A stretch of 64,000 bases of DNA, taken from positions 1,240,001 through 1,304,000 of the forward strand of contig NZ_CP009505.1 in assembly GCF_000970045.1 (NCBI RefSeq), in the 5' to 3' direction. Each line of letters opens with the position of its first letter. Within the stretch, counting starts at the first letter, position 1. Under the pieces are notes generated by a model. That model was not told the DNA's origin. It saw nothing but the letters and a program-made list of their open reading frames with translations, and made no database searches. The position numbers and the translations under genes were made by a program. Positions 1 through 64,000 of this stretch are shown piece by piece. The stretch is from Methanosarcina sp. MTP4. Lineage in GTDB: Archaea > Halobacteriota > Methanosarcinia > Methanosarcinales > Methanosarcinaceae.

Positions 1-9111: not shown

Positions 9112-10563
9112 ATGCCTGGAATTAATACCAAATCCAACCATGTTGAACAGCTTCATCCGCGTTCCCTTAAGCAGCTCAGCTACCATATGCGTGACCTCCT
9201 GAGGAAAAGGCTCTGGCTCCAGATCATGATCGGGATGGCGCTGGGGATTCTAGTCGGGCTGATACTCGGGCCTTTCGGGGGGCTGCTTGAAGAACAAACA
9301 GCTCATGTAGTGGGAGAATGGCTTTCCCTTCCGGGGTATATTTTTCTCCGGCTCCTGCAGATGATAGTGGTGCCCCTTATCTTTGCTTCCATTATCCGGG
9401 GGATTGCCAGTGGTTCGGATAGGGAACATCTCCGGAAAATAGGGGGGAGGATCCTTGTTTACTTCCTGTTTACAACCAGCACCGCTATCCTGATCGGGCT
9501 CGGGATTTCCCTTTTTATCAAGCCGGGGCTTTATATCAGTGGGGAACTCGTCCAGAGTACTCTCGGAGCTCCTGCGGTAAATGTTGTGAATAACCAGACA
9601 GTCCCTGAACCTACCTTCGGCAGCGTACCCATGCTTATCGGGGACCTGGTCCCGAAAAACCCTCTAGATGCTATGGTTAGCGGGCAGATGCTCCAGGTTG
9701 TTATCTTCTCCATCATTGTGGGAGTAGCCCTTGTTTCCATGGTTCCCATGCAGGCAAAGCCCCTTCTTGACCTTATGGGCTCGATCCAGGAAGTGTGTAT
9801 GACCGTTGTGAATTGGTGCATGCTCATTGCCCCTATTGCCGTCTTCGGGCTGCTTGCGACTTTTACTATGAAGCTTGGAATCGACACGCTTGTGGGCATG
9901 GCGCTGTACGTGGTCACCGTACTTTTGGGCCTGTTTTTCCTGCTCTGTTTTTATCTTCTGATTGTGACCTTTATTTCAAGGCGTAACCCTATCTCGTTTT
10001 TAAAGGACGTGCGCGAAGTTATGCTTCTGGCTTTTTCGACATCCAGTTCTGCAGCCGTAATGCCCATGTCCATCAAGACCGCTGATGAAACTGTAGGGGT
10101 CAGACCTTCGGTTTCCCATTTCGTAATCCCCCTGGGTGCGACCGTGAACATGGACGGGACAGCTCTTTACCAGGGAGTTGCTGCGGTCTTCCTTGCCCAG
10201 GTCTTCGGGATTGAACTGGGGTTCTTCGAATTTGTCCTGATTATGATAACAACGGTTGGCGCTTCTATCGGGACTCCTTCCACGCCGGGGGTGGGGATTG
10301 TGATCCTTGCTACGATCCTTGGCAGTGTGGGAATTCCCACGGCTGGAATCGCCCTGATCATAGGGGTTGACAGGATTCTGGACATGAGCAGGACCGCGGT
10401 TAACGTGACCGGTGACCTTGTTGCCTGTACGGTAATGGATCGGTGGGTAGGAGGCAAGCTGAGCGCAGAGGCCGAACTTGCAAGGGAGTCCAGAAGAGAT
10501 TTCAGGAGGAAGAAGAGCGGAGAGGATGTGCTGGTGGATGAGGTTGTCGAAAGCTCAGAATGA
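9112..10563 (+). CDS. Dicarboxylate/amino acid:cation symporter (DAACS, GltP/GltT type)
   Basis: A 483-residue transporter of the glutamate/aspartate/dicarboxylate family (SLC1 fold). Signature elements are present: the serine-rich re-entrant hairpin (AFSTSSSAAVMPMS, about residue 306-319), the substrate and sodium site PLGATVNMDGTALYQ (about 342-356), and the second hairpin GASIGTPSTPGVG. Eight helices are expected and the length is normal. It probably takes up glutamate, aspartate or a C4-dicarboxylate with Na+ or H+. The ATG at 9112 gives a 25-residue polar leader; an internal Met at 9187 (MRDLLRKRLWLQ) is an alternative start, as neither has a strong Shine-Dalgarno sequence. It is monocistronic and convergent with the next gene. 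Confidence 0.9.
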   Translation: MPGINTKSNHVEQLHPRSLKQLSYHMRDLLRKRLWLQIMIGMALGILVGLILGPFGGLLEEQTAHVVGEWLSLPGYIFLRLLQMIVVPLIFASIIRGIASGSDREHLRKIGGRILVYFLFTTSTAILIGLGISLFIKPGLYISGELVQSTLGAPAVNVVNNQTVPEPTFGSVPMLIGDLVPKNPLDAMVSGQMLQVVIFSIIVGVALVSMVPMQAKPLLDLMGSIQEVCMTVVNWCMLIAPIAVFGLLATFTMKLGIDTLVGMALYVVTVLLGLFFLLCFYLLIVTFISRRNPISFLKDVREVMLLAFSTSSSAAVMPMSIKTADETVGVRPSVSHFVIPLGATVNMDGTALYQGVAAVFLAQVFGIELGFFEFVLIMITTVGASIGTPSTPGVGIVILATILGSVGIPTAGIALIIGVDRILDMSRTAVNVTGDLVACTVMDRWVGGKLSAEAELARESRRDFRRKKSGEDVLVDEVVESSE

Positions 10564-10608
10564 GTTTTTTCAATAATTTCTTCCAATAATTTCTTCCAAT
10601 AATTTCTT

Positions 10609-11241
10609 TCAGGAATCTTCATCAAGCTGTTCTTTTGCAGTTTCCGATAATTCCCGTACATGAAAATCCGCGCCCAGATCCTCTGCAAGCTTCCTGCATT
10701 TTTCCACATCAATCCCGGGATAGTCGACAACCGTTGCCCTTACATGAATTCCGGCTTTTCTTGTCTCGCTGATAAAAGCCAGCACTGCTCGGTAAGCATT
10801 TTCGTGTACCGGACGGCAGAGTTTATTATATGTATCTTCGGATTCGGCGTTCAGGCTGACGGAGATTGAATCGATTCCCGCAGTTTTCAGTTCAAAAACC
10901 ACGTCCCTCTCAGGCCAGATAAGTGAGGCATGTCCGTTTGTATCGAGCCTGACCTTTATCCCTTCCGGCCGCCCCTTCAGCCAGCTGGTCACTGCAAGCA
11001 CGGTATCGAGCCTGAGCATCGGTTCCCCGAACCCCGTGAACACGATTTCCCTGTATTTTGCAAGGTTGAGTTTTCCAAGGGAATCAATTATTTCTTCTTT
11101 CGAAGGTTCCTTTGAAAGCCTGAGGTCATACCCGTAGACTCCGTCCGCAAAGTTCCGGACGCAGAAGACGCAGTCTGCAGTGCAGCGGTTTGTCACGTTA
11201 AGGTAGAGGTTATTGTGGGCTTCGTAGTAGAGGGTATCCAT
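10609..11241 (-). CDS. Radical SAM protein, TatD-associated type
   Basis: A 210-residue radical S-adenosylmethionine enzyme. Cysteines C20, C24 and C27 (NRCTADCVFC) form the CxxxCxxC motif that binds the [4Fe-4S] cluster; VFTGFGEPMLRLD is the SAM-binding GGE-like motif. The short length and N-terminal pattern (ANNLYLNVTNRC-like) fit the small radical SAM family often encoded beside, or fused to, TatD-family nucleases. No tatD gene is nearby. The substrate is unknown. The C-terminus (DFHVRELSETAKEQLDEDS) is hydrophilic. A 38-bp tandem repeat lies immediately upstream, in the region where its promoter should be. Confidence 0.8.
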   Translation of the reverse strand: MDTLYYEAHNNLYLNVTNRCTADCVFCVRNFADGVYGYDLRLSKEPSKEEIIDSLGKLNLAKYREIVFTGFGEPMLRLDTVLAVTSWLKGRPEGIKVRLDTNGHASLIWPERDVVFELKTAGIDSISVSLNAESEDTYNKLCRPVHENAYRAVLAFISETRKAGIHVRATVVDYPGIDVEKCRKLAEDLGADFHVRELSETAKEQLDEDS

Positions 11242-11256
11242 ATGAATCTATCATTT

Positions 11257-11500
11257 ACTGGTTTATGGTTAATAAGGACATATTTACTGGTTTTTACTGG
11301 TTTATGGTTCTAAGGACATATTTACTGGTTTCTACTGGTTTATGGTTCTAAGGACATATTTACTGGTTTCTACTGGTTTATGGTTCTAAGGACATATTTA
11401 CTGGTTTCTACTGGTTTATGGTTCTAAGGACATATTTACTGGTTTTTACCGTTTATGGTTATAAGGATATATTTACTGGTTTATGGTCACAAGGACATTT
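11257..11500. repeat. 38-bp tandem repeat, about 6.5 copies
   Basis: The unit begins ACTGGTTTATGGTTCTAAGG and continues with ACATATTTACTGGTTTCT (38 bp). Copies start at 11257, 11296, 11334, 11372, 11410 and 11448 (degenerate), with a partial at 11475. The middle copies are essentially identical. There are no unique spacers, so it is a minisatellite and not a CRISPR. It lies between the radical SAM start and the ribosomal operon promoter. Confidence 0.9.
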
Positions 11501-11537
11501 TAAAGATATTTTTTCGTTGCTTCATTGTTAATGTGAA

Positions 11538-11548
11538 TCTATTTATAT
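11538..11548 (+). promoter_or_regulatory. Probable TATA box of the ribosomal operon
   Basis: The sequence ATTTATATAGG matches the archaeal TATA consensus. If used, transcription would start near 11570 and give a leader of about 240 nt before rpl7ae. A weaker box (GTTTATAGG near 11608) is an alternative. Confidence 0.4.
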
Positions 11549-11766
11549 AGGGTCCTGGTTAGATTCTGTCCGTATATTCAGGGCTTAAGCCGCTTTTCAA
11601 GCAGAAAGTTTATAGGCAATCATGTACTTCTAAGGTTCTGTTTGCGGCATTTAGCTCGCAGCATCTGTATTTCAACTAATCTTCTTTGCGCATTGAAGCA
11701 CTTCAAGTTCATTTTTCGGATTTGATTTTCAATGCTAAAAGAATCTGTGTTAAAAAAACCAATGAA

Positions 11767-11802
11767 TGATGAAAAATTGCGGAAACCGCAATTTCGAAGG
11801 AG
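11767..11802 (+). promoter_or_regulatory. Leader hairpin with box C-like TGATGA at the rpl7ae start
   Basis: TGATGA (11767-11772) is followed directly by a perfect 9-bp hairpin (AAATTGCGG / CCGCAATTT, loop AAA, 11774-11794), then CGA and the Shine-Dalgarno GAAGGAG before the ATG at 11811. L7Ae binds kink-turns with tandem G-A pairs and in other archaea can bind its own leader. G71-A72 and G96-A97 (last two digits of 117xx) could form the G-A pairs, but the lower stem is not convincing. Confidence 0.4.
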
Positions 11803-11810
11803 ACTATTAC

Positions 11811-12427
<617 letters not shown>

Positions 12428-12441
12428 AATCGGTGCGGTGA

Positions 12442-12636
<195 letters not shown>

Positions 12637-12682
12637 GAACAACCAGGATAGCCGTATTTTATAAGGCATACAAGGTGTACAC

Positions 12683-13132
12683 ATGGAACAGACATACGTT
12701 ATGGTAAAGCCGGACGGAGTCCAGCGCGGGCTCGTAGGGGAAATTGTCTCCAAAATCGAGAAGCGCGGCCTGAAAATCATTGCCATGAGGCTAAACGTGA
12801 TCGCTGAGGCTACTGCAAAGGAACACTACGGTGAACATGCAGAAAGGCCTTTCTTCCCTTCCCTTATCGAATTTATCACCTCCGGTCCTTCGGTATCGAT
12901 GGTAGTTGAAGGCAAAGACGCAGTCAAAGTTATGCGGGCCGTAAACGGGGCTACAAACCCTGTGGAAGCCGCTCCCGGGACAATTCGCGGAGACTTTGCT
13001 CTGGATGTAGGAAGAAATGTGGTTCACGCCTCCGATTCTCCTGAAGCCGCTGCAAGGGAAATTGCAATCCACTTTAAGGATTCGGAAATTGCGGCATATT
13101 CCAGGATCGATGAGGTCTGTCTGTACGAGTAA
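12683..13132 (+). CDS. ndk: Nucleoside diphosphate kinase
   Basis: A 149-residue enzyme that transfers the terminal phosphate of ATP to NDPs through a phosphohistidine. The active-site segment [12 protein letters not shown] carries the catalytic histidine near residue 115. The N-terminus ([20 protein letters not shown]) and the Kpn loop ([15 protein letters not shown]) are typical, and the length is normal. Its place between rpl24e and infB is a conserved euryarchaeal order that ties NTP supply to translation. Confidence 0.96.
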
Positions 13133-13287
13133 AACAGGTTCATCAAAGCCTTTCGTGTCCCGGAGCCTTTCGGGCACGAATCCATGCCTTTGCCTGTAAG
13201 ATACCTGCAGAACGGGTCCTTTCAGGATAAATCCGGGACCTTCCGAACCTGCAGCAGCTGGATGCCAGAATGAGGAGGTTTTTGCAC
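13133..13287 (+). promoter_or_regulatory. Structured spacer between ndk and infB
   Basis: A 155-nt spacer inside the operon, longer than the other gaps. Two imperfect hairpins are visible: TTCGTG...CACGAA closing CCCG/CGGG at 13150-13178, and a CTGCAG-to-CTGCAG structure with an inner GGTCC/GGACC pairing at about 13206-13254. They may protect or attenuate the transcript; no known motif is matched. Confidence 0.3.
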
Positions 13288-15072
13288 ATGACTGATAAGA
13301 AAAACCTGAGAACTCCTATTGTCTGCGTAATGGGGCATGTTGACCACGGGAAGACAACCCTGCTGGACAAGATAAGGGGGACCGCGATTGTTAGCGGAGA
13401 AGCCGGTGCAATCACCCAGCATATCGGGGCAACGGAAGTCCCAATGGACGTGATTGTCGAGAAACTAGGAGACCCCAGGCTTCGGGACCGTTTTATGGTG
13501 CCGGGTTTGCTCTTTATAGATACTCCCGGGCATCATGCCTTTACAACTCTCAGGAGCAGGGGCGGCGCGCTTGCAGACCTTGCGATTGTGGTTGTGGACG
13601 TGAATGAGGGCTTCAAGCCCCAGACTTACGAAAGCCTGCAGATCTTGAAGCGTTTCAAGACTCCTTTTGTCATTGTCGCAAATAAGGTTGACAGGATCAA
13701 CGGCTGGAACCCTAACAGGGACATGCCTTTTGCTGCCACTTTCAAAAAACAGAGCGAACAGGTTCAGTCCTTGCTTGACAACAAGCTCTATGAAGTCATA
13801 GGGGAGCTTTACAACCAGGGTTTTGCCGCAGACCGCTATGACAGGGTCACGAACTTCCAGAAAAATCTGGGGGTAATTCCCGCAAGTGCTGTCACAGGTG
13901 AGGGCATCCCGGATGTCCTGATGATGCTTCTCGGGCTTGCCCAGAGGTTCCTGGAATCAAACCTGGAGTACAGTGCAACGGGCCCCGGAGTGGGTACCGT
14001 GCTTGAGGTCAAGGAAGAAAAGGGCCTGGGTGCGACGGCGGATGTAATCCTTTACGACGGCACTCTGAAGAAAGGTGATACTGTCGTGATCGGAAGTCTG
14101 GGCGAGCCTATCCAGACCAAGGTAAGGGCTCTGTTAAAACCCAGGGAACTTTCCGAGATCCGCTACGAAAGCAAGTTCCGGCAGATTAAAAAAGTGACTG
14201 CCGCTGTGGGTGTGAAAATCTCGGCTCCCGGGCTGGAAGATGCCCTTTCAGGCTCTCCCCTCCGGGTGGCTGATGAGGAAACCCTTGAAGAAATCGTTGA
14301 ACAGGTAAAGTCCGAGATCGACGAGGTCAGGATTGACACGGATTCCATGGGGATCATGATCAAAGCTGATACGATCGGGTCCCTTGAAGCCCTGGTACAT
14401 GAGTTCCAGCAAGAGGAAGTTCCTATCAGGAAAGCCGAGGTCGGAGATATATCTCACAGGGATGTGGTTGAGGTTTCAACGGTCGAAGATCCTCTCTATT
14501 CGGTACTTATCGGCTTTAATGTCAAGCTCCACGCAGACTCTAAGGAGTTTTTGCAGGGAGCCCAGGGAAGCAACGTGAAGGTGTTCACTAACGATGTGAT
14601 CTACCGCCTGATCGAGGACTACCAGGAATACGTGAAGAAGCAGCAGGAACTGGCCGAAAAGAAGATTTTCGAAACAATCATCCGTCCGGGCAGGTTCAAG
14701 ATCCTTCCGGGCTGTGTCTTCCGTCAGAGCAAACCCGCAGTAGTCGGGGTCAGGGTGCTCGGCGGGGTTGTTAGGACAAATACCGACGTCATGCTTGAAA
14801 ACGGAAATGCCGTGGGCAAAATAAAGGGCCTGCAGTCCGCAGGGGATAATATTTCCTCTGCCAGGGTAGGCATGGAAGTTGCAATGGCAATTGACGGGGC
14901 AACCGTGGGTCGTCAGATCAAGGAGGAAGATTACCTCTTTGTCAACGTACCTGAGAGGCATGCAAAAGTCCTTGAGCATGAGATTTTCGAGTCCCTGTCC
15001 TCTGATGAACAGGAAACCCTGGAGCGTTTCCTTGAACTCAAGCGCAAAGGCAATCCTTTCTGGGCGAAGTGA
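13288..15072 (+). CDS. infB: Translation initiation factor aIF5B (IF-2 homologue)
   Basis: A 594-residue GTPase that promotes ribosomal subunit joining. The G domain shows G1 GHVDHGKTT (residues 13-21), switch I around GAITQHIGAT, G3 DTPGHHAF and G4 NKVD. The later beta-barrel, IF-2 domain 3 and C-terminal barrel (GRFKILPGCVFRQSKPAVVG) are all present at the usual archaeal length, without an intein. The ATG at 13270 falls inside the GAGGAGG ribosome-binding site, so the ATG at 13288 (MTDKKNLRTPIV) is the true start. Confidence 0.95.
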   Translation: MTDKKNLRTPIVCVMGHVDHGKTTLLDKIRGTAIVSGEAGAITQHIGATEVPMDVIVEKLGDPRLRDRFMVPGLLFIDTPGHHAFTTLRSRGGALADLAIVVVDVNEGFKPQTYESLQILKRFKTPFVIVANKVDRINGWNPNRDMPFAATFKKQSEQVQSLLDNKLYEVIGELYNQGFAADRYDRVTNFQKNLGVIPASAVTGEGIPDVLMMLLGLAQRFLESNLEYSATGPGVGTVLEVKEEKGLGATADVILYDGTLKKGDTVVIGSLGEPIQTKVRALLKPRELSEIRYESKFRQIKKVTAAVGVKISAPGLEDALSGSPLRVADEETLEEIVEQVKSEIDEVRIDTDSMGIMIKADTIGSLEALVHEFQQEEVPIRKAEVGDISHRDVVEVSTVEDPLYSVLIGFNVKLHADSKEFLQGAQGSNVKVFTNDVIYRLIEDYQEYVKKQQELAEKKIFETIIRPGRFKILPGCVFRQSKPAVVGVRVLGGVVRTNTDVMLENGNAVGKIKGLQSAGDNISSARVGMEVAMAIDGATVGRQIKEEDYLFVNVPERHAKVLEHEIFESLSSDEQETLERFLELKRKGNPFWAK

Positions 15073-15197
15073 CGGCTGGGGATTTGGATTCCCGGTAACA
15101 ATTCAAAATGCAGGATAATATAAGGATGCAGGTAAAGGCAATTTAAGGCAAAGGAACCTGATGAACTATTAGATAAATCTGATATTGGAGGATTCAC

Positions 15198-15608
15198 ATG
15201 GCAAATTTCAAAGTTGTAGTTTCAGATCCGAAGGAGGCGCGTGCTTACCAGGTCGATGTGAAGGATGCTGAAGCAAACGCACTTATCGGAAAAGCAATCG
15301 GTGATACCGTTGACGGCTCCCTTATGGGCCTGACCGGTTACAAGATCAAGATCACAGGCGGCTGTGACGGCAGCGGTTTTGTTATGAAACCAGACCTTCC
15401 CGGACCCAGGAGACAGAGAGTCCTTGTGGCCGTAGGCGTCGGCTACACCCCGAAAACAAAGGGGCAGCGCAGGAGAAAGATGATGCGCGGCAAGGAAATC
15501 GCTCCGGATATCGTCCAGATCAACGCCAAAATCGTTGAATACGGCGAAAAGTCTGTCAAAGCTCTGCTCGGCCTCGAACCCGAAGTTGCCGAAGCTCCTG
15601 CAGAGTGA
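15198..15608 (+). CDS. rps6e: Ribosomal protein S6e
   Basis: A 136-residue small-subunit protein. The conserved archaeal core includes [13 protein letters not shown], the [20 protein letters not shown] loop and the basic segment [28 protein letters not shown] ribosome-binding site precedes the ATG. It is last in the operon and a terminator-like hairpin follows. Confidence 0.96.
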
Positions 15609-15648
15609 ACCGGATAAATTTCGAAGTACTTTAGTTTAAACAAGAAAA

Positions 15649-15678
15649 AGAGTGATTTTCAGGTCACTCTTATATTCT
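15649..15678 (+). terminator. Terminator of the ribosomal operon
   Basis: Stem AGAGTGA / TCACTCT with an 8-nt loop (15649-15670), followed by TATATTCTCTTTTTAT. It lies 40 nt past the rps6e stop. Confidence 0.55.
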
Positions 15679-15681
15679 CTT

Positions 15682-15786
15682 TTTATTTCCGTTCTTTATT
15701 TCCGTTCTTTATTTCCGTTCTTTATTTCCGTTCTTTATTTCCGTTCTTTATTTCCGTTCTTTATTTCCGTTCTTTAATTTCGTTTC
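15682..15786. repeat. 13-bp tandem repeat, seven exact copies
   Basis: The unit TTTATTTCCGTTC is repeated exactly from 15682 to 15772, then decays in an eighth copy. It lies in the convergent gap between rps6e and the SLC13 permease. Its T-rich top strand could help terminate rps6e transcription. Confidence 0.9.
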
Positions 15787-15815
15787 TTTCTTCAATTCCA
15801 TTTCTGAAAGCATGC

Positions 15816-17612
15816 TCAGAACTCGTAGATTAGCGGGGTGAGCAGGATCACGGCAAGGCTCACCAGAATAGTGAGGGGAAGCCCCACCTTGATGTAGTCC
15901 TTGGCAGCATATCCCCCGGGCTCAAAGACCATGAGGTTTGTCTGGTACCCGGCGGGGTTGAGGAAGGAATAGCTTGTCCCGAGCATAAGGGCAACCGCGA
16001 AAGGCATGAAGCTGGTCCCGAGGTCTCCTGCAATAGAGAGTGCAATGGGGAACATGAACGCTGCCGCTGCGGCATTTGTGATGACGTTTGTCATTATGAT
16101 GCAGCTAACGAAGACCACTGCAAGTGCCACATACGGGTCGCTGCCCCCTATACTCGAAATCAGGTTGGCGAGAACGTCCGCAAGCCCGCTTTCCGTAACC
16201 GCCGCCTCAAGCCCGACTGCGCATCCGAGCACCACGACCGTATTCCATTCGATGCTCTTTGTCGCCCTCCTGATGCTCATGCAACCGGTTGCAAGCATGG
16301 CAAAGGTTGCCAGCAGCGCGGCGTTGAAGATCGTCAGCAGGCCGAATGCAGCCGCGGCAACCATCGCTCCCGTGATGACGATTGCGGCAATAGCCCGGTC
16401 CGTCCTCTTTACCCGGTAGCCTCTAAGGCGCTTGACAATGATAAACTCGGTTTCGTTCCGGTTGTGGTAGAAAAATGAGTCTTCCACCTCAAGCACGGCG
16501 CTGTCCCCTGCCATGATCCGAACTTCCCGGAGTGGGAGATCCAGTGGTTCTCCTGACCTGGATATTGCCACTATTGCTGCCTCATAAGGTTCTTCGGTCT
16601 CAGGGAGGTCTTCAATGCTGCGGCCGACAAGCGAACTCCTGGGCGAAATAACCACTTCCACAAGCCGGTGCCGGTGCCGCTCGGCCTGTATCGGGAAGAG
16701 GGTGTTTAGTGGGGTTAGCCCGATGGTTGCCCAGAGCGCAGGCAGCCCGTCGGCGTTGGTGAAAAAGGTCAGGATATCCCCCGGGTTGAGCACGAAGGAA
16801 GGATCTATCAAGTGCTTTTCTTCTTTTCCCCTCCGGACTGAGTTCAGGGAATATCCTGTAGGAGAAGCGAAGCCGGATTTTTCAAGGGTTTTTCCCGCAA
16901 GGTAGGAATCTTCCTTGATTAAGAACTCAGCCCTGTAGAGCCGCCTTTTTATCTCCTCGTCTTCCTTTATGTCGTGTTTTGGAAGGAGTTTTGTGCCGAT
17001 GAAGAAGAGGAAGACAATGCCAGCGATAGCCACCGGAAGTCCCACGAGAGTCGGCACGAAAATGGTTATCCTCTCCAGCACGGGGGCTCCGGGGTCGTTT
17101 TCGGCAATCTGCTCAAGCACCAGGCCTGCAATGATCAGGTTCGAGGAGGTACCGATGAGGGTGGAAGCCCCTCCGAGTATGGAAGCGTAGCTCAGGGGGA
17201 TATAGATTTTCGAGGAATCGAGGCTTGTAGACCTGGAGAGGTCCCTTACCACCGGGATCATCATGGCAACCAGCGGCGTGTTATTAAAAAATGCGCTCCC
17301 GGCTGCCACGGGAGGCAGGATCTTGAACTGGGCTCCAAGCACCGATTTTGGCAGGCCCACGATCCGGTCCGAGATCATCGTGATGGCTCCTGTGGAGTAC
17401 ATCCCCTCGGCAATCATGAAAAGTACGGCAACGGTCAGCACACCCTGATTGGAAAAGCCTTTCAATAAATCTTCTACCGGGGCAAGTCCGAACGTTATTG
17501 CGGCTGTGAGGGCTCCAAGGAAAATCACGTGCGCTGGGAGTCTGGATAATAAGAGCAGTGCAAAAGTAGCTGCAAGAATCCCTGCGGTAATCCAGGCTTC
17601 AGTCGTCATCAT
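15816..17612 (-). CDS. SLC13/DASS-family permease with two RCK_C domains
   Basis: A 598-residue membrane protein of the divalent anion:sodium symporter (CitT/ArsB fold) superfamily. The first permease half (residues 1-210) includes the re-entrant motif AAGSAFFNNTPLVAMMIPVV and GGASTLIGTSSNLIIAGL. A cytoplasmic insert (about 215-390) holds two TrkA-C/RCK_C domains (SYLAGKTLEKSGF, NPGDILTFF; SSLVGRSIEDLPE, GDSAVLEVE). The second permease half has VFVSCIIMTNVITNAAAAAFMFP. Similar proteins transport sulfate, tungstate or dicarboxylates; the substrate is not determinable here. The RCK_C pair is typical of this subfamily and suggests ligand control. A GGTGAG ribosome-binding site supports the start. 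Confidence 0.9.
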   Translation of the reverse strand: MMTTEAWITAGILAATFALLLLSRLPAHVIFLGALTAAITFGLAPVEDLLKGFSNQGVLTVAVLFMIAEGMYSTGAITMISDRIVGLPKSVLGAQFKILPPVAAGSAFFNNTPLVAMMIPVVRDLSRSTSLDSSKIYIPLSYASILGGASTLIGTSSNLIIAGLVLEQIAENDPGAPVLERITIFVPTLVGLPVAIAGIVFLFFIGTKLLPKHDIKEDEEIKRRLYRAEFLIKEDSYLAGKTLEKSGFASPTGYSLNSVRRGKEEKHLIDPSFVLNPGDILTFFTNADGLPALWATIGLTPLNTLFPIQAERHRHRLVEVVISPRSSLVGRSIEDLPETEEPYEAAIVAISRSGEPLDLPLREVRIMAGDSAVLEVEDSFFYHNRNETEFIIVKRLRGYRVKRTDRAIAAIVITGAMVAAAAFGLLTIFNAALLATFAMLATGCMSIRRATKSIEWNTVVVLGCAVGLEAAVTESGLADVLANLISSIGGSDPYVALAVVFVSCIIMTNVITNAAAAAFMFPIALSIAGDLGTSFMPFAVALMLGTSYSFLNPAGYQTNLMVFEPGGYAAKDYIKVGLPLTILVSLAVILLTPLIYEF

Positions 17613-18500
17613 AAATGCTCACCCCCCCATTTTGCGTCTGTGCAAAGAATTTGTGTTTGAAGCAGCTCACGTCAGCCCTTTACTTTACGCCAGCCTGCCA
17701 CTTCATAATGATCCTCCTCTTTTATTATATACAATCTTTTATATTAATGTATACACCAGGGTTCACATTTTTCACATCTTTTACATCTTTCTTCTTATTC
17801 CTCAATATCTTCTCATTACTTCCCTGCCAGGCATGACGGCGGAATACCCGATGGTGAGTCAGAATCAGAACCCTGTTTAGGGACAATAGTTGCCTTTCTG
17901 CAGTGCTCATTTTAGCAGTCTACAGAAGGCGTGTCTAAAAATTAGTGTATCTAAAAATAAGGTGCTTCCTAACTTTTCGGTTGATATTGTTTTCGTTAGT
18001 CCAGAAACTGGTTAGTCCGGGAAACCTTTAATTTAACCGATCTCACCGACCCTGTTAACCTTTTTTTCTCGTGAAGAGATTCGAAAACCTCCGCCAGCTT
18101 GACTGGCGGCTCTCACAAAAAAGGAACAAAAGTAAAAAAGAAATAAAAATTAATGTTCTTTTAGTTGTGTTTGAAATTCTCGTATTTGTCTTTTCTTCCT
18201 TTTATCTTTTTTAACTTTTCTTTTGTAAAAGCCGGGCTCCTTCGTCGCCTGTGGACAATAACGACGTGATACGGCGATTTATGGTTGTACGGGGTCTTGC
18301 TCAGGGATTTAGAGCCAGCCATTGCTTTTATTCAGCTTACCAAAATTAACTGAATAATGCAGGACTATCAAAAATAAGTGCATCTAAAATAAGGTTCAAT
18401 AACCGAATTCGCCTGATAAACTGCTCTGAACCGGAAAAACTCTGAGCTGGGCAGTAAACTTCTATTTTTGAAAAATTAAAAATTAAGAGAATTAGAGGGT
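17613..18500. other. Long gene-poor spacer with small dyads
   Basis: No convincing gene; the small open frames here lack ribosome-binding sites and family features. Visible items are a hairpin CCGCCAG-N5-CTGGCGG at 18091-18109 (found again at 23207-23225), a dyad TTATTCAG / CTGAATAA at 18328-18357, and two related 25-bp stretches at about 17940 and 18370 (AAATAAGTGCATCTAAAAT type) that bracket about 430 bp. The bracketed part could be a decayed mobile element, but no transposase remnant was recognised. Confidence 0.4.
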
Positions 18501-18545
18501 TCAAAGCAGCTGCGTTCCCGCTTCATCCTCTGATTTGCACTGGTA
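18501..18545 (-). pseudogene. Duplicated 3' tail of a PNPOx-like gene
   Basis: These 45 bp match the last 15 codons of the PNPOx-like gene at 22289-22696 at 41 of 45 positions and keep its reading frame (YQCKSEDEAGTQLL then TGA, against YQCKSGDEAGTQLL). Nothing upstream in the frame resembles the enzyme. It is a fragment left by duplication or rearrangement. Confidence 0.7.
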
Positions 18546-18573
18546 TAATTTGATCTGTGAATTCATCCCTGTA

Positions 18574-19710
18574 TTACTTTTTCCTGATCCGCCAACCTCC
18601 ATACAGGCAGGTCAATCCTCCCAATAATCCGAAACCTGGGGCAGAGTTGTTTTCATTCGATTTCTCTTCACTTGAGCTACTTTCATTATCAGATTCTGAA
18701 TCATTGTTGCTTGAATTATTGGTTTCCCCAGTGCTTTTTTCTCCGGATGCCAGCATATTTGTTTCTTCTCCAGCTGTGCCCTCGTCTTTCATCACTTCTT
18801 CGTCAGGTACATAATGTCCACTCTCTTCAAAAGCAACCGGAATATCAGTCATATTTTGTTTTCTTGCCTCTTCATCAATTATCTGGTAAATCTCTTCAGC
18901 TAAGGCAGCTTTTTCTTCAGAAGGCAAGCCATCATAAATATCTACATGCAATCTGGTGAGCTGCATTCCATATGCTACCACCTGGCCTTTTTCCAAGTAC
19001 GGTAAAATTTTTTCCCTTGTGCCTTTTTTAATCGAATACAGCTTGTTCCACCAGGTTTCTATCTCTTTCTTGTCTTTTAATAGGGGAACTTCTCCATAAT
19101 TTGCGAGATTTCCGTCTCCAAATAGCTGTTCAGGCTTTTCCTTCATGTGTTCTTCAATAGCCTGTATCTCCGATTCAGAAAGTTTTTCCACGTTTTCTCC
19201 ATAGGTATGATAAATGCCCTGTTCCACATCCAGAGGGATTTCCGATTGATAGATGCCATACCCGAATTCTACTGGAATGTCCTGTATGTCCATTTCTTTT
19301 GCAGCATTATCTACCAGAACATATATCTCATTCATCAACGGCTCATCAACATTACCGTACTGAAATAAAATCACAAAGTAACCTTCGGCATTAGCCCCAC
19401 ATGTTACTACTTCTCCATGAGGATACATGTATCTGGAGGCAAGAGTGTCTTTCATTTTATTACCGAGTTCCTCAAGAGTAGAATCCCAGCTTTCTTTTTG
19501 ATTTTCAGTTTCCAGTTCAGGGAGTTTGCCGTATTTTGTAATTACAGTATTCCCATGTGATTCCAGACCAAAAAAATAGTTATAATAATTATAATGCACA
19601 TTGCTGGTTTCAGTATTCGAGCTGGCAGATGCCGGAGCCGTAAATACTACTCCGATGAGTAAAAATGCTAAAATTAACGCTCCTATTCTAAATATTTTAT
19701 TTGTTGTCAT
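18574..19710 (-). CDS. Secreted protein with PGF-CTERM sorting tail
   Basis: A 378-residue exported protein of unknown function. Residues 1-30 are a signal peptide (IGALILAFLLIGVVFTAPASA). The middle (about 35-300) has two related segments, each with LPELETENQKESWDSTLEELGNK or VPLLKDKKEIETWWNKLYS followed by a strand-rich part ending in a YxxIDEEARKQNMTDIPVAF-like motif, so an internal duplication. A Ser/Asn/Glu-rich linker leads to APGFGLLGGLTCLYGGW and basic RIRKK, the tripartite PGF-CTERM signal that an archaeosortase (ArtA) would cut and replace by a lipid anchor. No archaeosortase gene is in the window. Confidence 0.75.
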   Translation of the reverse strand: MTTNKIFRIGALILAFLLIGVVFTAPASASSNTETSNVHYNYYNYFFGLESHGNTVITKYGKLPELETENQKESWDSTLEELGNKMKDTLASRYMYPHGEVVTCGANAEGYFVILFQYGNVDEPLMNEIYVLVDNAAKEMDIQDIPVEFGYGIYQSEIPLDVEQGIYHTYGENVEKLSESEIQAIEEHMKEKPEQLFGDGNLANYGEVPLLKDKKEIETWWNKLYSIKKGTREKILPYLEKGQVVAYGMQLTRLHVDIYDGLPSEEKAALAEEIYQIIDEEARKQNMTDIPVAFEESGHYVPDEEVMKDEGTAGEETNMLASGEKSTGETNNSSNNDSESDNESSSSEEKSNENNSAPGFGLLGGLTCLYGGWRIRKK

Positions 19711-20119
19711 GCTTTTACCCTGCGTATTTTACTCCATAGGCAGAATCAGGCAAGCGTAAGTCTTCGTAAAATTAACATAACCCTGTTTCTGGGTATGAAG
19801 TTCAAATTTTTCCCGGAAAGTACTTTTGAACTCCATAAACTATTTTTCACCAACTCTTTATATGTTTTCTGGCCAAATCATCAAACTATCAAAAAGAAGG
19901 TTGATTTATGGTTTTGTTTTTCTGTAGTATTACTCTTTCTGACAAACAGTTTGATAGATTGGATAGAAATTATATATAGATGTGAAAAAAAGAATCATCT
20001 GAATCTTTACTCCAGGGCAAAATCGCATTGACTTTATTTTTTACTGTACTCAATGTTAGCTAATTTTGCCTTCTGGAAACAAATATGAAAAAACGAACAT
20101 GAAGTTGGGGAAATAAATA
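19711..20119. promoter_or_regulatory. Divergent promoter region of two secreted-protein genes
   Basis: A 409-bp AT-rich gap. TATA-like elements occur near 19857 (TTTATATG) and 19971 (ATTATATATAG). A short open frame at 19795-20031 has no homology or ribosome-binding site and is not called. Confidence 0.35.
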
Positions 20120-21439
20120 ATGATGGAAAGCAGAAGAATACGAATAGGAGAGCTAATTGTTGCAATGATGCTTGTGAGCATAGCATTCATGCCCGCTGTT
20201 AGTGCAATGGAAGTTGAAGTTGAAGCGCATCCAGTTCAAGCCTCGGGTATGGTCATGATTGATGAGGTGGTAACAGCGAGCTCGGATTCCGGTTTCAATC
20301 AGGATGTGGATTTTGCAAAACTCCAGATCAACCCACGTCATTCAAGCACCCAGTTAAAACCTGGAAGCAGTGACAAAATTACTGTGACTGTCACAAACAA
20401 GGACAATAAAACCATTACACTGGAACCCGGGGTTGTGCCGTCCCCGTACGCGGAGAATATCTTTGAAGAAAGCTGGGTCACCGTAACACCTTCCAGCAAA
20501 GACCTCGAACCGGAGGAAAAGCAGGAATTTACTATTGAGGTGAATATCCCGGAAGATGCTGATATCGGGAACTATGGCGCTGAGATCGCATTCACTGATG
20601 ATGTAATGCAAACCCCCTATCCAGCAACCTATCCCCAGTATATCAATACCATGAACCTTTTTGTTGATGTCTGGACCCCTCCGAATATCCAGATCCAGAC
20701 GTCATATATCAGGGACCGTGTCAGGGCAGGGGATGAACATGACTATGAAATCAAGCTCAAGAACGTAGCTGACAGGGACATTGCTATCGACCCGAAAATA
20801 AGTGATGACAACCAACGGTATTTTTATGATCCATATGGCACGGAGGGTCCTGCATTTGATGATGATGCGATCACCATTATCGCCCCTTCAATCGTAAAAG
20901 CAGGTGAAACAGCTGTTGTCAGGGTGCATCTTGAAGTTCCCGATGATGCAAAAGGCAGATATAACGGAGCCCTTGACCTGAACATTGATGATCCGTCCAT
21001 ACGTGAATGGGATGGTCAAATCCAGATGGATTTCGAAGTGTGGACCCAGCCCAGCGGACCTTACACAAAGGCTTTCACTACCAGGACCGAGGGTCCCATT
21101 ACCATTGAAGTGTCATCCAATGACCACAATTACGGTATGTGGATGGGTGCAGGCAGTCAGGACGAGAAAGATGAGGCCTCCTTTGACCTGGCCCTTGAAG
21201 GTGAATCAGGTAAGGTCGAACTGAACCTGGTTAAAACAACCTACAGCGGTACTGTCAGTCTTGGAGCATCTGACTTTCCTCCCTGGGAAGTGGATGGAGC
21301 AGGGATCTATCGAGATGCTGTCGAGGTCTACACGGAGACTTATGAGGCACCAGGTGCCATCGGAGACTGGACTCTCGGCATACTTCCGACAAATACGCAA
21401 CAGTTTACTTATTTAATTACGATCGGGGCTGTTGAATGA
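20120..21439 (+). CDS. Secreted protein with NEW3/CARDB-like Ig domains
   Basis: A 439-residue exported protein. The signal peptide spans residues 1-30 (LIVAMMLVSIAFMPAVSA). Two Ig-like domains follow: about 65-165 (KPGSSDKITVTVTNKDNKTI, EEKQEFTIEVNIPEDADIG) and about 190-320 (RAGDEHDYEIKLKNVADRDI, AGETAVVRVHLEVPDDAKG). The C-terminal 120 residues form another strand-rich domain. No anchor is seen. Two ATGs are adjacent (20120, 20123) and either could be used. The domain type often mediates binding at the cell surface. The next gene starts 53 bp downstream, so the two are probably one operon. Confidence 0.75.
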   Translation: MMESRRIRIGELIVAMMLVSIAFMPAVSAMEVEVEAHPVQASGMVMIDEVVTASSDSGFNQDVDFAKLQINPRHSSTQLKPGSSDKITVTVTNKDNKTITLEPGVVPSPYAENIFEESWVTVTPSSKDLEPEEKQEFTIEVNIPEDADIGNYGAEIAFTDDVMQTPYPATYPQYINTMNLFVDVWTPPNIQIQTSYIRDRVRAGDEHDYEIKLKNVADRDIAIDPKISDDNQRYFYDPYGTEGPAFDDDAITIIAPSIVKAGETAVVRVHLEVPDDAKGRYNGALDLNIDDPSIREWDGQIQMDFEVWTQPSGPYTKAFTTRTEGPITIEVSSNDHNYGMWMGAGSQDEKDEASFDLALEGESGKVELNLVKTTYSGTVSLGASDFPPWEVDGAGIYRDAVEVYTETYEAPGAIGDWTLGILPTNTQQFTYLITIGAVE

Positions 21440-21492
21440 ACAAGCGGATACGGGCGGAGTAACGCCCTGCCTTTCTTTTTCAGGTGACATTT

Positions 21493-22077
21493 ATGGACCA
21501 TTTATCTAAATTGTTCACGGCTGCATTGGTCGTAATGTTCCTCATAGCCGGTGTTGTATGCACCAATGACTCTGAAAATTCGTCCTCTAACTATGCGATT
21601 ACATGGGTGGGCACACCCCCGGCAGAAAGTGCCATGATCGAGACAAAGCTCAAACAGCAAATAAGTCCCTACCCTGGTATGGAATATGATAACGTTACGC
21701 TTAGCGCATCGAGAGAAAATGATAAACTCCGCATACATGCGATAGCTGAGTCATCAGGTTCCAGGTATCCTGACCTGTATGACTTCACGTACCGGGACGG
21801 TGCCCTGATACAGGTCGGATATCTCCTTGAAGCCATTCCTGAATCTGTCCGGTCCGAAGCTATTGGCGTGGCTATGCAAAATGAAGGTATTGCGAACGCT
21901 CTGAGTACCGATACGAATGCATACGTTGTTTCATCCGTAAAACGGATCCTACCTGAGACCTCGGAAAAGTTCTATTCCGGAAAGACCCTGATTAGTGTGA
22001 CATGGCTGGATTATTCGGTATCCGCATTGATTGACATGGACACAGGGGAAGTGGTCCAGGTCTGGAACGGACAATGA
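21493..22077 (+). CDS. Secreted or lipid-anchored hypothetical protein
   Basis: A 194-residue protein of no recognised family. The N-terminus (LFTAALVVMFLIAGVVC) reads as a lipobox signal, so the product may be a lipoprotein attached at the cysteine. The mature part is alpha/beta with ETKLKQQISPYPGMEYDNVT and a final VSALIDMDTGEVVQVWNG, a PepSY-like ending. A GTG at 21484 is in frame, but it lies in the AGGTGA ribosome-binding site for the ATG at 21493, which decides the start. It probably shares a transcript with the preceding gene. Confidence 0.65.
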   Translation: MDHLSKLFTAALVVMFLIAGVVCTNDSENSSSNYAITWVGTPPAESAMIETKLKQQISPYPGMEYDNVTLSASRENDKLRIHAIAESSGSRYPDLYDFTYRDGALIQVGYLLEAIPESVRSEAIGVAMQNEGIANALSTDTNAYVVSSVKRILPETSEKFYSGKTLISVTWLDYSVSALIDMDTGEVVQVWNGQ

Positions 22078-22222
22078 GAAAAGTAGAGCAGAAGTTTTTA
22101 GTGAACTATTGATTAGTCTCATGAACTTTATCCTTTTAACTCAATTAACTGATTTTGATTGTTGAAAAAAGATGTCAACTACCTTTGTCTGATACATTTT
22201 GTTCAAAAAAGTAGAGGTTGAA

Positions 22223-22245
22223 AGGACGTTTTTCCGTCCTCCCGG
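22223..22245. terminator. Bidirectional terminator in a convergent gap
   Basis: Stem AGGACG / CGTCCT with a T-rich loop, between the convergent genes ending at 22077 and 22289. Confidence 0.45.
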
Positions 22246-22288
22246 TCCGTATAAAATCGTAAATTTTATATCTCAGTTCCCAAGGGCT

Positions 22289-22696
22289 TCAGAGAAGCTG
22301 CGTTCCCGCTTCATCCCCTGACTTGCACTGGTAAACTTCCGTGATCTTCATTAAGGCAAGGGCTTTTGCGGGATATTTGTCTCCCATGGACTTGACCATT
22401 TTGTACATCTTCTCGTATTCTTCGCCTTCGGTCTTGATCTCAAAGTCACCCTTGATCTGGTAGCAGCCCTTAATTTCGGGTCCCCAGAGATAGATTGCTC
22501 CCCTCGGGTTTTCGTCGAGGTTCTTGCGGGTCTTGTAGAAATAGTTGTCTGCAATCCAGATGGTCTCGTCGTCTTCCTGGAGCTTGCAAAAGCCGATAGG
22601 TACGACATTCGGGTCTCCGCTTTTTGAGGCGGTTGCAAAGGGGAAAATTCTCATTCCTGCAAAAGCTTCTTTCATTTCTGCTGTCAGTTTAACCAT
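22289..22696 (-). CDS. Pyridoxamine 5'-phosphate oxidase-like flavoprotein
   Basis: A 135-residue FMN-binding split-barrel protein. VVPIGFCKLQEDDETIWIADNYFYKTRKNLDENPRGAIYLWG is the characteristic core in pieces (FMN phosphate contacts lie in the YFYKTRKNL part), followed by GCYQIKGDFEI. Such small single-domain members in methanogens bind flavin (FMN or F420), but their substrates are usually unknown; it is unlikely to be a true PdxH. The upstream Met at 22711 is in frame, but AGGTGA 8 nt before MVKLTAEMKEAF sets the start at 22696. Its 3' end is copied at 18501-18545. Confidence 0.8.
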   Translation of the reverse strand: MVKLTAEMKEAFAGMRIFPFATASKSGDPNVVPIGFCKLQEDDETIWIADNYFYKTRKNLDENPRGAIYLWGPEIKGCYQIKGDFEIKTEGEEYEKMYKMVKSMGDKYPAKALALMKITEVYQCKSGDEAGTQLL

Positions 22697-22925
22697 ATAC
22701 TTCACCTGCATCTGATCTTTTTTACTAATATACTCAAGCTCCTGATATAAATATTCAGGTATGAAAAATATAGTGAAGTAATGGTGCAGTAAGCGGGGGA
22801 GAAAATCCTGTTGTCCTGAGTTATTCAGTTGCTGCTTTTGAGAAAATAGAAAACGATGGCTGGCTATAGACTTTATTCATGGACCCCGTGCAACCGGAAC
22901 TAACCTTATCGTGTCTTTTTTGTCC

Positions 22926-22946
22926 CCGGAAGCCAAAGGCTTCCGG
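22926..22946. terminator. Strong 9-bp hairpin
   Basis: Perfect stem CCGGAAGCC / GGCTTCCGG with loop AAA, followed by CTTTTCC. It resembles a terminator but no gene ends next to it; it may be a short interspersed palindrome. Confidence 0.4.
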
Positions 22947-23206
22947 CTTTTCCAGAATAAAAGTTAAAGAATAGAGTGAAAGATAATAGCAGAAAATAAA
23001 ATAGAACGGATAGTTATAAAAAACGGGCATGAAATTCTGCGAATAACAGGCACAAAAAATGAAAGTACCGTGGACTTTCATGCCAAATAAAAGAAATTAG
23101 GACTGTATAACTGGTCTAAAACCTGTATTGATGTCAATAAAACAAAAACAAAGACAACCTGCTAAATAATTCTTTCAATTCTCTTTTTGCATCTTTTCGG
23201 GAAGGG

Positions 23207-23225
23207 CCGCCAGGCAAGCTGGCGG
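23207..23225. repeat. Short dispersed palindrome CCGCCAG-N5-CTGGCGG
   Basis: A 7-bp perfect stem with a 5-nt loop. The same stem with a different loop is at 18091-18109. Both lie in spacers. Confidence 0.5.
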
Positions 23226-23384
23226 AGCACTCTCCATTCAATCAAATTGAAAAACGGTTGCCAGGGTACTTTTTATCTTAAAACTGAAGAACTGGCTCTG
23301 GATCATATGGCATGTTTCCATGACAAGGCAGGTATTCATCCGATTAAAATAGAGAAATGACCGCAGAAAGGGTTTTCATATTCA

Positions 23385-23545
23385 AGGCCCTAAATTCCTT
23401 CCCCAATCTCAAGTGAAAGTTTAACCACCGAAAGTACGGAATACACGGAATAAAGAAAATAAGGCACAATCCTTCCGTGCTTTCCGTGTCTTCCGTGGTT
23501 TTAAATTAAGTACAAATATTTACTTTCGGGAAACTTTCGGGACTA
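23385..23545. repeat. Dispersed palindromic element (ACCACGGAA family), copy 1
   Basis: An imperfect palindrome built from TTAACCACCGAAAGTACGG on the left and TTCCGTGTCTTCCGTGGTTT on the right, around AATAAAG...GGCACAATCC. Flanks (CCAATCTCAAGT, ATATTTAC, TTCGGGACTATA) are shared with the copy at 62890. An inverted copy lies at 43489. Confidence 0.85.
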
Positions 23546-23574
23546 TATTCCGGTAAATTTCAGTTCTCTGGATT

Positions 23575-24186
23575 TCAATTCGGCTGGACATACCTGAAGA
23601 CCTTATCCAGGAAGTACTGGTGGATGCGCATATCCTCAGTCAGTTCCGGGTGGAACGAAAGCGCCATTACATTGTCCTGCTCTGCTGCGATTATAAAGCC
23701 GTTAAGCCGGGAAAGTACTTTCACATTGGGCCCGCAGCTTACGATTGCAGGAGCCCGGATGAAAATACCGCTATAGGGAGAACCAAGAATCTCTATTTCA
23801 AGTTCAGCCTCAAAGGACTCTCTTTGCCTTCCGAAAGCGTTCCTGTTTACCTTTGTGTCCATGATGCCGAGCAGTTCCTGGCTGGTTTTTTCCACCTGTT
23901 CGTCCCCTTCCTTTGCAAGAACGATCAGGCCTGCACAGGTCCCGAGGATCGGAACTCCCTTTGCAGCCGCCTCTTTCATCTCTTCTGCAATTCCCTCACG
24001 GGCAAGCAGCCGGCAGAGTGTCGTGCTCTCCCCACCCGGGATCACAATCCCGCTGCACTCCGGGACGACGCCTTTGTGCTTGATCGTAACAACTTCAGCG
24101 TACTCACCCCTTTCGGAAAGGGCTCTTTTCAAAGCCTCAACGTGTTCGGAAACTGCTCCCTGGATCGCAATAACACCGATCTTCAT
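23575..24186 (-). CDS. pdxT: Glutaminase subunit of PLP synthase
   Basis: A 203-residue class I glutamine amidotransferase that releases ammonia from glutamine for PdxS in DXP-independent vitamin B6 synthesis. The triad is visible: C84 (LGTCAG), H179 and E181 (FHPE), with the PGGEST loop at 50-55. The open frame runs four codons further up, but MKIGVIAIQG at 24186 is the family start. It follows pdxS in the same direction after 227 bp. Confidence 0.96.
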   Translation of the reverse strand: MKIGVIAIQGAVSEHVEALKRALSERGEYAEVVTIKHKGVVPECSGIVIPGGESTTLCRLLAREGIAEEMKEAAAKGVPILGTCAGLIVLAKEGDEQVEKTSQELLGIMDTKVNRNAFGRQRESFEAELEIEILGSPYSGIFIRAPAIVSCGPNVKVLSRLNGFIIAAEQDNVMALSFHPELTEDMRIHQYFLDKVFRYVQPN

Positions 24187-24413
24187 TAAAAACACCATTT
24201 TGTGAAAATAAGTCTGTTATTTATTGAATCAAAAGTTTTTCTAAAATGAATTGATTTGAAAACCGAATTAGTTTAAAAGTTGAATTAATGTGAGTTTCCT
24301 TCCGGCTGACCGGAAGAATACTCATTTGAATAAATAATGTAATTAACCGTTTAGTCCGCTTGAGCGAGCGAAGCGAGTGAAACGGACCTCGTGCTCCCGA
24401 TGCGAAATTCGGG
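24187..24413. other. pdxS-pdxT spacer with hairpin and REP fragment
   Basis: Bases 24299-24316 form CTTCCGG-CTGA-CCGGAAG. Bases 24354-24412 contain a fragment of the repeat family clustered at 40.7-46.3 kb (GAGCGAGCGAAGCGAG, then CTCGTGCTCCCGATGCG). Whether pdxT is read through from pdxS or has its own promoter is unclear. Confidence 0.55.
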
Positions 24414-25310
24414 TTACCAGCCGCGTTCCTGAAGGGCTTCTTCCCTGGGAATCGTGTCGACGCTGATGCCTTTCATGCCGCTTCCGATGCCTTTGGAGAT
24501 TTCGGCGAGTTTTGCGGGGTCGTCATAGTTGTTGACGGCTTCGACTACTGCTTTTGCCATCTTCTCGGGGTTTTCGGCTTTGAAGATCCCTGAGCCTACG
24601 AAGACGCCGTCAGCACCGAGGCGCATCATGAGGGCTGCGTCGGCAGGGGTTGCAACTCCGCCGGCTGCAAAGTTTACGACCGGGAGGCGCTGCATCTGGC
24701 CGGTTTCGATCACGAGTTCGATTGGGGCTTCGATGTCCCTGGCAACCATGATCAGTTCTTCTTTGGTCTTTCCGGCAAGTTCCCGGATTTCGCCCTGGAT
24801 CTGCTTCATGTGCTTGACAGCCTGGCTGACGTCTCCTGTCCCGGCTTCTCCTTTGGTCCGGATCATGGCTGCACCTTCGTTGATCCGGCGAAGGGCTTCT
24901 CCGAGGTTCCTGGCTCCGCAGACGAAGGGTACGGTAAAGTCGGTCTTGTCGATGTGGAAGTAGGGGTCGGCAGGGGTAAGGACTTCGGACTCATCTACCA
25001 TGTCCACGCCAAGCGCTTCAAGGATTCCGGCTTCCACGAAGTGTCCGATCCTGGCTTTTGCCATAACAGGGATTGTGACGGTATCGATAATCTGCTGGAT
25101 GATCTCAGGGTCTGCCATCCTGGCAACGCCGCCTTCTTTTCTGATGTCTGCCGGGACAGCCTGCAGAGCCATGACAGCAACTGCGCCTGCTTCTTCTGCG
25201 ATCCTGGCCTGCTCGGGGTTCGTCACGTCCATGATCACACCCCCCTTCTGCATCTTAGCAAAGCCCCTCTTGATCAGTTCAGTCCCGTGTCTCAATTTTT
25301 CAAAGTCCAT
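24414..25310 (-). CDS. pdxS: Pyridoxal 5'-phosphate synthase subunit PdxS
   Basis: A 298-residue (beta/alpha)8 enzyme that makes PLP from ribose 5-phosphate, glyceraldehyde 3-phosphate and ammonia. The key residues are D28 (VIMDV), K85 (VMAKARIGH) and K153 (RTKGEAGTG). Upstream in-frame ATGs at 25343 and 25319 exist, but GAGGATGA just before [10 protein letters not shown] supports 25310. It forms a dodecamer with PdxT in known systems. Confidence 0.96.
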
Positions 25311-25925
25311 GAATGTCATCCTCTTGGGTTTTAATATTAACAATAAAATTCATTCTACTGGTGGAAAAGCTATCAGGTATATATCTTCGGTATATTTATC
25401 TTCAGGTATATTTTATCTGGTATATCCTGGAAATTGCAGGCTTTCGACTGCAATTTTTATTTTGCTGTTTCTCCTGTGAATTGTGAATACGCTCAATAGT
25501 TAAAAGCTTTATTTAAGGATTCCTTCATCCGGCGGATAAGGATAAGAAAAATTCCTCTTGTAAGCTTAAATTGCGAGCCTGGAGTTTTCCTTTTCCGGAA
25601 TTCCTTAGGGAATTTATATGGTGTTATTTTCGGAGACGTTATTTCAGTTGGTAAATTAAATATGAGATGGGAGTGATCAATTTTTCGATTGTTTTTCCTG
25701 AAATTTACTTCCTCACATATTTTAAAATTTAATATATGACTCAGGGTTTCCGGGAGCAAAATCTCATTTTTTTATGATAGGGCTTCTGCAGTATCAAAGA
25801 TTTATAAGATTGGATCATATAATCAACTGTTTGAATTATCTATTTGATTATTATGTTTTACTTCAGCTTTTTATTTTTAGGGCTGGATAGATCATTGACA
25901 GCTTATTATTTGCGGGGAATGGAGT
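25311..25925. promoter_or_regulatory. Divergent control region between pdxS and a secreted-protein gene
   Basis: A 615-bp AT-rich gap. Near pdxS (25373-25432) there are four GGTATAT-type stretches that may include its TATA box. No convincing gene was seen; an 88-codon frame at 25493-25759 has no support. Confidence 0.35.
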
Positions 25926-27539
25926 ATGAAAATGAAGTTGAAAATGAAACGCTTAGATATATCTGTATTTTGTGTCCTCTTGATTGTGGTCCTTGGAGCA
26001 TCTCCTGCCCTTGCCCAGATGGGTCAGGGTGGAGGGTCCAACGGTGGCATGGGTCCGGGAATGGGCCAGGACATGATGAATGGTTACGGGTTTGACCGGT
26101 ATGACAGCAGGTTTACAGGGTTCGGGTCAATGACTTTCGAAGAAGTCTGCAACAATTTCGGAATTCCGATTGAAGATGCGGTTTCCGACCTTGGACTGCC
26201 CGAAGATCTGGACACGCAGCTCACGATTCTGGAGATTGAAGAGGAGTACGGGGTTTCCGGGCAGGAAATTGCCAGCTACATGGTCATGAACATGCAGCAG
26301 ACCCAGACCTCGCTCAATGCGCGGCAGCAGCTCCTGATGCGCCAGCAGGCTACGCAGGCTGTAAGAGGCATGGGCACAGGCATGGGCACAGGCATGGGCA
26401 CAGGCATGGGTATGGGCTACGGACTCCATTTCATGCAGCAGGGACGCTTTGCATATGGGAACTTTACGACCTTCAGCTTTGATGCCGATTCTGGCGAAGT
26501 AAGCAACTTTGCGGTTGGTGGGGACCTGATTTTCGATTCGGTCACGGTTTCCGATTTTGCCTTTGAGGATGAGCAGGTAGCAGGTACAACTGCCTTCTAT
26601 GAGGGCGCTGACAGCCAGATTTTCCTTCACGACAACCCGATGGGAGTCATGCAGGTAAGGGCCTTTGCCGACAAAACCGTTGTTTTTGAGCTTGCAGAAG
26701 AAGTGGAAGCAAGCCTGGATGCCGAACTTTCGGATGAGCAGGAAGATGCAATTATTGTGAAGATTACTAAAAACAATTTCGAGGGATACCTTACAGTCTT
26801 CAAGAATTACCTTGCTTCCGGCATGGACGACGAGCCTCTCGAGGGGCTTGATGTTGAAGTTTCGGATGACGAGGTCACGGTGACCCTTGTTGAAAACAGT
26901 GTGGTCATGTTCCGTGCAACTCCCATGGAACCCGCTTTCATGCAGACCGAGTACCGTTACGGTACCCGGGCAGCGTACATGCACCAGGTGCTCAACAGGG
27001 AAATCGCAAATGGCAGGGTTGGAGCCGAGGTCGCCCTCCGCGCAGGCGGGGATAATGCGTCTGTGGTGAGCTACACCCCCATGGGCGTGCAGGTCAGGGA
27101 AAGGGACAGGGACCGTATCGTGCTCGGGGTAGATTCGGAACTTCCCCAGGGCAGGGTCATAACTGTAAATGTGGATAACGAGACCATCAACCTTTCAAAC
27201 CCCGACCGCCTCAGGCTCCACTTTGACGGGGAGGATATCGAAAAAGCCGAAAGCATCGACGAACTCTTTGCCGGCGGGGACCGCCCGCTCTGCTATCTCG
27301 CGCAGGAAAACGGGACCGCCACAATGGCAGTCTATATCCCGGAATTTTCGGAGCACGAAATCGTAATTGACCTCGAACCCGAAGCCGGAGAGGAAGCTGA
27401 AGAAGCAGGGGAAGAGGAAGCCGCTGAAGGAGAAGCCGCTGAAGAGGAAGGTGAGGCTGAATCCACACCAGCTTTCGAGTTCGGACTCGGAGTTGCGTTG
27501 CTGACTTTTGCATACGGACTGAGGCGCAGAAGCTTGTAA
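25926..27539 (+). CDS. Secreted Met/Gly-rich protein with C-terminal sorting-like tail
   Basis: A 537-residue exported protein of unknown function. The signal peptide covers residues 1-35 (ISVFCVLLIVVLGASPALA). A Met/Gly-rich linker follows, then about 60-115 a helical domain with TFEEVCNNFGIPIEDAVSDL and GLPEDLDTQLTILEIEEEYG, a motif pair seen in other methanogen membrane proteins. The stretch near 145-160 is a GTGM tetrapeptide repeat encoded by a 12-bp tandem repeat. The remainder is strand-rich. The end is a Glu/Ala-rich linker, then PAFEFGLGVALLTFAYG and RRR, a PGF-CTERM-like tripartite tail lacking the exact PGF. The ATG follows GGAGT. Confidence 0.7.
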   Translation: MKMKLKMKRLDISVFCVLLIVVLGASPALAQMGQGGGSNGGMGPGMGQDMMNGYGFDRYDSRFTGFGSMTFEEVCNNFGIPIEDAVSDLGLPEDLDTQLTILEIEEEYGVSGQEIASYMVMNMQQTQTSLNARQQLLMRQQATQAVRGMGTGMGTGMGTGMGMGYGLHFMQQGRFAYGNFTTFSFDADSGEVSNFAVGGDLIFDSVTVSDFAFEDEQVAGTTAFYEGADSQIFLHDNPMGVMQVRAFADKTVVFELAEEVEASLDAELSDEQEDAIIVKITKNNFEGYLTVFKNYLASGMDDEPLEGLDVEVSDDEVTVTLVENSVVMFRATPMEPAFMQTEYRYGTRAAYMHQVLNREIANGRVGAEVALRAGGDNASVVSYTPMGVQVRERDRDRIVLGVDSELPQGRVITVNVDNETINLSNPDRLRLHFDGEDIEKAESIDELFAGGDRPLCYLAQENGTATMAVYIPEFSEHEIVIDLEPEAGEEAEEAGEEEAAEGEAAEEEGEAESTPAFEFGLGVALLTFAYGLRRRSL

Positions 27540-27855
27540 TGAGTTTCTTGCAAAAATAGCCTGATTCCTCTATTTTTCCTTTTCCTCATTTTCTATTTTT
27601 TTTATTTCAGTCGAATACCCCGTAGCTTGCTGCGGGGATGGATACTTCCCCGGGAACCGTTGATGATAATGCTAATTCTCAATTCCACTTTTTGCTTGTT
27701 AAGTCCTGCTCAAACTAAACCGTATTATGTTTAATGTCTCATTTTACGGAATTTTCAGCGGTGGCGCGAACATACCCCGTTGCTTGCAGCGGGGTGCGCC
27801 AGCGCAACTTTGATTTTTGCTCTTCGATACTTTTGTATGCTGATTCGCTGCTTTT
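27540..27855. other. Convergent spacer with two related hairpins
   Basis: Two copies of a GC-rich hairpin: CCCCGTAGC / GCTGCGGGG at 27618-27637 and ACCCCGTTGC / GCAGCGGGGT at 27774-27795. They share TTGC at the loop. They could terminate transcription from both sides, or be members of a dispersed short palindrome family. Confidence 0.55.
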
Positions 27856-28980
27856 TTAAGATAAATTTTCTTTCCCGTACAGTCCGAGCCTGAAACAGAT
27901 CTCCACGGAAACCCACACAGTGAACGCCGGGACAAAAGCTTCTGTAAATTCAATCATATCGGGGCCCAGAAAGCTGGCAGCTCCTGTAATATCGATCGCA
28001 ACAGCTGTTATTAAGGCGGCTGCGGCAAAGTTTAGGAGTGCAACCAGTACGCGTGAGACCCGCTTTCCTCTGCTGCCCGCATCGCCCGGGAGCCCTTTTC
28101 TTATGACCAGGAGGTATGCTGCATTTGTCCCTGTGAGAAAGCCAGCCAGGTCCGGGCCTATCAGGGCCGAGGCTGTGAGGAGTAGGGGGATGATGAACAT
28201 GAAGGTGTAAAAAAGGATGCTCGGGAACAGAATGTCCAGGGACAGCATGTTCGAGGACAGCATGTTCGAGGACAGCATGTTCGAGGACAGCATGTTCGAG
28301 GACAGCATGTTCGGGGACCTGGTTGCGGGAAAGAAACTTTCCTTCCTGAAAAAAGCTTTACATACAGGGCTCTGGAGAAAACTGGAGAATGCGAGTAGCA
28401 GGAGCAGCCCCAGGAAGGCGCCTCCGATCACGTCTCCGAGGAAATGCCTGCCCAGGTACATTCTTGTGAAAGCCATCAGCAAAATAACTGCCGGGATTAT
28501 TTTCCAGATTACCTTCCTGCCGAAAACCAGGGCAGTTCCTCCCCATAATGCCGTGGTTGTGGAAACGTGTCCCGAAGGAAAACCGTAAAAGGAGTAGAAG
28601 GGATGTGAACCGCCAGTCGTAACCTCGGCCCTGAAAGTTTCGAGCACCTCTTTATCCGGGAGCCCGAAAAAACTGTTTGCCCCTTTCTCGGTAAAGGGAG
28701 AGAGGTTCGGCTCTCCGCTTTCAAGGTTCAAGACCCTCGAATCCACATAATAGGGCCTTGGCATGGCAAAAACTACCTTTAGCACCTCCGTGATTGCACC
28801 TGTCCAGAGCAGCAGCTGGAAGAGGAGAATACCCCTGCGAAAATCGATTCCGAATGTTATGGCGATTATTATTGCTGCATAAAATGAGGACGAACCCATG
28901 GAAGTAATAAGGACCATGAGGAAGGTTAGCCAGTCGCTTGCCAGCGATTGCAGGTACAGTATCGGTTCGGTCTGGAACAA
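27856..28980 (-). CDS. PAP2-family membrane phosphatase
   Basis: A 374-residue membrane protein of the type 2 phosphatidic acid phosphatase family. The three motifs are present: KVVFAMPRP, FPSGHVS and RMYLGRHFLGDV, which hold the catalytic histidines. It probably removes phosphate from an isoprenoid or lipid pyrophosphate at the outer face of the membrane. After the PAP2 core (about residues 1-210) comes a low-complexity stretch of MLSSN repeats and then a second block of hydrophobic helices (about 250-370), giving an unusually long protein. It is divergent from the next gene. Confidence 0.85.
   Translation of the reverse strand: MFQTEPILYLQSLASDWLTFLMVLITSMGSSSFYAAIIIAITFGIDFRRGILLFQLLLWTGAITEVLKVVFAMPRPYYVDSRVLNLESGEPNLSPFTEKGANSFFGLPDKEVLETFRAEVTTGGSHPFYSFYGFPSGHVSTTTALWGGTALVFGRKVIWKIIPAVILLMAFTRMYLGRHFLGDVIGGAFLGLLLLLAFSSFLQSPVCKAFFRKESFFPATRSPNMLSSNMLSSNMLSSNMLSSNMLSLDILFPSILFYTFMFIIPLLLTASALIGPDLAGFLTGTNAAYLLVIRKGLPGDAGSRGKRVSRVLVALLNFAAAALITAVAIDITGAASFLGPDMIEFTEAFVPAFTVWVSVEICFRLGLYGKENLS
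28240..28316. repeat. 15-bp tandem repeat inside the PAP2 gene
   Basis: Five copies of GAGGACAGCATGTTC on the top strand, encoding NMLSS units on the minus strand. The period is a multiple of three, so copy changes keep the reading frame. It links the catalytic core to the C-terminal helices. Confidence 0.9.
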
Positions 28981-29334
28981 TTAAGAAACTCCTGATCCTG
29001 TTAAGGAATTCCTGATCATTAATTAAAAACGACTTTTGTTCCAAAGTCTGCAACTGATAAAAAAGTTTCTGATCATAGTTCGTGAAATTGTAGTTTGTGA
29101 ATACTGGTGTTCGAATGTTCATTTTGTTAGATTCATTTTTTACTATGTCAGGGATCTAAACGGTTTTTGCCTGCGAGATCAGCTTTATATTCTTCCTGTG
29201 TGCAATATACTTTGCTCAGTAGAATAAGCTCTATACTAGTATATTTCATATTTTCAGGCTTAATATTCTCAGGCCTGGAAACTCGTTACCTGGTAATATT
29301 TCATTGCTTTTCAACAAGAACCGAGGTCGATTGC
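28981..29334. promoter_or_regulatory. Divergent promoter region
   Basis: A 354-bp AT-rich gap with two related TTCCTGATC-type repeats at its left end and TATA-like TTTATATTC near 29185. No gene is supported. Confidence 0.3.
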
Positions 29335-29787
29335 TTGAAACTTAACCAGATAGACGACACCCGCAGGAAAAGAGCAGTTATCATTTTCATTGCAGCCATT
29401 CTTTTCATCTCGGTTAAGGGTTTTTTGTCCCCTGTAGTGGATGTCGGTTTTGTCCTTCAAAAAGAAGTCGTCGGAGTTGAAGAGGGAGAAAAGGTAATCA
29501 TCTTCCGGAGTGGCTTTGAAGGGGTCTCGGTTCAGGATCTAGCCTGCGGACAGTTGCTTCCCGGGGATTCCGAAAACCTCCGGATCAACGAGTCCATGGA
29601 AACCGAACTTAAAACCAGGTATCCTGAAATCGAGTACGTTGTCCTGATGCGCCTCTGCGTGGAAGACGAAATCCGGGAGTGCAAGGTAAGCAGAGAGGAC
29701 TTCAACAGGCTGGATATAGGGGTGGTAGCCAAGTATGAGGTCTACAGGTCCGAGAGGAATGTCATAAAACGGATAATCGAAATCTGA
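29335..29787 (+). CDS. Hypothetical membrane-anchored protein (TTG start)
   Basis: A 150-residue protein of unknown family. Residues about 13-33 (RAVIIFIAAILFISVKGFL) form a signal anchor after a basic RRKR. The soluble part is alpha/beta (VIIFRSGFEGVSVQDLACG, IEYVVLMRLCVEDEIRECKV) with three cysteines. The frame is open far upstream to 29167, but GAGGTCGA 8 nt before TTG 29335 and the typical anchor topology favour this start. It ends 140 bp before the SNF2 gene. Confidence 0.55.
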   Translation: MKLNQIDDTRRKRAVIIFIAAILFISVKGFLSPVVDVGFVLQKEVVGVEEGEKVIIFRSGFEGVSVQDLACGQLLPGDSENLRINESMETELKTRYPEIEYVVLMRLCVEDEIRECKVSREDFNRLDIGVVAKYEVYRSERNVIKRIIEI

Positions 29788-29927
29788 ACTGCCACCTTAC
29801 ATTTCCCCAAAGCCGGAACTTTCGAGTGGGGCCTGATTTGTCTATGGGGGGCTTCTCGCCTGTGTAGCTAAAAACAATACGAATAAGCATGATTTTTAAA
29901 TATTTTCCCGACAATGTGTAAACAACC

Positions 29928-32900
29928 ATGATTATTCTGCATGCAGCATGGCTTGAAGGACAGTTGTTTGTCTGGGGAGAAAGCCCCCTGGTGGATGAAA
30001 GCAAACTCCCTTCTGTCAGGGGTGCGGTCCCTGTCATCCCAAAAGCGAAACCTTTTCCTTACGACACAGGTCCTGAAGAGCTCTTAAGAGCCCTGGAATC
30101 CCTGGGCTTTCCGGTTGAGGTGAAACGCCTGGAAAAGGTCAGGGCCTGGCTTCCCGGGCTGGGAAGGAATCCACTTCCATCAAGTCCGATAATAGCTGAA
30201 AAGCCGGCTTCAAAGGCACAGCCAAGCCTCATGCCCTGGAACGTGATTGCCTGTCCCCTGGACATGAGCGAAACTGTAGACCTGCTCTGCAGGGTTATGG
30301 GAAAGAAGGTTCTGGCTCAGGGGCTAATTCCGGGAAACGACTTCCTCTGGTGGGCTGATGCCTTGAAGTTTGCCGGGGCCATGGCCGCAGGACAGGATTA
30401 CCTGCCAGACGTCCGGCTCGAACGCGGGGAATACAGGGCTTGCTGGGCTCCCGTCTTTTCCGGAAAGTACGCCGGGGAACTGGCTAAACACTCAAAAACA
30501 ATGCCTCCTGCAGCCCGGGCTCTCCAGATTGAAGATGTGAGTCTGCCTCCCGAAACTCCGGCAGTTTCCGTCCTTAAGGAATTTCTCTCAAAGACTCTGG
30601 ATTATATGGTACGTTCCTCTATTCCCCGGGGACCGGGGGTGGGAAAACCAGAGGTCAAGAAAAGAGGCCGGAAGAAAAAACCTTCTTTTGACAGCATTCA
30701 TGAGGCCTGGGTTTCGGCCCTCAGAAGTTCTGACAGCCTTATTTATGGCGAGGAACACGAGATCCTTCAGCTTTCTTCCTGGATCAGGGAATGGCAGCGT
30801 CCCATCACTGTTCTGGCCACTTCTCCTCTCAGGCTCTGTTTCCGGCTGGAAGAGCCTGAGGAGCTTGGCCTTGAAGAAGGAATTGAAGAAGGTCTTGAAG
30901 AAGGAATTGAAGAAGGTCTTGAAGAAGGAATTGAAGAAGGAATTGAAGAAGGTCTTGAAGAAGGAATTGAAGAAGGAATTGAAGAAGGAATTGAAGAAGG
31001 TCTTGAAGAAGGAATTGAAGAAGGTCTTGAAGAAGGTCTTGAAGAAGGAATTGAAGAAGGAATTGATAATATTGAGCTGGGCGAAATTCTCGGGGAAAAT
31101 GAAATCCCGGAAGGCGGGAACATTGAAGTTCCAAAAAGCCTGTGGAATGTCCGCTATCTCCTCCAGCCTTATGACGACCCGAGCCTCCTTATCCCTGCAA
31201 AAGACGCCTGGAAACTGAAGAAAAGCAGTCCTCTGAAGAAATACGATGTGAAGAACATTCGTCAGTTTCTCCTGACTTCCCTGGGGCAGGCTGCAGGTAT
31301 CAGTCCCGGGATTGCGCTTAGCCTTGAAAAACCGAACCCGGAAGGTTGCGAGCTGGACACAGGTGAGGCGTATGATTTTCTTACCGCAAAAGCAACTGCC
31401 TTAAACCAGGCAGGTTTCGGGGTCCTGCTCCCGGCCTGGTGGACCCGCAGGGGTACGAAAGCCCACCTGCAGACCCGGGCAAAGGTCAAGAGCAAGCCGA
31501 CACAGATCGGAAGCGGGCTGACTCTTGAAAAGGTAATAAACTTCGATTGGGAAATTGCGATCGGGGACAAAAAACTGACAGTTGAGGAGCTTGAAGCCCT
31601 CGCAGAACTCAAAACCCCGCTTGTAAAGGTCCGGGGAGAGTGGGTTGAGGTAAATGATGCGGAAATCCGGGCTGCCATTGAGTTCTGGAAGAAGAACCCT
31701 GCGGGCGAAGTCAGTGCCTTTGATATTGTGAAAATGGCTCTCGGGTCCCCCTCAGATACGGGGAAAACAGGCGGTCTTGACTTTGAAGGTGTGGAAACTT
31801 CCGGCTGGATCGAAGAACTCCTCAGGCAGCTGAAAGAAAGGGCCGGGTTTGAAGAACTTGAGCCTCCGGAAACCTTTTCCGGCACGCTTCGCCCTTATCA
31901 GCTGCGGGGCTACTCCTGGCTGGCTTTCCTGCGGCGCTGGGGGCTTGGGGCCTGTCTTGCGGACGATATGGGGCTTGGGAAGACCGTGCAGACCCTGGCT
32001 CTGGTCCAGCAGGACCTGGAAAATGGACCGAATAAGAAAGCCAGAAAACCGGTCCTTCTGGTCTGCCCTACATCTGTTATCAACAACTGGAAAAAAGAAG
32101 CTGCCCGCTTTACCCCGGAAATGTCGGTTATGGTCCACCACGGAGTCACCCGGAAAAAGGAAAAAGAGTTCCGGGAAGAATCCAAAAAGCATTCCATGGT
32201 GATCTCAAGCTACGGGCTCCTCCATCGGGACATCGACTTTCTTAAGGGTGTACACTGGGCGGGGGTGGTTCTGGACGAGGCCCAGAATATCAAGAACCCT
32301 GAAACAAAGCAGGCACGTGCGGCCAGAACATTGAATGCTGGGTACAGGATTGCCCTTTCCGGAACCCCTGTGGAAAACAACGTGGGAGACCTCTGGTCCA
32401 TCATGGAATTTTTGAACCCCGGTTTCATCGGGAAGCAGGCCGAGTTCAAGCGAAATTTCCTGATTCCGATCCAGGCCGAGCGCGATCAGGAAGCGGCAAG
32501 GAGGTTGAAGGAACTCACCGGTCCCTTCATCCTCAGGCGCCTGAAGACCGACAAATCGATCATCTCCGACCTGCCGGAAAAGATGGAGATGAAGACCTAT
32601 TGCACACTTACAAAAGAGCAGGCTTCCCTCTATGCCGCCGTGGTAAACGACATCGAAGAAAGCATGGAGGAAGCCGAAGGCATCCAGAGGAGAGGTATGA
32701 TCCTCTCAGCCCTCTCCCGGCTCAAGCAGGTCTGTAATCACCCGGCCCAGTTCCTGAAAGATAACTCAAGTATTCCGGACAGGTCCGGAAAGCTTGCCAG
32801 GCTTACGGAAATGCTGGATGTGATTATAGAAAACGGGGAAAAAACCCTTATTTTCACACAGTTTGCCGAGATGGGCCGGATCCTGAAAGAACAGCTTCAG

Positions 32901-33326
32901 GACACTTTTGGCTGTGAGGTCCTCTTCCTGTACGGCGGAACTTCCCGAAAACAGCGGGACCGGATGATCGAGCGTTTCCAGGCCGGAGAGGAATTCCTCC
33001 CGATTTTTGTCCTTTCCCTGAAAGCCGGGGGCACGGGCCTCAACCTGACTGCGGCAAACCACGTCTTCCATTTCGACCGCTGGTGGAACCCGGCTGTGGA
33101 GAACCAGGCAACTGACAGGGCTTTCAGAATTGGGCAGGAGAAAAACGTAGAGGTACATAAGTTCATCTGTGCAGGGACCCTGGAAGAAAGGATCGATGAG
33201 ATCATCGAACGCAAGATGGAAGTTGCCGAAAACGTCGTGGGCACGGGTGAGGAATGGCTTACGGAACTATCCAACGAAGAACTGAAAGACCTGTTTGCTC
33301 TTCGGGAAGAGGCTGTGGAAGAATAA
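29928..33326 (+). CDS. SNF2-family DNA-dependent ATPase (helicase-like)
   Basis: A 1132-residue Swi2/Snf2 protein. Residues 1-640 are the SNF2-associated N-terminal region found in prokaryotic members. The RecA-like core follows: Walker A DDMGLGKT (about 680), LDEAQNIKN (about 782), SGTPVENN (about 810), then helicase-C motifs LYGGTSRKQRD and AGGTGLNLTAANHVFHFD with RWWNPAVENQATDRAFRIGQ. Such ATPases translocate on duplex DNA without strand separation. An in-frame EEGI/EEGL repeat sits at about 314-380. The next gene encodes a SWIM zinc-finger protein, a frequent partner. Role (repair, chromatin or defence) is not fixed by sequence. Confidence 0.92.
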   Translation: MIILHAAWLEGQLFVWGESPLVDESKLPSVRGAVPVIPKAKPFPYDTGPEELLRALESLGFPVEVKRLEKVRAWLPGLGRNPLPSSPIIAEKPASKAQPSLMPWNVIACPLDMSETVDLLCRVMGKKVLAQGLIPGNDFLWWADALKFAGAMAAGQDYLPDVRLERGEYRACWAPVFSGKYAGELAKHSKTMPPAARALQIEDVSLPPETPAVSVLKEFLSKTLDYMVRSSIPRGPGVGKPEVKKRGRKKKPSFDSIHEAWVSALRSSDSLIYGEEHEILQLSSWIREWQRPITVLATSPLRLCFRLEEPEELGLEEGIEEGLEEGIEEGLEEGIEEGIEEGLEEGIEEGIEEGIEEGLEEGIEEGLEEGLEEGIEEGIDNIELGEILGENEIPEGGNIEVPKSLWNVRYLLQPYDDPSLLIPAKDAWKLKKSSPLKKYDVKNIRQFLLTSLGQAAGISPGIALSLEKPNPEGCELDTGEAYDFLTAKATALNQAGFGVLLPAWWTRRGTKAHLQTRAKVKSKPTQIGSGLTLEKVINFDWEIAIGDKKLTVEELEALAELKTPLVKVRGEWVEVNDAEIRAAIEFWKKNPAGEVSAFDIVKMALGSPSDTGKTGGLDFEGVETSGWIEELLRQLKERAGFEELEPPETFSGTLRPYQLRGYSWLAFLRRWGLGACLADDMGLGKTVQTLALVQQDLENGPNKKARKPVLLVCPTSVINNWKKEAARFTPEMSVMVHHGVTRKKEKEFREESKKHSMVISSYGLLHRDIDFLKGVHWAGVVLDEAQNIKNPETKQARAARTLNAGYRIALSGTPVENNVGDLWSIMEFLNPGFIGKQAEFKRNFLIPIQAERDQEAARRLKELTGPFILRRLKTDKSIISDLPEKMEMKTYCTLTKEQASLYAAVVNDIEESMEEAEGIQRRGMILSALSRLKQVCNHPAQFLKDNSSIPDRSGKLARLTEMLDVIIENGEKTLIFTQFAEMGRILKEQLQDTFGCEVLFLYGGTSRKQRDRMIERFQAGEEFLPIFVLSLKAGGTGLNLTAANHVFHFDRWWNPAVENQATDRAFRIGQEKNVEVHKFICAGTLEERIDEIIERKMEVAENVVGTGEEWLTELSNEELKDLFALREEAVEE
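30870..31066. repeat. 12-bp tandem repeat inside the SNF2 gene
   Basis: About 16 units of GAAGAAGGAATT or GAAGAAGGTCTT, encoding EEGI and EEGL. The period keeps frame. The translated stretch would be a very acidic helical linker within the N-terminal region. Confidence 0.92.
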
Positions 33327-33402
33327 TACGGAACAGAAGAGAAGAGGGGAAGGATTCAGTGAATGATGCACGAAGCAGCCGAAAATACAAGTCTGCAAAA
33401 AC

Positions 33403-33460
33403 ACATGTCAGCGGGAATACATGTCAGCGGGAATACATGTCAGCGGGAATACATGTCGGT
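33403..33460. repeat. 16-bp tandem repeat, 3.5 copies
   Basis: The unit ACATGTCAGCGGGAAT starts at 33403, 33419 and 33435, with a diverged partial at 33451. It lies between the SNF2 and SWIM genes, just before the SWIM gene's ribosome-binding site. Confidence 0.9.
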
Positions 33461-33498
33461 GAGAAGATCATTAAGTTAAAGCAGGATCGGAGAAAAAA

Positions 33499-34491
33499 AT
33501 GACACCTTACTGGGATTATTATGCTCCCTCCAGGCCAAAAGAGGTCAAAGGCGGCATTAAGGCAAAATCAAAACGCGGTAAGTTTGGAGAGAACTGGTGG
33601 GCCAGGCGCTGGATCGAAGTTCTTGAGAGTTTCAATATAGGAGCCCGGCTTACCCGTGGGAAGAGTTATGCAAGGAAAGGGCAGGTACTGTCCATCAAAA
33701 TAGATACCGGACTCGTTAGAGCTAAGGTCCAGGGCTCAAGCTCAACCCCTTATTCCGTGACAATAAAGATCCGGACCCTGACAGGTTCGGAGTGGGACCT
33801 GCTGGCCAAAAAGCTTGCCCAAAAACCAATCTTTGCGGCAAAACTCCTGGCAGGCGAGATGCCTGAAGAACTCGAATCCGTTTTTATGGAAGCCGGCCTC
33901 TCTCTTTTCCCGGAAAAAATCGATGACCTCGATACTGACTGTTCCTGTCCGGACTGGTCGGTCCCCTGCAAACACATCGCCGCAGTCTACTACCTGATGG
34001 CAGAAGAATTCGATCGCTATCCTTTCCTGCTCTTCAAATTGCGGGGCGTGGATATGGACGACTTCATGTCCGTCCTTGGTCATGCAGAGCCGGAGGAAGA
34101 CTTTGAGGAAGAGCCGGGGGAAGGGGCGAAGTTGGGTGCAGAAGCGAGAGCAGGGGCTGAGTCAGGTTTCCTCTCTCCCAAAGCCAGAGTTGCCCCACTT
34201 CTCGTCCTTGAAAAAGAGGAAGAGGCTTATACTCTCTCCTCGGAACCCCTGCCCCTTGATCTGGAAACCTTCTGGGGCAAAGTTTTTGAAAGAACTGATA
34301 AAGAAATGGAAACCCGGAGTAAAGCCCATATTCCCTCGGTCCCGGCTGCCCTGCCAAAAAGTCTCGGTAAATTCCCTTTCTGGAGGGGGGAAGAGGATTT
34401 GCTTGATGAGCTGGAGGAAATCTATAGGCAAGCTTCACCCGTGGGAATGAGGGTTTTCCTGGGGGAGGAAGCGAAGGCTGAAGGGGAATAA
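33499..34491 (+). CDS. SWIM zinc-finger protein
   Basis: A 330-residue protein with a SWIM motif at about residues 148-158 (CSCPDWSVPCKH, CxCx6CxH), predicted to bind zinc and DNA or protein. The N-terminal part (FGENWWARRWIEVLESF, ARKGQVLSIKIDTGLVRAKVQG) is typical of prokaryotic SWIM proteins encoded with SNF2 ATPases. The C-terminal 150 residues are acidic and low in complexity. It lies 172 bp after the SNF2 gene in the same direction, so joint function is likely. Confidence 0.88.
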   Translation: MTPYWDYYAPSRPKEVKGGIKAKSKRGKFGENWWARRWIEVLESFNIGARLTRGKSYARKGQVLSIKIDTGLVRAKVQGSSSTPYSVTIKIRTLTGSEWDLLAKKLAQKPIFAAKLLAGEMPEELESVFMEAGLSLFPEKIDDLDTDCSCPDWSVPCKHIAAVYYLMAEEFDRYPFLLFKLRGVDMDDFMSVLGHAEPEEDFEEEPGEGAKLGAEARAGAESGFLSPKARVAPLLVLEKEEEAYTLSSEPLPLDLETFWGKVFERTDKEMETRSKAHIPSVPAALPKSLGKFPFWRGEEDLLDELEEIYRQASPVGMRVFLGEEAKAEGE

Positions 34492-34508
34492 GGTGAAACT
34501 ATATTCCT

Positions 34509-34530
34509 CCGGAATGAATTCCGGGCTTTT
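34509..34530 (+). terminator. Terminator after the SNF2-SWIM pair
   Basis: Stem CCGGAA / TTCCGG with loop TGAA (34509-34524) followed by GCTTTTTG. It lies 18 nt past the stop. Confidence 0.65.
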
Positions 34531-34597
34531 TGTTTCGAAAATAGGATACAGTATCCGGAGTAATTTCCGGGATAAGACTGGAGGGATTTACTTCGAG

Positions 34598-34649
34598 ATT
34601 AAGCACGATGTCCTTAATTTTTATAGAAATTAAGCACAATGTCCTTAAT
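34598..34649. promoter_or_regulatory. Two identical-type dyads 31 bp apart (operator-like)
   Basis: ATTAAGCACGATGTCCTTAAT at 34598-34618 and the same sequence with one base changed at 34629-34649. Each has inverted ends ATTAAG / CTTAAT. A 31-bp spacing is close to three helical turns. They lie about 150-200 bp before the lipoprotein gene, the right place for upstream regulator sites. The regulator is unknown. Confidence 0.5.
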
Positions 34650-34801
34650 GTTTAATTTCTTCAGCTGTCTTTTCTCTTATCGTTAAACTGTATGCTATTA
34701 TTGAATATGCGAAATCATTTGAGCATATAATTACAGACTATAATACAGGATACAGAAGGGGGGTTTATATAAAGAGTGCAAAAATATTTGCATGTTTTCT
34801 G

Positions 34802-35656
34802 ATGATTACGGTTCTGTTACTTTTCTCCGGGTGTACGGATTCTTCTGACTCAGATCCTTCGGGAATCGATCCTTTGGAAACCTTAGGTAACATTTCCGGG
34901 AGCAGCCTTGATGAAACCCAGAGCTATGAATCGGTGCAGGAACCGAGGACCGTTACGGTTGAAACCGCTGAAGGGGAAACCCAAATCCGGATCGTTACTG
35001 TGGATATCATAAGTGAAGGCAGGAACTATCCCGCTTATACTGCCGCCCCGGCTGAGGAAGGCAAATACCCGGCTGTGGTCCTGCTTCATTCTTTCAACGG
35101 TTTCGTGCCCGGTTACCGGGAAATGGTAGACAGGATGGCTGCGGATGGCTTTGTGGTAGTCGCCCCGCAGTGGCAGACCTACTCGATCTCCCCGACCGAT
35201 GCCGAGGTGGAATCCGTGGTAAGGAACAGCACTGAATATCTGCAGAGCAGGGATGATGCGGACCCCGGGAGGCTGGGCCTGACAGGTTTCTGTGCCGGGG
35301 GCAGGTATACCATGCTCTATCTTCCCAAAATCAAGGAACTCAGTTCAGGAGTTGCCTGGTATGGTTTCCCTTACACCAGCGGCTCGATGAGTCGCCCTGA
35401 AAAGCCCGCTGACCTGATCAAAAGCCTTGAAGCCCCGATTCTGGTCATCCACGGCAGCCGGGACCTTGCAAGTGACATCTCCAACATCTACAAGTACGCC
35501 GGGGAACTTGACACCGCTGACAAATATTTTGAACTGAAAGTGTATCAGGGAGAGCCCCACGGCTTCATGATCGGTGACAGCGGGAGTATGTCAGAAAGCT
35601 CCGTCGCGCAGGACGCATACCGGGAAATGATTGAATTTTTTGAAAGGACGCTTTGA
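34802..35656 (+). CDS. Dienelactone hydrolase-like lipoprotein
   Basis: A 284-residue (from this ATG) alpha/beta hydrolase. A lipobox LLFSGC ends the signal sequence, so the protein should be lipid-anchored outside the cell. The hydrolase core has LLHSFNGFVPGYREMVDRM, the nucleophile elbow GFCAGGRY (cysteine in place of serine, as in dienelactone hydrolase), IHGSRD (Asp) and EPHGF (His). The ATG leaves only about ten residues before the lipobox Cys with no positive charge; the in-frame codons just upstream (YIKSAKIFACFL) would complete a normal signal peptide, and AAGGGGGG at 34756-34762 precedes them, but no standard start codon is in that frame. The substrate is unknown. Confidence 0.8.
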   Translation: MITVLLLFSGCTDSSDSDPSGIDPLETLGNISGSSLDETQSYESVQEPRTVTVETAEGETQIRIVTVDIISEGRNYPAYTAAPAEEGKYPAVVLLHSFNGFVPGYREMVDRMAADGFVVVAPQWQTYSISPTDAEVESVVRNSTEYLQSRDDADPGRLGLTGFCAGGRYTMLYLPKIKELSSGVAWYGFPYTSGSMSRPEKPADLIKSLEAPILVIHGSRDLASDISNIYKYAGELDTADKYFELKVYQGEPHGFMIGDSGSMSESSVAQDAYREMIEFFERTL

Positions 35657-35683
35657 ATCGGGAGTTTCCCGATTCTTCTTTTT
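35655..35683 (+). terminator. Terminator overlapping the stop codon of the hydrolase gene
   Basis: A 9-bp stem GAATCGGGA / TCCCGATTC with loop GTT, followed by TTCTTTTT. The stem begins within the TGA stop. Confidence 0.7.
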
Positions 35684-35941
35684 CAGGATCCTTTTTGAAG
35701 ATTGAGAATTTGATTTTTTTGAAGATTGAGAATTTCCGGGGACAAAGGTTCATTCGTGGACGGCTCATTTTAATGGATTTCATTCTAATACACGGGTCAT
35801 TCCAATAGAGTTTAAAGTTTTCAGACTGACCCCATAAGCTTAATATATGGGTATTGATATTTTTATTCTCGCTCTATTATTTAAACTGTTCATGCTTTTT
35901 TGTGCCTGCACAATAAACTTTGAACCCCGGAATGAAAATAC

Positions 35942-36994
35942 ATGGTAAACACCATCTCCCACCTGGGGATTGGCTTCTTAATCTCCCTCACCCTCGGCCT
36001 TAAAGGAAAGCGCCGCTGGACAGTAGCGTTTCTCTCAATCCTCCCTGACCTCGACTATCTTAGCTATTCGGCTTTTACACTTCTCAGCGGCAGCTTAAGC
36101 CATGAGGCCCGAAATCAGCTTTTTTACCTGCTGGGCCACAGGGAGTTTTCGCACTCAATCTTTTTCGCCCTTATGGTGATGCTTCTCGTCTGGCTCAAAA
36201 CAAAGAACAAACGCTTTACTGCAGCAGCTTTCGCAGCCATTTCCTCTCATATCTTTCTGGATTACACCACAAGCGCGAAAATGCGCATATTCTACCCGCT
36301 TATTACCGATGCTTCGGTCCTTAGAAGCACTTATTCCTACGACCCCCTGGTAAACATCCTCCCTCTGCTGCCTCTCCTCCTCTTAGCGGCGGAATATCTG
36401 AAAAACAGGGGCAAATGGAATGGGAAAGTCGATGACTTTTCCTCTTTTGCAAACCCGAAGGGGAAAAAGTTCTATGCATCCCTTCTCGTAGTCCTTCTTG
36501 TCTGGGTTATGTTGTTCCCGGCTGCAAAAGTCTTCCTCATCGACAATATCTCAAAAGCCGAAGGAGCCGAGATTAGCTACAAGGAAACTTACCCCATATC
36601 CCCAACCAGATTCCTGGCAGCATATTCCTATAACGATACCCACTACAAGCTTATGGAAGTCAGCTACCTCTCAGGAACCGAAAAAAGCTTCTATGTCGAA
36701 AAAGTCTCCGTGAACGGCGACATCCCTGACGCCGCAGCCTACGTTGAACGAGCAGCGAAACTCTACAATACAAACCCCTCTCAGGAGATCGATTATCCGG
36801 TCTACACTGTTTCGGAAGAAAAAGGTAAGGTTACGGTTTTACTTAGTGATGCCAGGAGCCCGTATGTTGAAAACTGGCCTTATTTTGATGTGGTTTACAG
36901 GTTCGTTTTTGACAGGGAAAGCGGAGAGTATGAGGCGTATTTAAGCAAATACGGAAGAAAGGAAACGAAGCTTGGCGAGAACCGGTTTGAGTGA
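35942..36994 (+). CDS. YdjM-family membrane-bound metal-dependent hydrolase, copy 1
   Basis: A 350-residue membrane protein. The N-terminal 180 residues match the YdjM (LexA-binding, inner-membrane, predicted metal-dependent hydrolase) family: MVNTISHLGIGF, LSILPDLDYLSY, GHREFSHSIFF and SHIFLDYTTSAKMR, in which His and Asp residues would bind metal. Four or more helices are predicted. The C-terminal half is an extracellular strand-rich domain (AEGAEISYKETYPISPTRFL, DARSPYVENWPYFDVVYRFVFD). The next gene is a paralogue in the same direction after 366 bp. Function is unproven. Confidence 0.82.
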   Translation: MVNTISHLGIGFLISLTLGLKGKRRWTVAFLSILPDLDYLSYSAFTLLSGSLSHEARNQLFYLLGHREFSHSIFFALMVMLLVWLKTKNKRFTAAAFAAISSHIFLDYTTSAKMRIFYPLITDASVLRSTYSYDPLVNILPLLPLLLLAAEYLKNRGKWNGKVDDFSSFANPKGKKFYASLLVVLLVWVMLFPAAKVFLIDNISKAEGAEISYKETYPISPTRFLAAYSYNDTHYKLMEVSYLSGTEKSFYVEKVSVNGDIPDAAAYVERAAKLYNTNPSQEIDYPVYTVSEEKGKVTVLLSDARSPYVENWPYFDVVYRFVFDRESGEYEAYLSKYGRKETKLGENRFE

Positions 36995-37360
36995 TCCTGA
37001 ATATAGTGGGCAGAAAAAGATCCGGGCTATTCCATAAAACCACCGATTTTTCAAATCTTCCTCTTTATTCTTTTGGCTGTTTTTGGCTGTTTTCGGCTGC
37101 TTTTGGCTGGTTCGGGCCATCTGAATATACTCCCTCCGAACAACCTTAATTTTTTTCTCCAAAATGGTTAGACCTGGCATTCCCGCCTTCTCTGTCCGGA
37201 GCAATTTCTCCATAAGCCCCGGTTCCTTTTTGCTCCTTATTTCAGAACCCGAACCTTTGCTCAAGCGGACTGGATAGAGGGGTATTCTCAATAAATATAA
37301 TATAGTTTCTGCCCCCTTCTTTATGAATATAAAACAACTGTAATTGGGACTGGGACAAGC
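36995..37360. other. Spacer between YdjM paralogues
   Basis: No gene. A short run of TTTTGGCTG-type repeats occurs at 37071-37110, and a TATA-like ATATAATATAG lies near 37295, suitable as promoter for the second copy. Confidence 0.35.
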
Positions 37361-38437
37361 ATGGTAAACACGATCTCTCACCTCGGCGTAGGCCTCCTGA
37401 TCGCCCTCGCTCTTGGCTTCAAAGGAAAAAAACGGTGGACAATAGCCTTCCTGTCCATCCTCCCCGACCTTGACTTCATCCCGCACATGATCTTTTTCGC
37501 GGTCAGCGGGGCCCTTAGCCATACAGCCCGAAACCAGCTCTTCTATATACTGGGCCACCGGGAGTTCATGCACTCCCTGCTCTTTATTTCCCTTGTCACG
37601 CTTATCCTCTGGTTCAGGACAAAAGACCGGCTCCTGACCGCAGGCGGGTTTGCAGCCCTTATTGTCCACTTTTACATGGACTACGTCACAAGCTGGAAAA
37701 TGCGCCCCCTCTACCCTTTCAGCACCGACTCCTCAATTCTGGGAGCCATTTATTTCTTCGACCCGCTGCTTAACCTCCTCCCCCTTCTGCCCCTTTTCAT
37801 AGTGCTTGTGGATGAGATGAAAACCAGGGGAAGATGGGATGGGAAATTCAACGGGTTCTGCGCCTACGTGAGAAGAAACGACGATAAGCTCTACGCCGCC
37901 CTGATCTTCGTGCTCACCCTCTGGTTAGCCGTAGCCCCGGTTGCAAAAGTCCTGGTGGTGCAGCACATTTCCGAAGCCGAAGGGGCTGAAATCAGCTACC
38001 AGAACAGCTACCCCGCATCCGCAGGCAGGTTCCTCTCAGCCTATTCGTTTAACGACACCCACTACAGGATCCTGGAAACAACCTACTGGGGAGGGATTGA
38101 AAGGAGCACTTTTGTCGAAAAAATCTCCGTTTCGGGAGATGTCCCGGACGCTTCCCTCTACGCTGCAAAAACGGGGAAACTCTACTATAGTGGGGTCCCC
38201 CTGGATATTGATTATCCTGTCTACAACGTCTCCGAGAATAACGGCTCTGTTACGGTTGTGCTGAACGATGCCAGGAACCCGTATGTCAATTTGTGGGCTT
38301 ATTTCGAAACGGTTTACAGGTTCGTTTTTGATGAGGAGAGCGGAGAGTATGAGGTGTATGCGAGCGTGCACGGGGAAGAGGAGGAGAGGCTGGCAGAGAA
38401 CTGGTTTGAGCGGGAGATCGTTAAGTTGATTTCTTGA
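37361..38437 (+). CDS. YdjM-family membrane-bound metal-dependent hydrolase, copy 2
   Basis: A 358-residue paralogue of the preceding protein, with the same order of features: MVNTISHLGVGLL, LSILPDLDFIPH, GHREFMHSLLF and VHFYMDYVTSWKMR, then the extracellular C-terminal domain (AEGAEISYQNSYPASAGRFL, DARNPYVNLWAYFETVYRFVFD). It arose by tandem duplication. A broken third copy is at 40871-41031. Confidence 0.82.
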   Translation: MVNTISHLGVGLLIALALGFKGKKRWTIAFLSILPDLDFIPHMIFFAVSGALSHTARNQLFYILGHREFMHSLLFISLVTLILWFRTKDRLLTAGGFAALIVHFYMDYVTSWKMRPLYPFSTDSSILGAIYFFDPLLNLLPLLPLFIVLVDEMKTRGRWDGKFNGFCAYVRRNDDKLYAALIFVLTLWLAVAPVAKVLVVQHISEAEGAEISYQNSYPASAGRFLSAYSFNDTHYRILETTYWGGIERSTFVEKISVSGDVPDASLYAAKTGKLYYSGVPLDIDYPVYNVSENNGSVTVVLNDARNPYVNLWAYFETVYRFVFDEESGEYEVYASVHGEEEERLAENWFEREIVKLIS

Positions 38438-38930
38438 AATTTCAACTCTTATTTTTTATTTTTAGGTTGTATTGGACCGCCGGAGTGCACTTCGCCAGAA
38501 GATCTCAGATCTGTTTGAATTGAGAATAATTGTCCAACCTTCGATTGCTGGCATTGCGTTTTTTATAATTTACAGTTCAGGGGGGAGTATCATAAAATTG
38601 CATCTCATTTTTAAACTTTACATTGCAATTTAATATCTGCTTATAAACATTTGTTAAATGCCAACGAAAGCTATATAAATGAATTTCCTGAAGGCCGACG
38701 TTCAATTTTTTCCAAAAACAAGATTTAGAGGCTTGAATATTTCGATTGATTGTGGTTTCTTAGAGAACTATAAGGCAGATGTGGAAAGAAAGTAGCCTTT
38801 TTCGATCTGAAAGAAGAAAGAGTGGTTTGTGCTTAGCAGCCTGCTGGATTTAAAAAGTTCCTGAAAATGCCGGGCACAAATATTTAACCGAAGTGCACTT
38901 AAATTCACGGGAGAGAAAGGAAGAGAAATC
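38438..38930. other. Gene-free spacer
   Basis: No gene is visible. The palindrome AGATCTCAGATCT lies near 38502. The sequence from about 38580 is AT-rich and must hold the promoter of the AlbA_2 gene; AGAGAAAGGAAGAGAAATC just before its ATG provides the ribosome-binding site. Confidence 0.35.
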
Positions 38931-40343
38931 ATGTCCATCCTGAAACTTCTCGCATCCCCCGAAGGCAAAACCCTGGAATTCAAGGAAAAAATGCCGACTT
39001 CGCTTGCGATTGCAAAAACAGTCTGCGCTTTTTCCAATGGAGCCGGAGGCTCAATCGTAATTGGGGTCAGGGACAGGGACAAAGCACTCATCGGTATTGA
39101 TGAGCTGGAGATCCCTGATACGGAAGAACAGGTTGCAAGCATTATCTATGACAGTATCGAACCAATTCCTTCTTTTGCGACAACAATCCATAACATCGAA
39201 GGAAAGCTGCTCCTTAAAGTCGAAGTTTACCCCGGGAGGCTCAAGCCCTATCACCTTAAAAACAAAGGCGAACTCGAAGGCAGCTTTGTCCGGGTCGGGT
39301 CAACCAACAGGAAAGCTGATCTGGAAATCATTGAAGAGCTCAGACGCCAGCGGATGAACGTGAGCTTTGATGAAACTGCAATTCCGGATGCTGCAATGGA
39401 AGACCTTGAGCCTGAAAATCTTGACTTTTACCTCAGGATGAGGGAAAAAGTAAGGGGAATTCCCGGAAGCGAGATTAACAGCAGTTTTTTGAAAAAGAAA
39501 CGCTTTGCTCTTCAGCTAAACGGCAGCATCTACCCGACTGTTGCAGGAATCCTTCTCTTTTCAAACGAACCGGATGTCTATCTTCCCGCCGCAGTGATAA
39601 AATGTGCCCGCTTCAAAGGCAACGAAATGGACGAATTCATCGACCAGAGGATTATTTCAGGCCCCCTCTACAGCCAGGTCGAAGAAGCAGCCTCTTTTTT
39701 CAAAAGGAACATCCGGAGATGGGCAAAAGTGGAGGGCCTCTACCGGAAAGAAGCCTACGAATACCCCGAGCAGGCGGTAAAAGAAGCCCTGGTAAATGCC
39801 GTCTGCCACCGGGACTATTCAAGGAAAGGCGCAAGCATAAAACTCGCCATCTTCGACGACCGGATTGAGATTACAAGCCCCGGCTCCCTCCCTGCCAGCA
39901 TCTCCCTCGAAGACCTCGGAACCGGCGTCTCGGAACACCGGAACAGGATCATAGCCCGGACCTTCAGCGAACTCGGCCTGATCGAAGGTTTCGGTACCGG
40001 CATCTTCCGGATGAGGAAATACTGCCGGGAATGGGGAATTCCCGACCCCGAGTTCAGGGAAGAAAGCGGTTTTTTCAAGACAACCTTCTACGGAAAACCG
40101 GCTGAAGCCGTAAAAGAACCGCCTTTTGGTTTCGAGAAACTCGACGAAGATGAGCAGAATATCGTGGATTACATCCGGGAACATGAAAAAGCCAATATAA
40201 AAGAACTTGAAGGCGTCCTGAATAAAAGCCGGTCCACAGTGAAAAGGAAAGTAAAGAAACTTGTTGAGCAAAAATACCTCGTTTGGAAAGGTAAGAGACA
40301 AAACGATCCGCACGCATACTACGAACCTGGGAATGAAAAATGA
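38931..40343 (+). CDS. AlbA_2/Schlafen-type ATP-binding transcriptional regulator
   Basis: A 470-residue protein of the COG2865 type. Residues 12-125 are an AlbA_2 (Schlafen-like) domain: EGKTLEFKEKMPT, FSNGAGGSIVIGV, VYPGRLKPYHLK and FVRVGSTNRKAD. Residues about 270-390 are a GHKL-like ATPase domain (VKEALVNAVCHRDYS, ITSPGSLP, EGFGTGIFRM). Residues 400-465 are a winged helix (ELEGVLNKSRSTVKRKVKKL). Such proteins are predicted regulators; some relatives occur in defence contexts. It stands alone at the left edge of the accessory region. Confidence 0.88.
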   Translation: MSILKLLASPEGKTLEFKEKMPTSLAIAKTVCAFSNGAGGSIVIGVRDRDKALIGIDELEIPDTEEQVASIIYDSIEPIPSFATTIHNIEGKLLLKVEVYPGRLKPYHLKNKGELEGSFVRVGSTNRKADLEIIEELRRQRMNVSFDETAIPDAAMEDLEPENLDFYLRMREKVRGIPGSEINSSFLKKKRFALQLNGSIYPTVAGILLFSNEPDVYLPAAVIKCARFKGNEMDEFIDQRIISGPLYSQVEEAASFFKRNIRRWAKVEGLYRKEAYEYPEQAVKEALVNAVCHRDYSRKGASIKLAIFDDRIEITSPGSLPASISLEDLGTGVSEHRNRIIARTFSELGLIEGFGTGIFRMRKYCREWGIPDPEFREESGFFKTTFYGKPAEAVKEPPFGFEKLDEDEQNIVDYIREHEKANIKELEGVLNKSRSTVKRKVKKLVEQKYLVWKGKRQNDPHAYYEPGNEK

Positions 40344-40699
40344 AACAATATGCTCTGGTTTGAGCCAGTATTGAACCAGTAATGGACCAGTATTGAACCA
40401 GTAGTGACCAGTGACTGGGTTTCACATTCAGCTTCTTTTTTTGCTGGAATTTCCTGGAATAGCCGCACTTCGTGCGGGACAAGAACGGTTGGATGAGGTA
40501 TTCCGGCCGCCATGTTTTTTTAAATTTCAATCTGAGAATCCCTGCTACTTTTTTATTTACATTCATCAGGAGCCACGGCCTTCATTGGTTGGCAGTTCCC
40601 GGCAGTAGCTCACGCAAAGCGAAGCTTTGCGGCTTTTCCTGAAAAATTAAGATTAAGAGTAAGCAGATTACACACCTGCCCACACTTTTTCTTCACATC
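40344..40699. other. Spacer with short repeats and hairpins
   Basis: Bases 40369-40412 carry loose repeats of ACCAGTATTGA. A hairpin CCGCAC-TTC-GTGCGG lies near 40462-40476. A terminator-like stem CGCAAAGC-GAA-GCTTTGCG followed by GCTTTT is at 40613-40637. No gene is supported. Confidence 0.45.
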
Positions 40700-40870
40700 A
40701 CTCGATCAGAAAAATAACTTCTTTTTTATTTTTCGCTGGTGGGCTCCTCCTGCTCATCCCCCACGAACCGTTTGTACCACCCGAGTTCCGCTTCGGGAGC
40801 ACGGTGTCCTTTTCCCTCACTTCGTTCGCTCAAGAGGACTGCTTCAGGTGGATTTTCTGATTTTTGAGGC
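40700..40870. repeat. REP-family element, single copy
   Basis: It runs from AATAACTTCTTTTTTATTTT through CATCCCCCACGAACCG, CCGCTTCGGGAGCACGGTGT and CACTTCGTTCGCTCAAGAGG to GATTTTTGAGGCGGAGG. It is the same unit that forms the array at 45179-46266. It abuts the broken YdjM copy. Confidence 0.85.
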
Positions 40871-41031
40871 GGAGGTCTCCTAATAGCCCTCACCCTTTCT
40901 TCAATGGAAATAATGGTGGGCGGGGAGAACGGCTCGGTTACGATTGTGCTAAACGATGCCAGGAACCCATATGTCCGGTACTGGGCTTATTTTGAAACGG
41001 TTTTCAGGTTATTGTTAAGTTGATTTCTTGA
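40871..41031 (+). pseudogene. Internally deleted third YdjM-family copy
   Basis: The first 45 bp match the N-terminal coding segment of the 37361 gene (CTCCTGATCGCCCTCGCTCT region). The sequence then jumps to its C-terminal segment (NGSVTVVLNDARNPYV...YWAYFETV) and, after another deletion, to its last bases GTTAAGTTGATTTCTTGA. About 1 kb of the gene is missing. A REP-family element joins its left end. Confidence 0.8.
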
Positions 41032-41202
41032 GTTTTGTGTGGGGGCGGGGAAGGATAGGGAAGAATAGGAACTTGCAGGTATAGTGCTCCATACCGCGGC
41101 TTTAAAATCTTATTTTTTATTTAAATAATCTCTATGCAAAACAGATTAAATTGTATATAATATCAAAAAAGGAAAAGTAAATGGCAGAATAAAGCCATAT
41201 CA

Positions 41203-41514
41203 TCATTCGATTATAACAAACCTTTTTTGCATTACAGTGGGTTCCAATATTTCGGGGGGGTGAGAGAACTTCACACTACGGAAAGTAATGTTGCCTTCAC
41301 CTTTTTCGACTGCAACAAATTTGAACAGGCTAGTTCCCGGACTTCCAATCCCGATAGGCTGATTGGGTGTGTACGTTGACTCCACAAAATAAACACAACT
41401 GGGCATCTCTGACAGTAAGCAGCTATAGCCAGTCGTTGGGTTCGAAGGTATTGAAATTTCGATAATGTCTCCAACTTTTGCATTCATTGGAGGCAATAAT
41501 TCCACTTCTTGCAT
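41203..41514 (-). CDS. Chagasin-type (I42) cysteine-protease inhibitor
   Basis: A 103-residue Ig-fold protein with the key inhibitory loop NPTTGY (residues 26-31) and the second loop GIGSPGTSLFKFVAVEKGEG that replaces the usual GGxG...F pattern. The third loop (RPW in chagasin) is not evident in SVKFSHPPE. GGAGG 9 nt before the ATG fixes the start, so there is no signal peptide and it should be cytoplasmic, unlike many chagasins. It could restrain a host papain-like enzyme or an invader's protease. It sits alone between REP-family elements. Confidence 0.8.
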   Translation of the reverse strand: MQEVELLPPMNAKVGDIIEISIPSNPTTGYSCLLSEMPSCVYFVESTYTPNQPIGIGSPGTSLFKFVAVEKGEGNITFRSVKFSHPPEILEPTVMQKRFVIIE

Positions 41515-41739
41515 TCCTTTGTTCCTCCTTTATGTTTAACTCTCTCACCAGTGTTCGGAAAATTACGGTCCATAAAAGACACTGGCAATTTTTTTAGCGA
41601 TTGAGTTAAAAGTTAGAATGTAGATCCATGTATATATAACTTCCCAACATTATTTATTATTAGACAATGTATATCGGATATGTTTACCTCTTTTTGATTT
41701 TGGTTTTCGTTATTACGCAACCCTCTTTCTAACAGATTT

Positions 41740-42060
41740 TTTAGGCGGATGCCGGGCTTTTTTCAGAGGAGTAGAAGGTGGAGGGGCGGCTTTTTCTCGA
41801 TCTGAGGATCTCGTTCGGCGGATTAAAATAACTACATTTTTATTTTTCGCAGGCGGGTACCTCCCCCTCATCCCCCACGAGCCGTTTGTACCACCCGAGT
41901 TCCGCTTCGGGATCACAGAAAATCGGAGATTTTCTGGGAGTTGCACTGTAAGTGCAACAGCACGGTGTCCTTTTCCCTCACTTCGTTCGCTCAAGAGGAC
42001 GATTTTAGGTGGTTTTTCATGATTTTTGAGGCGGAGGCCGGGATTTTTTTAGAGGTCAGA
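41740..42060. repeat. REP-family element, single copy with hairpin insert
   Basis: It carries GGCGGATTAAAATAAC at 41817, CATCCCCCACGAGCCG, TTCCGCTTCGGGA, then a 47-bp insert (41913-41959) and GCACGGTGTCC, CACTTCGTTCGCTCAAGAGG. The insert consists of two hairpins: CAGAAAATC-GGA-GATTTTCTG and GTTGCACT-GTA-AGTGCAAC. The same insert is at 45274-45320. Confidence 0.88.
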
Positions 42061-42085
42061 CAGTACAAAAATAAAGGTTTTGTGA

Positions 42086-43372
42086 TTATTCTATCCCGAG
42101 AACCATTTTCCAGACCGGGACGTACCTGATCCCTCCTTCTTCCTTTTCCAGGTTTTTTGTGAGAAGGATGAGTTCGGATACTTTTTCTCCGAATTTCTCC
42201 TTGAATTCCAGCAGGGCACCGGTTTCTCCGGGTCTTATGCGGTCGGTGTATGTGCAATTTATTCCTGTGAGGGTTCCATCCCTGTTTTTGACTACAAAAT
42301 CCACTTCTCTTTTTCCTTTCCAGTAAAAGAACTCGACGTTTCTTCGTTTCAATTCCAGGAAGGCAAGGTTCTCTGCAAGCCGCCCTTCATCTGCAGAGAA
42401 GGTGAAAGATGCCGCATTACGGAGCCCGTTGTCTATGCAGTAGATCTTCCTGGGCATCTGGGCTGAGATTGAATCCTTTACCGAATACGAAAAGAAATTC
42501 AACTGGTATATCAGGTAGGCCTGTTCCAGATAGAGCATGTATTCTTTCAGGCTGTTGATGGAAAGCCCGGTCGCCTTTGAGATTTTCGAATAACTCATCA
42601 GGGTTGAAACGTTTGAAAGGGAATAGTTTGCAAGCTCGATCAGCTTTGCGCTTTCCCTTATCTTCCTCCCGGCTACAATGTCCCGGAGGAGGATGCTGTT
42701 GAAGTATTCGTTAAGCCGCAGGTGATTGATCTCTTCATCTTCTTCCAGGACGACTTCGGGAAAACCTCCTTTGGAGAGGTAGTTGTTGAAGTGGTGCAGG
42801 ATTTCATTTCGCTGGGTGTCAGTGTCCTTTATTTCGAACCCCTCAAAATCGAGACACTCCTTAAATGAAAGGGGAAAAACGTGCTGGGTGATCATTCTCC
42901 CTGTGAGGAGGGTAGAAAGCCTGTCCGAGAGCATCGTGCTGTTCGAACCCGTGAGCACGAATTTGACTTCTTCGCCGTAGAGGTCATAGAACTTCTTGAC
43001 CCACTGCTCCCAGTTTTCGATGTTCTGGATCTCGTCCAGGAAGAGGTATTTTCTTCCTTTCGGGGCGTGCAGTTCGATATATTCGTTGAAGATTCGGTCG
43101 AGCAGCCCCAGACTTTTGTCCTCGAAAGGCTCGTCAAGGTTGAAGTACAGTATATTTTCAGGCGCAACCCCTTTTTCTATCAGGTGGTCTACCGCCTGGT
43201 ACATAAGCGTCGATTTCCCGCACCTCCTGACCCCCGCGATGCAGACAATCTCCCTGATGTCCAGGATTTTCAGGATATTTTCAAGAGTATCAGGCCTGGA
43301 AATCCTTTTCCTGGAAGCAGGGACTTCTCCCTCCACCCACCAGGGGTTCCACATCTTCATGAGCTGCTTCAT
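42086..43372 (-). CDS. AAA ATPase with DUF4143 domain
   Basis: A 428-residue ATPase (from the ATG at 43372). Walker A is GVRRCGKST (about 46-54), Walker B YLFLDEIQNI (about 108-117), sensor FVLTGSNSTML. The C-terminal part is DUF4143, with the weak nuclease-like FFYWKGKREVDFVVKNRDG (D-x-E-V-D-F). This family is very common in archaeal and bacterial accessory regions; function is not established. The open frame extends to a TTG at 43420, but a TATA box (TATAAATA, near 43399) about 25 nt before the ATG and the usual MKxLMKxWNPWW start favour 43372, read from a nearly leaderless mRNA. Confidence 0.85.
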   Translation of the reverse strand: MKQLMKMWNPWWVEGEVPASRKRISRPDTLENILKILDIREIVCIAGVRRCGKSTLMYQAVDHLIEKGVAPENILYFNLDEPFEDKSLGLLDRIFNEYIELHAPKGRKYLFLDEIQNIENWEQWVKKFYDLYGEEVKFVLTGSNSTMLSDRLSTLLTGRMITQHVFPLSFKECLDFEGFEIKDTDTQRNEILHHFNNYLSKGGFPEVVLEEDEEINHLRLNEYFNSILLRDIVAGRKIRESAKLIELANYSLSNVSTLMSYSKISKATGLSINSLKEYMLYLEQAYLIYQLNFFSYSVKDSISAQMPRKIYCIDNGLRNAASFTFSADEGRLAENLAFLELKRRNVEFFYWKGKREVDFVVKNRDGTLTGINCTYTDRIRPGETGALLEFKEKFGEKVSELILLTKNLEKEEGGIRYVPVWKMVLGIE

Positions 43373-43399
43373 GGAGAAATATTTGCTTTGTGAGTATTT

Positions 43400-43458
43400 A
43401 TACCTTTCATTATAATGCAAGGTTTTGATACAAAAGTAATCATTATAATGAAAGGTAT
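43400..43458 (-). promoter_or_regulatory. 18-bp perfect inverted repeat at the ATPase promoter
   Basis: ATACCTTTCATTATAATG (43400-43417) and its exact reverse complement (43441-43458), 23 bp apart. The proximal arm touches the TATA box of the ATPase gene. This is the form of an operator for a dimeric repressor, or the end of a small mobile element. Confidence 0.6.
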
Positions 43459-43488
43459 TTAAAAGAATTTACTTCAAATTCTTTAACA

Positions 43489-43602
43489 TTAACCACGGAA
43501 GACACGGAAAGCACGGAAGGATTGTACCCTTATTTCTTTTATTCCGTGTTTTCCGTGCTTTCAGTGGTTAGACTTTCAATTGAGATTGGTGAAGGAATTT
43601 AA
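43489..43602. repeat. Dispersed palindromic element (ACCACGGAA family), copy 2, inverted
   Basis: Runs from TTAACCACGGAAGACACGG through GAAAGCACGGAAGGATTGTA to TTCCGTGCTTTCAGTGGTT. It is the reverse complement of copies at 23385 and 62890 and shares the CAATCTCA flank. Confidence 0.85.
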
Positions 43603-43613
43603 GTCCTTGGCTA

Positions 43614-43770
43614 TAATATAACTTCTTTTTTATTTTTCTTCGGCGGGCTCCTCCCGCTCATCCCCCACGAACAGTTTGCAATCTGAAGTTTTTACTCGCC
43701 CCTTTCAAGACCTTTCATCTGCTTCCTAAAAGATTATTGAGGTAGAGGCCGGTATTTTCATGTTTGGACA
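43614..43770. repeat. REP-family element, variant copy
   Basis: It begins ATAACTTCTTTTTTATTTTT and has CTCATCCCCCACGAAC, then a variant middle (AATCTGAAGTTTTTACTCGC) that also occurs in the array unit at 46025, and ends TTGAGGTAGAGGCCGG. Confidence 0.8.
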
Positions 43771-43864
43771 CGAAAAATCTGGCTATTTTTGTGGGAATCT
43801 TTGTGAATAGTTAGATATTTATAATTTTTTTATTAATATATTATCAAAACATAGACAAAAACAC

Positions 43865-43872
43865 TATAAATA
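43865..43872 (+). promoter_or_regulatory. TATA box of the HEAT lipoprotein gene
   Basis: TATAAATA centred about 29 nt before the ATG at 43898, so the mRNA would have almost no leader. No Shine-Dalgarno sequence is visible, in agreement. Confidence 0.5.
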
Positions 43873-43897
43873 AATACCTAATAGTAGAATAGCTTTC

Positions 43898-45103
43898 ATG
43901 AAATTTTTTGCAAAATACCGTACTTTTTTAACTCTGTTTTTAATTTTAAGCTTCTTGCTGCCAGGCTGCCTCTTTGCAGGTTGTATCGGGGAAAGGAGTC
44001 CTCCGGCCCCCGAGGAAATAGAACTTCTTATCCAGAATCTGAAAAACCCGGACGGTCGGGACTTTTATGAATCCAGAGAGCGGCTGATCGATGCGGGAAG
44101 CCTTGCTGTTGATCCTCTCATCCTGGCCCTGGAGGAAGATGATAATGATTTCAGGTTTGAAGTCCTTGATGTCCTCGCTGCCATAGGGGACGAGGGGGCT
44201 GTTGACCCTCTTGTCCTGATCGTGAAAGATAAGGACGAAGACCTTGAGCTAAGGGCTCATGCGCTGGGAACTCTCGGTGAAATCGCGGCTACCACGGGAA
44301 ACGAAAGGGCTATGGATTCCTTCACTCAGCTTATGGAAGATGAAGATGTAGAACTGCACCTCAAGTTAACTGCGCTGGAGACCCTCGGGCTAAATGTGCT
44401 GGAGGTGTCTGTGGGTAGTGGAGATTCTTCGGTAGAAGAAAGGGTAGTGGAACTCCTGGTCCGGAGCCTTCGGGCTGAAAATGAAACAGTTCGCAGTGTG
44501 GCTGCAATTTATCTTACTGAGGGTGGTGAAAAAGCCGTAGAACCCCTTATACAGGTCCTGAATTCGGATGAAAGCGAGTCTGCAAGAACCGCTGCTGCAG
44601 GTTCCCTTGGAAGTATCGGTGGAGACAGGGCTTTCGAGGTTCTCGTAAACGCCCTGGAAACGGATGAAAGCGAATCTGTCCGAGGTATTGCAATCCATTC
44701 CCTGGGAAGTGAGTATAATGAATTCAACGAAAGAGCAGTGGAACCCCTGGGAAATGCCCTTAGATACGATGAAAGTGCAAAAGTCCGGAAAACCGCTGCA
44801 GAAACCCTTGCTAACTTCGGAAACGAGGAAGCAGTCGACTTCCTCACAGAAACTCTGGAAGATGAAAACGAAGCCCTGGAAGTCCGGGAAGCCTCCGTCT
44901 TTTCTCTTCAGGCTATCTATTATAATTTTGGAGGGGAAAAAGCAATCGACACCCTTAGAAGGAACAGGGACTGTGAAAATGAGACCCTGAGGCAGACCAT
45001 TGAAGACGTCCTTTCTGAAATTGAGACAGGAGAGATCCCGAAACCGCTGGAGGAAGGGAACGAACCGCTAGAAGAAGTTGAGGAACCACTTGAAGAATTC
45101 TGA
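43898..45103 (+). CDS. HEAT/PBS-lyase repeat lipoprotein
   Basis: A 401-residue exported protein. The signal sequence (TLFLILSFLLPGC) has a lipobox at LPGC, with a second Cys at FAGC. Residues about 45-375 are HEAT-like repeats of the PBS-lyase type (AVDPLILALEEDDNDFRFEVLDVLAAIGDEG and similar), forming an alpha-solenoid for protein binding. The C-terminus is repeated EPLEEV/PLEEF. It is unrelated in detail to the HEAT protein at 50594. No enzymatic residues are seen. Confidence 0.82.
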   Translation: MKFFAKYRTFLTLFLILSFLLPGCLFAGCIGERSPPAPEEIELLIQNLKNPDGRDFYESRERLIDAGSLAVDPLILALEEDDNDFRFEVLDVLAAIGDEGAVDPLVLIVKDKDEDLELRAHALGTLGEIAATTGNERAMDSFTQLMEDEDVELHLKLTALETLGLNVLEVSVGSGDSSVEERVVELLVRSLRAENETVRSVAAIYLTEGGEKAVEPLIQVLNSDESESARTAAAGSLGSIGGDRAFEVLVNALETDESESVRGIAIHSLGSEYNEFNERAVEPLGNALRYDESAKVRKTAAETLANFGNEEAVDFLTETLEDENEALEVREASVFSLQAIYYNFGGEKAIDTLRRNRDCENETLRQTIEDVLSEIETGEIPKPLEEGNEPLEEVEEPLEEF

Positions 45104-45178
45104 GATCAAATGCAGGGGGTCCTTTTATAGGAAACCTTGCTTCCTGATACATTTTTGAGTTTTTTGCTTTGCTCACTC

Positions 45179-46266
45179 GAGCGGATTAAAATAAATATAT
45201 TTTTATTTTTCACAGCAGAGTTACGCATCGGGAGTATGCTGTCCTTTTCCCTCACCCGAGTTCCGCTTCGGGATCACAGAAAATCGGAGATTTTCTGGGA
45301 GTTGCACTGTAAGTGCAACAGCACGGTGTCCTTTTCACTCACCCGAATTGCGCCTCGGGAGTACGCGGTCCTTTTCGCTCACTTCGTTCACTCAAGAGGA
45401 CGATTTCAGGTGTTTCTTCATGATTTGTGAGGTGGAGGCCGGGCTTTTTTCAGAGGAGGTGTAGAAAGTGAATGGGGGCGGCTTTTTCTCGATTTTAGGA
45501 TTTCGTTCGGCGGACTAAAATAACTTCTTTTTTATTTTTCGCCGACGGGCTGCTACTGCTCATCCCCCACGAACCGTTTGAACCACCCGAATTCCGCTTC
45601 GGGAGCACGGTGTCCTTCCCGAATTCCGCTTCGAGAGCACGGTGTCCTTTTCCCTCACTTCGTTCGCTCAAGAGGACTGTTTCAGGTGGATTTTCATGAT
45701 TTTTGAGGCGGAGGCCGAGCTTTTTTCAGAGGAGGAGTAGAAAGTGGAGGGGCGGCTTTTTCTTGATCTGAGGATCACGTTCGGCGGACTAAAATAACTT
45801 TATTTTTATTTTTCACCCGGGGCTCCTCCCTCTCATCCCCCACGAACCGTTTGTAACACCCGAGTTCCGCTTCGGGAGCACGGTGTCCTTTTCCCTCACT
45901 TCGCTCGCTCAAGAGGACGATTTTAGGTGAGTTTTCATGATTTTTTAGGCGGAGGCCGGGCTTTTTTCAGAGGAGGATTGGGTGGCAGAAGGGGCGGCCT
46001 TTTCTCGATCTGAGGATCACGTTTGGCGGATTAAAATAACTGTATTTTTATTTTTCGCCGGCGGGCTGCTACCGCTCATCCCCCACGAACCGTTTGCAGT
46101 CTGAAGTTCTTCCTCGCCCCTCTCCTCCGAGTTTCATTTTCTAACAGATTGATGATGCGGAGGCCGGGCTTTTTTCAGAGGATGAGGAGTAGAAGGCCGG
46201 AGGGGCGGCTTTTCTCTATCCGAGGATCACGTTCGGCGGATTAAAATAACTTCTTTTTTATTTTTT
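45179..46266. repeat. REP-family tandem array, five units
   Basis: Units begin with GGCGGA(T/C)TAAAATAAC at 45179, 45509, 45783, 46025 and 46235, with spacings of 330, 274, 242 and 210 bp. Each unit contains a T-rich start, CTCATCCCCCACGAACCG, TTCCGCTTCGGGAGCACGG, CACTTCGTTCGCTCAAGAGG, GGCGGAGGCCGGGCTTTTTT and GGGGCGGCTTTTTCTCGAT. The first unit holds the 47-bp double-hairpin insert (45274-45320). The second has an internal duplication of about 32 bp. No conserved open frame runs through the units. Confidence 0.9.
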
Positions 46267-46491
46267 TTCAAGGGGAGAGCAGTAAGCTGTATGTCAGATA
46301 CTTGGATTATTTCAAAGAGGTCTAAGGTTTTGCGTTTGGTGGGAAGTGCAGGGAGTATGAGGTTTAAGGGTTTGCGTAGGTTTCAGGAGATGGGTTGGTA
46401 GAGAATTATTTTGTGTGAGATTGTGTTTTAATTTTCTAAAGGCTTAGCTATTTGAAAGTCTTTTTATTGTTTGGAATATTATTCCTTTTTA
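46267..46491. promoter_or_regulatory. Spacer between REP array and pentapeptide gene
   Basis: No gene. From about 46400 the sequence becomes clearly more AT-rich and stays so to about 50600. The promoter of the next gene must lie at the right end. Confidence 0.35.
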
Positions 46492-48261
46492 ATGGTTACA
46501 TGTAAATACATCTATTGGGTAGGTAGTGAAAATTACACATTAATTGATTTTCACTGCCCTTTTGAAGCAGTGGAGGGGGATGAACTTTGTTACTGGCATC
46601 AGGCGAAAGATGGAAAGAAACCCTCTCAGGAGCAGTTAGATGAATTGAAAAAAATTGATTTTGATTTTGTGGGTATTTACTTGAAAAGAGCTGAACTGAA
46701 AAATGTTAGTTTAGATGGTGTCAAGTTACCACTGGCAAATTTTACTGAAGCCAAGTTGAATGAAATATCTCTAGAATGCGCTGAACTTTCTAATTCAAAA
46801 TTTGAGGATGCTGATTTAACAGAGGCTAATTTGCAGAGATCAAAGTTGGAATCAGTTGACTTCGAAGGGGCAATTCTACGTTTTGCTAATTTGACTGGTG
46901 CAACATTAACAAAGGCTAATCTTACTTGTGCAAATCTAAATCATTCTAAGGTAAGTAACGCAGATTTGAGCTATGCTACGATGGAAGGAATTAAGTTAAT
47001 CGAGATGACACTGAGTGGATCTAAATTAGATAATGTTGTACTAATAAACGAATGGCTTGATCATGTTGATTTGAAAGATGCAGATTTAAGTTATTCTACC
47101 CTTTGTGGAACACAGTTTAATAAATGTAATCTTCAGAATGCTAATTTGAGTCACACGGATTTACGAGGCGCCGAGCTTTTAGAAGTAAATCTGCAGAATT
47201 CTGATTTGAGTGATAGTCTTCTACAAGGAGCGAATTTATCTCTTTCAAATTTGAGAGGATCTGATTTAAGCCGAAGTAACTTACAAGGCACATTTTTAGG
47301 GCTAACTCTTTTTAATTCTGACTCATGTTTAAACAATGTTTCTTTAGCTTATTCTAATATTCACCGTTCGTACATAGATGAATCAAGAACCTTGAGAGAT
47401 TGTGTTTTTTTTGAGAACGGTGTTATGGACATGAAGGAAATTAATGAATTTGTTGCAGATAATTTGGCCAAAAAACTTATACTCGATGCTGAAGCCATTA
47501 GAAAATCTGATTTTAAATTATTTCACGACTTTGAAATGAAAGGTCTTTTGAGATATCCAGGATCTTTCCCTGATAATTCTGTAATTTTTTATGATGATCT
47601 GACTGACAGTCCTATTAAGAAGCGGATTGATAACATAGTATTCAAAAATACGATACTTGGAAAATCACGAGAGTTAGAAAATTTTGTTCCGACCTTTTAT
47701 GTATCTAGGAAATATCTTTATAGAGGAAATAAAAAGGATCTTTATAATGTTTCGCATGAAGTATATAACAAGTTGTATAATTTTTATTCCTCAAGTGGAG
47801 ATACTCTCCGAGCAAGGCAAGTACATTATCGCCGAGGTGAGGTTTATAGAAAGCTTTTGCTTGCCAGAGGTGGTTACAAAAATAAATTAAGAGCACTGGC
47901 TTTTGACGGTTTCATTCTAAAAACTTTGGCAGGATACGGAGATAAAATATGGAATCCTATTAAGTGGTCATTCTTCATTATTGGCTCATTTTCCATTTTG
48001 TTTTGGTTAACAAATGGTGTTTCTATTGAGGAAAGAAGTATTCACTGGTATGATTATTTGTACTTGAGCGTTACAGCTTTTACTGGTCTTGGTTTCTCGA
48101 ATGTACAACCTAATATCTCTGAACTTGTGACGTTTATATTTCCATTGGTTGGAACGATGACGATTTCTATTCCTCAGATACTTGTAATGGCTGAGTCTGT
48201 CTTAGGCTTCACAATGGTGTCATTGATCATTTTTGTTATTACTTATCAGATTTCGAGATGA
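46492..48261 (+). CDS. Pentapeptide-repeat protein fused to a two-helix ion channel
   Basis: A 589-residue protein (ATG 46492; an in-frame TTG at 46471 is less likely). Residues 1-40 hold a Cys/His cluster (CKYIYWVG...CPFEA...CYWH) that could bind zinc. Residues about 60-300 are pentapeptide repeats of the A(D/N)LxxA type (NADLSYATMEG, NANLSHTDLRGAELL), a right-handed beta-helix. A mixed linker (300-480) follows. The C-terminal 110 residues are a two-TM channel: TM1 SFFIIGSFSILFWLTNG, pore loop YLSVTAFTGLGFSNVQP, and TM2 ESVLGFTMVSLIIFVITYQ. The filter TGLGF is related to but not identical with the TVGYG of K+ channels. A sensor plus a channel is a plausible membrane effector; this role is inferred. 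Confidence 0.85.
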   Translation: MVTCKYIYWVGSENYTLIDFHCPFEAVEGDELCYWHQAKDGKKPSQEQLDELKKIDFDFVGIYLKRAELKNVSLDGVKLPLANFTEAKLNEISLECAELSNSKFEDADLTEANLQRSKLESVDFEGAILRFANLTGATLTKANLTCANLNHSKVSNADLSYATMEGIKLIEMTLSGSKLDNVVLINEWLDHVDLKDADLSYSTLCGTQFNKCNLQNANLSHTDLRGAELLEVNLQNSDLSDSLLQGANLSLSNLRGSDLSRSNLQGTFLGLTLFNSDSCLNNVSLAYSNIHRSYIDESRTLRDCVFFENGVMDMKEINEFVADNLAKKLILDAEAIRKSDFKLFHDFEMKGLLRYPGSFPDNSVIFYDDLTDSPIKKRIDNIVFKNTILGKSRELENFVPTFYVSRKYLYRGNKKDLYNVSHEVYNKLYNFYSSSGDTLRARQVHYRRGEVYRKLLLARGGYKNKLRALAFDGFILKTLAGYGDKIWNPIKWSFFIIGSFSILFWLTNGVSIEERSIHWYDYLYLSVTAFTGLGFSNVQPNISELVTFIFPLVGTMTISIPQILVMAESVLGFTMVSLIIFVITYQISR

Positions 48262-48278
48262 TTTTTTTCGGGCTCAAC

Positions 48279-48301
48279 CGCCCACTTTGTGGGCGTGTGG
48301 T
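48279..48301 (+). terminator. Terminator after the channel gene
   Basis: Stem CGCCCAC-TTT-GTGGGCG (48279-48295), with outer CAACC / GGTTG pairing. It lies 18 nt past the stop, preceded by a T run. Confidence 0.55.
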
Positions 48302-48524
48302 TGCCCTGTTTTCTAGTAAGCATTAATACTCCAAGGATCTTGAATTCAGCAAATCCTCTAAAAACCGCCCAACAACTCTCCAAAAAATACTCTTTGACGA
48401 CGGGCGTGATTTTGGAAGAAGGGTAGAAGATGGGAGATGAGGCTCTTTTTGAGTTTGGGAATGAAAACCGGGAACATTATAAAAAAATAGATGGAATATG
48501 CCTGTTCATCCTAATAATTTGAAA

Positions 48525-50522
48525 TCAATATTTATTCTCAAACTCAAAGATGCTGTTGATCACTTTTTTGCTATTTTTGTCCAGATTCTTATCTAATTTC
48601 CTCCAGTTCTCAATTTTCTTTTTGAAATTAGCGCAAACTCTTATTTTTTCTCTCTTGATCTCTTTCTTTTTTTCATCGCTAACATCGGAATAGACTACAA
48701 CCCAGGGAATTATCTCTTTTTTAGAGTCATTTAAAGCTTTTATTTTGTTTTTAACTTGTTTTGCAACTTTTTGTGAACTGTGTATAGCTACCTTACATTC
48801 GAATATGTAGACATATTCTTCATTTTCTAAATAAACATCAATCTGTTCATTTTTTATTTTTACATCAGAATATATCATGTCTCCTGCTTTCGACTTGTTT
48901 TCAACTAGCCAGTTGAAAAATAAGTACTCAAAGAATTTTCCTTTTGTATCACCTATAAACCTATCCTCTTGGGTTTTTATAGATTGAATAATGTACTTAC
49001 TAAGCTTGTATGAGGATTCTGGAATTGATTTGCTACCTTTGATTCCGGTTTTATTGAAAGTGAATTTGTCATTTTCATGCAAAAGTTTGGAATAAATATC
49101 ATTATTAGAGTTGTGAGAAGCACTTTTATCAGTTAGGTATTCGATAAAAATATTCTTATCCAAAATAATTTCTTTTACTTTTAAGGACCCCTCTTCCACA
49201 AATTCTTTTATGAACATCTCAGCTTCGCGGTGCAATGAGCCCCCAAAACCAGAGTAATCTGTTGCACAATCTAAAAAGATCAACCACCCAGAATAATCTG
49301 AAATACCAGTGTTTCCAAATGCCTCAATTAAAATTCCATAACTATAATCAAAACCTTTTACTCCCCCTACTGGATGCTTAAATCTCGAAACTAATACTTC
49401 GTCATCGTTTCCAAGATATCTTTTCCTTCTTATGTTACCGATCAATGTGGAAGTGAATGCAGGAACTCCATTGAATACTGGAGTTTTACTATTGTCTAAT
49501 ACATCTACTCCATACCACAGGAAATAAGAATCAAGTTTTTTGTGTGCTGATTCTTTGTCTGTTTTAGTGAGGTATTCCGGGTCTTTGAGTGTATGTTTTG
49601 TTAGATAATTTTCGATTACATTTTTGTCGAAGTTTTCACAAAATAACATCGAGTCAAACTGAATTTTGAATTTAAATTCTTTTTTCAGTTCATCTTCAAG
49701 TGGTTCAATTATTTCCCTTTTAATTATCCCAAAAAATGTATCTAAATAATCCCATTTGTCAATTTTAGATCTTAGAGGGTTTAAATCCAGCCATGGAAAT
49801 TCATCCTCGGCTTCTTGAGGATATATTTCATGTGCTCTATGTAAATTTCTGATTGATAATTCCTGAAATTTCTGTTCCCCAAGCAGAACATACCACAAAT
49901 ATTGCAATGTGTATGTGTACCCTATATATGACTTTTCAGCTTTTTCTTCTGTTATATCTGGCTTCAAAATCGGAACCATATAAGCTAATGGAACTCCATG
50001 TTGAAGATCGTTCAAGTACATATGTGTTTTGAAAACTGTCGCTGAATTTAAGGCAAAATTTTTGGGAAGCTCATTGGCAGGAACTATGTTACTTTCATAA
50101 ATTTTCTCAAACACTTTTAATAAGTCCTCAATATCATTGATAGAGCCAGTTATTTCTTCCCAGCTGGTCGAGTTTCTTATTCTCTTTGTCTTCTCCCAGA
50201 CATTTTTCATGAAAATTGTTTTTTCGCATGTATTCGGTATATCGTAAATATCAATTCCAACGAACCTTGCCCTTACAAAAGTAAAATCTTCTTCTACATC
50301 TAAGGAATTCTCCAAAATGATTGTATCAATGAGTCCTCTAAGACAAGTATTTAGAAAGAAAATGTATCCATCCAGTAATTCGTTATATTTCTCTAAACCG
50401 TGATATTCTTTCAACCACTTTTCGAAAGAAGTTATATCAGTTACAATATTCAATATGTTACAGAATGAGCAAAAATCATCAGCATTTCGGCTTTCAAATT
50501 CCATATTTTCTTCATTTACCAC
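48525..50522 (-). CDS. Large protein with C-terminal PD-(D/E)XK nuclease-like domain
   Basis: A 665-residue protein of no named family. Residues 1-500 are alpha/beta with no recognised domain. Residues about 525-640 show the order expected for a PD-(D/E)XK nuclease: GKFFEYLFFNWL (Glu, about 533), EQIDVYLENEEYVYIFECKV (Asp about 562, E-x-K about 575-577), then a helix and IIPWVVVYSDV. The start is GTG at 50522; GGTGTAA lies ahead, and the same context precedes the HEAT gene. An ATG at 50504 is an alternative. It follows the HEAT gene by 71 bp in the same direction, so they are very likely cotranscribed. Base composition is AT-rich against the flanking genes, which suggests acquisition. A defence or DNA-cutting role is inferred only. 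Confidence 0.75.
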   Translation of the reverse strand: MVNEENMEFESRNADDFCSFCNILNIVTDITSFEKWLKEYHGLEKYNELLDGYIFFLNTCLRGLIDTIILENSLDVEEDFTFVRARFVGIDIYDIPNTCEKTIFMKNVWEKTKRIRNSTSWEEITGSINDIEDLLKVFEKIYESNIVPANELPKNFALNSATVFKTHMYLNDLQHGVPLAYMVPILKPDITEEKAEKSYIGYTYTLQYLWYVLLGEQKFQELSIRNLHRAHEIYPQEAEDEFPWLDLNPLRSKIDKWDYLDTFFGIIKREIIEPLEDELKKEFKFKIQFDSMLFCENFDKNVIENYLTKHTLKDPEYLTKTDKESAHKKLDSYFLWYGVDVLDNSKTPVFNGVPAFTSTLIGNIRRKRYLGNDDEVLVSRFKHPVGGVKGFDYSYGILIEAFGNTGISDYSGWLIFLDCATDYSGFGGSLHREAEMFIKEFVEEGSLKVKEIILDKNIFIEYLTDKSASHNSNNDIYSKLLHENDKFTFNKTGIKGSKSIPESSYKLSKYIIQSIKTQEDRFIGDTKGKFFEYLFFNWLVENKSKAGDMIYSDVKIKNEQIDVYLENEEYVYIFECKVAIHSSQKVAKQVKNKIKALNDSKKEIIPWVVVYSDVSDEKKKEIKREKIRVCANFKKKIENWRKLDKNLDKNSKKVINSIFEFENKY

Positions 50523-50593
50523 TGACTTACACCAATGATTCTAAATAACCGAAGGTTTAAAATCATTTTCATAAAATCTTGTAAGTAAGAATT

Positions 50594-53500
50594 TTAATTA
50601 GTTAACTTTTCAAGCACATCTTTTCTTCCAATTTTTAAAAGATAATTTTTAACTTTCTCAGACAAACGGGTTGGGAGTTGAGACAATTTCTCTATACTTT
50701 TTCCTTTAATTCTCTCCAAATCCTCTTTCAATTCTGAATAAGAAATCTCCTGTAGAGGTATTGTAACTACATGTTCAGCACTCAACCCCGGCAATTGAAT
50801 CCCTGATGAAATGACAAATTCTTCGCTGATTCCGGGTTTTGAGATGATTATTAATTCATCTACTTTTGAATTAACTTCAATAACTAATTTTTCAAGATTG
50901 TTTAGTTTATCTGATACCATTTTTAACGTAGGTATCGATCCAATAAAAGTAGAGGTTATTGTGAATAGATTTACGAGATCTCTTTCAGCTAGGGCTTTAT
51001 CTATCTCATTATGAATGAATTCATTTTCCGGGATCTGGGGTATAATTAGTTTTAAAGCACGACAAAGATTTTTTGCGTAGAAGGTCATTTCCTCTTGGTT
51101 GCTTATTTCCCATCTTTGAACTTCTTCTTTGACAGCACATGCAACTTTTTTGACTTGTCCCTTCGAAATCTGGCATGCGGTATCAGCTTTTTGCTGGATT
51201 TCTTCGAGGAGGGATTTTAAGTTTCTATCGAGAATAGGAAGCCCTTTTCTCATCACTATTGTTGCAGATGGTGCTTTTTCTTCGGTATTTTTCATCAACT
51301 CTGCGGCCTGTTCGCAGTATTTCCTGTAAAAATTAAGCTCTCCTTTCTTGGCCTCTAAGTCCATATTTTCAAGGTTCTGGACTTCTTTTAATGCATTGGA
51401 AAGATTTTCAACCGCTTCAAAGAGTAATCTCTTATTTTCTGATCTACCAATCTTGCTTTTTGCCTCTGAAAGGTATTTCTCAACTTCATCTTTTGCCTCT
51501 TGTTTTTTAGCAGAAATTATTGTGTAAAATGAACGGTAAAATGGGAAGCAAAATTTAGATGGGTTATACCAAGTGGGCTCTTTAGCTGCCTTTTCAAAGA
51601 ATTCAATCGCTGTTTTCAGTAATTCTAAGTATGATTCTTCACTCCCTGATTGAGATGCTTTATATATCGAAATTCTTCCCAGAGAGTGATATGCATTGAC
51701 TCGCACAAAGCTGTCTTCGTTTGAAGTCAGTCCGTGTAAATCTTGGCACGCCTGTTCTTTGTCCGGCACATCTCTAAAAACAGTTCCAAGTAAAGCTGTC
51801 GCTTCCAGTCGCACATCTTTATCTTCATCTGAAGTCAATCTGTGTACATCTTGCCATGCCTGTTGTTTATCCGGCACATCTCTAAAAACAGTTCCAATTG
51901 CTTCTGCCGCTTCCCTTCGCACCCTGCTGTTTTTATCTGAAGTCAATCTGTGTACATCTTGCCACGCCTGTTGTTTATCCGGCAAGTCTCTAAAAACCCT
52001 TCGAAGTGCTTCTGCCGCTTCCCTTCGCACCCTGCTGTTTTTATCTGAAGTCAATCTGTGTACATCTTGCCACGCCTGTTGTTTATCCGGCAAGTCTCTA
52101 AAAACCCTTCGAAGTGCTTCTGCCGCTTCCCTTCGCACCCTGCTGTTTTTATCTGAAGTCAATCTGTGTACATCTTGCCACGCCTGTTGTTTATCTTGGG
52201 CATCTTTAATATTATTCATAAGTGCATTTAATGCTCTCCATCGCACATCTTTATCTTCATCTGAAGTCAATCTGTGTACATCTTGCCACGCCTGTTGTTT
52301 ATCTTGGACATCTTTAATATTATCAATAAGTGCATTTAGTGCTCCCCATCGCACCCTGCTGTTTTTATCTGAAGTCAATCTGTGTACATCTTGCCATGCC
52401 TGTTCTTTGTCCGGCACATCTTTAAAAAAAATTCCAAGTGAAGCTGTCGCTTCCAGTCGCAAATCTCTTTTTTTATCTGGATATTCAAAACCACTTAAAA
52501 GTGCTATTCCCACGTGCCATAGAACACTTTTGTCTTTATCTGAAGCCATTCTGTGTACATCTTGCCACACCTGTTCTTTGTCCGGCACATCTTTAAAAAT
52601 AGTTCTAATTGCTCCTGCCGCTTCTATTCGCACCTTTCTGTTTTTATCTGAAGTCAGCCTGTGTACATCTTGCCACGCCTGTTCTTTGTCCGGCACATCT
52701 TTAAAAATAGTTCTAATTGCTCCTGCCGCTTCTATTCGCACCTTTCTGTTTTTATCTGAAGTCAGCCTGTGTACATCTTGCCACGCCTGTTCTTTGTCCG
52801 GCACATCTTTAAAAATAGTTCTAATTGCTCCTGCCGCTTCCCTTCGCACCCCGCTGTTTTCGTCTGAAGTCAGCCTGTGTACATCTTGCCACGCCTGTTC
52901 TTTGTCCGGCACATCTTTAAAAATAGTTCTAATTGCTCCTGCCGCTTCCCTTCGCACCCTGCTGTTTTTATCTGAAGTCAATCTGTGTACATCTTGCCAC
53001 GCTTGTTGTTTATCCGGCACGTCTCTAAAAATAGTTCTAATTGCTCCTGCCGCTTCACATCGCACCCCGCTGTTTTCATCTGAAGTCAGTCTGTGTACAT
53101 CTTGCCACGCCTGTTCCTTGTCCGGCACATATTTAAAAACAGTTCCAAGTAAAGCTGTCGCTTGCAGTCGCAAATCTCTTTTTTTATCTGGATATTCAAG
53201 ACCACTTAAAAGTGCTATTCTCACGTGCCATAGAACACCTCTGTCTTTATATGAAGTCAGCCTGTGTACATCTTGCCATGCCTGTTGTTTATCCGGCACA
53301 TCTCTAAAAACAGTTCCAATTGCTTCTGCCGCTTCCCTTCGCACATCTTCATCTTCATCTGAAGTCAATCTGTGTACATCTTGCCACGCCTGTTGTTTAT
53401 CCGGCACATCTTTAAAAATAGTTCTAATTGCTCCTGCCGCTTCCCTTCGCACATCTTCATCTTCATCTGAAGTCAATCTGTGTACATCTTGCCACGCCTG

Positions 53501-54043
53501 TTGTTTATCCGGCACATCTTTAAAAATAGTTCTAATTGCTCCTGCCGCTTCCCTTCGCACCCTGCTGTTTTTATCTGAAGTCAATCTGTGTACATCTTGC
53601 CACGCCTGTTGTTTATCCGGCACATCTTTTAAAATAGTTCTAATTGCTCCTGCCGCTTCACATCGCACCCCGCTGTTTTCATCTGAAGTCAGTCTGTGTA
53701 CATCTTGCCACGCCTGTTCTTTGTCCGGCACATATTTAAAAACAGTTCGAAGTGCTTTTACTGCTCTCCATCGCACCTTTCTGTTTTCATCTGAAGTCAG
53801 TCTGTGTACATCTTGCCATGCCTGTTCTTTGTCCGGCAAATATTTAAAAACAATTCGAGGTGCTTTTACTGCTCTCCATCGCACCTTTCTTTTTTTATCT
53901 AAAGTCGGTCTGTATAAATCTTTCCACGCATTTTTTTTGTCATAAAAATCTCCAAAACTACTAGATAGTTGATCCACTGCCTTCATGCGTTCTTTTGGAT
54001 CAGAATCATTACATTTTTTGTGAATTTCTTCCTGATTAACCAA
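50594..54043 (-). CDS. Giant HEAT-like solenoid protein with about twenty 36-residue repeats
   Basis: A 1149-residue cytoplasmic protein. Residues about 40-780 are about twenty repeats of 36 residues with the pattern AWQDVHRLTSDxxxxVRxEA then xxAIxTxFKDVPDKxQ, two of them lengthened by about 21 residues (ALLSGxEYPDKKRDLRL). They should form a HEAT-type solenoid. The C-terminal 370 residues are helical and charged, without recognised domain (KQEAKDEVEKYLSEAKSKI, NNLEKLVIEVNSKVDELI). The start codon is TTG (54043). The repeats are nearly identical in DNA, and some neighbours are identical in protein, so copy number probably varies. It is the first gene of a pair with the nuclease-like protein; a recognition-scaffold role is inferred. 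Confidence 0.8.
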   Translation of the reverse strand: MVNQEEIHKKCNDSDPKERMKAVDQLSSSFGDFYDKKNAWKDLYRPTLDKKRKVRWRAVKAPRIVFKYLPDKEQAWQDVHRLTSDENRKVRWRAVKALRTVFKYVPDKEQAWQDVHRLTSDENSGVRCEAAGAIRTILKDVPDKQQAWQDVHRLTSDKNSRVRREAAGAIRTIFKDVPDKQQAWQDVHRLTSDEDEDVRREAAGAIRTIFKDVPDKQQAWQDVHRLTSDEDEDVRREAAEAIGTVFRDVPDKQQAWQDVHRLTSYKDRGVLWHVRIALLSGLEYPDKKRDLRLQATALLGTVFKYVPDKEQAWQDVHRLTSDENSGVRCEAAGAIRTIFRDVPDKQQAWQDVHRLTSDKNSRVRREAAGAIRTIFKDVPDKEQAWQDVHRLTSDENSGVRREAAGAIRTIFKDVPDKEQAWQDVHRLTSDKNRKVRIEAAGAIRTIFKDVPDKEQAWQDVHRLTSDKNRKVRIEAAGAIRTIFKDVPDKEQVWQDVHRMASDKDKSVLWHVGIALLSGFEYPDKKRDLRLEATASLGIFFKDVPDKEQAWQDVHRLTSDKNSRVRWGALNALIDNIKDVQDKQQAWQDVHRLTSDEDKDVRWRALNALMNNIKDAQDKQQAWQDVHRLTSDKNSRVRREAAEALRRVFRDLPDKQQAWQDVHRLTSDKNSRVRREAAEALRRVFRDLPDKQQAWQDVHRLTSDKNSRVRREAAEAIGTVFRDVPDKQQAWQDVHRLTSDEDKDVRLEATALLGTVFRDVPDKEQACQDLHGLTSNEDSFVRVNAYHSLGRISIYKASQSGSEESYLELLKTAIEFFEKAAKEPTWYNPSKFCFPFYRSFYTIISAKKQEAKDEVEKYLSEAKSKIGRSENKRLLFEAVENLSNALKEVQNLENMDLEAKKGELNFYRKYCEQAAELMKNTEEKAPSATIVMRKGLPILDRNLKSLLEEIQQKADTACQISKGQVKKVACAVKEEVQRWEISNQEEMTFYAKNLCRALKLIIPQIPENEFIHNEIDKALAERDLVNLFTITSTFIGSIPTLKMVSDKLNNLEKLVIEVNSKVDELIIISKPGISEEFVISSGIQLPGLSAEHVVTIPLQEISYSELKEDLERIKGKSIEKLSQLPTRLSEKVKNYLLKIGRKDVLEKLTN
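51720..53900. repeat. 108-bp tandem repeat inside the HEAT gene
   Basis: About twenty 108-bp units (36 codons), with top-strand landmarks CTGTGTACATCTTGCCACGC and TTTATCCGGCACATC. Units near 51900-52150 and 52600-52900 are almost identical to their neighbours. The repeat also keeps a long open frame on the opposite strand. Confidence 0.92.
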
Positions 54044-54416
54044 TTCCCTACACCATGGCCTTCTAACACTTCAAAATTAATAAATCATTCTTATTTTTCC
54101 CCTGTCCTATCTTCTCTCACTCCCCTTCTCCATAATCTCCCCAAGAGCCTACCTGAACTTCCGGGCAGCTGCATTGACATATAATCCCCATCCCATTAAC
54201 CACAACCTTATCCCCTTTCCCGACAACGGCATTTCGAAAAAATCTATAAAAATCCTCCAAAAAACCGGCACCTCCCCTCTCCAAAAAATCAATTCGAAAA
54301 AACGACCCCAATAAAAACCAATCTCTCGCCCGGCTTCTCCCCTCAACCGAACGAAAACCCCACCGCCGGAAATCTCCCCTCAAACAATCTCCGGCGGGGG
54401 CCAAATTACCATTCGA
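54044..54416. other. Spacer between gyrA and the HEAT gene
   Basis: A hairpin CCGCCGGA / TCCGGCGG at 54363-54397 is placed to terminate gyrA. A 95-codon frame at 54117-54404 crosses it and has biased, unsupported composition. Probably no gene; it must hold the promoter of the HEAT gene. Confidence 0.45.
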
Positions 54417-57164
54417 TTATTCTTCTTCGATTTCTCCTGCCACGGGCAGTTTCATCTGTTTTTCATCATCACCGTTTTCGGTTTTTATTCTTGCCATTCC
54501 CACGACTTTGTCGCCGGATTTGAGGTTCATGATGCGGACGCCCTGGGTGTTCCTGCCCTGGACCGAGATATCGGTGGCAGGGATGCGGATTATGATTCCT
54601 TCGGCGCTGGTGATCATGAGTTCGTCGTCGTCGGCGACGGATTTGACGTTAGCTACGTAGCCATTCCTGAGGGTCGTGTTGATGGTGATTACACCTTTTC
54701 CGCCGCGGCGGTGGGCGGGGTACTGGGAGTACTCGGTTCGTTTGCCGTAGCCGTTTTCGGTGAGAGTGAGGAGTTTTGTGCTCTCATCGACCAGGTCCAT
54801 GCTGACCACCTTGTCATCGGAACCGTCAAGGGTCATGCCGCGGACTCCGCGGGCGGAGCGGCCCATGGAACGGACGTCGGCTTCGGAGAAGCGGATGGCT
54901 TTTCCTTTCTTGGAGACCATTACGATTTCCCGCTTGCCGTCGGTCAGGAGGACTTTTACGAGCTCGTCACCTTCCGCAAGGCCGACTGCAATGATGCCTC
55001 CTTTGCGGGGGTTTTTGAAGTCCGAGAGCGGGGTCTTCTTGATCGTGCCTGCCTGTGTGACCATCAGGAGGAAGCGGTCTTCCGAAAACTCCTTTACCGG
55101 GATCATGGCGTTTACCATTTCACCTTCCCGGAGTTCCAGGAGGTTTACTATGGCTTTGCCTTTGGACTGGCGGCTGCTTTCGGGGATCTCGTAGACCTTT
55201 CGCCAGTGGACCCTGCCCCTGTTCGTGAAGAAGAGGATGTAGTTGTGGGTTGAAGAGATGAAGAGGTTTTCAACGAAGTCCTCGTCCTTGGTCTCCATGC
55301 CGATTATGCCTCTACCTCCACGGCGCTGGCTGGAGTAGGTTTCCAGGGGAAGCCTCTTAATATAGCCGCTGTCAGTGATCGTGACAACCACGTCTTCTTC
55401 AGGGATCAGGTCTTCGTCCGTGACCTCTTCGGCAAACTGCATGATCTTTGTTCTGCGCTTGTCCCCGTACTTTTCCCTTATCTGGGTAAGCTCGTCCCGG
55501 ATGATCCCGTACTTGAGCTCGTCGCTTGCCAGGATCTCCCTGAGTTCGGCAATCAGCTTGATGAGGCTTTCCAGCTCGTCGAGGATTTTCTGGGTCTCAA
55601 GGCCCGTCAGGCGCTGCAAGCGCATGTCCAGGATGGCTTTTGCCTGGATTTCGTCAAGTTCAAAGTTTTCGACCAGCCCGCTTTTTGCCTCCTCGGCATT
55701 TTCCGAGGCGCGGATAAGGGCCACAACTGCGTCAATGTTATCTAGGGCGATCCGGAGGCCTCTCAGGATGTGAGCCCGGTCTTCGCTTTTCCGGAGGTCG
55801 TACAGGGTCCTTTTCTGGATGATTTCCATCCTGTGGGCCAGGTAGATTTCCAGGAGCTCTTTCAGGTTAAGTTCCTTCGGTTTCCCGTCCACCAGGGCCA
55901 GGTTGATGATCCCGAAGGAGGTCTCCATCTGGGTGTGCTTGTAGAGCTGGTTCAGGAGAACGTGGGGGTTTGTGCCCCTGGAAAGCTCGATCACGACCCT
56001 GATCCCGTCCCTGTCCGACTCGTCCCTAAGATCGGAAATCCCGCTGATGACCTTATCCCGGACAAGGTGGGCGATGTTCTCGATCATCCGGGCCTTGTTC
56101 ACCTGGTAGGGAAGCTCGGTTACGATAATCTGTTCCCTATCCTTCTTCATTTCCTGGATCTCGGCAACCGCCCGGATCTTAACAGGGCCTCTCCCTGTCA
56201 TGTATGCGGACCTGATCCCTGCAGTCCCCAGGATGTTTGCGGCTGTCGGGAAGTCGGGACCTTTGATGACGCTCATCAGTTCCTGGATTGTCGTTTCGGG
56301 CTCGTCGATAAGCATGAGGGTCCCGTCGATGACCTCCGTGAGGTTATGGGGCGCCATGTTCGTTGCCATCCCGACGGCTATTCCCGTGGACCCGTTAATC
56401 AGGAGGCTTGGAAGCTTTGCGGGCAGGACTTCAGGCTCTTCCAGGGACCCGTCGTAGTTGGGCCTGAAAGGCACGGTCTCCTTGTCGATGTCTGCCAGCA
56501 TCTCTTCCGTAATTTTGCCCATCCGGACTTCGGTGTACCGCATGGCGGCTGCCGAATCCCCATCAATGGACCCGAAGTTGCCCTGCCCATCGATCATGGG
56601 ATAGCGTAAAGAGAAGTCCTGGACCATACGCACGATACTGTCGTAGACGGCCGAGTCCCCGTGGGGGTGGTACTTACCAAGCACGTCTCCGACCACACGG
56701 GCGGACTTCTTGTAAGGCTTTTCATGAGTGATCCCGGACTCTTTCATGGAATAGAGGATCCTGCGGTGGACAGGTTTTAGCCCGTCCCGTGCATCGGGAA
56801 GCGCCCTTCCCACGATCACGCTCATGGCGTAGTTGATGTAGGACTTTTTCATCTCGTCGTCGATAAGGACCGGGACGATCCCCTGCCTACCTTCGGAATT
56901 TTCTTCAGGATCTCCTTCAGGATATCCCACCGTTTCTCCTTCAGGATCTTCTTCAGGATCTTCTTCAGGATCCACTGGTTCTCCCACTGGTTCTCCCACC
57001 GTTTCTCCTTCAGGTTCTCCCACTGGTTCTCCTACCGTTTCTCCTTCAGGTTCTTCTTCCGGCTCTCCTTCAGGTTCCTCTTTCGGCTCGTCCGGGATCA
57101 GGGTTGCCTGGAAAGAGTTTTTCTTTTCGGCTTCGGTCCTGTTTTCTTCGTCGTATTCTGCCAT
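54417..57164 (-). CDS. gyrA: DNA gyrase subunit A with acidic N-terminal extension
   Basis: A 915-residue type IIA topoisomerase subunit that cuts and rejoins DNA to introduce negative supercoils with ATP and GyrB. The core begins [20 protein letters not shown]; the active-site tyrosine is in [12 protein letters not shown]. The C-terminal wrapping domain has the GyrA-box-like QRRGGRGI and beta-pinwheel blades. Before the core are about 85 residues rich in Glu/Pro/Gly ([17 protein letters not shown]) encoded by imperfect repeats, which is not standard. The start is ATG 57164 with GGTGG 8 nt ahead, 13 bp after the gyrB stop; the frame is open further up, inside gyrB. Archaeal gyrases are of bacterial origin. 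Confidence 0.95.
56925..57085. repeat. Imperfect repeats encoding the GyrA N-terminal extension
   Basis: Repeats of TTCTCCCACTGGTTCTCC and TCTCCTTCAGGATCTTC types on the top strand encode [15 protein letters not shown] units. The periods are multiples of three. Confidence 0.75.
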
Positions 57165-57177
57165 TTTTTCCACCACC

Positions 57178-59835
<2,658 letters not shown>

Positions 59836-60954
59836 TCAGGCCATCCCCATCTCATTGAGCCGGTTCGGGAGATAGGTCTCTGTCACGAAGTCCAGGCCCT
59901 TTCCGGCAAAGGCTTGCTGTTCGGCCTTCTTCCCGATCTTGAGCTGGAGTTCTATTTGCTCTTTCCAGTACTCGGACTCAAAACGGGGGTCGGAAAGTTC
60001 GCTTCTGAGAGCACTTATGTCCTGTTCGGTGAGCTTGTCAGTGGAAAGTTCGTATTCCACGATATCCGAGGGCTGGACTCCCAGGAACCTGGCTTTCGGG
60101 GTTGCCATGTATTCCGAGAGGTGGGCGCTTTTGATTGCCCCGTAGGCAACAGAGGCGAAAATCCTGTAAGACCAGGGGTCGCCGTCAGTAAAGACCGCTA
60201 CCGGGATGTCGAGTTCCTCGTTCATGCGCTTGATTATGCGGCGGGTGGAACGGGCGGGCTGGCCTTTGAGGTGCACGAGGATGGCGTTGTAAGCCTCGTC
60301 AAAGCCGTTTTCGATCAGCCTGGCGTACATACCACCGGTTTCGACAGCCATTATCATGCTGGCGTCGTGCTTTTTGAATTCGATGTTTTCCACGTTGAAG
60401 GGGATCTGGTACCCTCCTTCTCCCACGTCCTTCTGGCAGTGGATGGTCCTCTCCCCGCGTTTTGTTTGCTCGGTAAGCTCTATCGGGCCGAACATGGTTG
60501 CCCCGTCTTCTTCGGGGCGCATATGGAAAAATTCCCTCTGGAGGGTTGTCAGGAGTTCCAGGTCTTCGATCAGGCGGTCGCTTTCGGCCTGTTCCTTGAA
60601 CTTGGCGGCATCCCAGCCTTCCGAGATATAGTACAGTTCTCGAAGGGTTGAACCGCGGTTCTGGGTAAGGTGCTCGTTTATTATGAAGTCCGTGGCATAG
60701 GTGGTTTTCAGGAGCTGGAATGCCCCTTTCACGGTCTTTGCGCTCCTTTCGCTTTCCCGGCCCCCGTAGACCCAGACATCGCTCCGGTCGCAGTACTCGA
60801 TGTTCGCCTTGGTACGGCTCGGGAGGCTGACACTCGGGACAGTCTCGTTTTCGAACTGGGTGTAAATTCTTTCCACAATTTCCAGCAGCTTTGTCCTGGC
60901 GAGGGCGTCGCTTGCAGCTCTTTTATTATCCCTGCTCTGTCCTTTTTTGCTCAT
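59836..60954 (-). CDS. top6A: DNA topoisomerase VI subunit A
   Basis: A 372-residue Spo11-family subunit that makes the double-strand break in type IIB topoisomerase. The 5Y-CAP domain has the catalytic tyrosine in [14 protein letters not shown]. The Toprim domain has [14 protein letters not shown] and the acidic pair in [13 protein letters not shown]. It starts 1 nt after the top6B stop (TGA-G-ATG), so the two are translated together. Normal archaeal length. Confidence 0.96.
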
Positions 60955-60955
60955 C

Positions 60956-62821
60956 TCATACCCCCTTCACGGCTTTTGCCCCGGTTACCAGTTCTTCTTC
61001 AATCCCTTCCACAATCAGGGGTGAGAGTTTCCCTAGTTCCTCATCAGTTATGGAGTCCATCCGGTAGGTAAGGGCTCTGGAAGACCCGGCTGCTGCTGAC
61101 AGGTCCCAGATATAATCGTAATCGTTCCCCATGGTGACCACTTTTGGTTCGGGCTTTGCCTCGCTGATTTTGCAGGGGAGCATGTCATGGACCCTGAGGG
61201 AATGCGCCGACCCGCCGAAGTTCTTCACCTTTATTGCAACCTCGGCTGTCCCGTTTCCGTTTTTCTTCACGTTCCGGCTTACGAGTACGTTTCCCATGAT
61301 CTTTGCGACTACGGGGTTGATGTCCGGGATTTCCCTTTCCAGGATGCTTGCAACCTTTACGGCCATTTTCGGGAGTACCCTGGTGATGATAATTTCCTTT
61401 TCCCGGCGTTTCTTGAGGTTGCTCTGCTTGCTAAGGTAGTGTTTCAGTTTCCGTGCAACCTCTTTTATGGCAAGTTCAACTTCGTCCCTGATTACCGGGA
61501 TCTCGGCAATTGCGTCCTTTGACTCCGAGGTGAAGGGCACGTTCGTGGAAGCTACATGGATCAGGAGGAGCATGGGGCCCGAAGGAATCCCGCCTCCAGG
61601 CTGGTTCAGCCCATACTGCTTCCACTTGATGTTTTCCACGGCATGGGTGGTCACGCAGGCGCCCTGCTGGTAAAGCAGAGGCACCCGGTTTGCAAAACGC
61701 ATTATTCCTGCTTTTTCGTCCTTTAACAGTTTCCCTCCGTACGCAAGCCCCACTTCAACCACAAAGGGGCTTCCGGAATACACAGCCGGCTTTCGAGTGG
61801 TCGTTGCGATAAAGTCCACGTTGACCTCTTTTTCAAGCCCCCTGTAGATCAGGTCTTCTCCTATGGGAGAGAGGCAGTCGGTAGGAGGGGCCATGATCTT
61901 TACTTTATGGAAAGCCTCTATGAGCTTTCTTGCCTCGTGACGGGTGAGGGCATGAGGGTCAAGTTCGGTGTCCAGGCCTGCCGCCTTGCAGATTTCCTCG
62001 GCGGTGAGCAGCCCTATCTTGGAAAAGGAGTAACGTAGGAAAGGTGCAAGTTTCTGCCGCTCGGTGTAGTGGAGCATCTTCATAAGGGTTCCGAGCTCGA
62101 TGCCTTCGGGGTGGGGCAGGATCTCTTCTGCCGGCTCAGGCATTTTGTCCGTGGCTCTCTCGAAGACTTCTTCATTCCCGTCCGGTTCGATCAGGGTGAT
62201 CCGGGCATGGGGGTTTACAATGGCCGTTGCCTTCAGGTACTCATAAATGGACTGCCGTCTTCCTTTCACATAGGACGCTTTCATTTCCAGCTCTATCTGG
62301 GTCCCATGGGGGCGGAACCAGTCCGTAACCTCGTCTTTCAGGATATCGGGCTCGTTCGTGCTGGTATTGATCATGAGTTCGTAGTAATGGGCAGGGGCGT
62401 CTGAATTGATCTTCGAGAGGATCTTCGTGTGCCTGCCCGCGGTCATCTGGGAATAGAGTACCGCTGCGGAAATTCCTATCCCCTGCTGCCCCCTGCTCTG
62501 CTTCAGGGCATGGAACCTGGAGCCGTAGAGGAGTTTGGCAAAGACCTTCGGGATCTGTTCCTTGATGATCCCGGGCCCATTGTCTTCGATGATGACAGTC
62601 ACGTAGTCCTGTCCTATCCTTTCGATCTGGATAAGGAGGTCCGGGAGAATTCCTGCTTCCTCACAGGCGTCCAGGGAGTTGTCCACGGCTTCCTTCACCG
62701 TTGTGATAAGGCTTCGCGGGGCAGAGTCAAAGCCCAGGATGTGCCTGTTCTTCTCAAAAAATTCTGCGACACTTATCGATTTTTGTTTTTTGGCTAGTTC
62801 TTCTGCAATGGGGGCTTCCAT
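60956..62821 (-). CDS. top6B: DNA topoisomerase VI subunit B
   Basis: A 621-residue GHKL ATPase subunit. Motifs are [15 protein letters not shown] (N-box), EDNGPGI (G1) and [18 protein letters not shown] (G2). The H2TH middle part and the transducer (with [20 protein letters not shown] near residue 470) follow, and an Ig-like C-terminal region begins near 515. It relaxes and decatenates DNA together with top6A, with which it is translationally coupled. Confidence 0.96.
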
Positions 62822-62889
62822 AGAATTTTCCCTCTGGGCTGAAAAATCAATCTGATGTTTAATTAAGTCAAGTACCCTAATTATTTCAC

Positions 62890-63023
62890 CAATCTCAAGT
62901 TAAAATTTAACCACAGAAAGCACTGATAACACGGAATAAAGGAAATTGGGGCACAATCCTTCCGTGCTTTCCGTGTCTTCCGTGGTTATAAAGTAAGTGT
63001 AAATATTTACGTTCGGGACTATA
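62890..63023. repeat. Dispersed palindromic element (ACCACGGAA family), copy 3
   Basis: TTTAACCACAGAAAGCACTG through GGCACAATCCTTCCGTGC to TCCGTGTCTTCCGTGGTTAT, then ATATTTACGTTCGGGACTAT. It is in the same orientation as the copy at 23385, with matching flanks on both sides. Confidence 0.88.
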
Positions 63024-63039
63024 ATCTGGTTTTTTGATC

Positions 63040-63137
63040 AATAAGATTTGGGTGAATAAGATTTGTTGAATAAGATTTGTTGAATAAGATTTGTTGAATA
63101 AGATTTGTTGAATAAGATTTGTTGAATAAGATTTGGG
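63040..63137. repeat. 14-bp tandem repeat, about seven copies
   Basis: The unit GAATAAGATTTGTT starts at 63054, 63068, 63082, 63096, 63110 and 63124, with a diverged copy at 63040. It directly follows the palindromic element in the spacer between top6B and the RAM-domain gene. Confidence 0.9.
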
Positions 63138-63316
63138 TGAATATTTTTTTAAGCTGGTAATGTATGCTCTTCTATTAAATATCCTGATGCATTGTCTATC
63201 ATAATAAATGTCCAAGGTAATAAAAATAAGTTCATGGTAAAAAAGGTATCGGGTTTTTTGTGTCCGGTATTTCCGGATCTTCGGATCTGATGCCCTGATA
63301 ACAAGTCCGAGATTTT

Positions 63317-63547
63317 TCAGAGTTCGGCTCCGACAATTGTCTGGGTTGCGGTCACCGTATCGCTTTCCCGGATCTTGTCCACTACGGTATTTAGAGTTGT
63401 CAGGTCCCTTACTTCTATGATAACGACGAAGTCATATTCTCCGAAGACGTGGTAGACGTCTTTGATCCCTTCTATGCTCCTCAGTTCTTCATATGCCGCC
63501 TTTTCGTGTCCTGGCAGCACATTTGTCATTGTAACTCCTATAACCAT
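63317..63547 (-). CDS. Stand-alone AsnC/Lrp ligand-binding (RAM) domain protein
   Basis: A 76-residue protein matching only the effector-binding RAM domain of Lrp/AsnC regulators: MVIGVTMTNVLPGHEKAAYE, then GIKDVYHVFGEYDFVVIIEV and TVTATQTIVGAEL. There is no DNA-binding helix-turn-helix. Such single-domain proteins bind amino acids or pair with full regulators. The ATG at 63547 gives a complete first strand; a GGAG before the internal Met at 63529 would suggest a shorter start, and 63556 is also in frame. Confidence 0.85.
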   Translation of the reverse strand: MVIGVTMTNVLPGHEKAAYEELRSIEGIKDVYHVFGEYDFVVIIEVRDLTTLNTVVDKIRESDTVTATQTIVGAEL

Positions 63548-63556
63548 ATGTCTCAA

Positions 63557-63759
63557 TACGTAGGTAACGGCTACAAGTTATTTATTTTTTGTTAAGGATT
63601 TTTGAAGGTGAGTTGACTGCCGTCGGAAGGTTTTTGACTCCGGCTTCCGGGGAATTCCCGATTATTTTGATTATTTTGATTACTTTGATTCCCCGATTTT
63701 TTCGGGGCTTTGATTAGTTCGGGTCCCCGATTTATTGGTTACTTTGAATCACCGATTGC
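63557..63759. promoter_or_regulatory. Divergent spacer with hairpin
   Basis: It holds ATTTTGATT direct repeats near 63660-63690 and a hairpin CCCCGA-N5-TCGGGG at 63691-63707, upstream of the TATA box of the following gene. No gene is present. Confidence 0.35.
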
Positions 63760-63766
63760 TTAAATA
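63760..63766 (+). promoter_or_regulatory. TATA box of the MgtE-like gene
   Basis: TTAAATA centred about 28 nt before the ATG at 63791, and no Shine-Dalgarno sequence, which points to a leaderless mRNA. Confidence 0.5.
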
Positions 63767-63790
63767 GTATCAATGAATTAATACAGGCAC

Positions 63791-64000
63791 ATGTCCCACG
63801 AGTCGCACAGGGTGGAGGACACCTTCGAGTCCCAGTTTATAGAAAAATACCTGAGCGAGTACGCCAGTATTTCCTCCATTGTAAGGGAGGCGCTGCCTTT
63901 TGAACTTGTTGCGACTGTAGGGGGCGTTATTGCAGGTGTCATTTTTTCCGGTATGACCGACGAACTCGAGATGATCCCTGGTCTGATTGTGATCTATCCC
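63791..64000 (+). CDS. MgtE-type divalent cation transporter, 5' part
   Basis: The first 70 codons of a gene cut by the window end. The product starts MSHESHRVEDTFESQFIEKY, with a membrane segment LPFELVATVGGVIAGVIFSG and then TDELEMIPGLIVIYP. This matches the start of the MgtE/SLC41 integral membrane domain, where the first helix is followed by a conserved PGLLVLxPxxxxxRG stretch, in the form without an N-terminal cytoplasmic CBS module. It would transport Mg2+ or a related ion. The frame is open to the last base. Confidence 0.75.
   Translation, partial: MSHESHRVEDTFESQFIEKYLSEYASISSIVREALPFELVATVGGVIAGVIFSGMTDELEMIPGLIVIYP

Follow-up and report, generated by a model that had tools for sequence, protein, structure and literature searches.

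Card1, Can2 and Cdn1, all CARF–PD-(D/E)XK effectors, consist of an N-terminal regulatory module and a C-terminal PD-(D/E)XK nuclease. In the defence protein DSR2, sensor and effector lie on one chain, and the effector is a Sir2 NADase rather than a nuclease. Among engineered binders, alphaRep proteins are built of repeats of 31 aa. Their variable positions 18, 19, 22, 23 and 26 lie on the binding face (PMC3754942). Fungal NLRs have highly conserved internal repeats in which a few positions are under diversifying selection, and PNP is one of the NLR effector domains (PMC4986451); a further source lists PNP as a defence domain degrading (d)ATP (PMC10952713). Archaeal innate immunity is poorly charted.

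We analysed a stretch of 64,000 nucleotides from Methanosarcina sp. MTP4 (the window), in which the gene of a HEAT-repeat protein precedes that of a putative nuclease. With modest confidence, we take the HEAT gene to encode a receptor and its neighbour a nuclease effector, both belonging to a modular, horizontally moving archaeal conflict repertoire of antiviral type. The HEAT solenoid would bind an invader molecule, most likely via a hypervariable concave surface; its helical tail would relay or assemble the signal; and the neighbouring protein would, via its own N-terminal module, unleash the PD-(D/E)XK nuclease on nucleic acid, to antiviral effect. The defence role of the pair is what we infer from the comparisons below.

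Layout and history of the gene pair

Both predicted ORFs were found where they had been placed, the HEAT gene first on the minus strand, then the gap, then the nuclease gene; the gyrase genes lie upstream of the pair.

48525..50522, minus strand: gene of the predicted sensor-nuclease protein, 665 aa, GTG start
50523..50593, minus strand: spacer between the two genes, 71 bp, conserved in locus L005
50594..54043, minus strand: gene of the HEAT-repeat protein, 1149 aa, TTG start
~48388..54247, no strand: insert with just these two genes, relative to the empty site downstream of gyrA in genome G035 (L075); ends approximate

In G035, the sequence downstream of gyrA is unbroken at the point where the window is split (flank similarity 75–87%), and the interval is therefore an insert. 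As had been claimed, the pair is AT-rich (GC 31–43% versus 51–56% in gyrA and gyrB), in line with a horizontally moved insert. A long plus-strand ORF antisense to the HEAT gene (51696–53945) was rejected as a by-product of the repeats. Elsewhere in the window, the gene beside the insert (46471–48261) encodes a pentapeptide-repeat protein whose C-terminal segment resembles an ion channel (weak Ion_trans_2 match, E 0.28); the interval 45340–46265 has dispersed repeat units, and units like them lie near gyrA in the genomes of three relatives; and 43898–45103 encodes another HEAT-repeat protein, this one with an N-terminus like that of a lipoprotein.

In Methanosarcina sp. STD2_179 (L005), a nuclease gene occupies the same site and is preceded by the last 12 HEAT codons and a stop, the 3′ ends of the two genomes comparing as ISRKDLIEKLTD* against IGRKDVLEKLTN*. 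This remnant implies that the arrangement once existed outside the window genome; either the HEAT gene was deleted in L005, or only its end was transferred. The nuclease dS of 0.42 is far below that of gyrA (1.18) and gyrB (1.38), and hence a horizontal transfer of the gene later than the split of the hosts is probable. With a dN/dS of about 0.18, the nuclease is under purifying selection.

The HEAT protein ends in a helical tail that was followed across genomes:

50594..51703, minus strand: C-terminal helical tail (aa 781–1149), conserved in the HEAT-tail family
50594..51220, minus strand: part of the tail (aa 942–1149), also fused to the N-terminal module of the nuclease family in L050 and L057

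A look at some 55 HEAT-tail genes showed a gene of this nuclease family directly after one of them, that of the window, and adjacency of the two families is confined to one genome and one remnant. Nine genomes with a nuclease had no detected HEAT-tail gene (G018, G098, G110, G150, G202, G261, G295, G301 and G350), and the nuclease ORF is intact in the first six of these. Since the families are mostly found apart, they do not form an obligate pair; an obligate two-gene defence system was rejected because adjacency is not conserved across genomes, and the fixed module of the original prediction falls with it. Separate occurrence in conserved housekeeping contexts had been named as what would speak against that prediction: the separate occurrence is there, the conserved housekeeping roles are not.

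The same distribution favours a close but, in our judgement, less likely rival, in which two independent defence genes came to adjoin by chance in a hot spot, the sensor-nuclease being self-contained and the HEAT receptor unrelated to it. The L005 nuclease is intact and under purifying selection with no linked HEAT gene, and the argG locus has HEAT genes in several species and a nuclease in G403. Chance is, however, at odds with an insert made up of just two co-directional genes separated by 71 bp, with the same spacing to the HEAT 3′ remnant in L005, and with the fusion of the HEAT tail to the nuclease-family N-terminal module in two distant genomes. In these fusions, L050 and L057, tail homology reached E values of about 1e-23 and 1e-10 (0 of 1000 shuffled control sequences were reported), and neither genome holds a second tail copy. 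Linkage, remnant and fusions suggest, with some uncertainty, that the HEAT and nuclease products are physically coupled; the nuclease can probably also act without a linked HEAT gene.

The predicted nuclease and its family

The receptor–effector reading assigns the 665-aa protein the effector part.

49113..50522, minus strand: N-terminal module (aa 1–470), uncharacterised fold, with different C-terminal domains in relatives
48543..48962, minus strand: PD-(D/E)XK nuclease domain (aa 521–660)
48792..48839, minus strand: predicted catalytic D562 and E575-x-K577

Residues E532, D562, E575, K577 and Q589 do not vary among the Methanosarcina and Haloarcula relatives compared. An AlphaFold2 model from 12 sequences (pLDDT 77; both structure models were built on 10–12 sequences) has an alpha-beta-beta-beta-alpha-beta core (H502–543, E549–556, E559–566, E570–577, H583–596, E603–610), and the site residues sit on its expected strands and helix. 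Foldseek searches of the PDB gave a probability of 1.00 to Cdn1, Card1, Can2, EndoMS and MspJI, with E values of only 0.008–0.1 and alignments spanning 103–165 of the 665 residues. The PADLOC profile CARF_PDDEXK matched the nuclease half only (6e-7, profile positions 199–356 of 361), and a Pfam search of the window protein did not find the nuclease domain. The modelled C-terminal domain has the PD-(D/E)XK fold, whose absence had been named as a reason to abandon the prediction, and the conserved residues agree with those proposed from their spacing. The protein is a putative nuclease, acting on DNA or RNA.

In the model, the N-terminal 470 aa form a largely helical module together with an alpha/beta part; they had no match in the PDB with Foldseek, nor in family-profile searches of PDB sequences and Pfam. 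In L051, this module carries a SLFN_AlbA_2 (Schlafen) domain (1.8e-19). The family was found in 13 of 393 archaeal genomes in the phylum sample and 6 of 186 in the order sample; G004, G301 and others carry broken copies. Neither the nuclease nor the HEAT-tail family had relatives in viral contigs, phages held no relatives of the nuclease, and plasmid matches came only from Haloarcula (nuclease) and Methanomethylovorans (HEAT tail). By HMM names, with no control set, L057 has type I restriction-modification subunits on its flanks, and L048, L049, L057 and L058 have neighbours of methyltransferase, DUF262-type (GmrSD-like), HerA-like or OLD-like kind; no defence-type neighbours were evident around other nuclease genes, for example those of L006 and L052. 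Restriction-modification neighbours and effector swapping in relatives lend backing to the defence-like reading.

Two further loci were recorded. At L054:7853–8556, inside a methyltransferase/corrinoid-protein gene cluster, a nuclease-gene remnant keeps both ends and has lost its middle; G018 has an intact copy at this site. At the argG locus, where other species have HEAT-tail genes, a 1066-aa NACHT protein is encoded near a nuclease gene (L047:11819–15019).

The presence of EndoMS and other repair nucleases among the fold matches, together with the gyrase genes upstream, would suit a non-defence role, namely an EndoMS-like nuclease of DNA repair or nucleic-acid processing with a HEAT scaffold. 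We consider such a role improbable, given the rarity and patchiness of the family (13/393), the degraded copies in G004 and G301, the horizontal transfer, the Schlafen/HEAT-tail and PNP swaps, and the diversifying repeats described next.

Variable positions of the HEAT repeats

51650..53935, minus strand: array of 20 HEAT repeats (aa 37–798), unit positions 16, 17, 20, 21 and 24 hypervariable, pN>pS

The array has 20 repeat anchors, spaced by 36 aa in 17 of 19 intervals and by 57 aa in two, as expected for the solenoid of about twenty 36-residue repeats originally described. It matches Pfam HEAT_2 (E=2.7e-57) and is encoded by 108-bp tandem arrays with units 83–93% alike; mean pairwise identity over 16 repeats is 0.75, some adjacent units being closer. 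The N-terminus L(V/I)DQEEIH is shared across paralogues.

Variation was assessed at the helix-B positions 16, 17, 20, 21 and 24, where the repeats of other HEAT-tail proteins vary most. This set was a second choice, made after an out-of-sample test of nine positions in which the window ratio of 1.19 was not significant (bootstrap 0.84–1.98). At the five positions, pN was 0.431 versus a pS of 0.153 in the window repeats (bootstrap pN−pS 0.16–0.35), figures that are indicative, the repeats of one protein being mutually non-independent. Random five-position sets were as extreme in 32 of 20000 draws, and pN falls to 0.017 in helix A, which is nearly constant. Across 20 proteins, pN exceeded pS at these positions in 16, and over the pooled remaining repeat in none. 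The window repeats thereby resemble high-internal-conservation repeat receptors in having diversifying selection at few positions. Diversifying variation in the HEAT repeats is therefore indicated, and the proposed recognition-type scaffold gains support from positions picked in other proteins. The five positions are spaced exactly like positions 18, 19, 22, 23 and 26 of the engineered HEAT-like alphaRep binders, which are an artificial scaffold without an effector, unlike the window protein (PMC3754942).

That the array changes fast through neutral unequal exchange and plays no part in recognition, the nuclease being a decaying mobile remnant, we regard as very improbable: unequal exchange is expected to homogenise repeats and broken copies of the nuclease family occur in other genomes, but non-silent changes cluster at five positions set from other proteins, helix A hardly varies, and the nuclease has a dN/dS of about 0.18.

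The HEAT-tail family and known systems

HEAT-tail genes were found in 66 of 186 genomes in the order sample and 43 of 393 archaeal genomes in the phylum sample, with up to seven matches per genome. At the three loci tested (L120, L127 and L157), the HEAT-tail protein carries a C-terminal PNP_UDP_1 domain (E about 1e-20); that of L122 has the same C-terminal sequence, and several others have strongly hydrophobic end segments. Genes directly downstream of other HEAT-tail genes encode DUF429, an SF1 helicase with DUF559, DUF5677, PRTase-CE or Exo_endo_phos proteins; for many others the next gene is a housekeeping gene or lies on the opposite strand, and many stand alone among housekeeping genes. 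A fold search with the tail gave no confident match. By homology, C-terminal domains are swapped in both families, and the tail domain is common to the two.

Within the window's own genome, a second HEAT locus at argG has, after a HEAT-tail gene, the gene of a 1484-aa SF1 helicase with C-terminal DUF559 (L060:2756–7210); the helicase matches the PADLOC MkoC/MkoA profiles (6e-63). Also in this genome, a 244-aa ORF of HEAT N-terminus and tail (L137:4509–5243) is apparently a collapsed HEAT-tail gene.

We tentatively propose, as a possibility held below even chances, that Methanosarcina and relatives have a multi-copy, NLR-like immune receptor repertoire without an NTPase, in which hypervariable HEAT solenoids share a tail that links recognition to interchangeable effectors. 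Some of these effectors would be fused to the receptor (PNP, membrane segment), others encoded directly downstream (sensor-nuclease, DUF429, DUF559 helicase, DUF5677, PRTase-CE).

The PADLOC and Pfam libraries searched contain no named system that corresponds to either family, and a literature search on archaeal HEAT defence returned nothing matching. Like Card1, Can2 and Cdn1, which are among the best fold matches of its C-terminal domain, the window protein has an N-terminal regulatory module followed by a PD-(D/E)XK nuclease; those effectors have CARF, whereas the window's N-terminal 470 aa match no CARF, and the likeness covers the nuclease half. Membership of Card1/Can2 was rejected, as the PADLOC match comprised only that half, with no CARF domain matched. 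DSR2 is similarly a large defence protein coupled to a toxic enzyme, and HEAT repeats are discussed for it (PMC11263360).

In effector-associated-domain (EAD) conflict systems, as here, one small domain occurs on different partners and effectors are exchangeable (PMC7159879). There, the same domain is on core and effector (PMC7159879), whereas the window nuclease has no HEAT tail, and the pair has no MoxR, vWA or GTPase core. The genomes with the fused form, G115 and G483, likewise contain one tail copy each, rather than one on a core and one on an effector.

Fungal NLRs have PNP_UDP among their effector domains, as do some HEAT-tail proteins, but combine WD, ANK or TPR repeats with an NTPase, whereas the window protein has HEAT repeats and no NTPase (PMC4986451); no NACHT or NB-ARC domain, as in STAND/NLR proteins, was found in the HEAT or nuclease protein. 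The threshold used for fungal NLR repeats is >85% identity over at least 100 aa, above the window mean of 0.75 (PMC4986451). If our reading is true, it becomes testable which ligand the variable positions recognise, and archaea would have a receptor family whose binding surface can be read, which has several paralogues in a genome and whose effectors can be exchanged, together with a nuclease family bearing an uncharacterised regulatory module, and the receptors would be comparable to the repeat receptors of fungi and animals.
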